From the NCBI GenBank assembly GCA_944383955.1, contig CALWRP010000103.1, forward strand, positions 1-64,000: a stretch of DNA of 64,000 nt, read 5' to 3'. A program made the position numbers and the translations under genes. A model generated the notes under the pieces. It saw only the letters and a program-made list of their open reading frames with translations. It had not been told where the DNA came from and made no database searches. Positions within the stretch are counted from its first letter, which is position 1. Each line of letters begins with the position of its first letter. Source of the stretch: an uncultured Clostridia bacterium (GTDB lineage: Bacteria > Bacillota > Clostridia > Oscillospirales > Acutalibacteraceae). Positions 1-64,000 of the stretch are shown in pieces.

Positions 1-849
1 GAGATCATCCACCACTGCCTGACAAACCGCCCGATGGGCCTCATTCTCCCGGACCGCTCCGCCGGCGTCCTCAACCGCCAGACATGGCGGCCGGGGGCGT
101 TCTCGGCGCTGGCCGCCCTCGAGGATGAGACGCTCAGCGAGACGCGCGCCAGCCTGCGCGCCGCCTGGGAGCTCTTCGGCGAAGCGCGCGTCGTCCATGA
201 CGAGTGGGAAAAGTATTACATTGAGAACCTGAGCTTTGCCGCCGTCGACGAGCTCGCAGATGAAACCTGCGAGAAGCTCCTCGGCGGGAAGCGCTCCGTG
301 CAGCCGGGCGGCGGCAGCGTCGTCGAGCGCTTCTTCGGAGCGGCCACGGCCTACGGCTCCGTCGACCACATTCCCAGCGTGACGGCAGGCCTGAGGCGCC
401 GCTATTTTCTCAAGGGACGCCCCGGCACGGGCAAATCCACCTTCCTCAAGCGGATCGCCGCCGCCGCGCAGGAGCAGGGCTTCGCCGTGGAGCTCTACCG
501 CTGCTCGCTCGATCCGAACAGCTGCGACATGGTGACGGTGCGCGAGCTCGGCTTCTGCGTTTTCGACAGCACGGCCCCGCACGAGTATTTCCCGGAGCGC
601 GAGGGCGACGAGACGATCGACATCTACCGCGCCGCCGTGCGCGAGGGCACGGATGAGCGGTATGCCGCCGAGCTCGCCGACGTGGCGGAGCGCTATCGCG
701 CGCTGGTCCGCCAGGCCACCGCGAAGCTCTCCGCCGCCCGGCTTTCCCTCGAGGCCTTCCAGCGGGATCGGCTGCCCGCCTTCAGCGCCGGAACGCTCGC
801 CGGCCAGCAGGAGCGGCTGATCGAGCTTCTGTTTTCGGAAAAGGCCTGA
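1..849 (+). CDS. P-loop ATPase family protein, C-terminal part (5' end outside window)
   Basis: The frame is open from the first base, so the gene starts upstream; about 282 residues are visible, ending at TGA 847-849. Near visible residue 140 there is a Walker A motif (GRPGTGKST) following the stretch RYFLKG, and later the segment LDPNSCDMVTVRELGFCVFD. This pattern resembles a family of two-lobed clostridial proteins of unknown function that carry a nucleotide-binding P-loop in each half; only the second half would be present here. The C-terminal 70 residues are Ala/Glu/Arg-rich and probably helical. A strong terminator follows directly. The family assignment is from memory of such proteins. 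The ATPase nature is seen; the cellular role is unknown. Confidence 0.65.
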   Translation, partial: EIIHHCLTNRPMGLILPDRSAGVLNRQTWRPGAFSALAALEDETLSETRASLRAAWELFGEARVVHDEWEKYYIENLSFAAVDELADETCEKLLGGKRSVQPGGGSVVERFFGAATAYGSVDHIPSVTAGLRRRYFLKGRPGTGKSTFLKRIAAAAQEQGFAVELYRCSLDPNSCDMVTVRELGFCVFDSTAPHEYFPEREGDETIDIYRAAVREGTDERYAAELADVAERYRALVRQATAKLSAARLSLEAFQRDRLPAFSAGTLAGQQERLIELLFSEKA

Positions 850-878
850 CGGCCCCGCGTCCCCTTCGCACGATACCA

Positions 879-916
879 GCGCCGGTCTTCCGCACAGGGA
901 GGCCGGCGCTTTTTTC
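879..916 (+). terminator. Intrinsic terminator of the leading ATPase gene
   Basis: A GC-rich stem (AGCGCCGG pairing with CCGGCGCT, extended by a CTTCC/GGAGG-like inner stem) is followed by TTTTTT. It lies 30 bases after the stop codon. Confidence 0.85.
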
Positions 917-1037
917 ACCCGCCGCCTCGCTGTCCGCGGAGATTCTTCCCGGCTTTCCCGTTTTCGTTTTGCGGAAAGCGGGGGAGACGTGCAAGGAAAT
1001 GGGCGGGAGAAGGGGAAGAGAAAAAGAAAAGAAAAAA

Positions 1038-1066
1038 GAGACAAACGGGAAAAGATCTGCTATACT
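1038..1066 (+). promoter_or_regulatory. Predicted sigma-A promoter for coaBC
   Basis: The -35-like GAGACA (1038-1043) and extended -10 TGCTATACT (TATACT at 1061-1066) are separated by 17 bases, about 55 bases before the coaBC start. Confidence 0.55.
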
Positions 1067-1121
1067 GGGAGCAGAAACGCCCCGGCCTGTCCGGGACGGC
1101 GAAAGGAAGGCTAATCAGGCT

Positions 1122-2330
1122 ATGATGAAGGGGAAAACGGTACTTCTCGGGGTCAGCGGCGGCATCGCGGCCTACAAGGCGGCCTATGTGGCCAGCGGCC
1201 TTGTCAAGCTCGGCTGCGACGTGCACGTAATCATGACGCAGCACGCCGTCAATTTCATCAACCCCATCACGTTCGAGACGCTGACGGGCAACAAATGCCC
1301 CGTCGACACCTTTGACCGCAATTTTGAATTTCATGTCGAGCACGTCTCCCTGGCGAAGAAGGCGGAGCTGTGCCTTATCGCCCCGGCCACGGCCAACGTG
1401 ATCGCCAAGCTTGCCCACGGCATCGCGGACGACATGCTGACGACCACCGTGCTGGCCTGCCGGTGCCCGAAGCTCGTCTTCCCGGCGATGAACACCAGAA
1501 TGTACGAGGCTGCCGTCACGCAGGACAACATGGAGACGCTGCGCCGCTACGGCTGCACCGTCGTGACGCCCGCGGCGGGCCGCCTGGCCTGCGGGGACGT
1601 CGGCGCGGGCAAGCTGCCGGAGCCGGACGTGATCCTCGACTATGCCCGCCAGGCGATCGAGTATGAGAAGGATATGGAGGGCCTGCGGCTGCTGGTGACG
1701 GCCGGCCCCACGCAGGAGGCCGTGGACCCCGTGCGCTACCTGACGAACCACTCCACCGGCTCCATGGGCTACGCCATCGCGCGGGTGGCGTCGCGCCGCG
1801 GAGCGCAGGTCACGCTCGTGAGCGGTCCCACCTCGCTCGAAAAGCCGCGCTTCGCGGAGACGGTCGATGTGGTGAGCGCCGCCGACATGTTCCGCGAGGT
1901 GACGAGCCGGCAGCCGCAGCAGGATATCATCATCAAGGCTGCGGCCGTCGCCGATTACCGCCCGGCCCAGGTCTTCGAGGACAAGGTCAAGAAGTCCGAC
2001 GGCGAGATGAGCATCCCGCTCGCCCGCACGCAGGACATTCTCCAGCACCTCGGCGCGAACCGGCCGCAGGGGCAGTTCCTCTGCGGGTTCTCGATGGAGA
2101 CGCGCGACATGCTCGAAAATTCGCGCAAAAAGCTGGAAAAGAAAAAGGTCGACATGATCGTGGCCAACAATCTCAAGGTGCCCGGCGCGGGCTTCGGCAC
2201 GGCGACAAACGTCGTCACCATCATCACGAAGGACGGCCAGGAGGAGCTGCCGCTGCTCCCGAAGGAGGAGGTCGCGGATCGGCTGCTCACGGCCATCCTG
2301 CGCGAGCGGGAAAAGCGGGAAGCAAAATGA
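1122..2330 (+). CDS. coaBC: Bifunctional phosphopantothenoylcysteine decarboxylase / phosphopantothenate-cysteine ligase
   Basis: This enzyme makes 4'-phosphopantetheine in coenzyme A synthesis: CoaB joins cysteine to 4'-phosphopantothenate using CTP, and the FMN-dependent CoaC half decarboxylates the product. The N-terminal half shows the flavoprotein opening GVSGGIAAYKAA, an active-site region with His (HVEHVS), the PAMN motif (FPAMNTRMY) and the substrate-clamp Cys motif GRLACGDVGAGKLPEP. The C-terminal half shows LVTAGPTQEAVDPVR, the NHSTGSMG stretch and KAAAVADYRP. The 402-residue length is normal for the fusion. The ATG at 1122 is chosen because a GGAAGG site and a promoter lie just upstream; ATG 1125 is the alternative. 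It appears monocistronic. Confidence 0.95.
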   Translation: MMKGKTVLLGVSGGIAAYKAAYVASGLVKLGCDVHVIMTQHAVNFINPITFETLTGNKCPVDTFDRNFEFHVEHVSLAKKAELCLIAPATANVIAKLAHGIADDMLTTTVLACRCPKLVFPAMNTRMYEAAVTQDNMETLRRYGCTVVTPAAGRLACGDVGAGKLPEPDVILDYARQAIEYEKDMEGLRLLVTAGPTQEAVDPVRYLTNHSTGSMGYAIARVASRRGAQVTLVSGPTSLEKPRFAETVDVVSAADMFREVTSRQPQQDIIIKAAAVADYRPAQVFEDKVKKSDGEMSIPLARTQDILQHLGANRPQGQFLCGFSMETRDMLENSRKKLEKKKVDMIVANNLKVPGAGFGTATNVVTIITKDGQEELPLLPKEEVADRLLTAILREREKREAK

Positions 2331-2462
2331 AGCCCGCATAAACAGCCATATCACGGGACAGACTACTGGTGCCGGAGCTTCCGGCCAAACATGGCGCCGG
2401 GAAAACGGGAGGTCTGGCGCCTCCCCGCTTTGCCCGGCGGCCCACAGTGAGGTGTCTGTCAG

Positions 2463-2780
2463 ATGACCAGCTTACAGTGTGATGTGAAGAACTGCGCAAA
2501 CTATCAGGAGAATTGCTGCTGCCGCCCCAGCATCAAGGTGGAGGGCTGCTCGGCCCGCGGCTGCGACCAGACGTATTGTTCCTCCTTCCAGGAGAAGGGC
2601 GACGCTTTCTCGAACAGCTGCGGCTGCTCCGTGCCGAACACGGCGCTCGAGATTCGCTGCAGCGCGAAGAACTGCGTCCACCAGAAGAACAATATGTGCA
2701 CGGCGAGCATGGTTTCCGTCTGCGGAAGCACGGCCTGCCGCAAGGATGAGACGGAGTGCGCGAGCTTTTCCCTGAGATAA
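2463..2780 (+). CDS. DUF1540 domain protein (two copies)
   Basis: A 105-residue cysteine-rich protein with two tandem DUF1540-like units, each built as C-x4-C, a further Cys pair and a final C-x-x-F/S: residues about 4-43 (CDVKNC ... CSSF) and about 62-103 (CSAKNC ... CASF). Such proteins are common in sporulating clostridia; the cysteine spacing suggests metal binding, but the function is unknown. The start at 2463 follows a weak GTGAGG site. It is followed by its own terminator and stands alone between coaBC and corA. Confidence 0.85.
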   Translation: MTSLQCDVKNCANYQENCCCRPSIKVEGCSARGCDQTYCSSFQEKGDAFSNSCGCSVPNTALEIRCSAKNCVHQKNNMCTASMVSVCGSTACRKDETECASFSLR

Positions 2781-2793
2781 GTAAGCCCTGAGA

Positions 2794-2850
2794 GGCGGGC
2801 GGAACGGGTGCTCCCCGGGAGGGAGCCGGTTCCGCCCGCCGCCTTATTTC
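2794..2850 (+). terminator. Terminator after the DUF1540 gene
   Basis: GGCGGGCGGAAC (2794-2805) pairs with GTTCCGCCCGCC-type sequence at 2829-2840, followed by a modest T-rich tail (CCTTATTTC). Confidence 0.65.
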
Positions 2851-2941
2851 CCTGAAAATCCCCGATTCCGCCCGAATTTGCGCCTCTGGGGCGAAAATCG
2901 GCGAGCAGATGAAAAGATTGCGTAAAATGTCGCCCGCGCTC

Positions 2942-2969
2942 TTGCTTTCGCCTCACATTGTGCTATAAT
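2942..2969 (+). promoter_or_regulatory. Predicted sigma-A promoter upstream of corA
   Basis: TTGCTT (2942-2947), a 16-base spacer, then TATAAT (2964-2969) in an extended TGCTATAAT context. This places transcription start near 2976, about 205 bases before corA. Confidence 0.75.
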
Positions 2970-2975
2970 ACATTA

Positions 2976-3066
2976 GGGCAGCGCCGTGCCCTTCATGCCC
3001 GGCATTGCGCGGCGCTGCCCCTGGGCTGCCGCCCTCCCGCGCGGGAGGCATGGCGGCAGCCGTTTT
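2976..3066 (+). promoter_or_regulatory. Structured corA leader with terminator-like second hairpin
   Basis: Two hairpins lie directly after the promoter. The first has perfect 11-bp arms, GGGCAGCGCCG (2976-2986) and CGGCGCTGCCC (3010-3020). The second pairs GGCTGCCG (3024-3031) with CGGCAGCC (3054-3061) around an inner CCTCCCGCGCGGGAGG stem and is followed by GTTTTTG. The second looks like an intrinsic terminator inside the corA leader, or the end of a small RNA of about 90 bases. I do not recognise the M-box magnesium riboswitch here. Confidence 0.5.
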
Positions 3067-3180
3067 TGCGCCTTCGGGCGGCAAATTCATTTCGCAGGAC
3101 ACGAAAGAAGGTGGCGTTGTGAATCCTGACCCTTTATGCGGCAGTCGACCCGGTCAATTTCATAAAGGAGATGACACGCG

Positions 3181-4104
3181 ATGCTGTCTTATTTCAAGAC
3201 GATCGACGGACGGGTGCGCCCTGTGCCCGAGTGGGAGCCCGGCTGCTGGATCAACTGCGTCATGCCCACGGAGGAGGAGATCAGCGGCCTGATCCGCGAC
3301 TTCTCAATTGAACCCGATTTCTTCCGCGCCGCGATGGACGAGGAGGAGTCCTCGCATATTGACAGCGAGGACGGCAACACCCTCATCATCATCGACATTC
3401 CCGCCGTCGAGCGCAGCGGCAGCGAGATTACCTACATCACCACGCCGCTTGGCATCATTCTCACGGAAAAGAACGTGATCACCGTTTCCACCCGCGAGAA
3501 TCCCCTCCTCGACGAGTTTGCCGAGGGCATTGTGCGCGGCGTGTGCACCAATCTGAAAACGCATTTTATCCTGCACCTGATGCTGCGGATCGCCTCGCGC
3601 TATCTGCAGTACCTCAAGCAGATCGACCGCATGACAAGCCAGATTGAGAGGGAGCTGCGCCGCTCGATGAAGAATTCCCAGCTTTTGCAGCTGATGGACA
3701 TCGAGAAATCGCTCGTCTATTTCTCGTCCTCCCTCAAGGGAAACGAGCTGACGATCGAAAAAATCATGCGCGGCCGCGTCGTCAAGCTGTACGAGGAGGA
3801 TCAGGACCTGCTCGAGGACGTGCTCATCGAGGTCAAGCAGGCCGTGGATATGAGCGGCATTTACCTCGACATTCTCTCGAGCACCATGGAGTCGTTCGCC
3901 TCGCTCATCAGCAACAATCTGAACATGGTGATGAAGGTGCTCGCCTCCATCACGCTGATCATCTCGATCCCGATGGTGATCTCCGGCTACTACGGCATGA
4001 ACGTCAACGGGATCCCCATCACCAGCTTCTGGTTCCCGATCGCCGTTTCGGTGGTCTGCATGGGAATTGCGGCGGTGATCCTCAAGAAAAAGCAGATGCT
4101 CTGA
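3181..4104 (+). CDS. corA: CorA-family divalent cation transporter
   Basis: A 307-residue CorA-type magnesium/divalent metal channel. The N-terminal two thirds form the acidic cytoplasmic funnel (many DEEE and EEDQDLLED segments). Two membrane helices lie at the C-terminus (about residues 245-270 and 278-300), joined by the signature YGMN (in GYYGMNVNG) that forms the selectivity loop. The protein ends in the expected basic tail KKKQML. The start has a strong AAAGGAG site 10 bases upstream. The gene has its own promoter and a structured leader, which would suit metal-responsive control, and a terminator follows. Magnesium is the usual substrate, but Co or Ni cannot be excluded from sequence. 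Confidence 0.93.
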   Translation: MLSYFKTIDGRVRPVPEWEPGCWINCVMPTEEEISGLIRDFSIEPDFFRAAMDEEESSHIDSEDGNTLIIIDIPAVERSGSEITYITTPLGIILTEKNVITVSTRENPLLDEFAEGIVRGVCTNLKTHFILHLMLRIASRYLQYLKQIDRMTSQIERELRRSMKNSQLLQLMDIEKSLVYFSSSLKGNELTIEKIMRGRVVKLYEEDQDLLEDVLIEVKQAVDMSGIYLDILSSTMESFASLISNNLNMVMKVLASITLIISIPMVISGYYGMNVNGIPITSFWFPIAVSVVCMGIAAVILKKKQML

Positions 4105-4137
4105 GACGCTGCGCCTTCCCGCGCGCGTCCTTTCCAG

Positions 4138-4165
4138 CCGGCGCTCCCACGGGCGCCGGTTTTTC
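4138..4165 (+). terminator. corA terminator
   Basis: CCGGCGC (4138-4144) pairs with GCGCCGG (4153-4159), followed by TTTTTCCC. Confidence 0.8.
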
Positions 4166-4244
4166 CCGCGTCCGGCGGCTTCAATCTGCTGCAGGGACGC
4201 TATCACATCACGGCGGCGGTTTGCCGCCCTGGGAGGCTTTTGTT

Positions 4245-4784
4245 ATGGAACAGAAAAACGGCAGAATCGCCGTGCGCATGGAGGAGATCGCCGAGGCGGC
4301 GCGCGCGCTGCGCGCCGGCGACAATATCCTGCTCAGCGGCGTGATTTACACGGCGCGCGACGCCGCCCACAAGCGCATGGCCGCCCTGCTCGACGAGGGC
4401 AGGCCGCTGCCCTTCCCGCTGTCCGGCAGCGCCATCTACTACGCCGGGCCGACCCCCGCGCCCGAGGGCCTGCCGATCGGCTCCTGCGGGCCGACGACCT
4501 CCTCGCGCATGGACGTCTTCACGCCGCGCCTGCTCGATCTCGGCCTCTCGGCGATGATCGGCAAGGGAGGCCGCTCTCCCGCCGTCTGCGAGGCGATCCG
4601 CCGCAACGGGGCCGTCTACCTGTGCGCCCTCGGCGGCGCGGGCGCGCTGGCCGCGCAGGCGGTGCGCTCGGTGGAGGTGATCGCGTTCGACGATCTCGGC
4701 TGCGAGTCCGTCAAGCGCCTTGTCGTCGAGGATTTCCCGCTGGTGGTCGGCATCGACTGCGCGGGCGGCTCGCTCTTTCACTGA
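4245..4784 (+). CDS. Fumarate hydratase / tartrate dehydratase beta-type (class I Fe-S hydro-lyase C-terminal domain)
   Basis: 179 residues matching the beta (C-terminal) part of class I iron-sulfur fumarases and L-tartrate dehydratases. Key stretches are SGVIYTARDAAHKRM (about residue 30), IYYAGPTPAPEG, CGPTTSSRMD and GKGGRSPAV. In the family this swivelling domain helps bind the dicarboxylate, while the alpha domain holds the [4Fe-4S] cluster, so it should not act alone. No alpha gene is adjacent in this window, which is unusual. The ATG at 4245 is chosen because GGGAGG lies 8 bases upstream; a TTG further upstream has no such site. The CDF transporter follows 24 bases later, so co-transcription is likely. 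Confidence 0.85.
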   Translation: MEQKNGRIAVRMEEIAEAARALRAGDNILLSGVIYTARDAAHKRMAALLDEGRPLPFPLSGSAIYYAGPTPAPEGLPIGSCGPTTSSRMDVFTPRLLDLGLSAMIGKGGRSPAVCEAIRRNGAVYLCALGGAGALAAQAVRSVEVIAFDDLGCESVKRLVVEDFPLVVGIDCAGGSLFH

Positions 4785-4808
4785 GCTGCGGGAAGGCTGG
4801 GATGACCT

Positions 4809-6008
4809 GTGACAGAACTTCTGATTCGCCTTTTCGTGCGTGAATACGCGCACACGGAGCGCCCCGAGGTGCGCGAGCGCTATGGGAAATTTGCCGGCGT
4901 TGTCGGCATTGTCTCCAACCTGCTGCTCTTTGCCATGAAGGCCGTGACCGGCTTTGTGACGGGCAGCATCTCCATTGTGGCGGACGCCGTCAACAACCTC
5001 TCCGATTCCGCCTCCTCCGTCATCACCCTGGTGGGCTTCAAGCTCTCCTCGAAGCCGGCCGACCGGGAGCACCCCTACGGCCACGCGAGGATCGAGTACA
5101 TATCCGGCCTCATCGTCTCCTTTTTGATCCTCCTGCTCGGCGTGCAGCTGCTGCAGGAGTCTGCGGGCAAGATTTTCGCCCCGGAGGAGGCCTCCTTCAG
5201 CCCGGCCGCCGTGGCCGTCCTCGTTCTGTCCTGCCTCATCAAGACATGGCAGTGCCTCTTCTACCGCAAGGTCGGGCGGCGCATCTCCTCGCCGACGATC
5301 GAGGCTACGTCCGCCGACAGCCGCAGCGACGTCTTTTCCACGCTCGCCGTTCTGCTTGGCCTTGTGATCTCCCATTTCTCCGGCTTCAATCTCGACGGCT
5401 ACATGGGCGTTGCGGTGGCGCTGCTCATCCTGTGGACGGGCGTGAAGGTCGTCAAGGAGACGAGCGACCCGCTCCTCGGCGTCGCGCCCTCCCGCGAGGC
5501 GGTGGACGATATCTACCGCACCATTCTCTCCTACGAGGGCATTCTCGGCCTGCACGACCTGAACGTCCACATGTACGGCGAGGGCCGCACCTTTGCCTCC
5601 GTTCACTGCGAGGTCGACGCCCACGCCGATATCCTGGCAAGCCACGACCTTGTCGACAACATCGAGCGCGATTTCCTGCGGGATAAAAATATTCACCTCG
5701 TGATCCACATGGATCCCATCGTGGTGGACGACGAGCCGACGAACGCCCTGCGCGAGCAGGTGCGCCAGATTCTCCTTGCCATCTCCCCGGAGCTCACGAT
5801 GCACGATTTCCGCGTCGTCTGGGGCAAGACGCACTCCAATGTCCTCTTCGACGTCTGCGTCCCCTTCGAGTTCCGCTACACGGACAGCGCCCTTCTTGAC
5901 GAGATCGCCAACGGCATCTTCATGCTCGGCAGTCAGTATGTGCCGGTGATTACGATCGATCACAGCTACGTGCCCGACCGCCGGCACGCGGACCAAACGG
6001 AACAGTGA
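4809..6008 (+). CDS. Cation diffusion facilitator (CDF) family transporter
   Basis: A 399-residue CDF protein, probably a proton/metal antiporter exporting Zn, Fe or Mn. About six hydrophobic helices fill residues 25-215, with the family metal-site stretches [13 protein letters not shown] and [11 protein letters not shown] and the conserved [10 protein letters not shown] segment between them. A C-terminal cytoplasmic metal-binding domain with a His-rich dimer region follows ([31 protein letters not shown]). The C-terminal part beyond residue 300 is longer than the minimal family. Translation starts at GTG 4809; no in-frame ATG lies near. It follows the fumarase-like gene closely and ends before a terminator near 6340. 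The substrate cannot be told from sequence. Confidence 0.93.
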
Positions 6009-6220
6009 AGCGCGGCGCCGGCCGTTGAGCTTGCCGAAAAAAGCCTGCGTGGAGAAAAGTACAGGAGTGCGCTGCCGTCCGGAAAAATTCGCTGCGTGCT
6101 GTTTTGGCTGCATCCGGCGAGACCGGATGCAGCGTCTGAAGCATCAGTTTGCGGTGCGCAGCACCGGAAACCGACGCTTCAGCGGCTCGGTGCGGGAGGG
6201 AAAAGGGCTTCGCAAGCTGT

Positions 6221-6263
6221 TTGGGGCTCCGCCCCAAGCCCCGCCGCCTTTTGAAAAAGGCGG
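6221..6263. repeat. Paired small inverted repeats of intergenic-repeat type
   Basis: Two adjacent perfect hairpins: TTGGGGC/GCCCCAA (6221-6227 and 6231-6237) and CCGCCTTTT/AAAAAGGCGG around one base (6244-6263). The combination resembles short dispersed intergenic elements of clostridial gut genomes. Only one copy is seen in this window, so repeat status is an inference. Confidence 0.4.
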
Positions 6264-6312
6264 GCGAAAACTTTACGTTTGCTCTTTGGCAGCTTTTTCG
6301 GCAAGCTCCGGC

Positions 6313-6342
6313 ACCGGCCCTTACGAGGGCCGGCCCTTTTTT
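6313..6342 (+). terminator. Terminator after the CDF transporter
   Basis: CCGGCCC (6314-6320), loop TTACGA, GGGCCGG (6327-6333), then CCCTTTTTT. It lies 300 bases after the CDF stop and just before the cysK promoter. The rest of the gap from 6009 holds only the small inverted repeats at 6221-6263. Confidence 0.75.
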
Positions 6343-6373
6343 GTCCGCAGGCGCTTTGTTCACGGACTTTTCA

Positions 6374-6402
6374 TTGCTCCGGTTTGGATGTTGTGCTACA
6401 AT
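6374..6402 (+). promoter_or_regulatory. Predicted cysK promoter
   Basis: TTGCTC (6374-6379), 17 bases, TACAAT (6397-6402) with an upstream TG. The leader up to cysK is about 120 bases; I recognise no SAM or T-box element in it. Confidence 0.65.
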
Positions 6403-6531
6403 AAAAAGGACATGATTCTGTCCCTCCCCGGGCAGAATACGGGCAGGGCCGCACCGGAAACGGGGCGAAAGCCTCCCGGCGCCGCTTCGCAAACAACGGG
6501 GAGAACCCCCGCAGAGAAGGAGCCGATCCAC

Positions 6532-7458
6532 ATGAAAATTGCAAGCAGTCTGACAGAGCTGGTGGGGAACACCCCGCTGCTGGAGCTCGGCGCTTACGCG
6601 AAGCGCCATGCGCTCAGGGCGGCGCTCCTCGCCAAGCTCGAATCCTTCAACCCCCTCTCCTCGGCCAAGGACCGCGTCGCCCTTGCCATGGTGGAGGACG
6701 CCGAGCGCCGCGGCCTGCTCCGGGAGGGCGGCGTCATCATTGAGCCGACAAGCGGAAACACCGGCGTGGGACTGGCCTTCGTGGCCGCCTCGCGCGGCTA
6801 CCGCATGATCCTCACCATGCCGGAGACAATGAGCATCGAGCGCCGCCGTCTCGCCGCGGCCCTGGGGGCGGAGGTCGTCCTCACGGAGGGCGCGAAGGGC
6901 ATGAGCGGGGCGATCGCCAAAGCCCAGGAGCTCGCAAGGGAGATCCCCGGGGCCTTTTTGCCCGGCCAGTTCACCAATCCCGCCAACCCGGAGGCGCACC
7001 GCCGCACCACGGCCCAGGAGATCTGGCGCGATACCGACGGGACGGTCGATATCTTCGTCGCGGGCGCGGGCACGGGCGGCACCGTCACCGGCATGGGCCG
7101 CGGCCTGCGCGAGCATAACCCCGCCGTGCGCCTGGTGGCGGCAGAGCCCGATTCGTCTCCCGTCCTCTCCGGCGGCCAGGCCGGGCCCCACAAGATTCAG
7201 GGCATCGGCGCGGGCTTTGTGCCGGAGGTGCTCGACGTCTCTCTGCTCGACGAAATCATCCGCGTTCCCGACGAGGCGGCCATCTCCACCGCGAGGGAGC
7301 TGGCCCGCACCGACGGCCTCCTGGTGGGAATCTCCTCCGGCGCCGCCGTGTGGGCGGCCGCGCAGGTCGCCCTGCGCCCGGAAAACGAGGGCAAGCGCAT
7401 CGTCGTTCTCCTGCCGGACACGGGCGAGCGCTATCTCTCCACCGGCATCTACGACTGA
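6532..7458 (+). CDS. cysK: Cysteine synthase (O-acetylserine sulfhydrylase)
   Basis: A PLP enzyme that joins sulfide to O-acetylserine to give L-cysteine. At 308 residues it has normal CysK length. The PLP lysine is in [10 protein letters not shown] (about residue 43), followed by the substrate loop [12 protein letters not shown], the phosphate-binding loop [10 protein letters not shown], the segment [12 protein letters not shown] typical of CysK/CysM, and GISSGAA near the C-terminus. The ATG at 6532 follows AGAAGGAG with good spacing. The reading frame is open further upstream, but without a ribosome site. The two-component pair follows only 38 bases later, so it may be co-transcribed. Confidence 0.95.
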
Positions 7459-7496
7459 CAAGCGCCTGCTGGGGCCGTTTGCAAGGGAGGAGCTTC

Positions 7497-8177
7497 ATGT
7501 ACCAGATTCTTGTGGTCGACGATGAGGAGAACATCAGAAGCCTCATCAGGAAATACGCCGTCTTCGAGGGCAACGTCGTCTTCGAGGCGGAGGATGGGAT
7601 GCAGGCGGTCGAGATGTGCCGCCAGCATCCCAACGATTACGACATCATCATCATGGACGTGATGATGCCGGAGCTTGACGGCTTTTCCGCCGTCAAGGAG
7701 CTTCGCAAATACTGTCAGGCCCCCGTGCTGATGCTCTCCGCCCGCGGCGAGGAGTACGACAAGATCCACGGCTTCGAGCTCGGCGTCGACGATTACGTCG
7801 TCAAGCCGTTCTCGCCCAAGGAGCTGATGATGCGCATCAACGCGATCCTGAAGCGCGTGCGCCCCGCCCCGGAGGAGCAGCCCAAGGAGATCGTCCGCTT
7901 CGAGGGGCTGACCATCGACTTCACGGGCCGCATTGTCACCGTGGACGGCAGGAAGGCCGAGCTCTCGCCCAAGGAGTACGACCTTCTCTTCTACATGGTC
8001 AACAACCGCAACATCGCCCTCACGCGCGAAAAGCTGATCACCAATGTCTGGGGCTACGATTTCTACGGCGACGACAGGACGCTCGACACCCACATCAAGC
8101 TTCTGCGCAAGAGCCTCGGCCCCTACAGCAAATTCATTGTGACGCTGCGCGGCGTGGGGTATCGCTTTGAGACCTAA
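7497..8177 (+). CDS. OmpR/PhoB-family response regulator
   Basis: 226 residues: an N-terminal receiver domain with the acidic pair DDEEN, the phospho-acceptor Asp in IIIMDVMMPELDG (about residue 52) and the switch Lys in VVKPFSPKEL, then a winged-helix domain (about 130-226) ending in the typical DTHIKLLRKSLG and TLRGVGYRFE. It would bind DNA as a dimer when phosphorylated by the kinase encoded next. The start follows GGGAGG by 7 bases. Its stop is within 25 bases of, or overlaps, the kinase start, so the pair is one operon. The signal and target genes cannot be read from sequence; the downstream sugar kinase could be in the same transcript. Confidence 0.94.
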   Translation: MYQILVVDDEENIRSLIRKYAVFEGNVVFEAEDGMQAVEMCRQHPNDYDIIIMDVMMPELDGFSAVKELRKYCQAPVLMLSARGEEYDKIHGFELGVDDYVVKPFSPKELMMRINAILKRVRPAPEEQPKEIVRFEGLTIDFTGRIVTVDGRKAELSPKEYDLLFYMVNNRNIALTREKLITNVWGYDFYGDDRTLDTHIKLLRKSLGPYSKFIVTLRGVGYRFET

Positions 8178-8199
8178 AGAGGGGGGGAGCGCGGCCGGC

Positions 8200-9639
8200 G
8201 TGCAGTGGAAGGTGTTCGCCTTCTTCGCCGTCTTCACGGCGGTGTTTGTCGCTCTTTTGTGGCTGTTTCAGGTGGTTCTCCTCGATACGTTCTATAAGGC
8301 GATCAAGGTCAACGAGATCAAGTCCGTGTCCAACGCGATCTGCAGCAGCATCAATTCCTCCTCTCTGCAGGAGGAGCTGCAGCGCGTGGCCGTCGATAAC
8401 CAGATCTGCAGCATTGTCTGCGACGGCCAGGGCAACCGCCTCTATTCCGAGACTGCCGTGCCAAACTGCGTGATTCACCGCCTCAACAGCTGGGATTTGG
8501 CGATGGTCTACACGCTCACGGCGCAGAACGGCGGCTCCTATTTTGAGCGCTTCCCGCAGGAGACGCGCCAATCGTTCACGGTCCTCGATAACAGCCTCGC
8601 CTTTGTGCACCGGCAGGAATCCCCGGAGGTCATGATCTCCGCCCAGCTTGTCACGCGCAGCGACGGCAAGCAGCTTCTCGTGCTGCTCAACTCCGTGATT
8701 TCCCCCGTCGGCGCGACGGTGGACACGCTGCGCTATCAGCTGATCGTGGTGAGCGCCGTGATGATTCTGCTGGGGCTTTTGCTGGCCTTTCTGCTCTCGC
8801 GGCGGATCGGCAGGCCGATCGAGTCGCTCAACGCCGCCGCCAAGGTGCTCGCCGCGGGCGATTATGACGTCAACTTTGAGGGCGAGGGCTACCGCGAGGT
8901 GCACGAGCTCTCCGATACGCTCAACTACGCGGCGCACGAGCTGGCGAAGACGGAGCATCTCCAGCGGGACCTGATCGCGAACATATCGCACGACCTGCGC
9001 ACCCCGCTCACGCTGATCACGGGCTACGCGGAGGTCATGCGCGATCTGCCGGGGGAGAACACGCCGGAAAACGTGCAGATCATCATCGACGAGGCCACGC
9101 GCCTCTCGACGCTCGTCAACGACGTGCTCGATCTCTCGAAGCTGCAGGCCGGCGTCGTACCCATGGAGCGCAGCGTCTTCAATTTGACGGAGAGCGTGCG
9201 CAGCATCCTCACGCGCTACTCCAAGCTGACCGATTACCACATCGTCTTCTACGCGGGCGACGACGTCTTTGTCGACGCGGACGAGCTCAAGATCTCCCAG
9301 GTGGTCTACAATCTCGTCAACAACGCCCTCACCTACACGGGGCCGGACAAGTCCGTCACGCTTCGCCAGTCTGTGGATGAGGGCAAGGTGCGGATCTCCG
9401 TCTCCGACACGGGGGAGGGGATCCCGCAGGAAAAGCTCGACGATATCTGGGAGCGCTACTACAAGGTGGACAAGGAGCACAAGCGCGCCCAGGTGGGCAC
9501 GGGCCTCGGCCTGGCGATTGTGAAAATGATCCTCGACATGCACGGCGGCGAGTACGGCGTGCGCAGCCAGGAGGGCGTCGGCTCCACCTTCTGGTTCGAG
9601 CTGGGCACGGTGGAGCCCGATTCGGCTGCAAAGCCATGA
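8200..9639 (+). CDS. Membrane sensor histidine kinase
   Basis: About 479 residues from GTG 8200, which follows an AGGGGGGGAG site; an in-frame TTG at 8167, overlapping the regulator gene, is the alternative. Order of parts: a transmembrane helix near the N-terminus, an extracytoplasmic sensing domain of about 150 residues, a second helix (LIVVSAVMILLGLLLAFLL), a HAMP linker, a HisKA domain with the phosphorylated His in ISHDLRTPLT, and a HATPase domain with VVYNLVNNALTY (N box), DTGEGIP (G1) and GTGLGLAIVK (G2). It partners the response regulator just upstream. The sensing domain gives no hint of the ligand by eye. Confidence 0.94.
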   Translation: MQWKVFAFFAVFTAVFVALLWLFQVVLLDTFYKAIKVNEIKSVSNAICSSINSSSLQEELQRVAVDNQICSIVCDGQGNRLYSETAVPNCVIHRLNSWDLAMVYTLTAQNGGSYFERFPQETRQSFTVLDNSLAFVHRQESPEVMISAQLVTRSDGKQLLVLLNSVISPVGATVDTLRYQLIVVSAVMILLGLLLAFLLSRRIGRPIESLNAAAKVLAAGDYDVNFEGEGYREVHELSDTLNYAAHELAKTEHLQRDLIANISHDLRTPLTLITGYAEVMRDLPGENTPENVQIIIDEATRLSTLVNDVLDLSKLQAGVVPMERSVFNLTESVRSILTRYSKLTDYHIVFYAGDDVFVDADELKISQVVYNLVNNALTYTGPDKSVTLRQSVDEGKVRISVSDTGEGIPQEKLDDIWERYYKVDKEHKRAQVGTGLGLAIVKMILDMHGGEYGVRSQEGVGSTFWFELGTVEPDSAAKP

Positions 9640-9681
9640 GCGCGGCTGTTTGGGCCGCGGTGTGAGGGAGGAAGGTTACTC

Positions 9682-10575
9682 ATGAAAATTCTCAATTTCG
9701 GTTCGATGAACCTCGATTACGTGTACAGCGTGCAGGAGATCGTCCGCACGGGGGAGACGGTGCGCGCCCTCTCCCGGAAGGTGTGCTGCGGCGGCAAGGG
9801 GCTCAATCAGTCCATCGCCCTCTCGAAGGCGGGCGCGCCCGTGTGGCAGGGCGGCCTGCTCGGCGAGGACGGCGGCCCGCTGCGCGCGGCGCTCGAGGAG
9901 AGCGGCGTGCATACGGAGCTGATCCACGGGGTGGCCGGCCCGTCGTCCCACACCGTCATCCAGGTGGACGAAAAGGGGCGCAACTGCATTCTCTTCTATG
10001 CCCACGAGGGCCTTCGCGTCACGGACGGGCTGATTGCCGAAACGCTCGCCCCCTTTGGCCCGGAGGACTGGCTGCTCCTGCAAAACGAGCTCGACAACGC
10101 CGCGCAGATGATCCGGGAAGCGAAGGCGCGCGGGATGAAGGTGATTCTCAATCCCTCGCCCGCGAACGAGGATCTGCTTTCCGTCCCGCTTGGGCTCGTC
10201 GACTGCTTCCTGCTCAACGAGCACGAGGGTGCGTTCCTCGCCGGGGAGGAGGATCCCTCCCGTGTGCTCAGCGCGCTGCACGGGAAGTTCCCGCAGGCCC
10301 TCATCGTCCTCACGCTGGGGGAGAAGGGCTCTGTCTGTCTCGCGGACGGCGTGCGGTATGAGCAGGGGATTTTCCCCGTTCAGGCCGTCGACACCACGGC
10401 GGCGGGCGACACCTTCACCGGCTATTTCCTGGCCGGCCTGCTGGAGGGGAGAGAGATCCCGCAATGCCTGCGCCGCGCGGCGATGGCCTCCTCCATTGCC
10501 GTCTCCCGCCCCGGCGCCGCCGATTCCATTCCGCTTCCTGCCGAGGTGGAGCAGGCGCTTGCCGCGGCAGAATAA
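9682..10575 (+). CDS. PfkB-family carbohydrate kinase (ribokinase-like)
   Basis: 297 residues of the ribokinase fold. The N-terminal family motif GGKGLNQSIALSKAGA lies near residue 36, the Asn-containing substrate stretch and LNPSPA lie mid-protein, and the C-terminal signature VDTTAAGDTFTGYF carries the catalytic Asp. These features fit ribokinase best, so D-ribose or a related sugar is the likely substrate, with ATP as donor. It starts 42 bases after the histidine kinase with a GGGAGGAAGG site, so it may belong to that operon. No ribose transporter is adjacent in the window. A terminator follows. Confidence 0.88.
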   Translation: MKILNFGSMNLDYVYSVQEIVRTGETVRALSRKVCCGGKGLNQSIALSKAGAPVWQGGLLGEDGGPLRAALEESGVHTELIHGVAGPSSHTVIQVDEKGRNCILFYAHEGLRVTDGLIAETLAPFGPEDWLLLQNELDNAAQMIREAKARGMKVILNPSPANEDLLSVPLGLVDCFLLNEHEGAFLAGEEDPSRVLSALHGKFPQALIVLTLGEKGSVCLADGVRYEQGIFPVQAVDTTAAGDTFTGYFLAGLLEGREIPQCLRRAAMASSIAVSRPGAADSIPLPAEVEQALAAAE

Positions 10576-10590
10576 CCTTGCATAGCTCCC

Positions 10591-10626
10591 AGAGCTCTCC
10601 GCATCGCGCGGGGGGCTCTTTTTTTG
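10591..10626 (+). terminator. Terminator after the PfkB kinase
   Basis: AGAGCTCTCCGC pairs with GCGGGGGGCTCT-type sequence, followed by TTTTTTTG. Confidence 0.8.
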
Positions 10627-10637
10627 CCTCATCCCCC

Positions 10638-10674
10638 TTGACAAACGCTCATAGTGTATATATACTATATACAC
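10638..10674 (+). promoter_or_regulatory. Promoter with overlapping GntR operator
   Basis: TTGACA (10638-10643) and TATACT (10661-10666) are 17 bases apart. A perfect 9-bp inverted repeat, GTGTATATA (10654-10662) TAC TATATACAC (10666-10674), covers the -10 box. A repressor bound here would block the promoter, as expected for self-control by the YtrA-type GntR regulator encoded next. Confidence 0.75.
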
Positions 10675-10713
10675 AGTATCTATACCGTGCTCCTGTCGCG
10701 AGGGGGCGAAAGG

Positions 10714-11103
10714 ATGAAGGTCTTGCAAATCATTATCAGCAACAACAGCGGCAAACCGATCTACGAGCAGATCACGCAGCAGGTGAAGACGGCGATTGCG
10801 AAGGGCGAGCTGGCCCCGGGCGATCCGCTGCCGTCGATGCGCGTGCTGGCCAAAGAGCTGCGCATCAGCGTTATCACCACGAAGCGCGCATACGAGGAGC
10901 TCGAGCGCGAGGGCTTTGTGACAAGCGTGGTGGGCAAGGGCAGCTTCGTTGCCCCGCAGAACCCGGCGCTTCTGCGCGAGGCCCATCTGCGCGAGGCGGA
11001 GGAGCACCTGGAGCGGGCCGTCGAGGCGGCGCGCACGGGCGGCGTCACGCTCGCCGAGCTGCAGGAGGCTCTCGCCCTGCTCTACGGGGAGCCGGATCAG
11101 TGA
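10714..11103 (+). CDS. GntR-family (YtrA-type) transcriptional regulator
   Basis: 129 residues. The N-terminal winged helix (about residues 10-77) has the classic opening KPIYEQITQQVKTAIAKGELAPGDPLPSMRVLAKEL and the recognition-helix region ISVITTKRAYEELEREGFV. The short C-terminal helical tail of about 45 residues lacks a large ligand domain, which marks the YtrA subfamily that controls linked ABC transporters. The ATG 10714 follows an AGGGGGCGAAAGG site. The promoter carries a palindromic operator, and the ABC genes follow 22 bases downstream. Confidence 0.92.
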   Translation: MKVLQIIISNNSGKPIYEQITQQVKTAIAKGELAPGDPLPSMRVLAKELRISVITTKRAYEELEREGFVTSVVGKGSFVAPQNPALLREAHLREAEEHLERAVEAARTGGVTLAELQEALALLYGEPDQ

Positions 11104-11125
11104 GCCGAAAAGGCGGGAGGAAACG

Positions 11126-11992
11126 ATGGAACAGAATTTGCTGCAGGCGGACGGCCTGACGAAGCGCTACGGGAGCTTTGTCCTCGATCATGTGAGCTTC
11201 GCCGTCCCCGGCGGGAGCATCATGGGCTTTGTGGGGGAAAACGGCGCGGGCAAGACGACGACGCTCAAGCTGATCCTCGACGAGCTGCCGCGCGACGGGG
11301 GAACGGTCACGGTGTTCGGGCAGGACAACCGGGAAGCCGGCACGGCCGTGCGCGGGCAGATCGGCGTTGTCTTCGACGACTGCCATTTTCACGACATGTT
11401 CACCCCCGCCGAGGTGGGGATGATTCTCAGCGGCTGCTACAAAGGGTGGGACCAGAAGCTGTATGATTCGCTGCTCAGGCGCTTCGGCCTTTCTCCGAAG
11501 GAGAAGAAGGTCAAGGAGCTCTCCCGCGGCATGAAAATGAAGCTCGGCGTCGCGGCTGCGCTGGCGCACAGACCGCGTCTGCTCCTCCTCGACGAGGCCA
11601 CAAGCGGCCTCGATCCCATCGTGCGCGACGAGGTGCTCGAGCTGCTGCAGGAGTTTGTCAGCGACGAGGACCACGCCATCCTCTTTTCGAGCCATATCAC
11701 CGAGGATCTGGAGAAGGTGGCCGACTATGTGACCTTCCTGCACAAGGGCAGGGTCGTGTTCTCAGAGCAGAAGGACGCCCTGATCTACGACTGGGGCGTC
11801 ATCAGGTGCGGCCGCTCCGATCTCGCGCGCATCGATCGCGCGGATATTGCCGCCGTCAAAAGCGGAGAATTCGAGACGCGCGTTCTCACGAAAAACAGGG
11901 AGGCCGCCGCGCGCAAATACCGCGATTTGGTTGTCGATCGCACCTCGATCGAGGAGATCATGGTGCTGTACGGAAGGGGAGAGGAACAATGA
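11126..11992 (+). CDS. ABC transporter ATP-binding protein (YtrB-like)
   Basis: 288 residues with Walker A GENGAGKT, a degenerate signature LSRGMKMK, Walker B LLLLDEATSGLDP and the switch His in FSSHITEDLEKVADYV. The C-terminal 70-residue extension is seen in exporters of the YtrB/CcmA type. It starts after CGGGAGG, and its last codons overlap the permease start (ATGA at 11989-11992), so the two are translationally coupled. With the GntR regulator upstream this forms a GntR-ATPase-permease module; such modules often respond to cell-envelope stress, but the substrate is unknown. Confidence 0.93.
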   Translation: MEQNLLQADGLTKRYGSFVLDHVSFAVPGGSIMGFVGENGAGKTTTLKLILDELPRDGGTVTVFGQDNREAGTAVRGQIGVVFDDCHFHDMFTPAEVGMILSGCYKGWDQKLYDSLLRRFGLSPKEKKVKELSRGMKMKLGVAAALAHRPRLLLLDEATSGLDPIVRDEVLELLQEFVSDEDHAILFSSHITEDLEKVADYVTFLHKGRVVFSEQKDALIYDWGVIRCGRSDLARIDRADIAAVKSGEFETRVLTKNREAAARKYRDLVVDRTSIEEIMVLYGRGEEQ

Positions 11993-12639
11993 AGGGGATT
12001 CTCCGAAAGGATCTGCTGCTCGCGTGGAAGAATATGAAGTATCTGCTGTTTGCGTTCGTGATTTTTGCCGTCGCCGTCCTTTCGCAGAGCTCGGAGACGC
12101 GCGTGATGATGATGGGGATGTATCTGTGTCTGATCGGCGTGCTCACCCCGCTCTACACCTTCAGCTATGACAAGGCGGCCGGTTGGGACGTCTTCGCCCG
12201 CGCGCTGCCTGTCGAGCGCTGGAAGATTGTGCTCGTCAAATACCTGCTCGGCCTTGTTTTCCTCTGCGCGGGGCTCCTGATCGGCGGCGTCATGATTGCG
12301 GTTTCCGCGGGGACGGGCTCGGCCTCCGATACCGGGAGAATGCTCGGCGCGCTCGCGGGCATGATGCTCGGGGGCCTTCTGCTGCTCTCGGTGCAGCTGC
12401 CGGTGTTCTATCGCTTCGGGCCGGAAAAGGCGCGTCTGCTCGTCGTTGTCACCATCTTTCTCGTCACGGCGTTCTGCGGCGCGCTGATGTCGGTGCGGGA
12501 GCTCGAGAGCAGCGAGCTGCTGCTCTGGCTGCTCAGTCCCTCGCCCGCGGCGGCCGCGGCGCTGGCCGTGATCGCGGCGGCGCTGATCCTCGGTTCTTTT
12601 TTCCTGAGCGTCCGCATTTATGAGAGAAGGGGCGTCTGA
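11989..12639 (+). CDS. ABC-2 type permease subunit
   Basis: 216 residues with about six hydrophobic helices (for example YLLFAFVIFAVAVL, LLGLVFLCAGLLIGGVMIAV, LVVVTIFLVTAFCGAL, AAAAALAVIAAALILGSFFLSV) and a conserved opening GILRKDLLLAWKN typical of small ABC-2 membrane proteins. It overlaps the ATPase gene by four bases and must form the membrane part of that exporter. It ends at 12639; the following 110 bases contain an imperfect GC-rich stem before a T-run but no clear terminator. Confidence 0.88.
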   Translation: MKGILRKDLLLAWKNMKYLLFAFVIFAVAVLSQSSETRVMMMGMYLCLIGVLTPLYTFSYDKAAGWDVFARALPVERWKIVLVKYLLGLVFLCAGLLIGGVMIAVSAGTGSASDTGRMLGALAGMMLGGLLLLSVQLPVFYRFGPEKARLLVVVTIFLVTAFCGALMSVRELESSELLLWLLSPSPAAAAALAVIAAALILGSFFLSVRIYERRGV

Positions 12640-12752
12640 CGCGCGGCCTTTCCCGGTGCGGCGCGGCTGCGGCGGGATGGGAGCGGGAAAGAAGGCTGGC
12701 CGCCATTTGCTTTTTTGACTGAAAATCCCTCCTTTTTCCCCGAAATAACCGT

Positions 12753-12781
12753 TTGTATCTTCCTGTTTTTTATGGTAAGAT
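12753..12781 (+). promoter_or_regulatory. Predicted promoter for the NfeD-SPFH pair
   Basis: TTGTAT (12753-12758), 17 bases, TAAGAT (12776-12781), about 95 bases before the NfeD gene. Confidence 0.55.
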
Positions 12782-12875
12782 AAGAGCAACATTTGAACAG
12801 CCGCGGCTGTCAGATGAAAAAGGCGTTCCCGCGCTGATGCAGAGCGCGGAAAGCCGGAAAGGAAGGATTGAGACA

Positions 12876-13328
12876 ATGGGAATGGGTTGGGCGATTTTCT
12901 GGCTTGCCATGATTGTCGTTGCCGTCGTCGCGGAAGCGGCGACAAACCAGCTGGTCTCCATCTGGTTTGTGGTCGGCGCGATTGCCGCCCTGATCGGCAA
13001 TCTCTGCGGCGCCCCGCTCTATGTGCAGTGGATTCTCTTCGTTGTGCTCTCCGCCGTGGCGCTGGTGTGCACGCGGCCTCTTGTCAAGCGGCTCACAGAC
13101 TTCCGCCGCCAGGATACGAACGCCGGCCGCTGTGTCGGGCAGATCGCCGTGGTGACGCAGGAGATCAACAACACCGCGGCGGCCGGACAGGCGAAGGTGC
13201 TTGGCAGCGTGTGGACCGCCCGCTCTGCCCGCGGAACCGTGATCCCTGTCGGGACAGAGGTGGTTGTCCGCGCGATTGAGGGCGTGAAGATCATTGTGGA
13301 GGAGCTTCCCGCCGGCACACAGCCGTAA
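12876..13328 (+). CDS. NfeD-like membrane protein
   Basis: 150 residues: two or three hydrophobic helices in the first 75 residues (WAIFWLAMIVVAVVAEAAT, IWFVVGAIAALIGNL, WILFVVLSAVALVCT), then a basic RPLVKRLTDFRRQDTNAGRCVGQ link and a C-terminal OB-fold-like domain (GQAKVLGSVWTARS ... GTEVVVRAIEGVKIIVE). This is the short NfeD type usually encoded next to a stomatin/SPFH gene, as here (105 bases downstream). The pair is thought to act in membrane microdomains and protein quality control. The start follows GGAAAGGAAGG. Confidence 0.9.
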   Translation: MGMGWAIFWLAMIVVAVVAEAATNQLVSIWFVVGAIAALIGNLCGAPLYVQWILFVVLSAVALVCTRPLVKRLTDFRRQDTNAGRCVGQIAVVTQEINNTAAAGQAKVLGSVWTARSARGTVIPVGTEVVVRAIEGVKIIVEELPAGTQP

Positions 13329-13433
13329 GGCGTTCCGGACCGGGCGTTTGCGCAGGCGGCTTTGTGAGAAGCGCTTTTGGCGGAGCCCGCCGGATTCGCA
13401 CGAGCGGACCGATTGAAAAGGAGGAAAGATTTT

Positions 13434-14336
13434 ATGTGGCCGTTGTACGTATTTCTCGCATTCCTGATTCTTGCGATTATCATTGTGATCAGCAACGTCA
13501 AGGTCGTCCCGCAGGCGTATGCCTACGTCATGGAGCGCTTCGGCGCTTACAGCAAGACGTGGAGCACCGGCCTGCACGTGAAGGTGCCTTTTATTGACCA
13601 TATCGCCAAGCGCGTCTCCCTCAAGGAGCAGGTCATCGACTTCCCGCCGCAGCCCGTGATCACGAAGGACAACGCGACGATCCAGATCGACACCGTCGTC
13701 TACTTCCAGATCACCGACCCGAAGCTCTATGCCTACGGCGTGGAGCGCCCGATCTCCGCGATTGAGAATCTCTCCGCGACGACGCTGCGCAACATCATCG
13801 GCGAGCTCGAGCTCGACGCCAGCCTGACGTCCCGCGATATCATCAACACGAAGATCCGCCAGATTCTCGACGAGGCGACCGACGCCTGGGGCATCAAGGT
13901 CAACCGTGTCGAGCTCAAAAACATCATCCCGCCCCCGGAGATTCAGAACGCGATGGAGAAGCAGATGAAGGCCGTGCGCGAGAAGCGCGCCGTCGTCACC
14001 GAGGCCGAGGGCACCAAGCAGAGCGCCATTCTGGTGGCGCAGGGCGAGAAGGAGTCCACCATCCTGCGCGCCGAGGCGAAGAAGGAAGCCCGCATCCGCG
14101 AGGCGGAGGGCGAGGCGGAGGCCATCCTGACGGTGCAGCGCGCGCTCGCCGACAGTCTCCGCATGCTCAACGAGGCCGCTCCGTCCGACCGCGTCATCGC
14201 GCTCAAGAGCCTCGAGGCCTTCCAGAAGGCCGCCGACGGCAAGGCGACGAAGATCATCATCCCCTCCGAGATTCAGTCCCTGGCCGGTCTGGCCACCTCC
14301 GTCAAGGAGCTTATCTCCAACGACGGGAAGGCCTGA
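13434..14336 (+). CDS. SPFH/band 7 (stomatin-like) protein
   Basis: 300 residues. A single N-terminal membrane anchor (YVFLAFLILAIIIVISNVKV) is followed by the SPFH core (AYVMERFGAYSKTWSTGLHVKVPFID, ITKDNATIQIDTVVYFQITDPKLYAYGV, NIIGELELDASLTSRDIINTKIRQILDEA) and a long Ala/Glu/Lys coiled coil (about residues 165-245). The C-terminal tail has IIIPSEIQSLAGL. It is close to the QmcA/stomatin group. Such proteins oligomerise in the membrane and partner NfeD, which is encoded just upstream. The ATG at 13434 follows AGGAGGAAAG. No clear terminator follows. Confidence 0.93.
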   Translation: MWPLYVFLAFLILAIIIVISNVKVVPQAYAYVMERFGAYSKTWSTGLHVKVPFIDHIAKRVSLKEQVIDFPPQPVITKDNATIQIDTVVYFQITDPKLYAYGVERPISAIENLSATTLRNIIGELELDASLTSRDIINTKIRQILDEATDAWGIKVNRVELKNIIPPPEIQNAMEKQMKAVREKRAVVTEAEGTKQSAILVAQGEKESTILRAEAKKEARIREAEGEAEAILTVQRALADSLRMLNEAAPSDRVIALKSLEAFQKAADGKATKIIIPSEIQSLAGLATSVKELISNDGKA

Positions 14337-14413
14337 CCCTGCGTCAGAATAGACAAAAACCGCCGCGGCGAGCTTCTCTTCCCCGATTTCTTACACGAAT
14401 TCAGGAAAAGCGC

Positions 14414-14442
14414 TTGAATTTAGAGCGCGCTTATCCTAAAAT
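14414..14442 (+). promoter_or_regulatory. Predicted promoter of the purine operon
   Basis: TTGAAT (14414-14419), 17 bases, TAAAAT (14437-14442). It gives a leader of about 210 bases before purE holding a short open reading frame and a terminator. Confidence 0.65.
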
Positions 14443-14495
14443 GGGAGAAGAAGCTTTTCCGGATCCCCGGAAATAGACGTTGGAGGGAGAGCGCG

Positions 14496-14555
14496 ATGAA
14501 AGCATGGTTTCTGTGTCGTTCCGCAGAGCCGCATTGCGCCGATTTTCACCCATAA
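14496..14555 (+). CDS. Putative 19-residue leader peptide of the pur operon
   Basis: ATG 14496 follows a strong GGAGGGAG site by 6-9 bases and encodes MKAWFLCRSAEPHCADFHP, then TAA. The stop lies 10 bases before an intrinsic terminator stem, the usual layout of a translated attenuator. The ending Asp-Phe-His-Pro-stop and the early Trp-Phe recall the arrest peptide TnaC, which ends Asp-His-Arg-Pro-stop. No run of a single regulatory amino acid is present, so simple starvation-type attenuation is less likely. What is seen is the reading frame, ribosome site and terminator; the regulatory role is inferred. Confidence 0.6.
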   Translation: MKAWFLCRSAEPHCADFHP

Positions 14556-14565
14556 CCGGGAACAC

Positions 14566-14611
14566 AGCAGGCTGCGCAGCAGAGGTTGCCGCAGCCTGCT
14601 TTTCTTTGTTT
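14566..14611 (+). terminator. Attenuator terminator in the purE leader
   Basis: Perfect 11-bp arms AGCAGGCTGCG (14566-14576) and CGCAGCCTGCT (14590-14600) with a 13-base loop, then TTTCTTTGTTT. It lies between the leader peptide and purE, so it must be bypassed for operon expression. The leader segment CGCAGAGCC (14522-14530) can pair, with one bulge, to the left arm GGCTGCG (14570-14576), giving a possible antiterminator. Confidence 0.75.
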
Positions 14612-14660
14612 GCGGGTTGGGGAGCTCTCCGCGTGAGCGAATGGAGAAAGAGAAAGGAAG

Positions 14661-15164
14661 ATGTCTGTGAAAAAGGTAGCAGTTATCATGGGAAGCGACA
14701 GCGATTTTCCGGTGGTATCGCCCGCAATCAAACGCCTCAAGGAGCTCGGCATTCCGGTGGAGGCTCACGTGATGTCCGCCCACAGAACGCCTGACGCCGC
14801 CGCCGCGTTCTCCGCGAACGCCGCGCAGAACGGCTTCGGCGTGATCATCGCCGCCGCCGGCAAGGCCGCGCACCTGGGAGGCGTGCTCGCCGCGCACACC
14901 ACGCTGCCCGTCATCGGCATCCCCGTCAAGTCCTCCACGCTCGACGGCCTCGACGCCCTGCTCGCCACCGTGCAGATGCCCAGCGGCATCCCGGTTGCCA
15001 CCGTCGCCATCGACGGCGCGGACAACGCCGCCATCCTGGCCGCGCAGATGCTCGCCCTCTCCGATGAAGCTCTGGCCGCCCGCCTGCTGGAGATGAAGAA
15101 GACCATGGCCGAGGGCGTGGCGAAGAAGGACGCCGCCCTGCAGGAGAAGGTCGCCGCCCTCTGA
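14661..15164 (+). CDS. purE: N5-carboxyaminoimidazole ribonucleotide mutase
   Basis: A class I PurE, moving the carboxyl of N5-CAIR to C4 to give CAIR in purine synthesis. At 167 residues it has normal length. The phosphate-binding GSDSDF lies at residue 11, the motif SAHRTP carries the catalytic His, and [14 protein letters not shown] matches the class I GGAAHLPG loop with a Lys in place of Gly and a Gly in place of Pro. [14 protein letters not shown] is also typical. No purK (N5-CAIR synthase) is in the window. It is the first structural gene of the operon, behind the leader-peptide attenuator, with AGGAAG before its ATG. Confidence 0.93.
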
Positions 15165-15311
15165 AAAGCGCCGGAGGAGGCGCAGCCGCCCTTCCCGCAC
15201 GCGCGCTGCGGCGGGCACGGGGGAGAAGGCGGCCCAACGCCGTTCTCCCTGTCTTTCCAAACCGTGAACGAGGCATGCCCTCGGATCGAAAATACAGGAG
15301 GAATCACACCC

Positions 15312-16352
15312 ATGAACGAAAAGAGCTACAGCAACAGCTATAAGGCCGCGGGCGTCGACGTCACCGCGGGCTATAAGGCCGTGGAGCTCATGAAGGAGCA
15401 CGTCAGGCGCACCAACATTCCCGGCGTTCTCTCCGGGATCGGCGGCTTCGGCGGCCTGTTCCAGCCGGAGCTCGGCGGCATGCAGGAGCCCGTCCTCGTC
15501 AGCGGCACAGACGGCGTGGGCACGAAGCTCAAGGTCGCCATGCTGCTCGACAAGCACGACACCATCGGCATCGACGCCGTGGCCATGTGCGTGAACGACG
15601 TGGTCTGCTGCGGCGCGCAGCCCCTGTTCTTCCTCGACTATATCGCCTGCGGGAAGAACGTGCCGGAGAAGATTGCGCAGATCGTGGCCGGCGTGGCGGA
15701 GGGCTGCGTGCAGTCCGGCTGCGCCCTCATCGGCGGCGAGACGGCGGAGCACCCCGGCATGATGCCCGAGGACGACTACGACGTGGCCGGCTTCACCGTG
15801 GGCATTGTCGACAAGGCGAAGATCCTCGACGGCAGCACCATGCAGGCGGGCGACGTTCTCATCGGCCTGGCCTCCACGGGTGTGCATTCGAACGGCTTCT
15901 CTCTGGTGCGCAAGGTCTTCAACCTCAGCGAGAAGAACGTCAACCTCTATCTCGGCGAGCTCGGCACCACGCTCGGCGAGGCCCTGCTCATCCCCACGAG
16001 GATCTACGTCAAGCCCGTGCTCTCCGTCGTCAAAAACCACACTGTGCGCGCCATCTCCCATGTCACCGGCGGCGGCTTCTACGAGAATATTCCGCGCATG
16101 ATGAAGGACGGCCTCACAGCGAAGATTGAGCTCGCCTCCTTCCCGAAGCTGCCCATCTTCACGCTGCTCCAGCAGCAGGGCAAGATCCCGGAGCGCGATA
16201 TGTACAACACCTTCAACATGGGCATCGGCATGTGCATGGCCGTCCCGAAGGAGGAGGCCGACGCCGTCCTGGCCGAGCTCAACGCCTCCGGCACGGCCGC
16301 CTACCTCATCGGCGAGGTCGTCGAGGGCGAGGAGGGCGTTGTCCTGTGCTGA
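15312..16352 (+). CDS. purM: Phosphoribosylformylglycinamidine cyclo-ligase (AIR synthetase)
   Basis: Makes aminoimidazole ribonucleotide from FGAM with ATP. 346 residues, the normal PurM length. Motifs of the PurM superfamily are clear: the ATP-binding [13 protein letters not shown] (about residue 59), [23 protein letters not shown], the [10 protein letters not shown] loop, and [31 protein letters not shown] is near the C-terminal domain. The ATG at 15312 follows AGGAGG. It lies 147 bases after purE. Its stop overlaps the purN start by seven bases, showing translational coupling. Confidence 0.96.
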
Positions 16353-16975
16353 ACATTGCGGTGCTCGTCTCCGGCGGCGGCACGAACCTGCAGGCGCTCA
16401 TCGACGCGCAGGGCAGGGGAGAGCTTCCGAACGGTAAAATTGCCCTGGTTCTCGCCAGCAAGCCCGGCGTCTATGCGCTCGAGCGCGCGGCGAAGGCCGG
16501 AATTCCCACAGACGTTCTCGTGCGCCGCGAGTTCCCGACGCAGCAGGCCTACGACGAGGCCCTCATCGGCAGGCTCGAGGCGGCCGGAATCGATCTGATT
16601 GTGCTGGCAGGCTTTCTCACCATCATCAGCGAGACGGTCGTCAGCCGCTTTGAAAACAGAATCATCAACGTGCACCCGTCGCTCATCCCCTCGTTCTGCG
16701 GGGAGGGCTTCTACGGCCTGCGCGTCCACGAGGAGGCGCTGCGCCGCGGCGTGAAGGTGACGGGCGCGACCGTCCACTTCGTCAACACCGTCTGCGACGG
16801 CGGCCCGATCATTCTCCAGCACGCGGTCGAGGTGCAGGAGGGGGACACCCCCGAGGTGCTCCAGCGCCGCGTGATGGAGCAGGCCGAGTGGAAGCTGCTG
16901 CCGAAGGCGGTCGCCCTCTTCTGCGCGGGCCGGCTCACCGTCGAGGGCGCGATTGTGCATATCAGGGAGGAGTAA
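16346..16975 (+). CDS. purN: Phosphoribosylglycinamide formyltransferase
   Basis: Transfers the formyl group of 10-formyl-THF to GAR. 209 residues with [19 protein letters not shown] at the N-terminus (phosphate loop), the catalytic trio region [10 protein letters not shown] with Asn and His, and the catalytic Asp in [14 protein letters not shown]. The start chosen is GTG 16346, eleven bases after GGAGG and overlapping the purM stop; no ATG is available nearby. The purO-type gene follows within 5 bases, so the operon is tightly packed. Confidence 0.94.
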
Positions 16976-16979
16976 GAAC

Positions 16980-17687
16980 ATGAACGTGAAGGACATGAAG
17001 GCGGAGATCGCCTCCACCAGCTACCCCGGCCGCGGCATCCTGCTCGGCCGCAGCGAGGACGGCAAAAAGGCCGTCATCGCCTATTTCATCATGGGACGCA
17101 GCGCGAACAGCCGCAACCGCGTCTTCGAGGCGATGGGCGACGATCTGCGCACCCGCGCCTTCGACGAGAGCAGGATGGAGGATCCGAGCCTCGTCATCTA
17201 TAACGCCGTCCGCGTGCTCGGCGATACGACCATTGTGACGAACGGCGATCAGACCGATACGATTTATGATTTCCTCGCCGAGGGGAAGACGTGGGAGGAG
17301 GCGCTGCGCACGCGCACCTTCGAGCCCGACGGCCCGAACTTCACGCCCCGCATTTCCGGCGTCGTCTGCAACAAGACGGGCGCCTACCGCCTCTCGATCC
17401 TCAAGAGCGACAACGGCGACGAGACCTCGGCCCAGCGCTTCTTCTATGAGTACGCGCAGCCGAAGGCCGGCGAGGGCCATTTCATCCACACCTACATGGG
17501 AGACGGCAATCCGCTCCCGTCCTATGAGGGCGAGCCCACCCTGGTGACGGTGCGCGGCGATCTCGCCCAGTTCACGGAGGACGTGTGGCAGTCTCTCGAT
17601 CCCGAGAACAAGATTTCCCTCTTCACCCGCTTCATCGACCTCGAGACGGGCAAGTGGGAGACGGAGATCCGCAACAAGAATCAGTGA
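16980..17687 (+). CDS. purO: IMP cyclohydrolase, PurO-type
   Basis: 235 residues of the archaeal-type IMP cyclohydrolase family, which closes FAICAR to IMP in the last step of purine synthesis. The diagnostic opening YPGRGILLGRSEDGKKAVIAYFIMGR, then SANSRNRVFE, lies at residues about 15-50, with the later segments TNGDQTD and PNFTPRISG. In most bacteria this step is done by the unrelated N-terminal domain of PurH, so its use here beside a separate AICAR formyltransferase is a split solution also found in other clostridia. The ATG follows GGGAGGAG. It sits between purN and the formyltransferase gene, 29 bases from the latter. Confidence 0.92.
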   Translation: MNVKDMKAEIASTSYPGRGILLGRSEDGKKAVIAYFIMGRSANSRNRVFEAMGDDLRTRAFDESRMEDPSLVIYNAVRVLGDTTIVTNGDQTDTIYDFLAEGKTWEEALRTRTFEPDGPNFTPRISGVVCNKTGAYRLSILKSDNGDETSAQRFFYEYAQPKAGEGHFIHTYMGDGNPLPSYEGEPTLVTVRGDLAQFTEDVWQSLDPENKISLFTRFIDLETGKWETEIRNKNQ

Positions 17688-17716
17688 GATCATTTTGATC
17701 GAATGGAGGAATCACC

Positions 17717-18895
17717 ATGTCTCAGGAACTGATGCTCAAATACGGCTGCAACCCGAACCAGAAGCCGTCCCGGATTTTCATGCAGGACGGGGGAGAACTG
17801 CCGATTGAGGTGCTCAACGGCCGCCCCGGCTATATCAACTTTCTCGACGCCTTCAACAGCTGGCAGCTCGTCCGCGAGCTCAAGGAGGCCACCGGCCTGC
17901 CCGCCGCGGCGTCCTTCAAGCACGTGAGCCCGGCCGGCGCCGCCGTGGCTGTGCCGATGAGCGACACGCTCAAGAAGATCTATTTTGTCGACGACCTCGA
18001 GCTTTCGCCGATCGCGACGGCCTACGCCCGCGCCCGCGGCGCGGACCGCATGTCCTCCTACGGCGACTGGGTCGCCCTCTCCGACGTCTGCGACAAGGAG
18101 ACGGCTACCCTCCTCGCGCGCGAGGTGTCCGACGGCATCATCGCCCCCGGCTACACGGACGAGGCTCTCGCCATCCTCAAAACAAAGCGCAAGGGCTCCT
18201 ACAACGTGGTCAGGATCGATCCCGATTACCGTCCGGCTCCGGTCGAGCACAAGGACGTCTTCGGCGTCACCTTCGAGCAGGGCCGCAACGAGCTCAAGAT
18301 TGACGAGGCCATGCTGCAGAATATCGTGACGGAGAACAAGGAGCTGCCCGAGGACGCGAAGCGCGACCTCATCATCTCCCTCATCGCCCTCAAGTATACG
18401 CAGTCGAACTCCGTCTGCTATGCGAAGGACGGACAGGCCATCGGCATCGGCGCGGGCCAGCAGAGCCGCATCCACTGCACGCGCCTGGCCGGCAACAAGG
18501 CCGATATCTGGTATCTGCGCCAGCATCCGAAGGTGCTCGGCCCCAAGTTTAAGGAGGGCATCCGCCGCCCCGACCGCGACAACACGATCGACGTCTATAT
18601 CTCCGACGAGTATATGGACGTGCTGGCCGACGGCGTGTGGGAGCAGTTCTTCGCCGAGAAGCCCGAGCCGCTCACCCGCGAGGAGAAGCGCGCCTGGCTC
18701 GACACCCAGACGGGCGTCTCCCTCGGCTCCGACGCCTTCTTCCCCTTCGGCGACAACATCGAGCGCGCCCGCAAGAGCGGCGTGCAGTACGTGGCCGAGC
18801 CGGGCGGCTCGATCCGCGACGATAACGTCATCGACACCTGCAACAAGTACGGCATGACGATGGCCTTCATCGGCCTGCGCCTGTTCCACCACTAA
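17717..18895 (+). CDS. Phosphoribosylaminoimidazolecarboxamide formyltransferase, stand-alone
   Basis: 392 residues matching only the AICAR transformylase half of PurH; the usual N-terminal cyclohydrolase domain is absent. It formylates AICAR with 10-formyl-THF. The catalytic Lys-His pair is in AAASFKHVSPAGAA (about residue 67); GAGQQSRIHCTRLAG, GSDAFFPFGDNIERA and AEPGGSIRDD are also typical. The opening LKYGCNPNQKPSRIF is characteristic of this short form. It follows the cyclohydrolase gene directly, so the two genes together replace purH. A strong hairpin separates it from purD. Confidence 0.93.
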   Translation: MSQELMLKYGCNPNQKPSRIFMQDGGELPIEVLNGRPGYINFLDAFNSWQLVRELKEATGLPAAASFKHVSPAGAAVAVPMSDTLKKIYFVDDLELSPIATAYARARGADRMSSYGDWVALSDVCDKETATLLAREVSDGIIAPGYTDEALAILKTKRKGSYNVVRIDPDYRPAPVEHKDVFGVTFEQGRNELKIDEAMLQNIVTENKELPEDAKRDLIISLIALKYTQSNSVCYAKDGQAIGIGAGQQSRIHCTRLAGNKADIWYLRQHPKVLGPKFKEGIRRPDRDNTIDVYISDEYMDVLADGVWEQFFAEKPEPLTREEKRAWLDTQTGVSLGSDAFFPFGDNIERARKSGVQYVAEPGGSIRDDNVIDTCNKYGMTMAFIGLRLFHH

Positions 18896-18911
18896 AATCT
18901 GACAGACTGCC

Positions 18912-18966
18912 GGGGTTTCCCGTCCGGAGCGCGCCCGCGCGGCCCTCTGCGGCGGGAAACCCCTTT
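18912..18966 (+). promoter_or_regulatory. Hairpin between the AICAR formyltransferase gene and purD
   Basis: Perfect 11-bp arms GGGGTTTCCCG (18912-18922) and CGGGAAACCCC (18953-18963) with a 30-base GC-rich loop, followed only by TTTGCG. It could be a weak intra-operon terminator or an mRNA stabiliser. Confidence 0.5.
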
Positions 18967-18990
18967 GCGTCAAAAGGAGGAAACCGACCC

Positions 18991-20256
18991 ATGGATATTC
19001 TTGTGATCGGCGGCGGCGGCCGTGAGCACGCCATCGTCCGCAAGCTGAAGGAAAGCCCCCGCACGGGCAAGCTCTACTGCGCGCCCGGCAACGGCGGCAT
19101 CGCCAAGGACGCCGAGTGCGTTCCCATCTCCGCGATGGACATTCCCGCCGTGGTGGCCTTCGCGAAGGAAAAGAAGATTGACCTCGTCTTCGTCGCCCCC
19201 GATGACCCGCTCGCCGCCGGTATGGTCGACGCCCTCGAAAAGGAGGGCATCCCCGCCTTCGGCCCGCGCGCGAACGCGGCCATCATCGAGGCGAGCAAGG
19301 TCTTCTCCAAGGACCTGATGAAGCGCTATCACATCCCCACGGCGCAGTATGAGGTCTTTGCCGACCCCGCCGAGGCCGTGTCCTTCATCGAGAAAAACAA
19401 CCGCTTCCCGATCGTCGTCAAGGCCGACGGCCTGGCTCTCGGCAAGGGCGTGCTCATCTGCCCCGACCTGGAGGCGGCGAAGGACGCCGTCAGGGAGATC
19501 ATGGAGGATAAGGTCTTCGGCGCGTCCGGCAGCCGTGTTGTCGTCGAGGAGTTCCTCACCGGCCCGGAGGTCTCCGTGCTCGCCTTCACCGACGGCCACT
19601 GCGTCAAGCCGATGGTCTCCAGCAAGGACCACAAGCGCGCCCTCGACAACGACGAGGGCCTCAACACCGGCGGCATGGGCACCATCAGCCCCAACCCGTA
19701 CTACACGGACGCCATCGCCGAGGAGTGCATGAACACCATCTTCCTGCCGACGATCGAGGCGATGAACCGGGAGGGGAGACCCTTCAAGGGCTGCCTCTAC
19801 TTCGGCCTGATGATCACCGCCGACGACCCGAAGGTGATCGAGTACAACGCCCGCTTCGGCGACCCGGAGACGCAGGTCGTCCTGCCCCGCCTGAAGACGG
19901 ACCTTGTGGATATCGTGATGGCTGTTGTCGAGGAGCGCCTTGCCGATCTGCCGATCGAGTGGAGCGACGAGGCGTGCGCCTGCGTTGTCATGGCCTCCGG
20001 CGGCTATCCCGGCCACTATGAGAAGGGCATTCCGATCGAGGGCCTCGATGAGAACGGGCAGGTTGAGGGAGCCGTCGTCTACCACGCCGGCACGGCGCTC
20101 AAAGACGGCAGGCTCGTCACTAACGGCGGCCGCGTGCTCGGCGTCACCGCCACCGGAGAGACGCTCTCCGAGGCGCTCTCCCGCGCTTACGCCGCCGTGG
20201 GGAAAATCCACTGGGACGGCGTGCATTTCCGTCATGACATCGGCGTGATAAAATAA
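18991..20256 (+). CDS. purD: Phosphoribosylamine-glycine ligase
   Basis: GAR synthetase of the ATP-grasp superfamily, joining glycine to phosphoribosylamine. At 421 residues it has normal length. The N-terminal MDILVIGGGGREHAI is diagnostic, followed by APGNGGIAK, the ATP-grasp elements FPIVVKADGLALGKGV and VVVEEFLTGPEVSVLAF, the loop NTGGMGTISPNPYY, and the metal-binding EYNARFGDPETQ. The start has AAAAGGAGG at good spacing. It is the last gene of this purine cluster; purC, purF, purL and purB are not in the window. glyA, which makes the glycine it uses, follows from its own promoter. Confidence 0.97.
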   Translation: MDILVIGGGGREHAIVRKLKESPRTGKLYCAPGNGGIAKDAECVPISAMDIPAVVAFAKEKKIDLVFVAPDDPLAAGMVDALEKEGIPAFGPRANAAIIEASKVFSKDLMKRYHIPTAQYEVFADPAEAVSFIEKNNRFPIVVKADGLALGKGVLICPDLEAAKDAVREIMEDKVFGASGSRVVVEEFLTGPEVSVLAFTDGHCVKPMVSSKDHKRALDNDEGLNTGGMGTISPNPYYTDAIAEECMNTIFLPTIEAMNREGRPFKGCLYFGLMITADDPKVIEYNARFGDPETQVVLPRLKTDLVDIVMAVVEERLADLPIEWSDEACACVVMASGGYPGHYEKGIPIEGLDENGQVEGAVVYHAGTALKDGRLVTNGGRVLGVTATGETLSEALSRAYAAVGKIHWDGVHFRHDIGVIK

Positions 20257-20266
20257 TCGTTTCCTG

Positions 20267-20295
20267 TTGCAATTTAGCGCGATAAAGCGTATAAT
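20267..20295 (+). promoter_or_regulatory. Predicted glyA promoter
   Basis: TTGCAA (20267-20272), 17 bases, TATAAT (20290-20295), about 70 bases before glyA. Confidence 0.8.
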
Positions 20296-20366
20296 AAAAA
20301 AAGCGCCGCGCAGCGACGCCTGCGCGCTCAGAACTGTATTTCACACATGGAAGGGGAATACCAAAG

Positions 20367-21617
20367 ATGTATCAGAATATGATGGATACCATCGGCTTTG
20401 TCCGCGCGGCGGATCCGGAGGTCGGAGCGGCCATGGCCGACGAGCTCGGCCGTCAGCGCCGCAACCTGGAGCTCATCGCCTCCGAGAACCTCGTCTCTCC
20501 CGCTGTGATGGCGGCCATGGGCAGCATCCTCACGAATAAATATGCCGAGGGTTATCCGGGCAAGCGCTACTACGGCGGCTGCGAGTATGTCGACGTTGTG
20601 GAGAACATTGCCCGCGAGCGCGCCTGCCGTCTCTTCGGCGCGGAGCATGCCAATGTGCAGCCCCACTCCGGCGCGCAGGCCAACACGGCGGTCTATTTCG
20701 CTCTTCTCGAGCCCGGCGACACCGTGATGGGCATGAGCCTCTCCGAGGGCGGCCATCTCACCCACGGCTCCCCGGTCAACCTCTCCGGCAAATACTTCAA
20801 CTTTGTCCCCTACGGCGTCAACGCCGAGGGCTTCATCGACTATGAGAAGCTGCATGATCAGGCCATGCAGGTCAAGCCGAAGCTGATCGTTGCCGGCGCC
20901 AGCGCCTATCCGCGCGCCATTGATTTCCAGAAGTTCCGCGAGATCTGCGACGACTGCGGCGCTCTGCTGATGGTCGACATGGCCCATATCGCCGGCCTTG
21001 TCGCCTCCGGCGACCATGCCAACCCGGTGGAGTGGGCGGACATTGTCACCACCACCACCCACAAGACGCTCCGCGGCCCCCGCGGCGGCCTGATCCTCTG
21101 CAAGGAGCAGTATGCCAAGGCGATCGACAAGGCCATCTTCCCCGGCACGCAGGGCGGCCCGCTCATGCACATCATTGCCGGCAAGGCCGTCTGCTTCGGC
21201 GAGGCTCTCAAGCCCGAGTTCAAGGAGTACGGCCACCGCGTCGCGGCGAACGCCCAGGCGCTCGCCAAGGGCCTGCTCTCCCGCAATGTCAAGCTCGTCT
21301 CCGGCGGCACGGACAACCATCTCATGCTCGTCGATCTCACCGGCCTTGAGCTGACCGGTAAGGAGCTCGAGCACCGCCTCGACGCCGTCTACATCACGGC
21401 GAACAAGAACACCGTCCCCAACGAGCAGAGAAGCCCGTTCGTCACCAGCGGCCTGCGTCTCGGCACCCCTGCCGTCACTACCCGCGGCCTCGATGAGGGC
21501 GACATGGACCAGGTTGCCGAGTGCATCGCCCTGGCGATCCATGACTTCGAGAACAGCGAGGAGAAGATCCGCGCGATGGTCACCGCCATCTGCCAGAAGC
21601 ACCCGCTGTACGAATAA
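20367..21617 (+). CDS. glyA: Serine hydroxymethyltransferase
   Basis: PLP enzyme interconverting serine and THF with glycine and 5,10-methylene-THF, feeding glycine and one-carbon units to purine synthesis. 416 residues. The N-terminal [34 protein letters not shown], the PLP lysine in [15 protein letters not shown] (about residue 230), and [17 protein letters not shown] are all canonical. The ATG follows GGAAGGGG. It has its own near-consensus promoter and a strong terminator, so it can be expressed apart from the upstream pur genes, although functionally linked to them. Confidence 0.97.
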
Positions 21618-21634
21618 GCAGAAAGCTGCGCTGC

Positions 21635-21672
21635 GGGCCGGGGAGAGGAAGCCTCTCTCCGGCCCGTTTTTC
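21635..21672 (+). terminator. glyA terminator
   Basis: GGGCCGGGGAGAGG (21635-21648) pairs with CCTCTCTCCGGCCC (21652-21665) around a 3-base loop, then GTTTTTC. The remaining 224 bases to rarA are AT-richer, with no structure I can name. Confidence 0.9.
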
Positions 21673-21896
21673 GCGCCCGAGGCTCCTGCCTTTGTGACTG
21701 TTTCTCACAAAATTCCATGAAAAGTGACATACCTTTACAGGTGGAAATTCCGCGGTATATCTGATGATTTAACATGTAAAGGCGTTTTCCTGTTCACATA
21801 ACCGCGCCCGCTGGCGCTTTTGAACACGCCTTCGGCTGCCGGCACGGTTTCCGCCCGGCAGCGGCGGGGCGCAAACCAAACAAGGGAGGAAACGAC

Positions 21897-23162
21897 ATGG
21901 CTTCTCCGCTCGCGGACCGCATCCGTCCGCAGACCGTCGACGAGATCGTCGGCCAGCGCCATCTGCTCGCGCCCGGGAAGGCGCTGCGGCGCATCATTGA
22001 GTCGGGCGAGATCCCGAACATGGTGTTCTACGGCCCGCCCGGCGTGGGCAAGACGACGCTCGCGGCCCTGATTGCGCGGCAGACCAACAAGAAGCTGGTC
22101 AAGCTCAACGGGACCACCGCCTCCACCGCCGATATCCGCGAGGTGATTTCCGGTCTCGGCGGCTTCGACTCGATGAACGGCGTCCTGCTCTACCTCGACG
22201 AGATCCAGTATTTCAACAAGAAGCAGCAGCAGACGCTCCTCGAGTTTCTCGAGAACGGCTCCATCACGCTGATCGCCTCCACCACGGAGAACCCCTATTT
22301 CTATGTCTACAACGCGATCCTGAGCCGCTCGACCGTCTTCGAGTTCCGCTCCGTCGAGCCGGAGGAGGTGCTGCGGGCCGTCCGCCGCGCCTATGCCATT
22401 CTCGGGGAGGAGAGCGAGACGCCGCTCGAAATCGCGGACGGCGTGCCGGAGATCATTGCCACGGCCTGCGGCGGCGACGTGCGCAAGGCGATGAACGCCG
22501 TCGAGCTCAGCGTGCTGGCGGCGGAGACGTCTCCCGAGGGCGTGCGCCGCGTGCTGCCGGAGAGCGCCCGGGAGCTGACGCAGCGCAGCGCCGTGCGCTA
22601 CGACAAGGAGGGGGACGAGCACTACGACCTCGTCTCCGCCTTTCAGAAGTCGATGCGGGGCTCCGATCCGGACGCCGCGATCTACTACCTCGCGCGCCTG
22701 CTCGCCGCGGGCGACCTGCCCTCCGTCTGCCGCCGTCTGATGGTCTGCGCCTGCGAGGACGTGGGCCTTGCGTACCCGCAGATCATTCCCATCGTCAAGG
22801 CCTCGGTGGACGCGGCCCTGCAGATCGGCCTGCCGGAGGCAAGGCTGCCGCTGGCCGACGCCGTGATCCTCGTCGCTCTGAGCCCGAAGTCCAACTCCGC
22901 GCACGACGCGATCAACCGCGCGATGGCGGACGTGGAGGCGGGAAAAATCGGAAGAATTCCGCGTCAGCTGCAAAATAAGCACTTTGACGGGGAAGATAAT
23001 CCAAAAAAAGGGCAATTCTATCTCTATCCGCACGATTATCCGAACCATTGGGTCGCCCAGCAGTATCTGCCCGACCTGGTGGCGGGAACGCGCTATTATG
23101 AATGGGGAGACAACAAGACGGAGCAGGGCTTCCGCGGCTACTGGGAGAAAATCCGGCGCTGA
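21897..23162 (+). CDS. rarA: Replication-associated recombination protein A (AAA+ ATPase)
   Basis: 421 residues of the RarA/MgsA family, a clamp-loader-like ATPase acting at stalled replication forks. It opens with PLADRIRPQTVDEIVGQRHLL and has Walker A YGPPGVGKTTLA (about residue 47), Walker B YLDEIQYFNKKQQ (Asp-Glu), sensor 1 STTENPYFYVY and an arginine-finger region ILSRSTVFEF. The C-terminal oligomerisation domain contains SAFQKSMRGSDPDAAIYYLAR, CEDVGLAYPQ and the final YPHDYPNHWVAQQYLPD, all typical of RarA. The start follows GGGAGGAAACG. It appears to stand alone. Confidence 0.95.
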   Translation: MASPLADRIRPQTVDEIVGQRHLLAPGKALRRIIESGEIPNMVFYGPPGVGKTTLAALIARQTNKKLVKLNGTTASTADIREVISGLGGFDSMNGVLLYLDEIQYFNKKQQQTLLEFLENGSITLIASTTENPYFYVYNAILSRSTVFEFRSVEPEEVLRAVRRAYAILGEESETPLEIADGVPEIIATACGGDVRKAMNAVELSVLAAETSPEGVRRVLPESARELTQRSAVRYDKEGDEHYDLVSAFQKSMRGSDPDAAIYYLARLLAAGDLPSVCRRLMVCACEDVGLAYPQIIPIVKASVDAALQIGLPEARLPLADAVILVALSPKSNSAHDAINRAMADVEAGKIGRIPRQLQNKHFDGEDNPKKGQFYLYPHDYPNHWVAQQYLPDLVAGTRYYEWGDNKTEQGFRGYWEKIRR

Positions 23163-23234
23163 CGGCGCGCTGTCACATTTGTCCGCACGGGCTCGAATCA
23201 GCGCAATTTTGCGGTGATTCTGTCAAAAAATCTC

Positions 23235-23263
23235 TTGTAAGTTTTCCGGGAAGATGGTATCAT
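23235..23263 (+). promoter_or_regulatory. Predicted promoter of the rubredoxin-fusion gene
   Basis: TTGTAA (23235-23240), 17 bases, TATCAT (23258-23263), 48 bases before the start codon. Confidence 0.6.
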
Positions 23264-23310
23264 GAGGAGAGAGTGCAGAGAATACTATTCTGTGGAGGTG
23301 TGAAGGATCC

Positions 23311-23967
23311 ATGAAAGATGAAGTGCTTTTCAGCCTGTCCTATGGGATGTACGCGATCGGAGTGAAGGACGAGAAGAAGCCCTCCGCATGTATTGTGAAT
23401 ACGGTGTTCCAGGTGACGAATACGCCGAATATGGTGGCCGTCAGCATGAACCACAACAATTACAGCCATGAGTGCATCCGGAAGACCGGGATCTTTACCG
23501 TGTCCGTTCTCTCGGAGGATACGCCCGGCACCGTGATCGGCGCGCTCGGCTTCAACTCCGGCCGCGATACCGATAAGCTCTCGAATATCCGCCACCGTGT
23601 GCTGGCCGAGGGCGTCCCCGTGATCAAGGAAAATTCCTGCTGCTGGTTCCTGTGCAAGGTGGTCACCAGCGTGGAGACGCCGACGCACACCGTGTTCATC
23701 GGCGAGGTGATCGCGGGCAGCGACAAGACGAGAGGCGTGCCCATGACGTACGATTATTACCACAAGGTGATCAAGGGCTCCGCGCCGCGCAACGCCCCCA
23801 CCTACCGCGCCGCTCCCCCTGTGGACGACGGGAACGACGGGGAAGAGTGGGTTTGCACCGTCTGCGGTTACGTGTACAGCGATCCCGACGTCCCGTTCGA
23901 GGAGCTTCCGGCGGATTGGGTGTGCCCCATCTGCGGAATGCCGAAAACGGCGTTCAAGAGAAAGTAA
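23311..23967 (+). CDS. Flavin reductase-rubredoxin fusion (high-molecular-weight rubredoxin type)
   Basis: 218 residues in two parts. Residues 1-155 are a flavin reductase-like FMN domain ([43 protein letters not shown]). Residues 170-218 are a rubredoxin with the iron ligands CTVCGYVY and [11 protein letters not shown], plus the conserved [12 protein letters not shown]. This layout matches Hrb-type proteins of acetogens and other clostridia, which pass electrons from NADH to flavodiiron oxygen or NO reductases. A flavodiiron partner is not in the window. The start follows GTGGAGG. It has its own promoter and terminator, and suggests defence against oxygen or NO in an anaerobe. Confidence 0.92.
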
Positions 23968-23978
23968 AACAGCATAGG

Positions 23979-24027
23979 AAAGCTCACTTCGCTGCGGGTT
24001 TCCGCAGCGGATGGGCTTTTTTTTTGA
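23979..24027 (+). terminator. Terminator after the rubredoxin fusion
   Basis: AAAGCTCA...CGCTGCGG / CCGCAGCG...TGGGCTTT stem, followed by a run of eight or more T. Confidence 0.88.
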
Positions 24028-24107
24028 GTTTTTGCGAAAACAGCGGCAATTTTGCGGGGGGATTCCCTCCCGCTGAAGTGTAAAACCAAAGGAAAAGAGG
24101 AGAGTAC

Positions 24108-25445
24108 ATGAAAAAGATTATCCAGGTCAACGAACGGCCGCCGCTTGGGCAGGCGATCCCGCTGAGCATTCAGCACATGTTCGCCATGTTCGGCGCGTCC
24201 GTTCTCGTCCCCACGCTGTTCCACATCGATCCTGCCGTCGTTCTGCTCATGAACGGTCTCGGCACCCTGTTCTTCATCTTCATCACCAAGGCCAAGGCGC
24301 CCGCCTATCTCGGCTCGAGCTTCGCGTTCATTGCCCCGGCCCTGCTCGTCATGGCGCAGCACGGCTCGCCCTACGCGGATCCGCTGTTCTCCAACCCCAC
24401 GGCGGAGGACACGGCCAAACACATGGAGGCCTTCTCCTATGCGCAGGGCGGCTTCGTGGTCGTCGGTATTCTCGGCTGCGTGCTGGCTCTTATCATCTAT
24501 AAGTTCGGCTCCCGCTGGATTGACATTGTCCTGCCTCCCGCCGCCATGGGCCCGATTGTGGCTCTCATCGGCCTTGAGCTCGCCAGCAGCGCCGCTGATA
24601 CGGCAGGCCTGCTGCCCGCCTCGGGGGAGAGCGTGGACATGCGCGGGCTGGCCGTCTTCCTGGTGACGCTTGGCATCGCCGTTCTCGGCTCCATCCTCTT
24701 CCGGAAGTTTTTCAGCGTCATCCCGGTGCTGATCGCGATTGTGGCGGGCTATGTGCTGGCCGCCATCCTCGGCATCGTCGACTTCACCGCTGTCGGCCAG
24801 GCGGGTATCCTTTCGGTTCCGCATTTCCAGCTCGCGAAGTTTGACGTAACCTCCATCCTGACGATGGTTCCCGTCCTTCTGATCATCGCTTCCGAGCACA
24901 TCGGCCACCAGATTGTCACCAGCAAGATCGTCGGCCGCGACCTGCTCAAGGATCCCGGCCTGCACCGCTCGCTCCTGGGCGACAACATCTCCACCGCCGT
25001 GTCCGGCCTGATCGGCGCCGTGCCGACCACGACCTACGGCGAGAACATCGGCGTGATGGCCATGACGAAGGTCTACAGCGTGTGGGTGATCGGCGGGGCC
25101 GCCGTCCTCTCCATCGTCTGCGCCTTCATCGGCAAGTTCTCCGCCCTCATCTCCTCGATTCCCGGCCCCGTCATCGGCGGCATTTCCTTCCTGCTCTACG
25201 GCATGATCGGCGTGTCCGGCCTGCGCATTCTCGTCGACGCGAAGGTTAACTTCGACCGCGCCCGCAACCAGGCCCTGACGGCCGTCGTCTTCGTGACGGG
25301 CCTCTCCGGCATCACCGTCAACCTCGGCGATATCCAGCTCAAGGGCATGGTGCTCGCCTGCATCGTGGGCATGCTGATGGGCCTTCTGTTCTATATTTTC
25401 GACAAGCTCCGCATTTCCAACGACCTCGAGGACACGGCGTCCTGA
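24108..25445 (+). CDS. uraA: Uracil permease (NCS2 / UraA family)
   Basis: 445 residues with about 12-14 membrane helices of the nucleobase-cation symporter-2 family. The opening PPLGQAIPLSIQHMFAMFGASVLVPTL is diagnostic of uracil permeases. The substrate-site region SEHIGHQIVTSKIVGRDLLKDPGLHRSLLGDN and the second motif GAVPTTTYGENIGVMAMTKVYS carry the conserved Glu residues of UraA. The start follows GAAAAGAGGAGAG. It stands alone between two terminators. Uracil is the probable substrate; xanthine permeases of the same superfamily have a different active-site motif. Confidence 0.93.
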   Translation: MKKIIQVNERPPLGQAIPLSIQHMFAMFGASVLVPTLFHIDPAVVLLMNGLGTLFFIFITKAKAPAYLGSSFAFIAPALLVMAQHGSPYADPLFSNPTAEDTAKHMEAFSYAQGGFVVVGILGCVLALIIYKFGSRWIDIVLPPAAMGPIVALIGLELASSAADTAGLLPASGESVDMRGLAVFLVTLGIAVLGSILFRKFFSVIPVLIAIVAGYVLAAILGIVDFTAVGQAGILSVPHFQLAKFDVTSILTMVPVLLIIASEHIGHQIVTSKIVGRDLLKDPGLHRSLLGDNISTAVSGLIGAVPTTTYGENIGVMAMTKVYSVWVIGGAAVLSIVCAFIGKFSALISSIPGPVIGGISFLLYGMIGVSGLRILVDAKVNFDRARNQALTAVVFVTGLSGITVNLGDIQLKGMVLACIVGMLMGLLFYIFDKLRISNDLEDTAS

Positions 25446-25461
25446 GGTTACAGACAACAGA

Positions 25462-25501
25462 CAGCGCCCCGATCCCTGTGCGGATCGGGGCGCTGTTTTA
25501 T
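25462..25501 (+). terminator. uraA terminator
   Basis: Perfect 15-bp arms ACAGCGCCCCGATCC (25462-25476) and GGATCGGGGCGCTGT (25483-25497), then TTTTA. The tail on the opposite strand is poor in T, so it mainly serves uraA. Confidence 0.9.
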
Positions 25502-25508
25502 GCGGAAA

Positions 25509-26519
25509 TCACGCTCTGGGGAAGCGGGAAAGGTTCTCAAAGCCGGGCTTTGCCCTGCCGGCCTCGATGTCGCGAATCACGGCCACCACCGCGTCGTTGA
25601 ACGGCGTGGCGACGCCGCTCCGCCTGGCTGTGCGGCAGACGGCGCCGTTGATGGCGTCAATCTCGCAGGGCTTGCCCTTCTCGAGGTCCTGCAGCATGCT
25701 CGCGCGCAGCAGGCGGTGCGGCTTCACCATGGCGCGCACCACGGGGCGCAGCAGCCGCTTTTTGAGGGAGCCGCGGTAGGCCAGCAGGCCGGAGAGGGAG
25801 ACGCCGTGAAATTTCTCCATGGTGACGCCCGCGGCGGCGGCGGTGCGGATACACTCGTTGGCGACCTCCTGCGCGCAGGAGAGGGCCTGCGGATGGGCGG
25901 CGACCTCGCCGAAGGTGGCCCCCGTCACCGCGGACATGCCGCTGAGCATGGAGTTGATGAGCAGCTTCGACCAGCGAATCCCCATCAGGTTGACGGAGGG
26001 GGACGTCGGCCCCATGGCGGAGAGCGTGTCGCGCACCTTGAGCACGTCGCTGTCGATGACGCCGGCGCTCTTGCCGATGCTGAAGGTGAGCGCGGAGGGC
26101 TCCGACGTCAGCTCCGAGACGCCCGGCCCCTTCCACTCCGCGCCCCATTCCACCGTGCAGCCGACAACATGCTCCGCTCCCAGGCGCTCCTCAAGGGCGG
26201 CCTCCGGCAGGCCGTTCTGCAGCGTGCAGACGATCGAGTCGGGGGAGAGGTGGGGGACGAGCTGGTCGAGAGCCGCCTGGGTGCCCGTCTGCTTGACGAG
26301 GAAGAAGACAAGGTCGTAGACGCCCTCGAGCTCGTCTGGCGTCAGCGCGCGGACGGGCTGGGTGAAGTCGACGGTGCCGGTGATGTGCGCGCCGGCGCTG
26401 TTGAGCGCGTCCACGTGCGCGCGGTTGCGGGCGATGAGATCGGCGGGGATCCCGGCCTTTGCCAGATATGCCCCCAGAACGGTGCCGAGCGAGCCGGCTC
26501 CATAGATTGCAATTCTCAT
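25509..26519 (-). CDS. panE: 2-dehydropantoate 2-reductase (ketopantoate reductase family)
   Basis: 336 residues: N-terminal Rossmann domain MRIAIYGAGSLGTVLGAYLA with the NADPH loop, FLVKQTGTQAALDQL and LQNGLPEAALEERLG, then the C-terminal helical domain with WSKLLINSMLSGMSAVTGATFGEV (conserved Lys and Asn) and a late GKPCEIDAINGAV where Glu-Ile-Asp matches the family. It reduces ketopantoate to pantoate for pantothenate and CoA synthesis; close homologues may act on other 2-keto acids. The ATG at 26519 is preceded by GAGGAGG and an upstream extension lacks such a site. It faces uraA across the terminator. Confidence 0.87.
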   Translation of the reverse strand: MRIAIYGAGSLGTVLGAYLAKAGIPADLIARNRAHVDALNSAGAHITGTVDFTQPVRALTPDELEGVYDLVFFLVKQTGTQAALDQLVPHLSPDSIVCTLQNGLPEAALEERLGAEHVVGCTVEWGAEWKGPGVSELTSEPSALTFSIGKSAGVIDSDVLKVRDTLSAMGPTSPSVNLMGIRWSKLLINSMLSGMSAVTGATFGEVAAHPQALSCAQEVANECIRTAAAAGVTMEKFHGVSLSGLLAYRGSLKKRLLRPVVRAMVKPHRLLRASMLQDLEKGKPCEIDAINGAVCRTARRSGVATPFNDAVVAVIRDIEAGRAKPGFENLSRFPRA

Positions 26520-26700
26520 GTGGGTATGCCTCCTCTGTGTGAGCTCGCGGGGCGTGCTGCCGCTCCGCGCTTCTCTGATCGTACCACCCGCCCGCGTCCG
26601 TGTCAAGCGATTGACGTTTCCCTTCCGCTGCGGGCGCAGAACGAAAACGAAGAACGAAAACGAAAGGTTTCAAGTTTTTCCGAAAGTCGGCGGGACCGTC

Positions 26701-26729
26701 TTGAAAAACAGCCGGGAGCATAGTATAAT
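26701..26729 (+). promoter_or_regulatory. Predicted transketolase promoter
   Basis: TTGAAA (26701-26706), 17 bases, TATAAT (26724-26729), 45 bases before the N-subunit start. Confidence 0.75.
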
Positions 26730-26774
26730 ATACAAGAAATGCCCCGTATTTCAGAAAAGATTAGGAGGCCAACC

Positions 26775-27620
26775 ATGAACAGCAGCGAAAAGAAGAGCCT
26801 GCAGATCAGCGCCTGCAGGATCAGAATGGACGCCGTCACCGGCGTCTATCACGCCAAGTCAGGCCATCCCGGCGGATCGCTCTCCGCGGCGGACCTGCTT
26901 GCGTACCTGTATTTCAAAGAGATGAAGGTGGATCCGAAGAACCCGAAGGATCCCGATCGCGATCGCTTCGTTCTCTCCAAGGGCCATTGCTGCCCCGGTT
27001 TGTACGGCGCGCTCGCGGAGAGAGGCTATTTCTCTCCCGAGGAGATGAAGACACTGCGTCACATCGGCTCGATGCTCCAGGGTCATCCGAACATGAACGA
27101 CACCCCCGGCGTCGACATGAGCACCGGCTCTCTCGGCCAGGGCGTCTCCGCCGCCTGCGGCATGGCGCTTGCCGGTAAGCTCGATCAGAAGGATTACCGC
27201 GTCTACACCATCCTCGGCGATGGCGAGATCGAGGAGGGCCAGGTCTGGGAGGCCGCCATGTTCGCCGCCCACAAGAAGCTGGACAACCTCTGCCTCATCG
27301 TCGACAACAACGGCCTGCAGATCGACGGCCCTGTCGAGGAGGTCGGCGGCCCCGGCCCCATCGACGAGAAGCTGCGCGCCTTCGGCTTTGACGTGCAGGT
27401 GATCGATGGTCACGACTTCGACGCCATCGAGGCGGCCTTCGCCCATGCCCGCACGGTCAAGGGCAAGCCGAGCGCCATCGTCGCCAAGACCGTCAAGGGC
27501 AAGGACGTCTCCTTCATGGAGAACCAGGTCGGCTGGCACGGTACCGCTCCGAACGCGGAACAGTATGAGACGGCAATGAACGACCTGAACAAGGTGCTTG
27601 CCGGATTGGAGGCAGAATAA
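26775..27620 (+). CDS. Transketolase, N-terminal subunit
   Basis: 281 residues holding the thiamine diphosphate pyrimidine-side domain of a split transketolase, used in the non-oxidative pentose phosphate pathway. Typical segments are YHAKSGHPGGSLSAADLLAYLYF, FVLSKGHCCPGLYGAL, GSLGQGVSAACGMALAGK and the ThDP/Mg motif GDGEIEEGQVWEAAMFAAHKKLDNLCLIVDNN, and HDFDAIEAAF. The start follows TTAGGAGG. Its stop overlaps the C-subunit ATG by one base (TAATG), so the two are translated together, as is common in clostridia and archaea. Confidence 0.96.
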   Translation: MNSSEKKSLQISACRIRMDAVTGVYHAKSGHPGGSLSAADLLAYLYFKEMKVDPKNPKDPDRDRFVLSKGHCCPGLYGALAERGYFSPEEMKTLRHIGSMLQGHPNMNDTPGVDMSTGSLGQGVSAACGMALAGKLDQKDYRVYTILGDGEIEEGQVWEAAMFAAHKKLDNLCLIVDNNGLQIDGPVEEVGGPGPIDEKLRAFGFDVQVIDGHDFDAIEAAFAHARTVKGKPSAIVAKTVKGKDVSFMENQVGWHGTAPNAEQYETAMNDLNKVLAGLEAE

Positions 27621-28564
27621 TGGCTGAGATGGTTAAACTGGCAACCCGCGAGAGCTTTGGAAAGGCGATCGCCGCGTTTGCGGATCAGTATCCCGACGTT
27701 GTGGTGCTCGACGCCGACCTGGCGGCCGCCACCAAGACGGGTATCTTCAAGAAGGCGCACCCTGAGCGCTTCATCGACTGCGGCATCGCCGAATGCAACA
27801 TGATCGGCATCGCCGCCGGTCTGGCTGCCTGCGGCAAGATTCCGTTCGCGGCCTCCTTCGCGATGTTCTCCGCGGGCAGAGCCTTCGAGCAGGTTCGCAA
27901 CTCCGTCGGCTACCCGCACCTGAACGTGAAGATCGTCGGCTCCCATGCCGGCATCTCCGTCGGTGAGGACGGCGCGACCCACCAGTGCTGCGAGGATATC
28001 GGCCTCATGCGCACGATCCCCGGCATGGTGATCCTCAACCCCGCCGACCACTACGAGATGATGGCCGCCGTGAAGGCCGCCATCGAGTACAAGGGCCCCG
28101 TCTATCTGCGCCTGGGCCGCCTGGCTGTGGAGAGCGTCAACAACAACGACGACTACAAGTTCGAGATCGGCAAGGGCATCACCCTGCGCGACGGCAATGA
28201 TATCACCGTGATCGCCACCGGCCTGCTGGTCGGCGAGGCTGTCAAGGCTGCCGACGCGCTCAAGGCCGAGGGTATCAGCGTGCGTGTGATCGACATGCAC
28301 ACCATCAAGCCGCTCGACAAGGAGCTCGTGCTCAAGGCCGCGAAGGAGACGGGCAAGATCATCACCGCCGAGGAGCACAACGTGATCGGCGGCCTGGGCG
28401 ACGCTGTTGCCAGCGTTCTCGCCGAGGAGCTGCCCACGCCTCTCATCAAGATCGGCGTCAACGACGAGTTCGGCTACTCCGGCCCCGCCACCGAGCTGCT
28501 CAAGGAGTTTGGCCTGTGCGCTTCCCACATTGAGGAGGTCGTCAAGAAGGCGCTCGGCAAGTAA
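27620..28564 (+). CDS. Transketolase, C-terminal subunit
   Basis: 314 residues with the pyrophosphate-side and C-terminal domains of transketolase: RESFGKAIAAFADQYPDVVVLDADLAAATK, the catalytic Glu region DCGIAECNMIGIAAGLA, then FAASFAMFSAGRAFEQVRNSVGYP, SHAGISVGEDGATHQCCEDIGLMR and the final IIDMHTIKPLDKE-like stretch with AEEHNVIGGLGDAVA. It pairs with the N-subunit encoded directly upstream to make the working enzyme, transferring two-carbon units between sugar phosphates. A strong terminator follows. Confidence 0.96.
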   Translation: MAEMVKLATRESFGKAIAAFADQYPDVVVLDADLAAATKTGIFKKAHPERFIDCGIAECNMIGIAAGLAACGKIPFAASFAMFSAGRAFEQVRNSVGYPHLNVKIVGSHAGISVGEDGATHQCCEDIGLMRTIPGMVILNPADHYEMMAAVKAAIEYKGPVYLRLGRLAVESVNNNDDYKFEIGKGITLRDGNDITVIATGLLVGEAVKAADALKAEGISVRVIDMHTIKPLDKELVLKAAKETGKIITAEEHNVIGGLGDAVASVLAEELPTPLIKIGVNDEFGYSGPATELLKEFGLCASHIEEVVKKALGK

Positions 28565-28591
28565 GCGAAGCTCTTTTTCCTGGATTTTCAG

Positions 28592-28633
28592 GTCCCCGGC
28601 GTGCGCGGCAGAGCGCTCGCCGGGGACTTTTTT
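28592..28633 (+). terminator. Transketolase operon terminator
   Basis: GTCCCCGGCG (28592-28601) pairs with CGCCGGGGAC (28618-28627), then TTTTTTCG. Confidence 0.88.
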
Positions 28634-28635
28634 CG

Positions 28636-28664
28636 TTGACAAAGGTTTTTTTCCCCGATATAAT
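28636..28664 (+). promoter_or_regulatory. Perfect-consensus sigma-A promoter
   Basis: TTGACA (28636-28641), 17 bases, TATAAT (28659-28664). The leader that follows to 28862 is about 190 bases and holds one possible short open frame (ATG 28678, GAGAGGAAA site, 55 codons, stop 28845) with no recognisable domain. Confidence 0.85.
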
Positions 28665-28862
28665 GAGAGAGGAAATCATGCAAAAACACGAAATTCCTCC
28701 TCAAACTGCGCAAATCAGACAGAAGAGCCGGGGCAGCGGGGAGGAGATGAGTGATACCAGGATTCCGGCACGGGATGCGGCGCAGCGGCCTGCTTTTTCC
28801 GGCGGCCCTTTTGACGGCTCACGCGCTCTCCCGGATCGGATATGAGGTGGAGGAAGAAAGAT

Positions 28863-29438
28863 ATGAACGATCCGAATGACAACAAGACTTATACGCCGAA
28901 CGGCGAGCCGTCTCAGCAGGAGAATCCCTGGCAGAGCGCCTTCACCGGCCAGCAGAGCGGTCAGCCCGCCTCCTCCGGCCAGCCCGACGATCCGTATGGG
29001 CAGTACCGCGATACGCAGAACGGCTCCGCCTGGCAGCAGTCCTATCAGGCGCCCGAGTATCCGAATCAGACCTATCAGGCCCCCGGCTACCAGAGCCAGC
29101 CGTATCAGGCGCCGGAATACCAGCCGTCCTACCAGGCGTATCCGGTGGACGGCGGACAGCGGCAGAGCAATGGTCTCGCGATCGGCTCGATGATCTGCGG
29201 CATCCTGTCTCTGGTGCTTTGCTGCGGCATGTGGATTTCCTGGATCCTGTCCCTTGTGGCCCTCGGCCTGGGCATTGCCTCTCTGGTGAAGAAGGCGGGC
29301 GGCAAGGGGATGGCGATCGCGGGCATTGTCACGGCTGTCTTCGGCCTCGTGTTTTCCATTGGAATGCTGATCTTTATTATCCTGATAGAAAGCGCGGACG
29401 GCGTGATGGATTACTCCTTCTACAACAGCTTTTTCTGA
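28863..29438 (+). CDS. Membrane protein with Gln/Tyr/Pro-rich repeat tail and DUF4190-like domain
   Basis: 191 residues. Residues 1-105 are low-complexity, rich in Gln, Tyr, Pro, Ser and Asn, with an imperfect YQAPxYxxQ repeat (about residues 63-95). Residues 108-175 contain two hydrophobic hairpins (GLAIGSMICGILSLVLCCGMWISWILSL and KGMAIAGIVTAVFGLVFSIGMLIFII) matching the DUF4190 pattern of a Gly/Ala-rich pair of helices. The N-terminal tail is presumably cytosolic and disordered. The ATG 28863 follows GGAGGAAGAAAG. Its stop overlaps the start of the DUF2752 gene. The function is unknown; similar architectures occur in many Firmicutes. Confidence 0.85.
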   Translation: MNDPNDNKTYTPNGEPSQQENPWQSAFTGQQSGQPASSGQPDDPYGQYRDTQNGSAWQQSYQAPEYPNQTYQAPGYQSQPYQAPEYQPSYQAYPVDGGQRQSNGLAIGSMICGILSLVLCCGMWISWILSLVALGLGIASLVKKAGGKGMAIAGIVTAVFGLVFSIGMLIFIILIESADGVMDYSFYNSFF

Positions 29439-29860
29439 TGAGAAAGCCGCTTTCTGCAGAAGACCTTCTGTACCGGCTGGGGCTTGCGCTTCTGCCGGTA
29501 TTCTTTTTCGGGGCGGTTACCGTCGCGGCGGCGGGGGATACTGTTTTCAGCTGGCTTCCACCCTGCCCGATTCACCGCCTCACAGGACTGTATTGCCCCG
29601 GCTGCGGGGCGACCCGCGCAGTGGTTGAGCTCGCCGGGCTGCATCCGCTTCGCAGCTTTTGCTATCACCCCTTTGTGCTGTATACGGCGCTGGTTTACAC
29701 AGCCTTTCTTCTCTGGGAGACGGCGCGCCGCCGGCTGCAAATCCGCCCCTTTCCCATTTTTCTCTGTATCCTGGTGGGAATTGCGATCCTGCTGCTCCAG
29801 TTCATCTGGAAAAACGCCGCCCTGGCGTTCGGGTGGAATCCGTTTTTTCTGCTCTCGTAA
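29438..29860 (+). CDS. DUF2752 membrane protein
   Basis: 140 residues with three or four membrane helices and the DUF2752 signature CPIHRLTGLYCPGCGATRAVVELAGLHPLRSFCYHP (residues about 45-80), whose Cys pattern C-x9-C-x2-C and final His may bind a metal. The ATG at 29438 shares a base with the stop of the preceding gene (TGATG), so the two membrane proteins are translated together. This coupling of a DUF4190-like protein and a DUF2752 protein recurs in gut clostridia and suggests one function, but none is known to me. Confidence 0.88.
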   Translation: MRKPLSAEDLLYRLGLALLPVFFFGAVTVAAAGDTVFSWLPPCPIHRLTGLYCPGCGATRAVVELAGLHPLRSFCYHPFVLYTALVYTAFLLWETARRRLQIRPFPIFLCILVGIAILLLQFIWKNAALAFGWNPFFLLS

Positions 29861-29914
29861 TGGAAGCCGTCAGGCCCTGCCCGCACGGATTTAAAAAGAA
29901 ATGAGGTAATTGCT

Positions 29915-31291
29915 ATGAGCTTTGGTGAAAAAATCCTTCGCTATCAGGAGGATATTCTCCGCGACCTTGCGGAGCTTGTCCGCATTCCCTCCGTCCGCTC
30001 CGCCGCGGAGCCCGGCATGCCCTTCGGCCGTGAATCGGCCCGCGCGCTCGAGACGGTGCTCGCCATGGCGGAACGGCTTGGCCTGACGGTGAAGAACGTC
30101 GATAACTATGCCGGCCACGCCGAGTACGGCGAGGGGGAGGAGACGGCCGCCGTGCTGGCCCACGTCGACGTCGTTCCCGCCGGAGAGGGCTGGGAGAGCG
30201 ATCCCTATACGATGGTGATCCGCGACGGCTGCTGCTACGGCCGCGGCACGGCGGACGACAAGGGCGAGGCCATCGTCGCCCTCTATTGCCTCAAGGCCCT
30301 GATGGACGAAAAGGTTCCCGCGAAGCGCCGCCTGCGCGTTGTCTTCGGCGCGGCGGAGGAGACGGGCAGCGAGGATCTCGCCTATTATTATCAGAAGGAG
30401 CCCCTGCCTGTCATGGGCTTTACCCCCGACGCCGAATACGGCATCTGCAACCGCGAGAAGGGCCGCGTCAGCGCGGTGATCACCGGGAAGACAGAGGGCT
30501 CTGTTGTGCGCGCCTTCACCGCCGGCACGGTGGCCAATGCCGTCCCCGCCCGCGCGGAGGCTGTCCTTACCTGCTCTTCCGCGCAGCGCGAGGCGCTGTG
30601 TGCCGCTGCCGCCGCCGCAGGCGATCGCTTCACTGTGGAGGCGCTCCCCGACGGGGCCCGCGTGCAGGCGGTGGGCGTCGCCGCTCACGCCATGCAGCCG
30701 CAGGAGGGCGTCAACGCCGCCTCCCACCTCGTCCGTCTCCTCGCCGGCGTGTTTTCCGCTGCGGAGCTCGGCGCCTTCTTCACGTTCATAGACCGCGCGA
30801 TCGGCCTCGAGTATGACGGCGCGTCGATGGGCGTCAGGCAGGAGGACGAGGAGTCCGGCCTGCTTACGCTGAACCTCGGCCTTGTCTCCGCGGGGGAGGA
30901 GGGCGCTTCGCTCACGATCGACATCCGCTTCCCCGTGACGAAGGACGGCGAGGCGATCCTCGCCCAGCTTCAGAGCAAGGCGGAGCAGGCGGGTCTCACG
31001 CTGGCGGAGGGCCATGCCGTGGAGCCGCTGTTCCTGCCGGCGGAGAGCCCCTTCATCCATCTGCTCAGCGACGCCTATGAGGCGGTCATGGGCGTGCCCG
31101 CGGAGCTGTACGCCACGGGCGGCGGCACGTATGCCCGCGCCCTCAAATCCCGCGGCGTCGCATTCGGTCCCTTCTTTGCGGACGAGCCGGATCGCCGCCT
31201 GCACAACACGGGCGAGCATTTTGAGATTGCCCGCTTTATGCAGCACGCACAGATTTGTCTGGAGGCTATGTATCGCATGATCACCGCATAA
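29915..31291 (+). CDS. M20-family dipeptidase (PepV/Sapep-like)
   Basis: 458 residues of a zinc-dependent dipeptidase. Metal ligands and catalytic residues are visible: AVLAHVDVVPAGEGWESDPY (His and Asp), GRGTADDKGEAIVALYC (bridging Asp), GAAEETGSEDLAYY (catalytic Glu pair), and a C-terminal ATGGGTYARALKSRGVAFGPFF with HNTGEHFEI supplying the last His. The central 170-residue lid/dimer domain is inserted as usual for PepV. It cleaves dipeptides, probably with broad specificity. The start follows ATGAGGTAATTGCT. It may be read with the two membrane genes 54 bases upstream. Confidence 0.93.
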   Translation: MSFGEKILRYQEDILRDLAELVRIPSVRSAAEPGMPFGRESARALETVLAMAERLGLTVKNVDNYAGHAEYGEGEETAAVLAHVDVVPAGEGWESDPYTMVIRDGCCYGRGTADDKGEAIVALYCLKALMDEKVPAKRRLRVVFGAAEETGSEDLAYYYQKEPLPVMGFTPDAEYGICNREKGRVSAVITGKTEGSVVRAFTAGTVANAVPARAEAVLTCSSAQREALCAAAAAAGDRFTVEALPDGARVQAVGVAAHAMQPQEGVNAASHLVRLLAGVFSAAELGAFFTFIDRAIGLEYDGASMGVRQEDEESGLLTLNLGLVSAGEEGASLTIDIRFPVTKDGEAILAQLQSKAEQAGLTLAEGHAVEPLFLPAESPFIHLLSDAYEAVMGVPAELYATGGGTYARALKSRGVAFGPFFADEPDRRLHNTGEHFEIARFMQHAQICLEAMYRMITA

Positions 31292-31478
31292 AGCGGAAAA
31301 AGGCAAGCTGCAAGGATTTCGCCGTCCCTGCCGAAGCCCCGCTTGTTCCGCGGGAGCGATCGCGGGGCCAGCCGCTCCCGGAGCCCCGGCGCGAGGCCCC
31401 GATCGATCCGCCAAGCGGGGCCGCAGGCCCGGAGGTCCTGGAATCGGAACATGGAAATGATATGGTGCCCGCCATTTG

Positions 31479-31526
31479 AAAGAGCCGTCATGAAACAGAT
31501 CGCGATCTGTTTCATGACGGCTCTTT
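31479..31526. terminator. 48-bp perfect palindrome, likely bidirectional terminator
   Basis: 24-bp perfect arms without a loop: the left half starts AAAGAGCCGTCATGAAAC (from 31479) and the right half ends GTTTCATGACGGCTCTTT (to 31526). TTGCTTGTGATTTTTT follows on the plus strand. It lies between the convergent dipeptidase and abrB genes, so termination is the simplest role, but the length is exceptional. The other 190 bases of the gap, 31292-31478, hold nothing I recognise. Confidence 0.7.
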
Positions 31527-31562
31527 TGCTTGTGATTTTTTGATTAGGCGTAACCAGGCGGG

Positions 31563-31823
31563 TTACAGATTGTCCTCCTCCGCGCGGGCTCCAAGCTTCT
31601 GAATGCACTTCACGCATACATTATAGCCCCTGTAGTTCATCAGGTTATCCATGCCGTCGCAGAAAATGCAGGAGGGCTGGTATTTTTTCAGGATAATGCA
31701 TTTATCATCTACATAGATTTCGAGGGGATCCTTGTCTTGGATATCAAGCGTTCTGCGCAACTCCGTCGGAATAACAATGCGGCCGAGTTTGTCGATTGAG
31801 CGGACGATTCCTGTCGATTTCAT
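31563..31823 (-). CDS. AbrB-family transition-state-type regulator with Cys-rich tail
   Basis: 86 residues. Residues 1-50 are the swapped-hairpin AbrB DNA-binding domain (GIVRSIDKLGRIVIPTELRRTLDIQDKDPLEIYVDDKCIILKKY). Residues 51-86 carry two CxxC pairs (CIFC and CVKC) likely to bind zinc. AbrB/SpoVT proteins act as dimers or tetramers and control growth-phase and sporulation genes. It is transcribed divergently from spmAB, with promoters back to back in the 179-base gap. The -35 TTGACA (complement of 31909-31914) and -10 TATTAT (complement of 31886-31891) are 17 bases apart. The start has an AAAGGAACG site. Confidence 0.9.
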   Translation of the reverse strand: MKSTGIVRSIDKLGRIVIPTELRRTLDIQDKDPLEIYVDDKCIILKKYQPSCIFCDGMDNLMNYRGYNVCVKCIQKLGARAEEDNL

Positions 31824-31885
31824 TGATTTGGCACGTTCCTTTCTTTCTTTCCCTGTTTTGTCGATTTCTCAGACTCCCTATCAAT

Positions 31886-31914
31886 ATAATAGTAGTAAAT
31901 GGAAATCGTGTCAA
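31886..31914 (-). promoter_or_regulatory. Predicted abrB promoter
   Basis: On the minus strand, TTGACA (31914-31909) and TATTAT (31891-31886) are separated by 17 bases. Confidence 0.7.
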
Positions 31915-31944
31915 CCTGTGGAATGTAAACTTTTTTGACATCTT

Positions 31945-31972
31945 TCATATTTTCGTCATTATATCATATTAT
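31945..31972 (+). promoter_or_regulatory. Candidate sigma-E-like promoter for spmAB
   Basis: TCATATT (31945-31951) fits the sigma-E -35 consensus KMATATT; CATATTAT (31965-31972) shares 6 of 8 positions with the -10 consensus CATACAHT; the spacer is 13 bases, one short of usual. A vegetative-type TTGACA (31935-31940) also lies nearby, so this is a suggestion only. Confidence 0.4.
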
Positions 31973-32002
31973 TTTACGAAAGGGAAGAAGGAGGCGAAAA
32001 AA

Positions 32003-32578
32003 ATGTTAAATTATGTTTGGATAATGCTAATTTTGGTTAGCGTGTTGTGTGCCATTTGGATGGGAAAATTAGAAGAATTGTCAGAAGCCGTTTTTTCAGG
32101 AGCACAGCAGGCCGTTGAGCTCGTTCTTGCGATGGCGGGCGCGATGGCCGCCTGGACGGGCCTGCTCAAGGCGGGAGAGGCGGCCGGGCTGACGAAAGCG
32201 CTCTCCCGTCTTCTGCGCCCGCTGATTCGCCGGCTGTTTCCGGACTGCGTTCCCGGCGGGAAGGCCGAGCAGGCCATCTGCATGAACATGACGGCCAATC
32301 TGTTCGGAATCGGCAACGCGGCCACGCCCATGGGGATTGCTGCCATGCGCGCGCTCGACGAGGAGGGGGGAGGGCGCGGCGTCAGCCGTTCGATGGTGCG
32401 CTTTGTCGTTGTGAACACGGCCTCGCTGCAGCTGTTCCCCGCCACGCTCGGCGCGCTCCGCGCGGCGGGAGGCTCCGCGAACCCGTTCGATATTCTGCCG
32501 GCCGTCTGGCTTGTCTCCGCCCTCTCGCTGGCTGTGGCGCTGCTTGCCTGCTTCGCTCTGGAGGGACGGCATGTCTGA
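32003..32578 (+). CDS. spmA: Spore maturation protein A
   Basis: 191 residues of the SpmA/nucleoside-recognition (Gate domain) membrane family: an N-terminal helix (YVWIMLILVSVLCAIWMGKL), a central amphipathic part with MAGAMAAWTGLLKAGEAAGL, the signature NMTANLFGIGNAATPMGIAAMRAL, and FVVVNTASLQLFPATLGALRAA followed by a C-terminal helix. In Bacillus subtilis SpmA and SpmB are needed for spore core dehydration and are made in the mother cell under sigma-E. The start has an AAGGAGG site. Its stop overlaps spmB, so the pair is coupled. It marks the host as a spore former or a descendant of one. Confidence 0.95.
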   Translation: MLNYVWIMLILVSVLCAIWMGKLEELSEAVFSGAQQAVELVLAMAGAMAAWTGLLKAGEAAGLTKALSRLLRPLIRRLFPDCVPGGKAEQAICMNMTANLFGIGNAATPMGIAAMRALDEEGGGRGVSRSMVRFVVVNTASLQLFPATLGALRAAGGSANPFDILPAVWLVSALSLAVALLACFALEGRHV

Positions 32579-33095
32579 GCTGTCTGCGTGGATTGTGCCC
32601 GCTTTTGCCGCGATGGTGGCGGCCCTCTGCCTGCTCCGCCGCGCCCCCGCCTTCGACGCCTTCACCGAGGGCGCGAGGGAAGGGCTGCGCTCGTGCGTAT
32701 CCCTGCTTCCCACGCTGATCGGCCTTGTGATGGCCGTTTCCATGCTGCGCGCCTCCGGCGCCCTGGAGCTCGCCTGCGCCGCGCTGACGCCGCTGGCCCG
32801 CGCGTTCGGCCTCCCGCCTGAATCGCTTCCGCTTGCCCTGATGAAGCCGGTGTCGGGGAGCGCCTCCACCGCCCTGCTGTCCCAGCTCTTCACGCAGCTT
32901 TCTCCAGACAGCTTTGCCGGGCGGGTGGCCTCCGTTCTGGCCGGCTCTACCGAGACGGCCCTGTACTGCATCGCCGTCTACTTTGGCGCGGTGGGAAAGA
33001 GGGAGCGCACGTGCGCCCTTCCCGCCGCCCTGGCCGGCCATCTGGCGGCCTGTCTGAGCGCCGGATGGGCGGTGCGCCTGTTCCTCGGCGCCTAG
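32571..33095 (+). CDS. spmB: Spore maturation protein B
   Basis: 174 residues of the SpmB family, the partner of SpmA: helix AWIVPAFAAMVAALCLLRR, then FDAFTEGAREGLRSCVSLLPTLIGLVMAVSMLRASGAL, the signature LMKPVSGSASTALLSQLF, and GSTETALYCIAVYFGAVG near the end. It has five or so membrane segments. The ATG lies inside the end of spmA (eight-base overlap). A GC-rich hairpin follows at 33146-33173. Confidence 0.95.
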   Translation: MSELSAWIVPAFAAMVAALCLLRRAPAFDAFTEGAREGLRSCVSLLPTLIGLVMAVSMLRASGALELACAALTPLARAFGLPPESLPLALMKPVSGSASTALLSQLFTQLSPDSFAGRVASVLAGSTETALYCIAVYFGAVGKRERTCALPAALAGHLAACLSAGWAVRLFLGA

Positions 33096-33145
33096 CGGCG
33101 GGAGAGACCGGCAGAAGGCGCCCCTCGCCCCGCAGAGCCGCGTAT

Positions 33146-33178
33146 GCGCACGGCAGGCCGTCCTGCCGTGCGCTTTGT
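33146..33178 (+). terminator. spmAB terminator
   Basis: Perfect 12-bp arms GCGCACGGCAGG (33146-33157) and CCTGCCGTGCGC (33162-33173) with a 4-base loop; the T tail is short (TTTGTCC). Confidence 0.6.
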
Positions 33179-33225
33179 CCGTGTGGGAGCGCCAAAAGAA
33201 AATCCGAAAAGATTCAAAATAGCTC

Positions 33226-33280
33226 TTGACAGACGGAGAAAATGATGTATTATTGTATTAGGCTCTTAATACAATAATAC
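33226..33280 (+). promoter_or_regulatory. Promoter and 14-bp-arm operator of the second GntR/ABC module
   Basis: TTGACA (33226-33231), 16 bases, TATTAT (33248-33253). A perfect inverted repeat GTATTATTGTATTA (33247-33260) GGCTCT TAATACAATAATAC (33267-33280) covers the -10 box and the start region, ending 20 bases before the GntR gene. Self-repression by that regulator is the obvious reading. Confidence 0.8.
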
Positions 33281-33300
33281 AAAGGAGGTCGAGAGAATCC

Positions 33301-33678
33301 ATGGCATGGAATTTGCAGTCCGACCGCCCGATCTATGCCCAGCTGGTCGAGGAGATCCAGCGCAGGATCGTGACGGGCGTTTATCCGGCCGGCTCCAGGC
33401 TTCCTGCCGTGCGGGAGCTGGCCGTCGAGGCGTCGGTCAACCCGAACACGATGCAGCGCGCTCTGGCGAAGCTGGAGGAGGACGGTCTGCTCTACACGCA
33501 GCGGACAAGCGGCAGATTTGTGACGGAGGAGACAGAGAGAATTATGCAGGCGAAGGAAGAGATGGCGGCCGATCTGATCCGCCGGTTTATCGAGAGCATG
33601 GGCACGCTCGGATACACAAGCGAGCAGGCGATGGAGCTCATCAAAAAGCAAAAGGAGGAAGAGCAATGCAAAATCTGA
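33301..33678 (+). CDS. GntR-family (YtrA-type) regulator
   Basis: 125 residues: winged-helix domain with RPIYAQLVEEIQRRIVTGVYPAGSRLPAVRELAVEASVNPNTMQRALAKLEEDGLLYTQRTSGRFV, then a short helical dimer tail ending KKQKEEEQCKI. It is the YtrA subtype, lacking a ligand-binding domain. It follows a strong AAAGGAGG site and a palindromic operator. Its last 13 bases overlap the ABC ATPase gene, which it presumably represses. It differs from the regulator at 10714 in both sequence and operator, so the two modules should be controlled separately. Confidence 0.93.
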   Translation: MAWNLQSDRPIYAQLVEEIQRRIVTGVYPAGSRLPAVRELAVEASVNPNTMQRALAKLEEDGLLYTQRTSGRFVTEETERIMQAKEEMAADLIRRFIESMGTLGYTSEQAMELIKKQKEEEQCKI

Positions 33679-34364
33679 TCGAGTGCCGCGATCTTGTAAA
33701 GACCTTTCCGGGCTGCCAGGCGCTCTGCGGCGTCAATCTGCAAATCCCCGGGGGAAGGATCGTCGGCCTTTTGGGGCCGAACGGCAGCGGCAAGAGCACC
33801 TTTCTCAAGCTTTGCAACGGCCTGCTTGTGCCGGACAGCGGAGAGCTCTTGATCTGCGGGCACGCGCCCGGCGTCGAAACGAAAAAGGTGATTTCCTATC
33901 TGCCGGAGCGCAGCTATCTCAACGACTGGATGAACGTCAGGCAGATGATTCGCTTTTTTGAGGACTTCTATCCCGACTTCGAGACGGCCCGCGCGTATGA
34001 CATGCTCGCCCGCCTCAGCATCAATCCGTCTCAGCGCATGAAGACAATGAGCAAGGGCACGCGCGAGAAGGTCCAGCTGATTCTGGTGATGAGCCGCCGC
34101 GCGCAGCTGTATCTGCTCGATGAGCCCATCGGCGGCGTCGATCCCGCGGCCCGGGACTTCATTCTCAACACCATCATCGGCAACTACAATCCCGAGGGAA
34201 GTGTCCTCATCTCCACGCATCTCATCGCCGATGTGGAGCAGGTGCTGGACGACGTGATCTTCATCAACAACGGCAGAATTGTGCTGTGCGATTCCGTCGA
34301 CAACATTCGCGCGCAGCAGGACAAGAGTGTGGACATGCTGTTCCGGGAGGTATTCAGATGCTGA
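33666..34364 (+). CDS. ABC transporter ATP-binding protein
   Basis: 232 residues: Walker A GPNGSGKST, Q-loop region with SYLPERSYLNDW, degenerate signature MSKGTREKVQ, Walker B LYLLDEPIGGVDP and the switch His in STHLIADVEQVLDDV. It resembles the ATPase of YtrB-like exporters. It starts inside the GntR gene and overlaps the permease start (ATGCTGA, 34358-34364), so all three genes are translationally coupled. The substrate is unknown. Confidence 0.93.
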   Translation: MQNLIECRDLVKTFPGCQALCGVNLQIPGGRIVGLLGPNGSGKSTFLKLCNGLLVPDSGELLICGHAPGVETKKVISYLPERSYLNDWMNVRQMIRFFEDFYPDFETARAYDMLARLSINPSQRMKTMSKGTREKVQLILVMSRRAQLYLLDEPIGGVDPAARDFILNTIIGNYNPEGSVLISTHLIADVEQVLDDVIFINNGRIVLCDSVDNIRAQQDKSVDMLFREVFRC

Positions 34365-35197
34365 AAAAGCTGCTCAAATATGAATTTCAGGCCACGGCGC
34401 GCTTTTTCCTGCCGCTTTATCTTCTGCTCATCGTGCTGGCTCTGCTGACACGGCTCACCATGTCCGTCACGTTTGAGTCCAACCCTGTGCTCAAGAACTA
34501 TCTGGTGGATATTCCGTCCTTCCTGCTCAGCTTTGCCTACGGCGCGGGCCTGCTCTCCATCGGCCTAGTCACGCTGCTGCTGGTGGTGCAGAGGTTTTAC
34601 AAAAACCTGCTTGGGCGCGAGGGCTATCTGATGTTCACCCTTCCCGTCACGCCGGTTCAGCTTCTCTGGAGCAAGCTGCTCGCGGCTCTCGTGTGGGCGG
34701 CCGCGAGCACGCTGGCGGTGATTGTGTCGCTCTTCGTGCTGTTTGCGGATGGAAATGTGTTCTACTTACTCGGGGAAATGTTCAGCTCGTTCTTCGAGGC
34801 GCTCGCGAAGGAGGCGCCGCACAGCTGGATTGTGATGATTTTGTTCCTGGCCGCTCTGATTTTTGGGGCGCTTCATGCTGTCCTGGAGGTCTACATGGCC
34901 ATCGTTCTGGGCTGCCAGGCGAGGAAGAACCGCATTCTCCTCGGCATTGGCGTGTATATTGGCCTCTCCATGGCGGAGCAGTTCCTGATGAGCATTGCCA
35001 TCGTCTCGATGGCTCTGATGCCCGACTTCACAATGGCTCTTCTCTACCTCTTCGGATTCCGCCAGGCGGATCCGGACACCATCTACGCGGTCCTGGAGCT
35101 CTTCCTGACCGGTGTATTGGTGTTCGAGCTGGTGATCGGCGGCGTCTACTACTTCGTGGTGCGCCGCATGCTGATCCACCGCCTGAACCTGGAGTGA
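34358..35197 (+). CDS. ABC transporter permease
   Basis: 279 residues with about six membrane helices: FFLPLYLLLIVLALLTRL, LSFAYGAGLLSIGLVTLLLVVQRFYKNLLGREGYLMFTLPVTP (a stretch typical of ABC-2 permeases fed by GntR modules), LLAALVWAAASTLAVIVSLFVLF, WIVMILFLAALIFGALHAVLEVYMAIVLG, GIGVYIGLSMAEQFLMSIAIV and LVIGGVYYFVVRRML. It overlaps the ATPase gene by seven bases and is the membrane half of that exporter. It ends at a bidirectional terminator facing ftsH. Confidence 0.88.
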   Translation: MLKKLLKYEFQATARFFLPLYLLLIVLALLTRLTMSVTFESNPVLKNYLVDIPSFLLSFAYGAGLLSIGLVTLLLVVQRFYKNLLGREGYLMFTLPVTPVQLLWSKLLAALVWAAASTLAVIVSLFVLFADGNVFYLLGEMFSSFFEALAKEAPHSWIVMILFLAALIFGALHAVLEVYMAIVLGCQARKNRILLGIGVYIGLSMAEQFLMSIAIVSMALMPDFTMALLYLFGFRQADPDTIYAVLELFLTGVLVFELVIGGVYYFVVRRMLIHRLNLE

Positions 35198-35273
35198 GCG
35201 CACGCCCGCCGGCGAAGCGTCTTCTTCGGAGCAAAAGTCCGCTGCGGCGCTTCCGTTCCTGACAAACACCGCA

Positions 35274-35309
35274 AAAAATCCGGAGCCCCGGCGGGACTCC
35301 GGATTTTTT
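35274..35309. terminator. Bidirectional terminator between ABC module and ftsH
   Basis: 12-bp arms AAAAATCCGGAG (35274-35285) and CTCCGGATTTTT (35297-35308); the A-run and T-run serve both directions between the convergent genes. Confidence 0.88.
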
Positions 35310-35317
35310 ATGCGCCG

Positions 35318-37162
35318 TCAGCCCTTCAGGGCGGCGGGCGCGTCGCATTTCTTCAGGATATCCATAAACTCCTCGCCGGTGATGGTTTCCTTCTCCAGCA
35401 GGTAGTGCGCCAGCTCGTGGAGAGCGGGGAGGTTTTCCTTGAGAATGGAGATGGCCTTCTCGTGCGCCTTGCCGATGAGGGCGATGGCCTCCTCGTCCAC
35501 CATGCGCGCCGTTCCCTCCGAGCAGGCAAGGGAGGCGTCGCCGCCGAGGTACTTGTTCGATTCCGTCTCCAGGGCGATCATGCCGAATTTCTCCGACATG
35601 CCGAGGCGGGTGATCATGGAGCGGGCAAGCTTGGTGGCCTGCTCGATGTCGTTGGACGCGCCGGAGGTGCAGGTGCCGAAGATGAGCTCCTCCGCCGAGC
35701 GTCCGCCGGTCAGGGTGGCGATCTTGTTGAAGATTTCCTCGCGGCTCATCAGCACGCTCTCATCCTCGGAGACCTGCATGGTGTAGCCGAGCGCGCCGGA
35801 GGTGCGGGGGATGATGGTGATCTTGTGCACGGGGGCGGATTCCGTCTGTTTGGCCGCCACCAGGGCGTGGCCGATCTCGTGGTAGGCGACGATCTGCTTT
35901 TCCTTGGGGGCAATGACGGCGCCCTTTCTCTGGTAGCCCGCGATGATCACCTCCACGCTCTCCTCCAGGTCCTCCTGCGTCACCGCATAGCGGCCAAGGC
36001 GCACCGCGCGCAGGGCGGCCTCGTTGATGATGTTGGCGAGCTCTGCGCCGGAAGCGCCCGCCGTCGCTCTGGCGATCGCGTTGAAATCGATGTCGGGGCC
36101 AAGCTTGACGTCCTGGGCGTGCACGCGCAGGATGGCTTCGCGCCCCTGCAAATCGGGCAGCTCCACGGGAATGCGGCGGTCGAAGCGGCCGGGGCGCAGC
36201 AGAGCCTGGTCGAGCGATTCGGGGCGGTTGGTGGCGGCCAGGATGACGACGCCCTTCTTGCCGTCGAAGCCGTCCATCTCCGTCAGCAGCTGGTTGAGGG
36301 TTTGCTCGCGCTCGTCGTTTCCGGTGAAGCCGCCGCTGTCGCGCTTCTTGCCGATGGTGTCGATCTCGTCGATGAAGACGATGCAGGGAGCCTTCTCCTG
36401 CGCCTGCTTGAAGAGATCGCGCACCTTGGCGGCGCCCATGCCGACGAACATTTCCACGAACTCAGAGCCGGAGATGGAGAAGAACGGCACGTTTGCCTCA
36501 CCCGCGACGGCCTTGGCCAGCAGCGTTTTGCCGGTGCCGGGAGGGCCGACGAGCAGCGCGCCCTTGGGCATGGTGGCGCCGATGGACTCATATTTCTTCG
36601 GGTCGTGCAGGAAGTCGACGATCTCCTTGAGCGCCTCCTTGGCCTCATCCTCGCCGGCCACGTCGGCAAAGGTCTTGCCCGTCTGGGCGGCCACATAGAT
36701 TTTGGCGTTGCTCTTGCCGAAAGACATCGCGTTCGGCCCGCCCATCTTCTTCTGCATGTTGCGGATCAGCAGGTAGCCCACGCCCCAGAGCAGGGCGGTC
36801 GGCAGAATGAGACCCATGAGCAGCGAGAGCCAGGGCGATTCCTCCTTGGGGATGACGTTCGAGAACTTGACGCCCGCCTCCGTCAGCCGATCCACGAGCT
36901 CCGGATCGTCCCACGCGCCGGTGACGTAGATATAGCGATCGGTTTCGTCGACGGTGTTGAAGGCGATCACGTCGCCGTCCTTCTGCACCTCCTTGACCTC
37001 GCCGTTTTCCAGCATGGTGAGGAAGGTGCCGTAGTCCACCTCCTTGGTGGACAGGCGGTCGAGCTGCGGCATGAGGATGGTGTTGAGCACCGCCATCACG
37101 GCCAGGACAATCACACAGTACCAAATAAGGGATTTGTGGGGATTCTTCTTTTGTTCTACCAT
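35318..37162 (-). CDS. ftsH: ATP-dependent zinc metalloprotease FtsH
   Basis: 614 residues, a membrane AAA+ protease that removes faulty membrane and regulatory proteins. Helix 1 (about 13-31) and helix 2 (about 112-134) enclose an extracytoplasmic domain. The AAA domain has Walker A GPPGTGKT (206-213), Walker B IVFIDE (261-266), the pore motif FVGMG and the arginine fingers LRPGRFDRR (322-330). The zinc site HEIGH lies at 428-432, with the third ligand in the later Glu/Asp-rich helices. The start has GGAGGTAATCG. A -10-like TATAAT lies on the minus strand at 37231-37226, but its -35 is weak. An AT-rich stretch at 37255-37310 separates it from the divergent MarR gene. Confidence 0.97.
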
Positions 37163-37313
37163 GGTCGATTACCTCCAGTGTTTGGGAGAATCCGGGCGAA
37201 AAAACACGGTTCTGCTTTTGGCCTTATTATAGTGCCCCCCAAAAGAAAAAGCATGAATAATTAGTTAACTTTTATTTACATTAAATTTTTATTTATTGTT
37301 CACGATTTGTTTG

Positions 37314-37342
37314 TTGACATGCCCTTCTGCGCTCTGTATAAT
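37314..37342 (+). promoter_or_regulatory. Perfect-consensus promoter of the MarR operon
   Basis: TTGACA (37314-37319), 17 bases, TATAAT (37337-37342), about 127 bases before the MarR start. Confidence 0.85.
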
Positions 37343-37469
37343 GATCGCCTAAGGCTTGTTCCAACGGCACAGAGCGCGCGGGATTTCCCTCGGAGCGAGG
37401 AGCTGCCGGGGAACATGCCGCCCAATGGTACGATGATGCCGTAGATATTTGAAGAAGGAGGTGGGCGCG

Positions 37470-37928
37470 GTGACGGAAAAAAGAAAAGAGCTCGCGCGCG
37501 AGCTGCTCCGCTTGATGCCGCTTCTGTTTCGCCGCATGTTCCAGGCGAGCAGGAGAACGGTGCTGCCCGATCTGCCGCCGACGCAGCTGCAGACGATGAT
37601 GCTGCTCGAACGGGTGAAGGGGCGGGCCTGCATGACCTGGATCGCAGATGAGCTCTGCATCTCGCGGCAGCAGTTCACAAAGGTGGCAAACGCGCTGGAG
37701 GCGCGCGGCTTTGCCAGGCGGGAGCAGAGCCAGGAAAACCGCCGCACCGTGTATCTCACCCTGACGCAGGAGGGGGAGCAAGCCCTTTCCTCCATTTTGA
37801 GCGAGGCCGTGGATAAATTTGCCCAGTCTCTGTCCTCCTTTGCGGAGCCGGAGATCGACACGCTCTCCCGCGCGGCGTCCATTCTGCAATCTCATCTTGG
37901 AAAGGATCGAGGGGAAGAAAATGAATAA
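37470..37928 (+). CDS. MarR-family transcriptional regulator
   Basis: 152 residues with the winged-helix MarR layout: dimer helix (RKELARELLRLMPLLFRRMFQ), recognition region MTWIADELCISRQQFTKVANALEARGFARREQSQENRRTVYLTLTQEGEQAL with the wing ENRRTVYLTLT, and a C-terminal dimer helix. Start GTG 37470 is chosen for its AAGGAGG site eight bases upstream; a TTG at 37449 lies before that site. Its last eight bases overlap the next gene, a small membrane protein that it probably controls. The inducer is unknown. Confidence 0.92.
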   Translation: MTEKRKELARELLRLMPLLFRRMFQASRRTVLPDLPPTQLQTMMLLERVKGRACMTWIADELCISRQQFTKVANALEARGFARREQSQENRRTVYLTLTQEGEQALSSILSEAVDKFAQSLSSFAEPEIDTLSRAASILQSHLGKDRGEENE

Positions 37929-38334
37929 CTTTTTCATGCGCTTTCAGCAGTGGATGCAGCGCCTCATGTACGGCCGCTACGGCACCGATCGGCTCAACTG
38001 GCTTCTTCTGATCTTGTATCTCGTCTTCTGGGCCCTGGGAGCCTTTACGAGGTTTTTGCTGTTTCCCATTCTCGCCTGGATTTTGCTCATCCTGGTCTTT
38101 TTCCGCATGTTTTCCCGCAACACGTCGAAGCGCTGGGCGGAGAATCAGAAATTTCTTTCCGCCTGGAGCCGGGTCAAGGGCTTTTTCAGCGGCCGGTCCG
38201 CCGAGCTCCACGATCGGGATCACCGCTATTATCATTGCCCCAAATGCAAAAATAAATTGCGCGTGCCCAGGGGAAAGGGAAAGATTCAGATCACGTGTCC
38301 CGTCTGCCACACCGAGTTTATCAAAAAGACGTGA
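37921..38334 (+). CDS. Small membrane protein with C-terminal zinc ribbon
   Basis: 137 residues: a basic amphipathic N-terminus (MNNFFMRFQQWMQRLMYGRYG), two hydrophobic helices (LNWLLLILYLVFWALGAF and FLLFPILAWILLILVFFRMF), a basic linker, and a zinc-ribbon end with CPKCK and CPVC pairs (about residues 105-130). Similar small proteins, often annotated as zinc-ribbon or DUF-type, occur in clostridia without known function. The ATG overlaps the MarR stop, so regulator and protein are translated together. A long terminator stem follows. Confidence 0.8.
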   Translation: MNNFFMRFQQWMQRLMYGRYGTDRLNWLLLILYLVFWALGAFTRFLLFPILAWILLILVFFRMFSRNTSKRWAENQKFLSAWSRVKGFFSGRSAELHDRDHRYYHCPKCKNKLRVPRGKGKIQITCPVCHTEFIKKT

Positions 38335-38378
38335 GCACAGCCTGCCCTGCGGCGAAGCTCCGGCGGGGCTTACCGAAA

Positions 38379-38437
38379 ACATAAAAACCGGGGACGTTTC
38401 GAGTGTATCGCTCAAAACGTCCCCGGTTTTTTTATGT
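38379..38437. terminator. Long bidirectional terminator
   Basis: Arms of about 21 bp, starting ACATAAAAACCGGGGACGTT (38379) and ending ACGTCCCCGGTTTTTTTATG (to about 38437), with an inner GAG/CTC pair; the A and T runs suit termination from both convergent sides. Confidence 0.85.
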
Positions 38438-38569
38438 TTGGCGCGAGCTGTTCTGCGGCAGCTCATATAAATGCTTCGTCCGGAACCGGACGCCTTGCCT
38501 CACGGCTGCGCGGACAGCTGCCCGGCGGCCCGGCAATCGGGATCGGCCGGTGGAACGGACGCACGGCGC

Positions 38570-39493
38570 TCAGATATCGTCGTCGCCCTCATCGTCGTCG
38601 TCGAGCTCCAGCCTGGCCTCCGGCTCCGGCTTGGGCACGATGTGCAGGTGCGGCGGGGAGGCGAGGTTCTCGCCCTCCTTCGCAATCTCCTCCTGCAGGG
38701 GCTCTCCGGACTGATCGTCCTCCGGGTGCTGCTGCTCCGGCTTTGGCGCCGCCGTGGCGATGCTGTTCTTGCGCACGGCGATGGGGAGGAGCTGATCCTT
38801 TTCACGGTGATAGAGGAAGAGGATCGGCTCGAGCGGATGCGCGCGAAGCTTCGGATCATGGATGAGCTTCATGCACACGGCGTTCATTTTCGGCAGCATG
38901 TCCTGCCGCTTTTTCTCCGGCACAAAGAGAATCAGGCCGCGCACCGGCACAGTGATCAGGAGGTTGTCGTCGAATTTTTTCGCCAGCTCCTTCCACAGCC
39001 CCTTGAAGAGGAGGAAGGAGGAGACGTGGTTCGGATTGCCGTCGATGAGATAGCCGAAGTCGGCGGCGCGCACCTGGAATTTCACGTTCTGCGCCAGATT
39101 GCGCACGGAGAGCCGGAGCAGATCCTGCAGGGACACGGAGTCCGGCACGGCCGATTTCTGCAGGAAGCGGAACGAGCTTCCCGTGTCCTCCACAAAGAAG
39201 ATCTTCGAGGAGAAGAAGGGAATGCAGGGCAGGGGGATATCGATTCTGCGCCCGCCCGTCTCAAAGGGGAGGAAGGGCGGCGTGTTGACGGGAGCAAAGA
39301 AGGGATAGAGGCGGGGAGAGAGCTCCTCAAACTGCTGCTGCTTTTTTGCCTCTGCCGGATCCGGGGCCGGGGCCTGCGTCTCCTGCGCGGCCTTGGCCTG
39401 ATCGGCCTGAGCCTCCGGCGTCAGGATCGATTCCTGCCGCCGAGGCTGCTCCTCCTTCTCCCGGTTCTTTTTAAATCTTGAAAAAAATCCCAT
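38570..39493 (-). CDS. Hypothetical protein, possibly DUF1444/YtpQ-like
   Basis: 307 residues. An N-terminal basic segment (MGFFSRFKKNREKEEQ) and a Gln/Ala/Pro-rich linker lead to a folded core (about 60-240) with LSVRNLAQNVKFQVR, NPNHVSSFLLFKGLWKELAKKFDDNLLITVPVRGLILFVPEKK, where the order Asn-Leu, Leu-Trp, Val-Pro resembles the DUF1444 (YtpQ) family. The C-terminus is acidic and ends DDDDEGDDDI. No catalytic motif is seen. The ATG at 39493 follows GAAAGGAAG. It lies 14 bases after MYG1 in a minus-strand operon with AraC. The DUF1444 link is a by-eye suggestion. Confidence 0.6.
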   Translation of the reverse strand: MGFFSRFKKNREKEEQPRRQESILTPEAQADQAKAAQETQAPAPDPAEAKKQQQFEELSPRLYPFFAPVNTPPFLPFETGGRRIDIPLPCIPFFSSKIFFVEDTGSSFRFLQKSAVPDSVSLQDLLRLSVRNLAQNVKFQVRAADFGYLIDGNPNHVSSFLLFKGLWKELAKKFDDNLLITVPVRGLILFVPEKKRQDMLPKMNAVCMKLIHDPKLRAHPLEPILFLYHREKDQLLPIAVRKNSIATAAPKPEQQHPEDDQSGEPLQEEIAKEGENLASPPHLHIVPKPEPEARLELDDDDEGDDDI

Positions 39494-39507
39494 CGGAATC
39501 TTCCTTT

Positions 39508-40368
39508 CTATTTTCTTTCTCCCGCCAGCTGGGCCAGCCGGCAGGCGGCAACCGCGTCCGCCTCCGTGTCGCAGGTGACGAGGAAGCGGCCGTTGTGGCA
39601 GAAGCGGATGGTGGCGAGGCCCGTCAGGCTTTGCAGCTCCTGTGCGGATTTCCCGGCCCACGCGGCGGGGAAATCCACCCTGGCTCTGCCGTCCTCGCCG
39701 CTGGGAACGACCTGCGCCCCGTAGCCGCCGCGCTGAGACGGATAGACGACGAACTCGGCCCCGCTGTGGCAGAGCACCGCCTTCCACGGGCAGTAGCGGT
39801 CGAGCACGACCACGCCGCCGTCCATGCGGCCGAGCGCCTCCCGCACCAGGGAGGAGGCGCGGCACACCGCCCAGATCTCCTCGAGCCGCTGCCGCAGGAT
39901 GACGCATGCAAAGTCCACGGCGCGAAAATACTGCTCGTCCACCGGTTCTTCGGAATCCCAGGCCGGGTTGAACGAGCCGATCACGGAGGCGAGCTCGGCG
40001 CCGCAGCCGGTGTTGTCGTCCAGGTCGAGGGGCTGCACGAACTGCTCGTCAAAGCGGGCGGCCTCGCGGGCCGCGTCCTCGGCGGAGCAGCCGCGGCGCA
40101 GCAGGGCCTCGCCGAAGGCGCGCCACAGCAAACCGAAGGCGGCGTAGGGCACGCCGTTTTCCCGCACGGGAGCGCCCTGCTGATGGTGATCGAACGCGCC
40201 CCAGCCGACGTCGAACGCCAGCCCGTCGAAGTTTTCCGGCACCTGATAAACGCGCGTGATGCCGATGCCGGGCCGCAGCAGGCGCAGCAGCGCGCCGGAG
40301 AAGACGTCGTCCGCGTGAAATTTGCCCGCGTGCGTCACCGCGCACGGCGGGATGTTCAAAAGCTCCAT
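39508..40368 (-). CDS. MYG1-family (UPF0160) metal-dependent protein
   Basis: 286 residues of the MYG1/GAMM1 family, related to DHH phosphoesterases. The family motif THAGKFHADDVFSGALLRLL opens the protein, followed by DVGWGAFDHHQQG, with His and Asp pairs expected to bind metal ions, and later FACVILRQRLEE and RYCPWKAVL. Eukaryotic MYG1 is a 3'-5' RNA exonuclease; bacterial members are barely studied. It starts 9 bases after the AraC stop with a weak AGGATGA site and is probably co-transcribed with AraC and the gene after it. Confidence 0.88.
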   Translation of the reverse strand: MELLNIPPCAVTHAGKFHADDVFSGALLRLLRPGIGITRVYQVPENFDGLAFDVGWGAFDHHQQGAPVRENGVPYAAFGLLWRAFGEALLRRGCSAEDAAREAARFDEQFVQPLDLDDNTGCGAELASVIGSFNPAWDSEEPVDEQYFRAVDFACVILRQRLEEIWAVCRASSLVREALGRMDGGVVVLDRYCPWKAVLCHSGAEFVVYPSQRGGYGAQVVPSGEDGRARVDFPAAWAGKSAQELQSLTGLATIRFCHNGRFLVTCDTEADAVAACRLAQLAGERK

Positions 40369-40374
40369 GGTCTG

Positions 40375-41190
40375 TCAATCATCCTTCTCTCCCGCATGGA
40401 AGGCAGCCCGCTGCCGGAAATAGGCCGGGCTGATCCCATACTTCTTTTTGAATATCTTGGAAAAATTATAAACGTCGTCATAGCCCACGGAATGGGCCGT
40501 CTCCGTCACCGTGCAGGCGCTGTTTTCCAGCAAATCCGCCGCGCGGTTGAGGCGGATGCGCACCAGATACTCCTTCGGCGTCATGCCCGTCTCGCGCAGG
40601 AAAATCCGGCTCAGATACCGCCGGTCGATGCCCAGCATAGAGGCGATCGACTCGATGGAGACCGGCAGCGCGTAGTTGGCGCGGATATAGTCGGAGGTGC
40701 GCGTCACGTAGTCGCGCGGCGTGTGCACGGCCGTTTCCTGCGCGCACAGCACGCTGAACAGCTCGTAGAGCAGCGAGCACAGGGAAAGCTCGGTGGAGGG
40801 CGTCCGGTCCGGGATCGCCCGCAGCTCCTCGAAGAGGTACGACACCTGCGGCGTGTCCCGCCAGCAGACCTCCTCGGTGAACCCGGCGGAGTGCAGCAGG
40901 GAGGCGCACAGCGAGCCGTCAAAGCCGATCCAGATGTATTCCCAGGGCGAGCGCTCGTCCGCCTGGTAGTATGTCAGCTCGCCGGGGCGGATGAGGAACA
41001 TGCAGCCGCGGTGCAGCGCGTGCGTGACGCCGCCGCGGGCAAAGATGCCCTTGCCGTTCATCACATAGTGAATCAGGTAATAGTCGCGCGAGGCATAGCC
41101 GTAGGCATGGCTCGGCTCGCAGCGCTCGCTGCCGTAGGAGATGGGATTGAGGCCGGGAAAGCCTCTGTTGAGAACGGAACGGTCCAGCAT
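40375..41190 (-). CDS. AraC-family transcriptional regulator
   Basis: 271 residues: an N-terminal AraC-type cupin (residues about 20-110; SHAYGYASRDYYLIHYVMNGKGIF, FLIRPGELTYYQAD) for sugar sensing, and a C-terminal double helix-turn-helix (about 170-265) with IASMLGIDRRYLSRIFLRETGMTPKEYLVRIRLNRAADLLENSACTVTETAHSVGYDDVYNFSKIFKKKYGISPAYFR. It is divergent from the GH4 glycosidase across a 241-base gap, which suggests that it activates that gene. The gap has an extended -10 TGGTATTAT (complement of 41322-41329) for this gene and a TGGTATTCT near 41372-41380 for the glycosidase. Confidence 0.92.
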   Translation of the reverse strand: MLDRSVLNRGFPGLNPISYGSERCEPSHAYGYASRDYYLIHYVMNGKGIFARGGVTHALHRGCMFLIRPGELTYYQADERSPWEYIWIGFDGSLCASLLHSAGFTEEVCWRDTPQVSYLFEELRAIPDRTPSTELSLCSLLYELFSVLCAQETAVHTPRDYVTRTSDYIRANYALPVSIESIASMLGIDRRYLSRIFLRETGMTPKEYLVRIRLNRAADLLENSACTVTETAHSVGYDDVYNFSKIFKKKYGISPAYFRQRAAFHAGEKDD

Positions 41191-41431
41191 GCGATCCTTT
41201 GCTCTCCTTTCGCGCGGCGGGCGCGGGTCTGCGCGCCGTTTTGCCCACAGGCGGGGGCCGGGGACGGCCCGTTTTTTCCGCCCTCTCCGCGTCCTGCGGG
41301 GAGGGCGCGGACATTAGTTACATAATACCATGAAAGGATTCCTTTATGCAATTCTTTTTTTCAGGCGCGCATGGTATTCTTTGAATAGAAAAGGGGATGC
41401 GTTCCCCGGATTTTTTAGGAGGAGTTGCAGT

Positions 41432-42751
41432 ATGAAAATCACCTTTCTCGGAGCGGGCAGCACGGTGTTTGCGAAGAACGTGCTCGGCGACGCGATGCTC
41501 TGCGATGTGCTTTCGGAGAGCGAGATCTGCCTTTATGACATTGACGGCGCGCGCCTGCAGGAATCCTTCCTGATGCTCGACAACATCAACCGCAACAGCA
41601 ACGGCGGCAAGGCCCGGATTCAGACCTTCCTGGGCGTGGAGAACCGCAAGGACGCCCTGCGCGGGGCTGATTTTGTCGTCAACGCGATCCAGGTGGGCGG
41701 CTATGAGCCCTGCACCGTGATCGACTTCGAGATCCCCAAGAAATACGGCCTGCGCCAGACGATCGCCGACACGCTCGGCATCGGCGGCATCATGCGCACC
41801 CTGCGCACCATCCCGGTGATGGAGGGCTTTGCCCGCGACATGGAGGAGGTCTGCCCGGACGCCTGGTTCCTCAACTACACGAACCCCATGGCCATGCTCA
41901 GCGGCTTCATGCAGCGCTACACCGGCGTCAAGACGGTCGGTCTCTGCCACAGCGTGCAGGTCTGCTCGCAGGGTCTGCTCGAGAGCCTTGATATGAAGGA
42001 CAAGCTTGAGGGCCGCCGCGAGCTGATTGCCGGCATCAACCATATGGCCTGGCTGCTCGAGATCTACGACAAGGACGGCAACGATCTCTATCCCGAGATC
42101 CGCCGCCGCGCCGCGGAGAAGAACGCTTCGGAAAAGCACACCGACATGGTGCGCTTCGAGTACATCCGCCGGCTCGGCTACTATTGCACCGAGTCGAGCG
42201 AGCACAACGCCGAGTACAACCCCTTCTTCATCAAGGCGAAGTATCCGGAGCTCATCGATCGCTACAATATCCCGCTCGACGAATACCCGCGCCGCTGCAT
42301 CCATCAGATTGAGGACTGGAACAAGCGCCGCGACGAGCTCGTCCACAACGCCACCCTCACGCACGAGAGAAGCCGCGAATACGCCTCCCATATCATGGAG
42401 GCCATCGTGACGAACAAGCCCTACAAGATCGGCGGCAACGTGCTCAACACCGGCCTTATCGACAATCTGCCCGCCGAGGCCTGCGTCGAGGTGCCCTGCC
42501 TCGTCGACGGCAGCGGCGTCACGCCCTGCCATGTCGGCCGCCTGCCCGTCCAGCTTGCCGCGATGAACATGACGAACATCAACGTGCAGCTGCTCACGAT
42601 CGAGGCCGCCGTCACCAGAAAGCGCGATCTCATCTACAACGCGGCCATGCTCGAGCCGCACACCGCCGCAGAGCTTTCCATCGACGACATCGTGAAGATG
42701 GTCGACGAGCTGATCGAGGCCCACGGCGATTACCTCCCCCAATATCACTGA
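41432..42751 (+). CDS. Glycoside hydrolase family 4 protein (alpha-galactosidase-like)
   Basis: 439 residues of the NAD- and Mn-dependent GH4 family. The N-terminal Rossmann motif FLGAGSTVFAKNVLGD, YDIDGARLQES, then AIQVGGYEP, NYTNPMAML, the metal-binding Cys of GLCHSVQ (about residue 170) and AGINHMAWLLEIYDKDG (His) are canonical. The CHSVQ variant points to the alpha-galactosidase/alpha-glucuronidase group rather than to 6-phospho-beta-glucosidases. The start follows TTAGGAGGAG. It faces an AraC regulator and precedes a zinc dehydrogenase. No sugar transporter is adjacent. A terminator follows. Confidence 0.9.
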   Translation: MKITFLGAGSTVFAKNVLGDAMLCDVLSESEICLYDIDGARLQESFLMLDNINRNSNGGKARIQTFLGVENRKDALRGADFVVNAIQVGGYEPCTVIDFEIPKKYGLRQTIADTLGIGGIMRTLRTIPVMEGFARDMEEVCPDAWFLNYTNPMAMLSGFMQRYTGVKTVGLCHSVQVCSQGLLESLDMKDKLEGRRELIAGINHMAWLLEIYDKDGNDLYPEIRRRAAEKNASEKHTDMVRFEYIRRLGYYCTESSEHNAEYNPFFIKAKYPELIDRYNIPLDEYPRRCIHQIEDWNKRRDELVHNATLTHERSREYASHIMEAIVTNKPYKIGGNVLNTGLIDNLPAEACVEVPCLVDGSGVTPCHVGRLPVQLAAMNMTNINVQLLTIEAAVTRKRDLIYNAAMLEPHTAAELSIDDIVKMVDELIEAHGDYLPQYH

Positions 42752-42758
42752 CCGCTTG

Positions 42759-42792
42759 CAGCCCGCCGCAGCCCGGCGGGCTGTTTTCTTTT
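42759..42792 (+). terminator. GH4 gene terminator
   Basis: CAGCCCGCC (42759-42767) pairs with GGCGGGCTG (42775-42783), followed by TTTTCTTTT. Confidence 0.8.
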
Positions 42793-42801
42793 CGGAATCT
42801 C

Positions 42802-42830
42802 TTGCCATGCCGGGACGGCCGTGCTATGAT
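42802..42830 (+). promoter_or_regulatory. Predicted dehydrogenase promoter
   Basis: TTGCCA (42802-42807), 17 bases, TATGAT (42825-42830), about 40 bases before the gene. Confidence 0.65.
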
Positions 42831-42872
42831 GCGGATATGGGCGGAATTGCCGCCCAAAAGGAGGAGCTGAAA

Positions 42873-43892
42873 ATGAAAAGCGCTGTTTTTTACGGCAAGC
42901 ACGACCTGCGCGTAGAGGAACGCCCCGTCCCGCAGCCGGGAAGGGGAGAGGTGCTGCTGCGGGTGATGGCCTGCGGCGTCTGCGGCACGGACGTGCACAT
43001 CTTCGAGGGGGATCAGGGGGCGGCCGATTGTCCGTCCGGCACCGTTCTCGGCCATGAATTTTCCGGTGTGGTCGAGGCCGTCGGGGAAGGCGTTTCCGCC
43101 TTTGCCCCGGGGGATCGCGTCTGTGTCGATCCCAACCGTCTGTGCGGCGAGTGCCGCCCGTGCCGTGACGGTCTCGGCCACTTTTGCGAGCATATGACGG
43201 GCATCGGGACAACGGTCGACGGCGGCTTCGCGCAGTTCTGCGCAGTGCCGCAGTCGCAGCTGTACCGCATCGCAGACGGCCTCAGCTTTGCGCAGGCGGC
43301 CATGGCGGAGCCCGTCTCCTGCTGCCTGCACGGAATCGATCTGTGCGAGCTGCGCCCCGGCTGCCGCGCCGCCGTCATCGGCGGCGGCATGATCGGCCTT
43401 TTGATGGTGCAGCTGCTCCGTCTCTCGGGAGCGTCCTTCATCGCCCTGCTCGAGCCCGTGGAGCAGAAGCGCGCGCTCGGCCTGCGTCTGGGCGCCGACG
43501 CGGCGTTCGATCCGCTGCGGGAAGAACCCGATCGGATTTTGCGGGCGGCGGGGCGGCTTGACACGGTGATCGAGTGCGCCGGGCTTCCGTCCACCGTTTC
43601 CCAGGCCGTCGCCATTGCCGGCCGCCGGGCGGTGGTGATGCTCTTCGGTCTCACCCGGCCGGACGATGCGGTGCCGGTGCGTCCCTTTGATCTGTTCCGC
43701 CGCGAGCTGACGATCAAGGCCTCCTATATCAACCCCTACACGATGGGCCGGGCGGTCGATCTGCTCAACGGCGGCCGTCTCGACGTCTCCTCCATGCTTG
43801 CGGAGGAGATCCCACTCGCCCGTCTGCCGGAGGTCCTGGCAGCTCCGGCGCTGCGCGCGAAGGGAAAATACATCGTTCTGCCCCAGGCATGA
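42873..43892 (+). CDS. Zinc-dependent alcohol/polyol dehydrogenase (MDR family)
   Basis: 339 residues. The catalytic zinc site is seen in ACGVCGTDVHIFEG (Cys near residue 34) and GHEFSGVVEAVGEGV (His-Glu), the structural zinc cysteines in CGECRPCRDGLGHFCEHM, and the nucleotide-binding loop in AAVIGGGMIGLLMVQLL. It resembles sorbitol or threonine dehydrogenases, so a sugar alcohol or similar polyol is a likely substrate. It has its own promoter behind the GH4 terminator and a GGAGG ribosome site, so it is a separate unit although probably part of the same sugar-use region. A terminator follows. Confidence 0.9.
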   Translation: MKSAVFYGKHDLRVEERPVPQPGRGEVLLRVMACGVCGTDVHIFEGDQGAADCPSGTVLGHEFSGVVEAVGEGVSAFAPGDRVCVDPNRLCGECRPCRDGLGHFCEHMTGIGTTVDGGFAQFCAVPQSQLYRIADGLSFAQAAMAEPVSCCLHGIDLCELRPGCRAAVIGGGMIGLLMVQLLRLSGASFIALLEPVEQKRALGLRLGADAAFDPLREEPDRILRAAGRLDTVIECAGLPSTVSQAVAIAGRRAVVMLFGLTRPDDAVPVRPFDLFRRELTIKASYINPYTMGRAVDLLNGGRLDVSSMLAEEIPLARLPEVLAAPALRAKGKYIVLPQA

Positions 43893-43952
43893 GAGCCGCC
43901 CGGAGCGGCAGAGAGCAGGCAGGGGACTGCACAGGAAAACTCAGAGAGAAAG

Positions 43953-44008
43953 AGCCGGGGCCGCGGGAAGCGCAGAACGCTTCGCACGGCCCCGGTTTTC
44001 GCTTTTTT
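43953..44008 (+). terminator. Dehydrogenase terminator
   Basis: CCGGGGCCG (43955-43963) pairs with CGGCCCCGG (43987-43995) around an inner GAAGCG/CGCTTC stem, then TTTTCGCTTTTTT. Confidence 0.85.
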
Positions 44009-44045
44009 GGATTTGGGCAGTTCCTTTTCCGGCCGGAGGCAGGCG

Positions 44046-44471
44046 TCACAGCCGCTTTTCCATCATCGTGTGCGGCACGCTTTCGTCGTACACAATTTCC
44101 CCGTATGCCGTGTAGCCGAGCGACTCGTAAAAGCCCTTCGCGCGCACCTGGGCGCAGAGATGAATCTCCCGCGCGCCGAGCGAGCGCGCCTTTTCCTCCA
44201 GCGCCCCCATCACGCGCGCGCCGAGCCGCTCGCCGCGGCGCTCCCGCCGCACGGCGATACGGCCGATGGTGTAGCCCGCTTCCCGCTTTGCGTCCGGGAA
44301 CAGCCGCCCCGTGGCAAGCGGCACGCCGTCCTCCCAGATGACGGCGTGCCAGGCCGCGGCGTCGGTGCCGTCGAATTCAGAGGCCTCCGTGAAGCCCTGC
44401 TCGCGCACGAAGACGGCCAGGCGCACCTGCCGCCCCGCGTCGGGCAGTCCCTTTGTGATGGTGATTTCCAT
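44046..44471 (-). CDS. GNAT-family N-acetyltransferase
   Basis: 141 residues of the acetyl-CoA-dependent GNAT fold. The FVREQGFTEASEFDGTD stretch and HAVIWEDGVPLATGRLFPD precede the acetyl-CoA loop YTIGRIAVRRERRGERLGARVMGALEEKA (R-x-x-R/G-x-R-L-G), and the end GFYESLGYTAYGEIVYDESVPHTMMEK resembles the ElaA/YjcF group. The substrate is unknown. It starts 13 bases after the stop of the methyltransferase gene on the same strand, so the two form an operon. Confidence 0.9.
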   Translation of the reverse strand: MEITITKGLPDAGRQVRLAVFVREQGFTEASEFDGTDAAAWHAVIWEDGVPLATGRLFPDAKREAGYTIGRIAVRRERRGERLGARVMGALEEKARSLGAREIHLCAQVRAKGFYESLGYTAYGEIVYDESVPHTMMEKRL

Positions 44472-44484
44472 TCTCCCGGCCTCC

Positions 44485-45702
44485 TCACACCACCTGGAAC
44501 AGGTAGAACTTCAGATAATTCGTCTCCGGCACATTCCAGAGAATCGGGTGGTCGGGCGACTGCTGCCGGGCCTCGATCTGGCGCAGCGAGCGATCGGCGT
44601 CCGCCGCCGCGTTGTGGAGCATTTTGCAGAACAGCTCCTCCGTCATGAAGTGCGAGCACGAGCAGGTCGCCAGGTAGCCGCCGCGCGGCAGCAGCTGCAT
44701 GGCGCGCCGGTTGATCTCGCGGTAGCCGCGCTCGGCGCTGTGCACGGTCCCGTGCGATTTCGTGAAGGCCGGCGGGTCGAGGATGATGTAGTCAAATTCG
44801 CGGTTTTTCGCTTCCGCCATCTGGGTGAGCAGCTCGAAGACGTTCGCCTCGCGGAAGGACATATTCCCCAGAAGCTCGTTGCGCCCGGCGTTTCGTCTTG
44901 CCATCTGCAAAGCGTCGGCGGAGACGTCCACGGCGCAGACGTGCGCGGCCCCGGCCTTCGCGGCGTTGAGGGCGAAGGCGCCCGTGTGCGTGAAACAGTC
45001 GAGCACCCGTCTGCCGGGAGCCAGCCTGGCCGCCGCCTGACGGTTGTACTTCTGATCGAGGAAGAAGCCCGTCTTCTGGCCGTTCACATAGTCGACCTCA
45101 TAGCGGATCCCGTTTTCGCAGATCTCCGTCACGCCGGGCAGGTCGGTGCGCAGGCCCTCGCCCGCATAGAAGCCCTTGCCCTGCTCCAGGCCCTCCAGCT
45201 CGCGGATGCGCACGTCGTTGCGCTCGTAGAGGGCCTCGATGGTCTCGCCGCTCTCGCGCAGAATCCTCACAAGGAGGGGGAAGAGGAGGTCCTTTCTCTG
45301 CTCCATGCCGAGGGAGAGCGTCTGCGCGACGAGCACGCTGCCGAAGCGATCGACCGTCAGGCCGGGGAAGAAGTCTGCCTCGCCGAAGATGAGGCGGCAG
45401 CAGGAAAAGTCCGGGCCCATCACGGTGCGCCTGTAGTCGACGGCGTGGCGCAGGCGGCGCTCGAAGAAGGCCTCGCTGAAATCGTCGTTTGTGTTGCGCG
45501 AGAGCAGGCGCAGGCGGATTTTCGATTTGCTGTTGAAGAGCGCCGTGCCGAGCCAGCGCCCCCTGCGGCTGAGGACGTCGGCCAGAGCGCCGTCGGGCGC
45601 TTCTCCGGCGAGGATCTCCGTGTCGTAGATCCACGGGTGACCGAGGCGGACGCTGCGCTCCGCCTTTTCCGTGACGGTGAACTGGGGAAATTGTCGTTCC
45701 AT
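44485..45702 (-). CDS. Class I SAM-dependent rRNA methyltransferase (RlmI-like)
   Basis: 405 residues: an N-terminal PUA domain (ERSVRLGHPWIYDTEI ... LFNSKSKIRLRLLS), a middle linker with IFGEADFFPGLTVDRFG, and a Rossmann methyltransferase domain with NGQKTGFFLDQKYNRQAA, the SAM loop VLDCFTHTGAFALNAAKAG, VDVSADAL and the catalytic motif IILDPPAFTKS plus CSCSHFM. It matches the RlmI family that forms 5-methylcytosine in 23S rRNA. It starts after AGAAAGGATAG. A terminator for the upstream ppk2 gene separates the two transcripts. Confidence 0.92.
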   Translation of the reverse strand: MERQFPQFTVTEKAERSVRLGHPWIYDTEILAGEAPDGALADVLSRRGRWLGTALFNSKSKIRLRLLSRNTNDDFSEAFFERRLRHAVDYRRTVMGPDFSCCRLIFGEADFFPGLTVDRFGSVLVAQTLSLGMEQRKDLLFPLLVRILRESGETIEALYERNDVRIRELEGLEQGKGFYAGEGLRTDLPGVTEICENGIRYEVDYVNGQKTGFFLDQKYNRQAAARLAPGRRVLDCFTHTGAFALNAAKAGAAHVCAVDVSADALQMARRNAGRNELLGNMSFREANVFELLTQMAEAKNREFDYIILDPPAFTKSHGTVHSAERGYREINRRAMQLLPRGGYLATCSCSHFMTEELFCKMLHNAAADADRSLRQIEARQQSPDHPILWNVPETNYLKFYLFQVV

Positions 45703-45841
45703 TCTCTCTATCCTTTCTCCGGGAGGGGAAGCCGCCCGGCTTGCGTTGCCAATTGGCAGAACCCATTATAGCACGCCTGCGGGCAAAAGAAAACGGGACC
45801 GCCGCAAAAACAGGGAAAAGGGAGCCGTTTTGCGAAAAAAG

Positions 45842-45891
45842 AACCCCGAAGGTCCCCGGGCCGTCACGGCTCAGGCACCTTCGGGGTTTTC
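45842..45891 (-). terminator. PPK2 gene terminator (minus strand)
   Basis: 12-bp arms AACCCCGAAGGT (45842-45853) and ACCTTCGGGGTT (45877-45888); read on the minus strand the stem is followed by CTTTTTTCG, fitting the end of the ppk2 gene. Confidence 0.85.
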
Positions 45892-45933
45892 TTCTGTCTC
45901 GCCGGGCTGTTATGCTGCAGCCCCGGCCTGCGC

Positions 45934-47418
45934 TCAGTCGTCCTTCTCGATCCGGTCCTCAATGGCCTGGATCACGATGTTGAGCGCCTTGAGTCTCGCA
46001 TAGCGCTTGTCCTTCGATTCCACAATGTACCACGGCGCGAACTCGGTGCTGGTCTTCTTCAGCATCTCGTTGATCGCCTTCTCATACTGCGGCCACTTCT
46101 CGCGGTTGCGCCAGTCCTCGTCGGTGATCTTCCACCGCTTCTCCGGCGTGTTCTGCCGCTCCGTGAAGCGCTCGAGCTGCGTGTCGGGATCAATATGGAT
46201 CCAGAATTTCACGACGATCGCGCCCCAGCGCACCAGCTCGCGCTCAAACTCGTTCATCTCATAGTAGGCGCGCTTCCAGTCCGCCTCAGAGCACAGTCCC
46301 TCAAGGCGTTCCACCATCACGCGGCCGTACCAGCTGCGGTCGAAGATGGCGACATGGCCTGTCTTCGGCAGGCGCGTCCAGAAGCGCCACAGGTAGTGGC
46401 GGGACAGCTCGAACGACTCCGGAGCCGCAATGGGGTGCACCTCCGCGCCGCGCGGATCGAGAGCGGCGGCCAGGCGCTTGATGTTGCCGCCCTTGCCGGC
46501 GGCGTCCCAGCCCTCATAGACGATGATGAGCGGGATCTTCTTGCGGTAGAGCACGTTGTGAAGCTGGCGAAGCCGCTTCTGCGCCGATTTGAGCTGCGCG
46601 CGGTATTCCTCGTCGGAGGCGACGGCTTTGTCGAGGCTGACCTTCGCCAGCTTCGGCATCCGCAGCAGGGGGAACTCCTCGGGCTTCGGCAGGGGCGTGG
46701 AGCCGGGCCGCTGCGCGAGGGCCTGGTCGATGGCCTCCGTCACAATGCGGAAGGCGGCCAGCTCGGCCTCCTTGCGGTTGGTGGCGTCGATGATGTTCCA
46801 GGGCGCCCAGGGCTTCGAGGTGGCCTCGAGATACTTGTCGAAGCGCTTGATCTGCTTGTCGTAGTGATTGTTCTGGTGCCAGTCGTTCTTGTTGACGCGC
46901 CAGTCGGTGTTTTTGTCCTCCTCCAGCGCCTGAAGGCGCTTTTTCTGCTCCTCGCGGGAGATGTGCAGGAAGAGCTTGACGACGAGATATCCGTTTTCCA
47001 CCAGCTGCCGCTCAAAAATGCGGATGCCCTCCAGCCGCTCGGTCAGCTCGTGCTTTTTGAGCTCTTTGCTCTCCACGCTGCGCACGGTCTCCTCCATCCA
47101 GCCGGAGTCGAAGATCACGATCTTTCCGTTCTGCGGGATCTTGGTGAAATAGTGCCAGAGGAAGGGCTTGCGCAGCTCCTCGTCGGAGGGGACGCTGCGC
47201 GTGCAGACGGTGTAGAATCGGGGGTCGAGATAGCGGATCAGACGGCCGATCAGGCTGCCCTTTCCGGCCGCGCCCCAGCCCTCAATCAAAATGATAACGG
47301 GAAGCTTTTTCTCCTTGAGCGCAAGCTGCTGCGCGGAGAGCTTTTCCCGATAGGCTTCGATTGCGTTTTCCGCCGTTGGCCGGTCCACCTCGCGGCCCAG
47401 CGGGAATTCCTTCAACAT
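45934..47418 (-). CDS. Polyphosphate kinase 2 family, two-domain (AMP phosphotransferase type)
   Basis: 494 residues with two PPK2 domains in tandem. Domain 1 has Walker A IEGWGAAGKGSLI (about residue 45), but its Walker B-type element reads FDSGWMEE. Domain 2 (from about 280) has EGWDAAGKGGNIKRL and the complete FDRSWYGRVMVERLEG lid and catalytic motif. This asymmetry is the known mark of polyphosphate:AMP phosphotransferases, which make ADP from AMP and polyphosphate, with domain 2 the likely active unit. The start has AAAGGTG. Upstream on the minus strand a TATACT (complement of 47684-47689) could serve as its -10, but the -35 is poor. Confidence 0.93.
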   Translation of the reverse strand: MLKEFPLGREVDRPTAENAIEAYREKLSAQQLALKEKKLPVIILIEGWGAAGKGSLIGRLIRYLDPRFYTVCTRSVPSDEELRKPFLWHYFTKIPQNGKIVIFDSGWMEETVRSVESKELKKHELTERLEGIRIFERQLVENGYLVVKLFLHISREEQKKRLQALEEDKNTDWRVNKNDWHQNNHYDKQIKRFDKYLEATSKPWAPWNIIDATNRKEAELAAFRIVTEAIDQALAQRPGSTPLPKPEEFPLLRMPKLAKVSLDKAVASDEEYRAQLKSAQKRLRQLHNVLYRKKIPLIIVYEGWDAAGKGGNIKRLAAALDPRGAEVHPIAAPESFELSRHYLWRFWTRLPKTGHVAIFDRSWYGRVMVERLEGLCSEADWKRAYYEMNEFERELVRWGAIVVKFWIHIDPDTQLERFTERQNTPEKRWKITDEDWRNREKWPQYEKAINEMLKKTSTEFAPWYIVESKDKRYARLKALNIVIQAIEDRIEKDD

Positions 47419-47948
47419 GGTACCACACCTTTCTCATTTGCCGTTTCCGGCTTTCATTCTTTCAGGGAACCCAATTGGCTCAGGGCGCCGCCGCACAATT
47501 CGCGCCTTGGGGCTTAGATGGCGCTTTGCACCACACGTATTGCGCCAAAATTTCCCGTGGTATTTCCCAAACATGCTCGCCAATCCGGCAAGGATCGCCT
47601 GCGCTTTTTGGACTATCTCACAAAAAACTTTTTGGCGCGCTGCACCACCTGGGATTATGCGGTGTTGCCTTAGGGTTACCTATAGTATATCATTTTTATC
47701 GAAAGGATCCAGTTTTTTTGAAAAATTTTACAATAAACTGGAGCGATAGCATGATTTTCGTCCCTGTTCTGTTCGCAGTGACGAAAGTGTGGTACAATGT
47801 AACCAATTTGATCCCCCGTCTGATTTGCAGGCTGACGGGCCCGCCCGCTTTTGTGCGCCGCATGCCGGCGCGGAAAAGGGAGGAGGGGCAACCGCCGGCG
47901 GGAGCGCCGGAACGGGGAAGAGTGTGAGCAGGAAGGAGAGACCGCGGG
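47419..47948. other. 530-base intergenic region between divergent ppk2 and gluQ genes
   Basis: It contains possible promoters for both neighbours: a minus-strand TATACT near 47689-47684, and a plus-strand TACAAT (47793-47798) in an extended TGG context, 150 bases before the gluQ gene. I see no RNA gene, repeat or further open frame. The AT-richness near 47680-47760 differs from the flanks. Confidence 0.5.
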
Positions 47949-48905
47949 ATGGAGGAAAAACGGCGGACGGTGGGGCGGTTCGCCCCGAGCCCGAGCGGCA
48001 GGATGCACCTCGGCAACGTGTTCTGCGCGCTGCTGGCCTGGCTCGCCGCCCGCTCGGAGGGCGGCAGCGTCCTTCTGCGCCAGGAGGACCTCGACCCGGA
48101 GCGCTGCCCGCGCCGCTACGCGGACCTGCTCGAGGCCGATCTCTCCTGGCTCGGCCTTGACTGGGACGAGGGAGGCAGCCGCGGCGGCCCGCACGGCCCC
48201 TACTACCAGAGCGAGCGCACGCCCCTTTACGAGGAGGCCTGCCGCCGGCTCGAGGGCCTCGGCCTGCTGTATCCCTGCTTCTGCAGCCGTGCGGAGCTGC
48301 ACGCCGCCGAGGCGCCCCATCTCTCAGACGGGCGCGTCCTCTATTCCGGCCGCTGCCGCCGCCTGACGCAGGAGGAGCGGCGCTCGCTCGCCGCCCGCCG
48401 CCGTCCCGCCGTCCGCCTGATGGTTCCCGACGAGGAGATTTCCCTCGTGGATCTGGCCTGCGGCCCATACCGTGAGAATCTTGCCCGGGAGTGCGGCGAT
48501 TTTCTTGTCCGCCGCTCAGACGGCGTCTTTGCCTACCAGCTCGCCGTCGTGGTGGACGATGCCCTCATGGGCGTGACGCAGGTTGTCCGCGGCCGCGATC
48601 TCCTCGACTCCACGCCGCGCCAGCTGTATCTGTACCGGCTGCTCGGCTATGAGCCCCCGGCCTTCGGCCACATCCCGCTCCTTCTCGACCCTGCGGGCAG
48701 CCGTCCCTCCAAGCGCGGCGCGGCCCTCGATCTCGGCGCGCTGCGGGAGCGCTTTTCCCCGCAGGAGCTGCTCGGCGTGCTGGCCTGCGCCGGCGGCCTC
48801 CTCGACCGCCCGCAGCCTGTCGCGGCCCGCGAGCTGATCCCGCTTTTCGCCTGGGAGAAGCTGCCGCGCGGGGATGTGCGCCTGCCCGCCTTTCTCTGGG
48901 AGTAG
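47949..48905 (+). CDS. gluQ: Glutamyl-Q tRNA(Asp) synthetase
   Basis: 318 residues of the truncated GluRS paralogue that attaches glutamate to queuosine in tRNA(Asp). The HIGH-type signature GRFAPSPSGRMHLGN is near the N-terminus. A zinc site is seen in CFC followed by YSGRC (C-x-C ... Y-x3-C), the diagnostic pattern of GluQ-RS, and the KMSKS-type loop is RPSKRGAA. There is no anticodon-binding domain, as expected, which separates it from true GluRS. It is best known from Proteobacteria and Actinobacteria, so its presence in a clostridial genome is notable. The start follows a GGAGAGACCGCGGG region. Confidence 0.9.
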   Translation: MEEKRRTVGRFAPSPSGRMHLGNVFCALLAWLAARSEGGSVLLRQEDLDPERCPRRYADLLEADLSWLGLDWDEGGSRGGPHGPYYQSERTPLYEEACRRLEGLGLLYPCFCSRAELHAAEAPHLSDGRVLYSGRCRRLTQEERRSLAARRRPAVRLMVPDEEISLVDLACGPYRENLARECGDFLVRRSDGVFAYQLAVVVDDALMGVTQVVRGRDLLDSTPRQLYLYRLLGYEPPAFGHIPLLLDPAGSRPSKRGAALDLGALRERFSPQELLGVLACAGGLLDRPQPVAARELIPLFAWEKLPRGDVRLPAFLWE

Positions 48906-48953
48906 GCGTTCTCTGTCTGCGCGGTGCGTTTCTCTTCATCGGGAGGAGCGGCG

Positions 48954-50021
48954 TCAGGCTCTCCCGCCGAATTCCCTGCACGCCTGTACATAGGCGAGGA
49001 TATTCTCCCACGGCACCTCCGGCTCGAGCAGGTGCGTGGGGGCGGGCAGCAGGCCGCCGAAGGCGGAGGCGATCGCCATGTGCCCGCGCACCGTTGCCCT
49101 GACCTCCTCGGGCGTGCCGAACGGCATCGTTGTCTGCGTGCCGATTGTCCCGTGGAAGCTCAGCCTTCCGCCGAATTCGCGGTAGATCGCGGGAAAGTCC
49201 ATGCTTTCCGGCTGCACCGGATTGAGAATGTCCACTCCCGCCTCGATCAGGTGGGGCAGGAACGGCGTCGCGTGCCCGCAGCTGTGGTAGGCGATCAGGA
49301 TTTCGGGGTTGACCTCGCGGGCCGCGCGGATCACCTGCGCGAGGCGCGGCTTGAGCCACCGGCAATACAGCTCCGTGCTCATCATCGGCGTCCTCTGCAT
49401 GCCGATATCGTCGCCGAGAAAGAGAAAGTCGGCTCCGGCCTTCGCATAGCTCGCGGCCCGGCAGGCGGCCCGCTCCGTCACGGCGTCGAGAAGATACCCG
49501 GCAATGGGATCCTCGCTCATCATGTCCATCATCAGGTCCTCCATGCCGCGAAGATACCAGGCGGTCTCCCAGACGGTCATCTGCATATTGCCGCACGCAG
49601 CCAGCCCGCGGGCATGAATGGCCTCGACGGATTCCCGCTGCGCTGCTCCGTCGTCCAGGCGGAAGTCGGGCAGCGGATAGGCCATGATCTCCTGCAGGCT
49701 GTCAATTCCGCGCAGGGGGCTGCGCAGGTATGTCATATGCTTGGCCGCCTCGCTCCCCGGCTCGTGCGCCACACCCCACAGATCGATGGAGGAGCCCGGC
49801 TTGAGCTGAGTGTAATAGGGGAGATAGCGCTCCCTGTCAAAGGGGACGGTCAGGTCCGGCACATTCCTCCATGGCATCTCAAAATAGTCCTGATACGGCA
49901 GCGGGCTTCCTGTTTGCCGTCTGTACTCCTCCTCCAGAGAGGGGCACAGGCTGAATTCCGCGGGGAGCCATTCAAACGGCTCTCTTCTGAAAAGGGCGAG
50001 CAGATTTTCGCGTTGATTCAT
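48954..50021 (-). CDS. Uroporphyrinogen decarboxylase family protein (MtaA/CmuA-like)
   Basis: 355 residues of the URO-D superfamily. Motifs include KPGSSIDLWGV, ADFLFLGDDIGMQRTPMMS and the zinc-type YHSCGHATPFLPHLIEAGVDILNPVQPE (Cys-Gly-His), then SFHGTIGTQTTMPFGTPEEV. This is the pattern of corrinoid-dependent methyltransferases rather than of heme-synthesis HemE, which lacks the SCGH site. No corrinoid protein gene is adjacent. It faces an AraC regulator across 132 bases, with a minus-strand -10 TATAAT (complement of 50079-50084) in a TGC context. The start follows GAAAGGAAGG. The methyl donor is unknown. Confidence 0.87.
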   Translation of the reverse strand: MNQRENLLALFRREPFEWLPAEFSLCPSLEEEYRRQTGSPLPYQDYFEMPWRNVPDLTVPFDRERYLPYYTQLKPGSSIDLWGVAHEPGSEAAKHMTYLRSPLRGIDSLQEIMAYPLPDFRLDDGAAQRESVEAIHARGLAACGNMQMTVWETAWYLRGMEDLMMDMMSEDPIAGYLLDAVTERAACRAASYAKAGADFLFLGDDIGMQRTPMMSTELYCRWLKPRLAQVIRAAREVNPEILIAYHSCGHATPFLPHLIEAGVDILNPVQPESMDFPAIYREFGGRLSFHGTIGTQTTMPFGTPEEVRATVRGHMAIASAFGGLLPAPTHLLEPEVPWENILAYVQACREFGGRA

Positions 50022-50153
50022 GGCACAGCCTTCCTTTCTCGTTTTCGATCCCGCGGCGGCGGAGATCCTTCTGCGTGTATTATAGCAGAGCGGGAGAGGG
50101 CTGAGAATGGAGCTTTTGGCTGATTGATGTCAAATTTGGGATGAGGTGATTGC

Positions 50154-51005
50154 ATGCAGATCCCGGCGTCTCTCTTTCACAACGACACGGCGCACCGCAG
50201 CCTGTCGCAGGATCCCGTCAACGGGATCCTCAGCTGTGGCTTTCTGGCAAAGCCCACGGATCGTTTTTCGCACGATACGGTTCTGTTTTCCCATTACGGA
50301 GCGTTTCTTCTGCTCAGCGGCTCCGGCCGGTACTCCGATCCGACCGGCAGGGAGGAGGCGCTTTCCCCCGGCTGCTTTGTGCAGAGAATGCCGGGAAAGC
50401 CCCACGTCACCGAGGTGACGCCGGACGGAAAATGGCTGGAATTCTACGTGTGCTTCGGGCGCGACTATTTTGAGTATATGGCAAATCAGGGCCTGCTGAG
50501 CAGGCAGCCTGTTTTGTTTCACGCCCTGACGCCGGCTCTTCTCGGCTCCTGCCGCGCCCTGCTCGAACGCTTCCGCACGGTTCCCGAGGGCAGGAGCTTT
50601 TCCCTGTTCCTCTCCCTGCAGGAGTTCGCCGTCACTCTCACGCAGACCGCGCTGCAGGAGCGGTTCACCGGTTGGGACGGCGCGCTGACGCGGGCCTCGG
50701 AGCTTCTCTGCGTTCCCGGAGAGGAGTCCTATCCCTCTCCCGCGGCGGTAGCCGCTCAGGTGGGAATGGAATATGAGACCTTTCGCAAGAGATTCCGGGG
50801 CGCGTTCGGCTGCCCGCCGGCCGCCTATCAGATGCAGCATCGGCTCAACGAATCAAAACGGCTGCTCCTGGATACGGGCATGAGCGTGCAGGAGATTGCG
50901 AGTGTTTGCCGTTTTGCCGATGGGTTTGCCTATTCGAAGGCCTTTCGCCGCAATTTCGGGCTCTCACCCACGCAGTTCAGAAAGAGCTTTTCTCATTTTG
51001 TCTGA
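50154..51005 (+). CDS. AraC-family transcriptional regulator
   Basis: 283 residues: an N-terminal cupin-like sensor domain (FGAFLLLSGSG-type stretch at about 48-58, then PGCFVQRMPGKPHVTEVTPDGKWLEFYVCFGRDYF), a linker, and the C-terminal pair of helix-turn-helix motifs (about 195-280) with AAQVGMEYETFRKRFRGAFGCPPAAYQMQHRLNESKRLLLDTGMSVQEIASVCRFADGFAYSKAFRRNFGLSPTQFR. It is divergent from the URO-D-like gene and most likely controls it. The start follows GATGAGGTGA. A strong terminator follows. Confidence 0.92.
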   Translation: MQIPASLFHNDTAHRSLSQDPVNGILSCGFLAKPTDRFSHDTVLFSHYGAFLLLSGSGRYSDPTGREEALSPGCFVQRMPGKPHVTEVTPDGKWLEFYVCFGRDYFEYMANQGLLSRQPVLFHALTPALLGSCRALLERFRTVPEGRSFSLFLSLQEFAVTLTQTALQERFTGWDGALTRASELLCVPGEESYPSPAAVAAQVGMEYETFRKRFRGAFGCPPAAYQMQHRLNESKRLLLDTGMSVQEIASVCRFADGFAYSKAFRRNFGLSPTQFRKSFSHFV

Positions 51006-51024
51006 CGAAGCTCCCGGACTCATA

Positions 51025-51080
51025 AGGAAAGGCGCGTTCCGTGCGGCCGGTGCCGGCGGAACGCGCCTTTCCTTCATTTT
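51025..51080. terminator. Bidirectional terminator between araC-type gene and sdaAA
   Basis: 16-bp perfect arms AGGAAAGGCGCGTTCC (51025-51040) and GGAACGCGCCTTTCCT (51058-51073), then TCATTTTTA, between convergent genes. Confidence 0.85.
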
Positions 51081-51106
51081 TACCCTCTTCGTCCCGCGGG
51101 AAGAGG

Positions 51107-51979
51107 TCAGCCCTCCTCCGCCAGCCGTCCGGCGATTGCCTTCCCCGTAGGCGTGGCGGCGAGACCGCCCGCGCCCGTCTCGCGCAGGGAGTCGTCCATC
51201 GAAGCGCCGACCTGCGCCATCGCGTCGATCCCCTCGTCGGCCGGGATGCGGCACTCCACGCCCGCGAGCGCCATGTCGGCGCAGCTCAGGGCGTTGACGG
51301 CTCCCACCACGTTGCGGTGGACGCAGGGAACCTCCACCAGCCCGGCGACCGGATCGCAGACGAGCCCCATCAGGTTCGACAGCGCCATCGCGCAGGCGTG
51401 CGCGCACATGGCGGGCGTCCCGCCGCGCAGCTGCGTCAAAGCGGCCGCCGCCATCGCCGAGGCCGCGCCCACCTCCGCCTGGCAGCCGCCCTCCGCCCCG
51501 GAGATCGAGGCCCGCGTGGCGATCACCTGCCCGAAGCCCGCCGCGACATACAGGGCGCGCAGGATTTCCTCCTCATCCTCTCCGCGGCGCAGAAGAGGAA
51601 GCAACACAGCCGGCAGCACGCCGCACGAGCCGGCCGTCGGCGCGGCGACGATGCGCTTCATGCAGGCGTTGCACTCGCTGACCTTGAGCGCCTCCGCCAC
51701 GACCTCCTGGAAGAACTCTCCGCCGTAGAGGGCGCCGCCCGCCATGGCGGCCTGCACCTTGGCGCTGTCTCCGCCCGCGAGCCCGCTGTGCGAGCGCTCC
51801 TCGGGGCGGTAGTTGTCCCCGGAGGCCTTCATCGCCTCCCACAGCCGCCTCATCTGCCGCAGGGAGTCCTCCCGCGTGCCCTGTCCCTCCCGCAGATCCT
51901 CGAGGAGGATGTGCTCCCAGAGCGGGAGCCCCGCTTTAGCCGCTCCGCTGAGCAGAGCGGCGATGGAATCGATTGCCAT
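51107..51979 (-). CDS. sdaAA: L-serine dehydratase, alpha subunit (Fe-S type)
   Basis: 290 residues. It deaminates L-serine to pyruvate and ammonia using an oxygen-sensitive [4Fe-4S] cluster. Diagnostic segments are CNACMKRIVAAPTAGSCGVLPAVLL, SGAEGGCQAEVGAASAMAAAAL, CDPVAGLVEVPCVHRNVVGAVNA and a late GGLAATPTGKAI; the Cys residues of these stretches hold the cluster. The start at 51979 is preceded by AAAGGAGG; an ATG-like upstream extension lacks a site. The beta subunit gene ends 13 bases before, so the pair is one operon, as in many anaerobic Firmicutes. Confidence 0.95.
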   Translation of the reverse strand: MAIDSIAALLSGAAKAGLPLWEHILLEDLREGQGTREDSLRQMRRLWEAMKASGDNYRPEERSHSGLAGGDSAKVQAAMAGGALYGGEFFQEVVAEALKVSECNACMKRIVAAPTAGSCGVLPAVLLPLLRRGEDEEEILRALYVAAGFGQVIATRASISGAEGGCQAEVGAASAMAAAALTQLRGGTPAMCAHACAMALSNLMGLVCDPVAGLVEVPCVHRNVVGAVNALSCADMALAGVECRIPADEGIDAMAQVGASMDDSLRETGAGGLAATPTGKAIAGRLAEEG

Positions 51980-51992
51980 GCCGCGCCTCCTT

Positions 51993-52655
51993 TCAGACGT
52001 CAAGGTTCAGCCGGGTGACGCGCGCCACGCCGTCCGCCTGCTCCAGCTCCCGCGCCAGCTCGGCGGGGATGAACTGATCGCATTCAATCACCATCACCGC
52101 GTAGCCGCCGGGAAAATTCCGGCACAGCTGCATGGTGGCGATATTCAGGCCGAACCGCGCGAGCAGGGCCGTCACCACGGCGGCGCAGCCGGGCTTGTCC
52201 TCGTTGTGCACAATCAGCGTGTTGCTGCCGCCGGAGAAGCCCGTCTCGATGCCGTCCACACGGCAGATCTGGATCCGCCCGCCGCCGAGCGACGAAGCGA
52301 CGACGGAAAGGCTTTCCCCGTCCGCGTTCTCCACCGTCAGCGAGGCTGTGTTCGGGTGCGCGTTCTTGAGCGTTCCGGTGGTGAAGGAAAAGGCGAGCCC
52401 CGCCTTCTCCGCGAGGGAAAAGCTCTCCGGAATGCGCGGGTCGTCCGGGTGCATGCCGAGCAGCCCCGCCACGATGGCGCGGTCGGTGCCGTGCCCGCGT
52501 CCCGTCTGTGCGAACGAGCCGTGCAGCAGGATCTCGGCGCGCACCGGCTCGCCGCCGAGCATTGCGCGCGTCACAAGGCCGATTTTCGCCGCTCCGGCGG
52601 TGTGAGAGCTCGAGGGCCCCGTCATGATGGGGCCGATCACGTCGAACAGTCTCAT
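51993..52655 (-). CDS. sdaAB: L-serine dehydratase, beta subunit
   Basis: 220 residues. The opening MRLFDVIGPIMTGPSSSHTAGA is diagnostic; HGSFAQTGRGHGTDRAIVAGLLG follows, and the C-terminal ACT domain (about residues 145-220; NTLIVHNEDKPGCAAVVTALLARFGLNIATMQLCRN) may sense serine. It partners the alpha subunit. The start follows GGAGGGG. Its ATG overlaps the stop of the 89-residue gene (ATGA), so the two are translated together. Confidence 0.95.
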   Translation of the reverse strand: MRLFDVIGPIMTGPSSSHTAGAAKIGLVTRAMLGGEPVRAEILLHGSFAQTGRGHGTDRAIVAGLLGMHPDDPRIPESFSLAEKAGLAFSFTTGTLKNAHPNTASLTVENADGESLSVVASSLGGGRIQICRVDGIETGFSGGSNTLIVHNEDKPGCAAVVTALLARFGLNIATMQLCRNFPGGYAVMVIECDQFIPAELARELEQADGVARVTRLNLDV

Positions 52656-52921
52656 GGCGCTTCCCCTCCGCACAGGGCCTGAAACTGCCCCTCCAGCCAG
52701 CCGAGCGCGGCGTGGAAGCCCTCCTCGTCCAGGGCAAAGCTCTCGCTGGCGGCGATTTCGCTCTTCTCCATGCACAGCGGCCCCATCCACACCGAGACGG
52801 TGAGCTTTTCCTTATCCTTGGCGCTGAGCTTGTAGTTGAAGCCGTTCAGGCTGCCGCAGTAAATGTTGTAGTTGAGCGTGAAATAGTCCGCCTTCGGGAG
52901 CTCAAAGCGGTTTTCTTCCAT
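52652..52921 (-). CDS. Hypothetical 89-residue protein of the serine dehydratase operon
   Basis: 89 residues: NRFELPKADYFTLNYNIYCGSLNGFNYKLSAKDKEKLTVSVWMGPLCMEKSEIAASESFALDEEG and a helical C-terminus. It is acidic and has no Cys pair, signal or membrane segment. The stop shares bases with the sdaAB start, and the start follows AGGGGAA, so it is a real gene of the operon. It may be a small accessory protein for the Fe-S enzyme or for the NuoE-like protein upstream; I do not recognise a family. Confidence 0.7.
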   Translation of the reverse strand: MEENRFELPKADYFTLNYNIYCGSLNGFNYKLSAKDKEKLTVSVWMGPLCMEKSEIAASESFALDEEGFHAALGWLEGQFQALCGGEAP

Positions 52922-52959
52922 CTGAATTTCCCCTTCCCGTTTCTCTGCCGCGCCGTCTT

Positions 52960-53427
52960 TCAGGAGGAGCGCAGCTTCCTGACAAGCGCCGGGATCTGCT
53001 CCGGCGTCACATGGGGGAGAATTTCCCCGTCGACGAGGAGATTCGGCGCCGTGCCGCAGTGCCTGAGGCAGTTCTGTGTCCTGAGAAGGACGGAGCCGTC
53101 CGCAGAGAGCCCCTGGGCTGCGACGCCCAGCTCCCGCCGCAGCGCCTCCAGCACGGCGAAGCCTCCCTTGCCCCGGCAGCGCTCGCCGGTGCAGGCTGTG
53201 ATTTCGTGGCGGTATCGAGCCTCCCGCAGGCTCGGATAGCGCCTGACAAGCGCCGCCACAAGGCTTTCGGGCACGCCGCAGGCGCGCGCGGCCTCCCGCT
53301 GCAGCTCGGCCGGCACGCAGCCGCAAACCTCCTGTACCTCGCGCAGCAGCTCCACGACCACCGCCTGCTCGCTGCGGTCGCGCCGGCCGGCATAGAAATC
53401 GAATCGTTCTCTCAGCTCTTGTTCCAT
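52960..53427 (-). CDS. NuoE/HydC-like thioredoxin-fold [2Fe-2S] protein
   Basis: 155 residues of the NuoE family: an N-terminal helical region with VVVELLREVQEVCGCVPAELQREAARACGVPESLVAALVRRYPSLREARYRHEITACTGERC, then a thioredoxin-like [2Fe-2S] domain whose four Cys are in CTGERC and CLRHC (C-x4-C and C-x3-C) with GTAPNLLVDGEILPHV. Usually such proteins serve NADH dehydrogenases or electron-bifurcating hydrogenases, beside NuoF-like partners, but none is here. Its promoter on the minus strand is TTGCCT (53527-53522) and TATCAT (53504-53499). It heads an operon with the unknown 89-residue protein and serine dehydratase. Confidence 0.85.
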   Translation of the reverse strand: MEQELRERFDFYAGRRDRSEQAVVVELLREVQEVCGCVPAELQREAARACGVPESLVAALVRRYPSLREARYRHEITACTGERCRGKGGFAVLEALRRELGVAAQGLSADGSVLLRTQNCLRHCGTAPNLLVDGEILPHVTPEQIPALVRKLRSS

Positions 53428-53498
53428 GGGGAGCTCCTTTCCGCGTCTGCCGCAATCGGGCGCCCGCTTCGGGGCGATGATTCCAGCATACCCTTTTT

Positions 53499-53527
53499 AT
53501 GATACCCGTATGCGGGGCAAAAGGCAA
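53499..53527 (-). promoter_or_regulatory. Predicted promoter of the NuoE-serine dehydratase operon
   Basis: On the minus strand: TTGCCT (53527-53522), 17 bases, TATCAT (53504-53499). Confidence 0.6.
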
Positions 53528-53614
53528 GCGCAAAATCTTTGCCTCGGGGGAGAGGCGCGGCTTTCCGTTTCGGGCGTTCTCTCTGCAGCCGGTTCCCGCA
53601 GGAGAGGGCGGAAA

Positions 53615-53651
53615 ACGCGAAAAAGCAGAGGAGACGCGCTCCTCTGCTTCT
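53615..53651 (-). terminator. V/A-type ATPase operon terminator
   Basis: On the minus strand, AAGCAGAGGAG (53649-53639) pairs with CTCCTCTGCTT (53633-53623), followed by TTTCGCG; it lies 23 bases after the D-subunit stop. Confidence 0.85.
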
Positions 53652-53673
53652 CTCGGGCCGCGGGTGGGCGGCG

Positions 53674-54303
53674 CTATCCGTTTTTCCCGGACTGGGCGTT
53701 TTTCTGGCTTTTGATCACCTTCAGCCGCGAGAATTCCTCGCGCTCCTTTTCCTCGAGGGCGTCGGTGATGAATTTCACCGTCTCCTCGAAGCGCGGGATC
53801 ATGATGTTCTTGAGCGCGTTCGCCCGCTTCTGCGTCTTCTTGATCGCGTCCGCCAGGCGGTAAACGCTGTTCTCCACCTCGGCCAGCTCGGCGGTCAGCC
53901 GCTTGACCTCGTTGAACTGCGCGAAGGCCCGGTCGAGCATCGAATTGGTGCTCGAGAGCCCGTAGGGGACCGGGACGCTCTGCTCGGCGAGCGAGACCAT
54001 GGGAATCTCCACGCCCATCACGCTGCGGAAGGCAACATTGAGGTTGTTGTCCACCGGCACGGTGCGTGAGAGCTCGTGGCAGATGCCGAGGGAGATGTTG
54101 GCCATCTGCAGCGCCTTGTAGGCCTGCGCATAGGTGGTGTCGATCTTGTCCTGGATGGCCGAGGCGCGATCGATGAGGGCCATCATCTCGCGGATCAGGA
54201 TGTTGCGCTTGCGATCGAGAAGCTCGAAGCCTGTGCGGGACAGCTCCAACGACTTCTTGGTTGCGAGCAGGTTGCCCTTGGTTGGGACCGTCTGAACCGC
54301 CAT
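53674..54303 (-). CDS. ntpD: V-type ATP synthase subunit D
   Basis: 209 residues, the central-shaft subunit that couples rotation of the membrane ring to the A3B3 head. The typical opening VPTKGNLLATKKSLELSRTGFELLDRKRNILIREMM is seen, then long helices for the coiled-coil shaft, and a C-terminal helix RANALKNIMIPRFEETVKFITDALEEKEREEFSRLKVIKSQK. It starts 4 bases after the B subunit stop and is the last gene of the operon. Confidence 0.95.
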   Translation of the reverse strand: MAVQTVPTKGNLLATKKSLELSRTGFELLDRKRNILIREMMALIDRASAIQDKIDTTYAQAYKALQMANISLGICHELSRTVPVDNNLNVAFRSVMGVEIPMVSLAEQSVPVPYGLSSTNSMLDRAFAQFNEVKRLTAELAEVENSVYRLADAIKKTQKRANALKNIMIPRFEETVKFITDALEEKEREEFSRLKVIKSQKNAQSGKNG

Positions 54304-54306
54304 GGC

Positions 54307-55695
54307 TTACGCCTCCTTCTGATCGGGATGGTAGTACTGATCGAGCAGCCTGTCGTCCACGCGGTCGAGCTCCTCGCGCGGCAGGGTGGAGAGCAGCTGC
54401 CAGCCCAGATCAAGGCTCTCGCCGATGGCGCGGTTTTCGTTTGCGCCCTGGCTGACGAAGTGCTGCTCAAACTGCTTGCCGAACTCGATATATTTCTTGT
54501 CGGTGGGGGAGAGCTCCTCCTCGCCGATGACGGAGGCCAGCGAGCGCGCGTCCATCACCTTCGCGTAGGACGCGAACAGCTGGTTCGAGAGGGCGGAGTG
54601 GTCGGCGCGCGTGTAGCCCTCGCCGATGCCGTCCTTCATCAGACGGGACAGCGACGGCAGAATCGAGACGGGCGGATAGACGCCGGAGCTGTCGAGCGTG
54701 CGGTCGAGCACGATCTGTCCCTCCGTGATATAGCCCGTCAGATCGGGAACCGGGTGGGTCACGTCGTCGTTCGGCATCGTCAGGATGGGGATCTGCGTCA
54801 CGGAGCCGGATTTGCCGCGCACCATGCCGGCGCGCTCATAGAGCGAGGCCAGGTCGGAATACAGGTAGCCGGGGAAGCCCTTTCTGCCGGGGATTTCGCC
54901 CTTGCTCGAGCTGAACTCGCGCAGCGCCTCGGCGTAGGAGGTCATGTCCGTCATGATGACGAGGACGTGCATGCCCTGCTCGAAGGCCAGATACTCGGCG
55001 GCCGTCAGCGCGCAGCGCGGCGTCAGGATACGCTCGATGATCGGGTCGTTCGAGAGGTTGAGGAACATCACGACCTTCTGCAGCACGCCGGATTCGTCGA
55101 ACGAGCGGCGGAAGTACTCGGCCACGTCGTTCTTCGCGCCCATGGCGGCAAAGACGATGCAGAACTTCTCCTCGCCCTCGTCGCTGATGCGCGCCTGGCG
55201 GGCGATCTGCACGGCGAGCTCGTTGTGCTTCATGCCGGAGCCGGAGAAAATCGGCAGCTTCTGGCCGCGGATCAGCGTCATGAGCGTGTCGATGGTGGAA
55301 ATGCCCGTGTTGATGTAGTTTTTCGGATAGACGCGCGACACGGGGTTGATGGGCGTGCCGTTGATGTTGGCCCGCGCCACGGGGTAAATGTCGCCCAGGC
55401 CGTCGATCGGCCGCCCGGCGCCGTCGAAGACGCGCCCGAGCAGCTCGGGGGAGAGGGCCAGCTCCATCGGGTGGCCCTTGAGGCGCGTGCGGGTGTTGTC
55501 GAGCGAAATCCCGCGCGTGCCCTCGAAGACCTGGATGACGACGCGGCTGCCCTCCATCTGCACCACGCGGCCCTGCCGCAGGGTGCCGTCGTCGAGGCGG
55601 ATGTCCACAACCTCCTCGAAGGACGCGCCCTCCACGTCGTCCAGGACGATCAGCGAGCCGTTGATCTCGCGCACGCCCAAGTAATCTATCAGCAT
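54307..55695 (-). CDS. ntpB: V-type ATP synthase subunit B
   Basis: 462 residues, the non-catalytic nucleotide-binding subunit. [24 protein letters not shown] opens the beta-barrel; [19 protein letters not shown], the region of the degenerate P-loop ([18 protein letters not shown], no intact GKT), and [20 protein letters not shown]-type sequences follow. [31 protein letters not shown] is a known B-subunit stretch. The start follows GGAGGCGAC, 24 bases after the A-subunit stop. Confidence 0.96.
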
Positions 55696-55719
55696 TGCTT
55701 CAGTCGCCTCCTTGCCGCG

Positions 55720-57486
55720 TCACGACGCCACCAGCTCGGCCAGCAGCCTGTCGATCTCCGCGATATACTCGTCGAAGAGATCGAGCCGGTTGTTCGGAAT
55801 GTCATACTTCATCTTCACCAGCTTGTCGAACAGCCCGGTTTCGAGGATGTTCGAGATCGGCACGCTGGCCGAGACGAGCTGGCGCGCCTTGCGGTACAGA
55901 TAGAGGATGACGCGCATCATCTGTTTCTGCTTCTCCAGGGGGACGAAGGTGTCGTCCTGGTGGAAGGCGTTCTGCTGCAAAAAGCCGACGCGGATGACGC
56001 GGGCCGTCTCGATCACGAGCTTCTGGTCGTCCGGCAGCACGTCGGAGCCAATCAGCTTGACAATCTCCATCAGCTGGCTCTCCTCCTGCAGCAGGCGGTT
56101 GATGCGGCGGCGGTATTTGATGAACTCCTCGCCGAGGTTTTCCGTGTACCACGGGTCGAGGTCGATGAAATATTCGCTGTAGCTCTGCGTCCAGTTGATG
56201 GCCGGATAGTGGCGGGCATAGGCCAGCGCCTTGTCCAGCGCCCAGAAGCAGCGCGTGAAGCGCTTGGTGTTCTGCGTCACCGGCTCGGAAAAATCGGAGC
56301 CCTGCGGCGACACCGCGCCGATGATCGTCACGGAGCCGTCGGAGCCGTTCAGGTTCACGCTCATGCCGGCGCGCTCATAGAATTCGGAGAGGCGGCTCGG
56401 CAGGTAGGCCGGGAAGCCCTCCTCGGCCGGCATCTCCTCCAGACGGCCGGAGATCTCGCGCAGCGCCTCCGCCCAGCGGGAGGTCGAGTCCGCCATGATA
56501 GCCACATGGTAGCCCATGTCGCGGTAGTACTCGGCCAGCGTGATGCCCGTGTAGATGGACGCCTCGCGGGCGGCCACGGGCATGTTGCTCGTGTTGGCGA
56601 TGAGGACGGTGCGGTCCGTCATCGGCCGGCCGGATTTCGGGTCGACAAGCTCGGAGAACTCGTCGAGCACCTGGCTCATCTCGTTGCCGCGCTCGCCGCA
56701 GCCGACATAGATGATGATATCGGCGTCGCACCATTTTGCCAGCTGGTGCTGCGTCATCGTTTTGCCCGTTCCGAAGCCGCCGGGGATGGCGGCGGTGCCG
56801 CCCTTGGCGATGGGGAAGAGGGTGTCGATGACGCGCTGGCCGGTGATGAGCGGCAGCGTCGTCTGCAGGCGCTGCGCCACCGGGCGCGGCGTGCGGATCG
56901 GCCAGTGCTGGCAGAGCGTCAGCTCGTGCAGGGCTCCCCGCTTGTCGCGCAGCACGGCCACCGTGTCGTTGACCCTGTGCTTTCCGTCGGGCTTCACAGA
57001 CTCGATGACGCCGCTCAGGGCGGGCGGCACCATGCAGCGGTGCTCGATGATCGGGGTCTCCGGGCAGACGGCGTAGATGTCGCCGCCCTTGACCTCGTCG
57101 CCGGGCTTCACCCGCAGCGCGACGTCCCATTCGCGGCCCTCGTCGAGGGCGGAGACGCTGCTGCCGCGGGAGATGAAGGCCCCGCTTTTTTCCTCGATCG
57201 CCTTGAGCGGGCGCTCGATGCCGTCAAAAATATTGTCCAGGATACCGGGGCCAAGCGTGACGTTCATCGGGCTGCCGGTGCCGGTCACGGGCTCGCCCGG
57301 GCGCAGGCCCGTCGTCTCCTCGTAGACCTGGATGGTGGTCAGCTCGCTCGTGATGCCGATGACCTCGCCCACCAGCCGCTCCTCGCCCACATAAACCATC
57401 TCCATCATGGAGAAGCTGTGGGACTCCTTCACCGTCACAACGGGGCCGTTGATCCCGTAAATGACATTCGTATCGTTCATTCGCAT
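55720..57486 (-). CDS. ntpA: V-type ATP synthase subunit A (catalytic)
   Basis: 588 residues. The P-loop GGFGTGKTMTQHQ (about residue 230) differs slightly from the usual GPFGSGKT but retains the Lys-Thr. The catalytic Glu region GCGERGNEM, the non-homologous V/A insertion region (about 110-190; VKGGDIYAVCPETPIIEHRCMVPP) and ADSTSRWAEALREISGRLEEMPAEEGFPAYL are all present. The start at 57486 follows AGGAAGGCGATG; a second ATG two codons later is the alternative. It is the core of the head and is flanked by E and B in the operon. Confidence 0.96.
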   Translation of the reverse strand: MRMNDTNVIYGINGPVVTVKESHSFSMMEMVYVGEERLVGEVIGITSELTTIQVYEETTGLRPGEPVTGTGSPMNVTLGPGILDNIFDGIERPLKAIEEKSGAFISRGSSVSALDEGREWDVALRVKPGDEVKGGDIYAVCPETPIIEHRCMVPPALSGVIESVKPDGKHRVNDTVAVLRDKRGALHELTLCQHWPIRTPRPVAQRLQTTLPLITGQRVIDTLFPIAKGGTAAIPGGFGTGKTMTQHQLAKWCDADIIIYVGCGERGNEMSQVLDEFSELVDPKSGRPMTDRTVLIANTSNMPVAAREASIYTGITLAEYYRDMGYHVAIMADSTSRWAEALREISGRLEEMPAEEGFPAYLPSRLSEFYERAGMSVNLNGSDGSVTIIGAVSPQGSDFSEPVTQNTKRFTRCFWALDKALAYARHYPAINWTQSYSEYFIDLDPWYTENLGEEFIKYRRRINRLLQEESQLMEIVKLIGSDVLPDDQKLVIETARVIRVGFLQQNAFHQDDTFVPLEKQKQMMRVILYLYRKARQLVSASVPISNILETGLFDKLVKMKYDIPNNRLDLFDEYIAEIDRLLAELVAS

Positions 57487-57553
57487 ATCATCGCCTTCCT
57501 GAAAGGACTATCCGGAGCGCCCCCGAGGGGAGCGTCCCGGCCATGCCGCCGTC

Positions 57554-58171
57554 TCAGCCAACCGAGAGCTGGGAAACCTCCTCAAACCAGTCCCGCTGGT
57601 TCTCCAGCAGGGCGTCGAGCGTGGAGTCGAGCTCGAGGTGCAGCGCGGCGCTCTCGGCGCGCAATCCGCCGATGGTGATGGTCTCATCCTCGCGGAACGA
57701 GCAGGGCGCGCCGAAGGCCTTTTGGATCAGCGGCTCGAGCGCGGCATCCTGCGGACGAAGCAGGAACACGATGTCGTCCGGCAGCCCGCGTCCCGCGGCG
57801 CGGCTCTCAAAGGCCCGGCGGGCCCGGTGCGCAAAGCGCTCGAGCATGGCGGGATAGCGCTCGCCCGTCGTCTCGTTTTGCAGAATGGCGGCGGCCTTGC
57901 GGAAGACCTCCTCCGTGATCTGCCCGCGCTTTTCCAGCAGGGCGCGCCGCCCGGCCATCTCGCGCTGGGCCAGCTCCCGGGAAATGCGGCCGCGCATGTC
58001 GGCCATTTCCTTCTGGATCAGGTGGTAGGATTCGACGAGCACCTCGTCCTCCGCCTCCTGAAGCTCCTTATTCTTGAAGTCCGCCACCTCATCCTCGATC
58101 TTCCGGCGCTGCTCGAGCGCGTAATGGTTGATCGCCTGATGGAATTTGGCGAGCTTTTCCTCGTTAGCCAT
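57554..58171 (-). CDS. ntpE: V-type ATP synthase subunit E
   Basis: 205 residues. A long N-terminal charged helix (NEEKLAKFHQAINHYALEQRRKIEDEVADFKNKELQEAEDEVLVESYHLIQKEMADMRGRISRELAQREM) forms the peripheral stalk, and a C-terminal globular part follows. Its place in the operon between F and A supports the call. The sequence family is weakly conserved, so the identification rests on this layout together with position. It is expected to pair with the H/G-type stalk protein encoded by the first gene of the operon. Confidence 0.88.
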   Translation of the reverse strand: MANEEKLAKFHQAINHYALEQRRKIEDEVADFKNKELQEAEDEVLVESYHLIQKEMADMRGRISRELAQREMAGRRALLEKRGQITEEVFRKAAAILQNETTGERYPAMLERFAHRARRAFESRAAGRGLPDDIVFLLRPQDAALEPLIQKAFGAPCSFREDETITIGGLRAESAALHLELDSTLDALLENQRDWFEEVSQLSVG

Positions 58172-58206
58172 AGGGGAATCCCTCCCGTCTCCGCCGTGTG
58201 CGGCGC

Positions 58207-58515
58207 TCAGATTTTAACGCCGATCGCCTCGCGCACATAGCGGGTAATTGAATCCTTGGTGCGCCCGTTTCCGTGTCGATCGGGAATCTCCACGATGAGA
58301 GGGCGCTTCTGGTTGAGCTTGAGATCGTAGATCAGCTCGGGGCACAGCTGCAGCAGCGTCTCCGTGATGAGCACCACGGCCACGTCCTCCATGGCCATGG
58401 CCTTGCGCAGGGCGTTCTCCACCTCCACGCGCTCATGCACCACAACGCCCTCGATGCCGGCCAGGCGCATGCCGACCTGGGTATCCACGTTGTCGCTGAT
58501 TAAATAAAAACGCAC
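58207..58515 (-). CDS. ntpG: V-type ATP synthase subunit F
   Basis: 102 residues: MRFYLISDNVDTQVGMRLAGIEGVVVHERVEVENALRKAMAMEDVAVVLITETLLQLCPELIYDLKLNQKRPLIVEIP-type sequence (quoted in parts: the Asp-Asn opening, the GVVVHER, VLITETLL and PLIVEIPDRHG motifs). This Rossmann-like small subunit sits on the central shaft beside D and controls rotation. It lies 36 bases upstream of E. The length is normal. Confidence 0.9.
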   Translation of the reverse strand: MRFYLISDNVDTQVGMRLAGIEGVVVHERVEVENALRKAMAMEDVAVVLITETLLQLCPELIYDLKLNQKRPLIVEIPDRHGNGRTKDSITRYVREAIGVKI

Positions 58516-58558
58516 CGGCGCACCTGCTTTCCGTTCGGTTGCTTTGCCGCCGGGGGCG

Positions 58559-59011
58559 TCAGCACTTCATCCAGATGAGGATGGCGATCAGCAGGCCGTA
58601 GAGCGCGATGCCTTCGCCGAGGGCGACGAAGATCATCGCCTTGCCGAAGGCCTTCGGATCCTCGCTCGTCGCGCCGATGGCGGCGGGAGCGGCGGACGCG
58701 ACGGCGATACCGCCGCCGATGCCGGCGATGCCGACGGCCAGCGCGGCCGCAATCAGGCCCAGGCCGTTCCCGGAAGCGGCGTCCTCCTCCTGAGCAGCGG
58801 CCGCGGCAGTCGTGGAGCCGTCCGGGAGATCACCGGCGGCGAAGGCGTTTCCGGCGGGCAGGGCGAACGAGAAGACGCACACGGCGAGGAAGCTGAGCAG
58901 CTGCAGGGCGAAGGCACGGCTTTTCTTTGTGCCGCGCCGCACGGAGCGAACCGCCAGAGCGGCGGAGACAATCAGAAATACGGTCGGGATGAGAAGAAGC
59001 AGAGCAGTCAT
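58559..59011 (-). CDS. ntpK: V-type ATP synthase subunit K (membrane ring) with signal-like N-terminal extension
   Basis: 150 residues. Residues 83-148 are the ring hairpin: helix GLIAAALAVGIAGIGGGIAVA, a polar loop TSEDPKAF, and helix AMIFVALGEGIALYGLLIAIL with the ion-binding Glu at position 133. Only one such hairpin is present, whereas many K subunits carry two. Residues 1-22 form one hydrophobic helix, and residues 29-60 look like a signal peptide: KKSR, a hydrophobic stretch and NAFAA, an AxA-type cleavage site, then an Ala/Gln/Glu linker. The start follows GGAGGT. The 172-base gap to I holds a strong hairpin. Confidence 0.9.
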   Translation of the reverse strand: MTALLLLIPTVFLIVSAALAVRSVRRGTKKSRAFALQLLSFLAVCVFSFALPAGNAFAAGDLPDGSTTAAAAAQEEDAASGNGLGLIAAALAVGIAGIGGGIAVASAAPAAIGATSEDPKAFGKAMIFVALGEGIALYGLLIAILIWMKC

Positions 59012-59149
59012 GATGATACCTCCAAACAATGCAGAATGGGTGAAGCGGCTTGATGGGCAGAAGGCCCGCAAAACCGCGCTTGCCTGAGACGAAGCCGCGT
59101 CTGTTCCGCCGCGCGGCGGAGCATGCGGCCCGCTCTCTATGCAGAGCCC

Positions 59150-59175
59150 TTCCGGGAAAGGGCCCTTTCCCGGAA
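59150..59175. promoter_or_regulatory. 26-bp palindrome between the I and K subunit genes
   Basis: Perfect 13-bp arms TTCCGGGAAAGGG (59150-59162) and CCCTTTCCCGGAA (59163-59175). Read on the minus strand it comes 8 bases after the I stop. No T-run follows, so it is more likely an mRNA-processing or stabilising hairpin than a terminator. Confidence 0.6.
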
Positions 59176-59183
59176 AAGACGGC

Positions 59184-61130
59184 TCAACGCTTTTGACCCA
59201 CCACAACAGGGCGGAAGGGCCGTCCGCCGCCCTCAAAGAAGCGGCTGAACATCTCGTAGAACTCGAGACGCATCACCTGAATGCCGACGAGCAGTCCCTC
59301 CATGCCCATCACGACGATGTTGCCGAGGACGGCGATCAGCAGGTAGCCGACGCCGCCCGCCATGTCGGCCAGGGTGAAGACCATCGTCATCATCCCGGCG
59401 TGCACAAGAACGAAGGCGCCGACGCGAAGAAACGAGATCGTGTTGCTCGCGTAGCCGAGCAGCACCTCGAAGAGCTCAAAGAAATTTTCCATCACATAGC
59501 CGCCCCAGCTCTCCGGCTTCCAGTCGGCCCGGCGCTCGACAAGGCCGCCGAGCACGCCCGCGAACATGATAACGAGCAGCGGCAGGACAATCAGCAGGAC
59601 GATATAGAGGGGGCTGACAATCTGCCAGCCGAAGGCCGCCTGTCCGCCGAAGCCGGCGACGATGGCGCCATAGAAGACAAAGCCGGCGATGCCGTTCGGC
59701 CCGAAGAGGGCGCTCTCATACCGCTTGCGGCGCAGGGAGCAGATGATGTTGATGAGGATAGCCGTCAGGACAAGGAAGATGCCGATGCCCACGGCGGCGA
59801 GGATAATCAGAATGGTCGTGTCGGCCTCCATCACCTCCACAGGCTTCTCCGAAAGGCCGAACAGCGCCGTATACATCGGGTCGAGCACGTGCTCGTAGCC
59901 GAAGACGGAGCCATACACCAGGCCGAAGAAGGCGGAGGAGAAGCCGCAGGGAATGAGAGCCTTGCCCAGCGCCATGCGCTTGTAGCGCCACATCAGCGCG
60001 CCCACCAGGGAAACGCACAGCCCCTGGCCGACGTCGCCGAACATGATGCCGAAGAGCAGCACATAGGTGAAGGCGACAAACGGCGTCGGGTCGAGCTCGT
60101 CGTACTGCGGCAGGCCGAACATGTCGACGAAGAACTCGAAGGGCCGCACCGCCTTCCTGTTTTTCAGCTGCACCGGCGGCGAATGCTCAAGCTCGTTTTC
60201 TGCGTTGTCGAGCGTGTAGTCGACGCTCTCGAGCTTGTCGAGCTCGGCGCAGAATTCCTTCTCCCTGTCGGCGGGAATCCAGCCGGTGAGGATGAAGTTG
60301 TCGTTGTACCGCGCCGCGTAGTGGCGGATGGAAAAGAAGACGGACTGCTGGTTGAGGTAGGAGTAAACCCGCTGCGCCTCCAGCCGCTCCTGCTTCCAGA
60401 GGGCCTCGATCCTCGCGTCGATCGCCTTGATTCGCTCGACCTCCTTTTCCCGCTCCTCGCGCAGCGCCTCAACCACGTGCTCGGGCGTGCTGTGCAGCTC
60501 CGCCAGGCGGACGCGCTCAAAATAGAGGCTCGAGAAAATGCGGTCGACCTCGCTCACGACGTCGATGGGGGAGAAGTACACGCCCCAGTACTGGATATCG
60601 TCTGAGGTGCAGGGGAAGAAGATGACATAGGGGTTCTGGTGATAGTGGTTCAGCTTCTCATAGCTGTCCTTCGGCAGGCGCCCGAAGCGCACCTTGATAT
60701 AGCGGCACTCCCGGATCTCGTCGAGATCGAGGTCGAGCCCCGTAAAATGGCTGGCCTCCTCGATGCCCCGCGTGCAGGACTGGATTTTGCTCTGGGCGTC
60801 GCTGCGCTCCTCCTGAAGGCTCTGGAATTTTTCGGCGAGGGTGGAGACGTACTTCTCGAGCGCGTCCCTCTCGTAGCTGACGCCGCCGAGCGCTTCGTTG
60901 GAAAGAAGCTCCAGCCGTTTGCGAGAGCCGTTGATCGCCTCCGAAAGACGCTGCATGGGTTCGGTGTAGGGGTTCTCCTCCGTGATGGGAGAAAACTTCG
61001 CGGTGTCGGAATAGAAGGAGAGCGAGTTGTCGGGATGGAAGCAGCCGGATCTGCCGCACACGGCGGTCACCTGGTCGAGCTCCGTCATTCTCCCGATCAT
61101 GCTGAGAACCTTAATTTTCAGGACGGCCAA
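59184..61130 (-). CDS. ntpI: V-type ATP synthase subunit I (membrane stator)
   Basis: 648 residues. The N-terminal half is soluble and stalk-like, with long coiled coils (about 80-120 and 210-260), and the C-terminal half has about eight membrane helices carrying the conserved Arg region (FLRVGAFVLVHAGMM) near residue 575 that faces the K ring. MFGDVGQGL and GYASNTISFLRV are diagnostic. The start is assigned to TTG at 61130: GGGAGGTG lies just before it, and the product then opens AVLKIKVLSMIG as subunit I usually does; the TTG at 61148 lies before that ribosome site. It overlaps none of its neighbours. Confidence 0.92.
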   Translation of the reverse strand: MAVLKIKVLSMIGRMTELDQVTAVCGRSGCFHPDNSLSFYSDTAKFSPITEENPYTEPMQRLSEAINGSRKRLELLSNEALGGVSYERDALEKYVSTLAEKFQSLQEERSDAQSKIQSCTRGIEEASHFTGLDLDLDEIRECRYIKVRFGRLPKDSYEKLNHYHQNPYVIFFPCTSDDIQYWGVYFSPIDVVSEVDRIFSSLYFERVRLAELHSTPEHVVEALREEREKEVERIKAIDARIEALWKQERLEAQRVYSYLNQQSVFFSIRHYAARYNDNFILTGWIPADREKEFCAELDKLESVDYTLDNAENELEHSPPVQLKNRKAVRPFEFFVDMFGLPQYDELDPTPFVAFTYVLLFGIMFGDVGQGLCVSLVGALMWRYKRMALGKALIPCGFSSAFFGLVYGSVFGYEHVLDPMYTALFGLSEKPVEVMEADTTILIILAAVGIGIFLVLTAILINIICSLRRKRYESALFGPNGIAGFVFYGAIVAGFGGQAAFGWQIVSPLYIVLLIVLPLLVIMFAGVLGGLVERRADWKPESWGGYVMENFFELFEVLLGYASNTISFLRVGAFVLVHAGMMTMVFTLADMAGGVGYLLIAVLGNIVVMGMEGLLVGIQVMRLEFYEMFSRFFEGGGRPFRPVVVGQKR

Positions 61131-61144
61131 ACAAACACCTCCCT

Positions 61145-62200
61145 TCAAAAATCAACCACGGTAAGCATGCTTTTGATTTCCTCCGGCTCGAGCTTGTAGC
61201 GAATCCCCTCCACGATGGTGATGATGTCTCCGACCTCGATCTCCATCAGGAAGATATAGCTCATCAGGACGACGCTCGGATGGGTGGAAAACCGGATATC
61301 CCGGCGGCAGATGCGGTATTTGGTGCGGTTCATCAGCTGCTCGACATAGGCGTAGGAGCCCTGCGACTTGATGAAGTGCTGTCCCACCGGCGTTCTGCGC
61401 ATGACGGCGGCGATCTCCTCCTGGCTTTTCGCCTCGAGCAGGGCGTTGAGGTGCCGCTCGTGCAGCTGCCCGAACGGCAGCAGCGCGCTGCGCACCACGT
61501 CGATCTCCTCCTTGTGGATGAACCGCAGCCGCGCGATGCGCAGATAGTTCTGCAGATCGATGTAGGATTCGAACATCTGCCGCAGCTGTTTTGCCGTCTC
61601 GCCCCGCGTGTATTTGCGGATGACGTCGAACACCTGGCCGTAGAGATAGGTGTACAGGGCGTTTTCAATGCCCGTATAGTTGAGCGGAACGCCGGGGGCG
61701 GGGCGGAAGCTCTCGAGCGGCTTGCGGTAGGGCGTGTGGGAGACGGCCGAGAGCAGATCGTCGTAGCTGCGGATGTGCGAGAGAGCCGCGAGATTCAGGT
61801 GGGTGTGCGCCGTCAGGTAGGCCGGCATCGCGAAGAGGTATTCCTCGGGCACGTCGCCCTCGAGCAGCACGAGGCTGTGCATGATCTGCTCGATCTCGCC
61901 GCGCGCGATGAGGTAATTGGCGAAGTGCTCGCCGATGGTCACCTCATAGCGGCACAGCGCCGAGTTGTCCTCGAACAGCTTCTGGCGCAGCCGCACCTCG
62001 AGCTGCCCGCGGTGAATGTCGTTTTCGTTGATGCCGGCCAGGATGGAGCCGTAGCCCGTCTGATTTTTCAGATAGGAGGCGACCTCGCCCACCGTGCGGC
62101 ACTCGAGCAGCTCGCGGTAATTGGCCCTCGTCAGGCGGCGTCCGTACATGGCGCGCGCCTTGGCGAGGATCACATTGGAAGAATAGGTTGGAAGCATCAC
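61145..62200 (-). CDS. ntpC: V-type ATP synthase subunit C
   Basis: 351 residues, all-helical, linking the central shaft to the membrane ring. TYSSNVILAKARAMYGRRLTRANYRELLECRTVGEVASYLKNQTGY is the characteristic N-terminus with a Tyr/Arg/Leu-rich pattern, and the protein shows the three-fold helical repeat of the family, including YLRIARLRF and the late YLFLMEIEVGDIITIVEGIRYKLEP-type end. It is followed 14 bases later by subunit I and preceded by the small stalk gene. Start ATG 62200, with 62197 as the alternative. Confidence 0.93.
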   Translation of the reverse strand: MMLPTYSSNVILAKARAMYGRRLTRANYRELLECRTVGEVASYLKNQTGYGSILAGINENDIHRGQLEVRLRQKLFEDNSALCRYEVTIGEHFANYLIARGEIEQIMHSLVLLEGDVPEEYLFAMPAYLTAHTHLNLAALSHIRSYDDLLSAVSHTPYRKPLESFRPAPGVPLNYTGIENALYTYLYGQVFDVIRKYTRGETAKQLRQMFESYIDLQNYLRIARLRFIHKEEIDVVRSALLPFGQLHERHLNALLEAKSQEEIAAVMRRTPVGQHFIKSQGSYAYVEQLMNRTKYRICRRDIRFSTHPSVVLMSYIFLMEIEVGDIITIVEGIRYKLEPEEIKSMLTVVDF

Positions 62201-62231
62201 AGATTACCGCCTTTCCGGGATCTGGGGCGAC

Positions 62232-62543
62232 TCAGGCTTCGAGCACCCGTCTGGCGAGCTCTTCGGCCCAGCGATCGCCGTTTTCGGCATACTGCGCGTC
62301 GAGCCTCGCCGAAATCTCATTCTGCCGGGCTTCCACGGCGCGCCACGATTCCTCCGCGGCCTCGCGCTCCTTCGGCTCGTTCAGGGCGATTCGCTCGCGG
62401 GCCTTTTTCAGATACTCCTCGCGGATCTGCTCGCGCTTCTCCGCGACCTCCTTTTCAGAGTTCAGCTTTTCCTGCTGGGCGGCCTCGGTGATCTCTCTGG
62501 CGCGGCGGTCCATATCAACGATTTCCTTGATCATGTTTTGCAT
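62232..62543 (-). CDS. V-type ATP synthase stalk subunit H/G (coiled-coil)
   Basis: 103 residues, nearly all helical: MIKEIVDMDRRAREITEAAQQ then EKLNSEKEVAEKREQIREEYLKKARERIALNEPKEREAAEESWRAVEARQNEISARLDAQY in pieces, rich in Glu, Arg, Lys and Ala, which suits the peripheral-stalk partner of subunit E. The start follows GGAGGTG at good spacing; the 18 residues before it in the open frame have no site. It is the first gene of the operon, whose promoter on the minus strand is TTGCCA (62640-62635) and TATAAT (62617-62612), 17 bases apart. Confidence 0.88.
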   Translation of the reverse strand: MQNMIKEIVDMDRRAREITEAAQQEKLNSEKEVAEKREQIREEYLKKARERIALNEPKEREAAEESWRAVEARQNEISARLDAQYAENGDRWAEELARRVLEA

Positions 62544-62611
62544 CGATTCAGCACCTCCTGGCGGAACTCCCGCGGTTCGGGAAGGGAACAAAAGCATTTT
62601 TTGATGTGGCT

Positions 62612-62640
62612 ATTATAGACCTCATTTTTTTGTTTGGCAA
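62612..62640 (-). promoter_or_regulatory. Predicted promoter of the V/A-type ATPase operon
   Basis: On the minus strand: TTGCCA (62640-62635), 17 bases, TATAAT (62617-62612), about 69 bases before the first start codon. Confidence 0.75.
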
Positions 62641-62745
62641 TGTTGGGACTCATGAATATTACTGCAAAATAGAAACGATAAACTGTCTAAACCAGCCAAA
62701 AAATTGTAAATTTTTTTGACATAAGGGGAACGCTATTCGCAAAGC

Positions 62746-64000
62746 TTAATTCTTGAGGCTCTGCATCGGGGCGGGAATGCGTCCGCCGCGGCGGATGAAT
62801 TTTTCCGGAGAATACCGGTTGACCTCCATGATGGGGCCGCCGCCGAGCAGGCCGCCGAAGCTCAGCTCCTCGCCGGCCTTTTTGCCGATGGCGGGGATTA
62901 CGCGCACCGCCGTCGTCTTCGAGTTGACCATGCCGATGGCCGCCTCGTCGGCGATGATGGCGGCGATGATCTCCGCGGGCGTGTCGCCGGGGATGTTGAT
63001 CATATCAAGTCCCACGGAGCAGACGGCCGTCATCGCCTCAAGCTTGGTGAGCGAGAGAGCGCCCTCGCGGGCCGCGCGGATCATGCCGGCGTCCTCGGTG
63101 ACGGGGATGAACGCGCCGGAGAGGCCGCCCACGTGCGAGGAGGCCATGACGCCGCCCTTCTTGACCGCGTCGTTGAGCAGAGCCAGGCAGGCCGTGGTGC
63201 CGTGCGCGCCGCAGCGCTCCAGGCCCATCTCCTCCAGAATGTGGGCCACGCTGTCGCCGACGGCGGGCGTGGGGGCGAGGGAGAGATCCACGATGCCGAA
63301 CGGCACGCACAGGCGGCGGGAGGCCTCCTGCGCGACGAGCTGGCCCATGCGGGTGATCTTGAAGGCCGTCTTCTTCACGATATCGGCCACCGCCGTGATA
63401 TCGCAGTCGCCCGCCTTCGCCAGGGCGGCGCGCACCACGCCGGGTCCGGAGACGCCCACGTTGATGACGCAGTCCGGCTCGCCGGGGCCGTGGAAGGCGC
63501 CGGCCATGAAGGGGTTGTCCTCCGGCGCGTTGCAGAAGACGACGAGCTTGGCCGCGCCGATGCAGTCGCGGTCCGCGGTGGCCTTCGCCGTCTCGAGGAC
63601 GATCTGGCCCATGCGGTCGACGGCGTCCATGTTGATGCCGGATTTGGTGGTGCCGATGTTGACGGAGGAGCAGACGAGCTCCGTCTCCGAGAGGGCCTGC
63701 GGAATGCTGCGCATGAGAGCGTAGTCGCCGGGGCCGAATCCCTTGTGCACCAAAGCGCTGTAGCCGCCGATGAAGTTGACGCCCACGGTGTGCGCGGCAC
63801 GGTCGAGCGCCTTGGCGTAGCGGATGGGATCCGCGCCCGGGCAGGCGCCCGCGATCATCGCGATCGGGGTGACGGAGATGCGCTCGTTGATGATCGGGAT
63901 GCCGTAATCCTTGCTGATATCCTCGCCCGTCTTCACCAGCTGTCCCGCATAGCGGCAGATCTTGTCGTAGATTTTGCCGCAGGCGCGCTCCGCGTCGCTG
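62746..64000 (-). CDS. PFL-family (UPF0210/DUF711) protein, 5' end outside window
   Basis: About 418 residues are visible, continuing past base 64000 in the same frame (upstream codons read [18 protein letters not shown] ...). Members are usually about 450 residues, so some 35 are missing. Typical stretches are [76 protein letters not shown], and [50 protein letters not shown]. The protein is sometimes labelled as pyruvate formate-lyase-like, but it has no glycyl radical motif; its function is unknown. An ACT-domain partner usually lies nearby and may be outside the window. No clear terminator follows. Confidence 0.93.

What the first reader, a model, noticed from the sequence alone, without database searches (positions are those of the whole stretch)
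14414..14660. Leader-peptide attenuator in front of the purine operon, ending Asp-Phe-His-Pro-stop
Seen: a promoter, an ideal GGAGGGAG site, a 19-codon ORF (14496-14555) and a strong terminator (14566-14611) before purE. Known: TnaC stalls ribosomes with Trp-Phe followed by Asp-x-x-Pro-stop at the stop codon. Here the peptide has Trp4-Phe5 and ends Asp-Phe-His-Pro-stop. The terminator stem starts ten bases after the stop, so a stalled ribosome would cover its left base and favour read-through. The leader stretch 14522-14530 can also pair with the terminator left arm (14570-14576). The peptide has no codon run for one amino acid, so nascent-chain sensing of a small molecule (a purine-pathway metabolite, for example) is an attractive guess. 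I know of no such arrest peptide for a purine operon.
Basis: partly seen in the sequence, partly recalled or inferred. Interest (0 to 1): 0.8.

Follow-up and report, generated by a model that had tools for sequence, protein, structure and literature searches.

The report
Ribosome-gated purine operon attenuator
In front of a gut bacterium's purine-making genes sits a tiny reading frame that ends at a transcription stop signal and often holds a sequence that looks like a polymerase pause site; the layout recurs in relatives although the peptide does not, which suggests a switch that reads purine supply from how RNA polymerase and ribosome keep pace.

Summary
The anatomy is real: promoter, SD, 19-codon ORF (14496-14555), terminator (14566-14600), purE. 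The arrest-peptide reading is not supported: D-x-x-P-stop occurs in 1 of 90 uORFs listed, and over 11 pairs pN/pS is 0.28/0.39 against 0.05/0.55 for purE. What recurs is layout: 28 of 71 non-redundant purE leaders with a terminator have an SD-led short ORF stopping at the stem base, 1.6 expected.
About half of the uORFs carry a linear motif, GG-N6-TGY then purine: 21 of 41 against 3.5 expected, 10 of 23 held-out against 1.7, but 5 of 75 ordinary terminated gene ends. It equals the published consensus RNA polymerase pause; the next base is G or A, rarely C or T. The window's own site matches 5 of 6 positions.
Best reading: a peptide-independent attenuator working like E. coli pyrBI. Low GTP/ATP holds RNAP at the pause, a ribosome catches up, sits at the stop codon and blocks the terminator. 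In 18 of 86 genomes a ZTP riboswitch fills this slot, never with a strict uORF. New variant of a known kind; pausing and sensing are inferred, not measured.

The parts
14414..14442 (+). sigma-70-type promoter, -35 TTGAAT, 17-nt spacer, -10 TAAAAT
   Evidence: consensus match only, transcription start not mapped
14482..14489 (+). Shine-Dalgarno GGAGGGAG of the leader ORF
14496..14555 (+). 19-codon leader ORF (uORF) MKAWFLCRSAEPHCADFHP*; presence and stop position recur in relatives, peptide mostly does not
14510..14527 (+). possible pause hairpin UCUGUG/CGCAGA, base 10 nt from the paused RNA 3' end; nucleotide-identical in G003 and G005
   Evidence: printed as best for L002, while for the window another fold (gap 13) scored better; no general hairpin in other leaders (Wilcoxon p 0.16); suggestive only
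14527..14538 (+). consensus-pause-like site AGCCGCATTGCG: G-10 = 14528, T-3 14535, G-2 14536, C-1 = 14537, next base G+1 = 14538; 5 of 6 consensus positions (A instead of G at -11)
   Evidence: the full motif is enriched in relatives
14566..14611 (+). intrinsic terminator, 11-bp stem 14566-14576/14590-14600, U-rich tail to 14611
14661..15164 (+). purE, first of a same-strand cluster purE-purM-purN-IMP cyclohydrolase-like-AICAR formyltransferase-purD-glyA (to 21617); cotranscription assumed

Best explanation
A transcription attenuator run by ribosome position, not by peptide sequence. RNAP leaves the promoter and soon exposes the SD. Some 40-60 nt into the uORF it meets a consensus elemental pause whose next nucleotide is G or A. 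With plentiful purine NTPs RNAP leaves the pause quickly, outruns the ribosome, and the terminator folds: operon off. With scarce GTP/ATP the pause lasts, a ribosome loads and catches up, follows RNAP to the uORF stop codon next to the stem, and keeps the stem from closing: read-through, purE operon on. Shown: the parts, their spacing and recurrence, near-neutral peptide evolution, enrichment of the motif and its purine +1. Inferred: that RNAP of these bacteria pauses there, that the pause senses purine NTPs in vivo, and that translation lowers termination.
For: uORF stop at the stem base in 28 of 71 leaders against 1.6 expected. Stop-to-stem median 6 nt, range -10 to 17, for 37 of 42 hand-listed uORFs (5 gave no terminator by that rule), against median 17 for 75 genes of G030 and 31 for 12 genes of the window. 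pN/pS 0.28/0.39 against 0.05/0.55 for purE over 11 pairs. GG-N6-TGCG ranks first of the 259 gapped motifs seen in at least 5 leaders (13 of 41, 1.2 expected). Next base G 13, A 9, C 2, T 0 leaders against 1.9, 1.6, 1.3, 1.9 expected. Held-out set, test noted first: 10 of 23 against 1.7; G 7, A 4, C 1, T 0; 8 of 12 sites 10-24 nt before the stop end. Controls: 5 of 75 terminated gene ends, 18 of 327 gene ends, 2 of 18 ZTP leaders. Literature: consensus G-11G-10T-3G-2Y-1G+1 (PMC6062546, passages); escape needs GTP, and bypass falls from about 22% to 7% from 100 to 10 uM GTP (PMC6336406, passages); a stop 5 bp before a terminator cuts termination from about 90% to under 10% if translated (PMC4824070, Results part 1 of 2).
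Against: 20 of 41 and 13 of 23 uORFs lack the full motif. The window's own site lacks G-11, and 5 of 6 matches are common by chance (39 of 51 leaders against 24 expected). Congener G004/L007 has promoter and terminator but no recognisable SD-led ORF. In 86 genomes 28 have a terminator but neither strict uORF nor ZTP, and 19 no terminator by the rule. RNAP of these bacteria has not been assayed; Bacillus NusG-dependent pauses use another motif, TTNTTT (PMC12288461, passages). If RNAP outruns ribosomes here as in B. subtilis (PMC13323073, passages), coupling must depend on the pause. Ordinary G030 genes often end near terminators too (32% within 12 nt), and the uORFs were hand-listed. Low GTP also slows translation, which would oppose the effect.
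Confidence: 0.6

Rival explanations
1. Nascent-peptide arrest (TnaC-like): the peptide stalls the ribosome at its stop codon when it binds a small molecule.
For: In the window the peptide has Trp-Phe and ends Asp-Phe-His-Pro-stop. Short segments recur: CRxAE in the window's genus and in L019/L045 (CRIVE in L046), with silent codon changes between G000 and G001; YGVFAC in L018 and L200. L045/L019 have pN 0.16, pS 0.61. I raised this from 0.06 to 0.08 when the recount showed it.
Against: D-x-x-P-stop in 1 of 90, Pro-stop in 4 of 90, no residue in all; C-termini differ even inside the genus; pooled pN/pS near neutral; enriched motif in three frames. From memory, E. coli TnaC needs Trp 12 and Asp 8 residues before the final Pro; the window has Cys and Glu there.
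Confidence: 0.08
2. Ribosome-coupled attenuator without a purine-NTP pause: any change in the translation/transcription balance sets read-through, for example leader initiation sensing fMet-tRNA and so 10-formyl-THF, or (p)ppGpp.
For: Same uORF and terminator data. The cluster holds purN and AICAR formyltransferase, which use 10-formyl-THF (known biochemistry), and glyA. PMC11109978 (passages) proposes tRNA-fMet sensing for a Streptococcus fthC uORF.
Against: Does not explain the pause consensus with purine +1. For fMet sensing the sign is wrong unless less initiation raises expression.
Confidence: 0.2
3. The GG-N6-TGYR motif is an RNA- or DNA-binding site of an unknown regulator or part of an unknown aptamer, and the uORF is secondary.
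For: In the first set the motif extends to TGCRYNYA (14 of 41, 1.8 expected).
Against: The extension did not hold in the held-out set (2 of 23, 1.1 expected). No matched pairing with the SD region (p 0.32) or of the ORF with the terminator arm (p 0.66). The spacing equals the published pause consensus. Stop-codon placement is unexplained.
Confidence: 0.1
4. Classical amino-acid attenuation by codons in the uORF.
For: Phe 8.7% against 5.1% and Lys 5.2% against 2.5% in a shuffled null.
Against: Only 4 of 90 peptides have a run of three equal residues (Arg, Ser, Phe, Ile once each) and no residue is in all; no antiterminator pairing.
Confidence: 0.04

Closest known systems
E. coli pyrBI (pyrL) attenuator
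   Same: Leader ORF with its own SD, terminator before the first gene, NTP-sensitive RNAP pausing, ribosome catch-up prevents the terminator, peptide sequence unimportant (mechanism from memory; coupling across pyrL also stated in PMC5021804, passages).
   Different: Purine genes in Clostridia; a consensus elemental pause with purine +1 instead of a U-rich pause tract; the uORF stops at the stem instead of running through it (pyrL details from memory). No sequence relation tested.
ZTP/ZMP riboswitch (RF01750) in front of purE
   Same: Same place (leader, terminator, purE) in relatives: 18 of 86 genomes, a lower bound because one search used strict filters.
   Different: An aptamer without a strict uORF. 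No match in the window, in L001, L005, L009, L019 or in L180, L196, L198, L200. The one ZTP match in the window's own genome lies before pflB.
TnaC arrest peptide
   Same: Short uORF, Pro-stop in the window, terminator nearby.
   Different: Spacing of key residues (from memory) and conservation fail; intrinsic terminator here, Rho at tna (from memory).
Streptococcus fthC uORF candidate (uORFC-39-1, PMC11109978)
   Same: SD-like site and uORF followed by an intrinsic terminator before a one-carbon gene (passages).
   Different: 69 representatives in one genus, three hairpins, other gene, no pause motif in the passages seen.

Membership tests
pyrBI-type attenuator | SD-led leader ORF and intrinsic terminator between promoter and first gene | tested here: met
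pyrBI-type attenuator | translation reaches close enough to cover the terminator | tested here: met
   by sequence: 37 of 42 uORFs, stop -10 to 17 nt from the stem, 5 without a terminator by the rule
pyrBI-type attenuator | peptide sequence not constrained | tested here: met
   pooled pN/pS 0.28/0.39 over 11 pairs; short shared segments in some clades
pyrBI-type attenuator | pause site in the leader whose next NTP is a product of the pathway | tested here: inconclusive
   consensus site with purine +1 enriched; pausing itself not measured; window site 5 of 6
pyrBI-type attenuator | read-through rises when the product NTP falls | not testable with these tools
   needs experiment
TnaC arrest peptide | conserved Trp and Asp at fixed spacing to final Pro | tested here: not met
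   spacing recalled; window has Cys and Glu at those places; D-x-x-P-stop 1 of 90, Pro-stop 4 of 90
TnaC arrest peptide | purifying selection on the peptide | tested here: not met
   pooled; one pair (L045/L019) leans the other way
Amino-acid codon attenuator | run of one amino acid's codons and terminator/antiterminator switch | tested here: not met
ZTP riboswitch RF01750 | covariance-model match in the leader | tested here: not met
   no Rfam match at gathering score in the window; the own genome's one match lies on another contig

The most novel reading that the evidence does not exclude
RNA polymerase itself is the purine sensor: many genera of one bacterial order carry, in the slot where relatives keep a ZTP riboswitch, a pyrBI-like but independently built attenuator in which a consensus pause gated by GTP or ATP times ribosome arrival at the terminator. 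It would be a ligand-free, peptide-free substitute for a riboswitch.
Probability: 0.5. Interest if true: 0.85.

Novelty: new variant of a known kind. Interest (0 to 1): 0.75.

Why it matters
If true, it shows how a metabolic operon can use a purely kinetic NTP sensor where relatives use an aptamer, gives a natural role to the consensus elemental pause, and shows transcription-translation coupling used for regulation in a group where RNAP may outrun ribosomes. It also predicts the purine control of many gut bacteria from sequence, and warns that searches for leader ORFs by peptide conservation would miss this type.

Tried and rejected
Antiterminator pairing between ORF and terminator arm: mean z +0.2, permutation p 0.66, rejected. 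SD paired by the ORF: mean z -0.72 over 42 leaders, but pairing with the pause region is no better than permuted (p 0.32); left open, not used. Pause hairpin as a general part: no significant excess (lower energy than shuffles only at gap 7, p 0.16). Extension of the motif to TGCRYNYA: not in the held-out set. Rfam on the window: none at gathering score. purF leaders: looked by eye at 13 of the 30 purF loci fetched, five of them from the window's genus; saw no such uORF; the own genome's second purF copy was not looked at. Other AGGCTG/CAGCCT terminators in the own genome: two further places, neither before a purine gene as I read them by eye. Scan of the window plus 400 kb of G030: 743 terminator-like hairpins, 9 SD-led short ORFs; the two purE leaders are the only ones with ATG start, 19 or more codons and an ORF directly downstream; the nearest other is a 30-codon TTG frame before what looks like a tRNA synthetase gene (L158). 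Literature: ten searches; in the listings shown I saw no purine-operon leader ORF of this kind; subscription journals are mostly missing from that library.

Mistakes and choices: one search stopped on a file error. One search read the minus-strand loci in the wrong orientation; corrected. The 43 ORFs were picked by eye, so the automatic count and the held-out set carry the claim. In one search nine leaders were added by hand (six of them missed by the strict rule); with L003 left out as a duplicate this gave 51, and 10 near relatives were removed by hand to leave 41. The motif was noticed by reading before it was recognised as the pause consensus, hence the held-out test. That test departed from its note in one point: ORF starts up to 130 nt, not 110, before the stem. 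Of its 100 genomes 25 gave no terminator or were too short (L291), 38 a strict uORF, and 15 of these were dropped as over 0.8 similar to earlier leaders or each other; 7 of 100 failed a loose check of the purE start and were kept. The rule was slightly looser than that.

Full report
Setting. The window lies in a Clostridia genome whose nearest named match by PurE is Anaeromassilibacillus sp. An200 (92%). NCBIfam names the cluster purE, purM, purN, a PurO-like IMP cyclohydrolase (below cut-off), a stand-alone AICAR formyltransferase, purD and serine hydroxymethyltransferase. The finding's anatomy is correct, and the leader is strongly folded (z -4.4).

Comparative test of the peptide. PurE was found in 89 of 97 related genomes; 80 loci came from named records, partly the same species. 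In the window's genus, G003 and G005 have MGNWFLCRSAEPHCVNFIL and MGSWFLCRSAEPYCANFTP, G001 has MHGLLFCRLAEMSHAVPVSVF, G004 has no recognisable SD-led ORF, and the G002 contig ends. Over 90 uORFs listed in all (duplicates included), no residue is in every peptide, D-x-x-P-stop occurs once and Pro-stop four times. Against this, CRxAE recurs in the window's genus and in L019/L045, and YGVFAC in L018 and L200. Over 11 close pairs pN/pS is 0.28/0.39 for the uORFs and 0.05/0.55 for purE. Codons 4-12 of the window's uORF are identical base for base in G003 and G005, although purE silent sites differ by 32-47% and the rest of the uORF has silent changes. That points to constraint on nucleotides there.

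Comparative test of the layout. Of 110 loci, 3 had too little upstream sequence and 24 no terminator by my rule; 83 had one, 71 after removing near-duplicates. 28 of the 71 have an SD-led ORF of 10-50 codons whose stop is within -14..+20 nt of the stem base; shuffles give 1.6. By a second rule 37 of 42 hand-listed uORFs gave a terminator, with the stop at -10 to 17 nt from the stem, median 6; 75 terminated genes of relative G030 have median 17 and 12 of the window 31. In 464 kb the two purE leaders were the only ATG-started hits of 19 or more codons directly before an ORF, among 9 hits in all. Li et al. (PMC4824070, Results part 1 of 2) measured in E. coli that a stop codon 5 bp before a terminator lowers termination from about 90% to under 10% when translated, and that beyond 30 bp termination is near its maximum.

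The motif. Enumerating dinucleotide-gap-tetranucleotide patterns in 41 clade-reduced uORFs puts GG-N6-TGCG first of the 259 seen in at least 5 leaders (13 leaders, 1.2 expected; GG-N5-TGCG second). GG-N6-TGYR occurs in 21 of 41 (3.5 expected, maximum 9 in 400 shuffled sets). The base after TGY is G in 13, A in 9, C in 2, T in 0 leaders, against 1.9, 1.6, 1.3 and 1.9 expected. The 25 sites lie in all three reading frames (14/5/6), 64% of them 10-24 nt before the end of the stop codon against 25% in shuffles. Density of GG-N6-TGYG is 4.9 per kb in uORFs, 0.9 in purE and 0.5 in the G030 sample. This is the extended consensus pause G-11G-10T-3G-2Y-1G+1 quoted in PMC6062546 (passages), whose escape needs GTP and depends on its concentration (PMC6336406, passages). 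A at +1 is a departure from that consensus.

Held-out test. I noted the test before fetching. From 100 further genomes of the family, the best PurE matches of a capped list, 75 had a terminator, 38 a strict uORF, and 23 were new. 10 of 23 carry GG-N6-TGYR against 1.7 expected (maximum 6 in 400 sets); by +1 base G 7, A 4, C 1, T 0; only gaps 5 and 6 exceed every shuffled set. 8 of 12 sites are 10-24 nt before the stop end. The last 66 nt of terminated genes carry it in 5 of 75 cases, of all genes in 18 of 327, ZTP leaders in 2 of 18. The new genomes are kin of the first set, so this is a held-out, not an independent, lineage.

The slot. Of 20 loci chosen by eye, Rfam finds the ZTP riboswitch in front of purE in 16; the other four are uORF-type. 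Whole-genome search adds two. Of 86 genomes with usable purE upstream sequence (three of 89 left out: G002, G018, G019), 18 have ZTP there, 21 a strict uORF, none both, 28 a terminator with neither (some with weak-SD uORFs), 19 no terminator. Fisher p is 0.0006 among the 67 with a terminator, uncorrected for kinship. Both types occur in the window's own family (16 uORF, 11 ZTP) and in others, which suggests repeated replacement or loss; I built no tree.

Window site. The pause-like site is AGCCGCATTGCG at 14527-14538, 5 of 6 consensus positions including G-10, C-1 and G+1. Alone this is weak, since 5 of 6 is common by chance. It can follow a 6-bp hairpin whose base is 10 nt from the RNA 3' end, near the spacing of the E. 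coli his pause (from memory); it was printed as best for L002, while another fold scored better for the window. Hairpins are not general in other leaders.

Mechanism and limits. The best model is a kinetic attenuator like pyrBI, with parts and spacing shown and pausing, sensing and coupling inferred. It explains the free peptide, the placed stop, the motif and its purine +1. It does not explain the uORFs without the motif (20 of 41; 13 of 23), nor G004. No experiment was available.

Noticed in passing
L236:1416-1513 (own genome G000 C77): The one ZTP riboswitch found in the own genome lies before pyruvate formate-lyase (TIGR01255), not before a purine gene.
   Followed up: partly
window 16962-17687: IMP cyclohydrolase of archaeal PurO type (below cut-off) next to a stand-alone AICAR formyltransferase, instead of bifunctional PurH.
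   Followed up: no
L081, L083, L091, L094: In Herbinix-like and related genomes a T-box leader on the opposite strand lies upstream of purE.
   Followed up: no
L075, L288: In Faecalispora jeddahensis (L075) the uORF's terminator ends about 190 nt before purE, leaving room for a second element; L288 has a similar uORF.
   Followed up: no
G000 C122:21905-23224 and C187:56956-58275: Two purF matches over the family cut-off in the own genome.
   Followed up: no
L007 (G004): Congener with promoter and terminator but no SD-led ATG ORF; a GTG frame seems to run through the terminator up to the purE start (my reading by eye), which would be even closer to pyrL if used.
   Followed up: no
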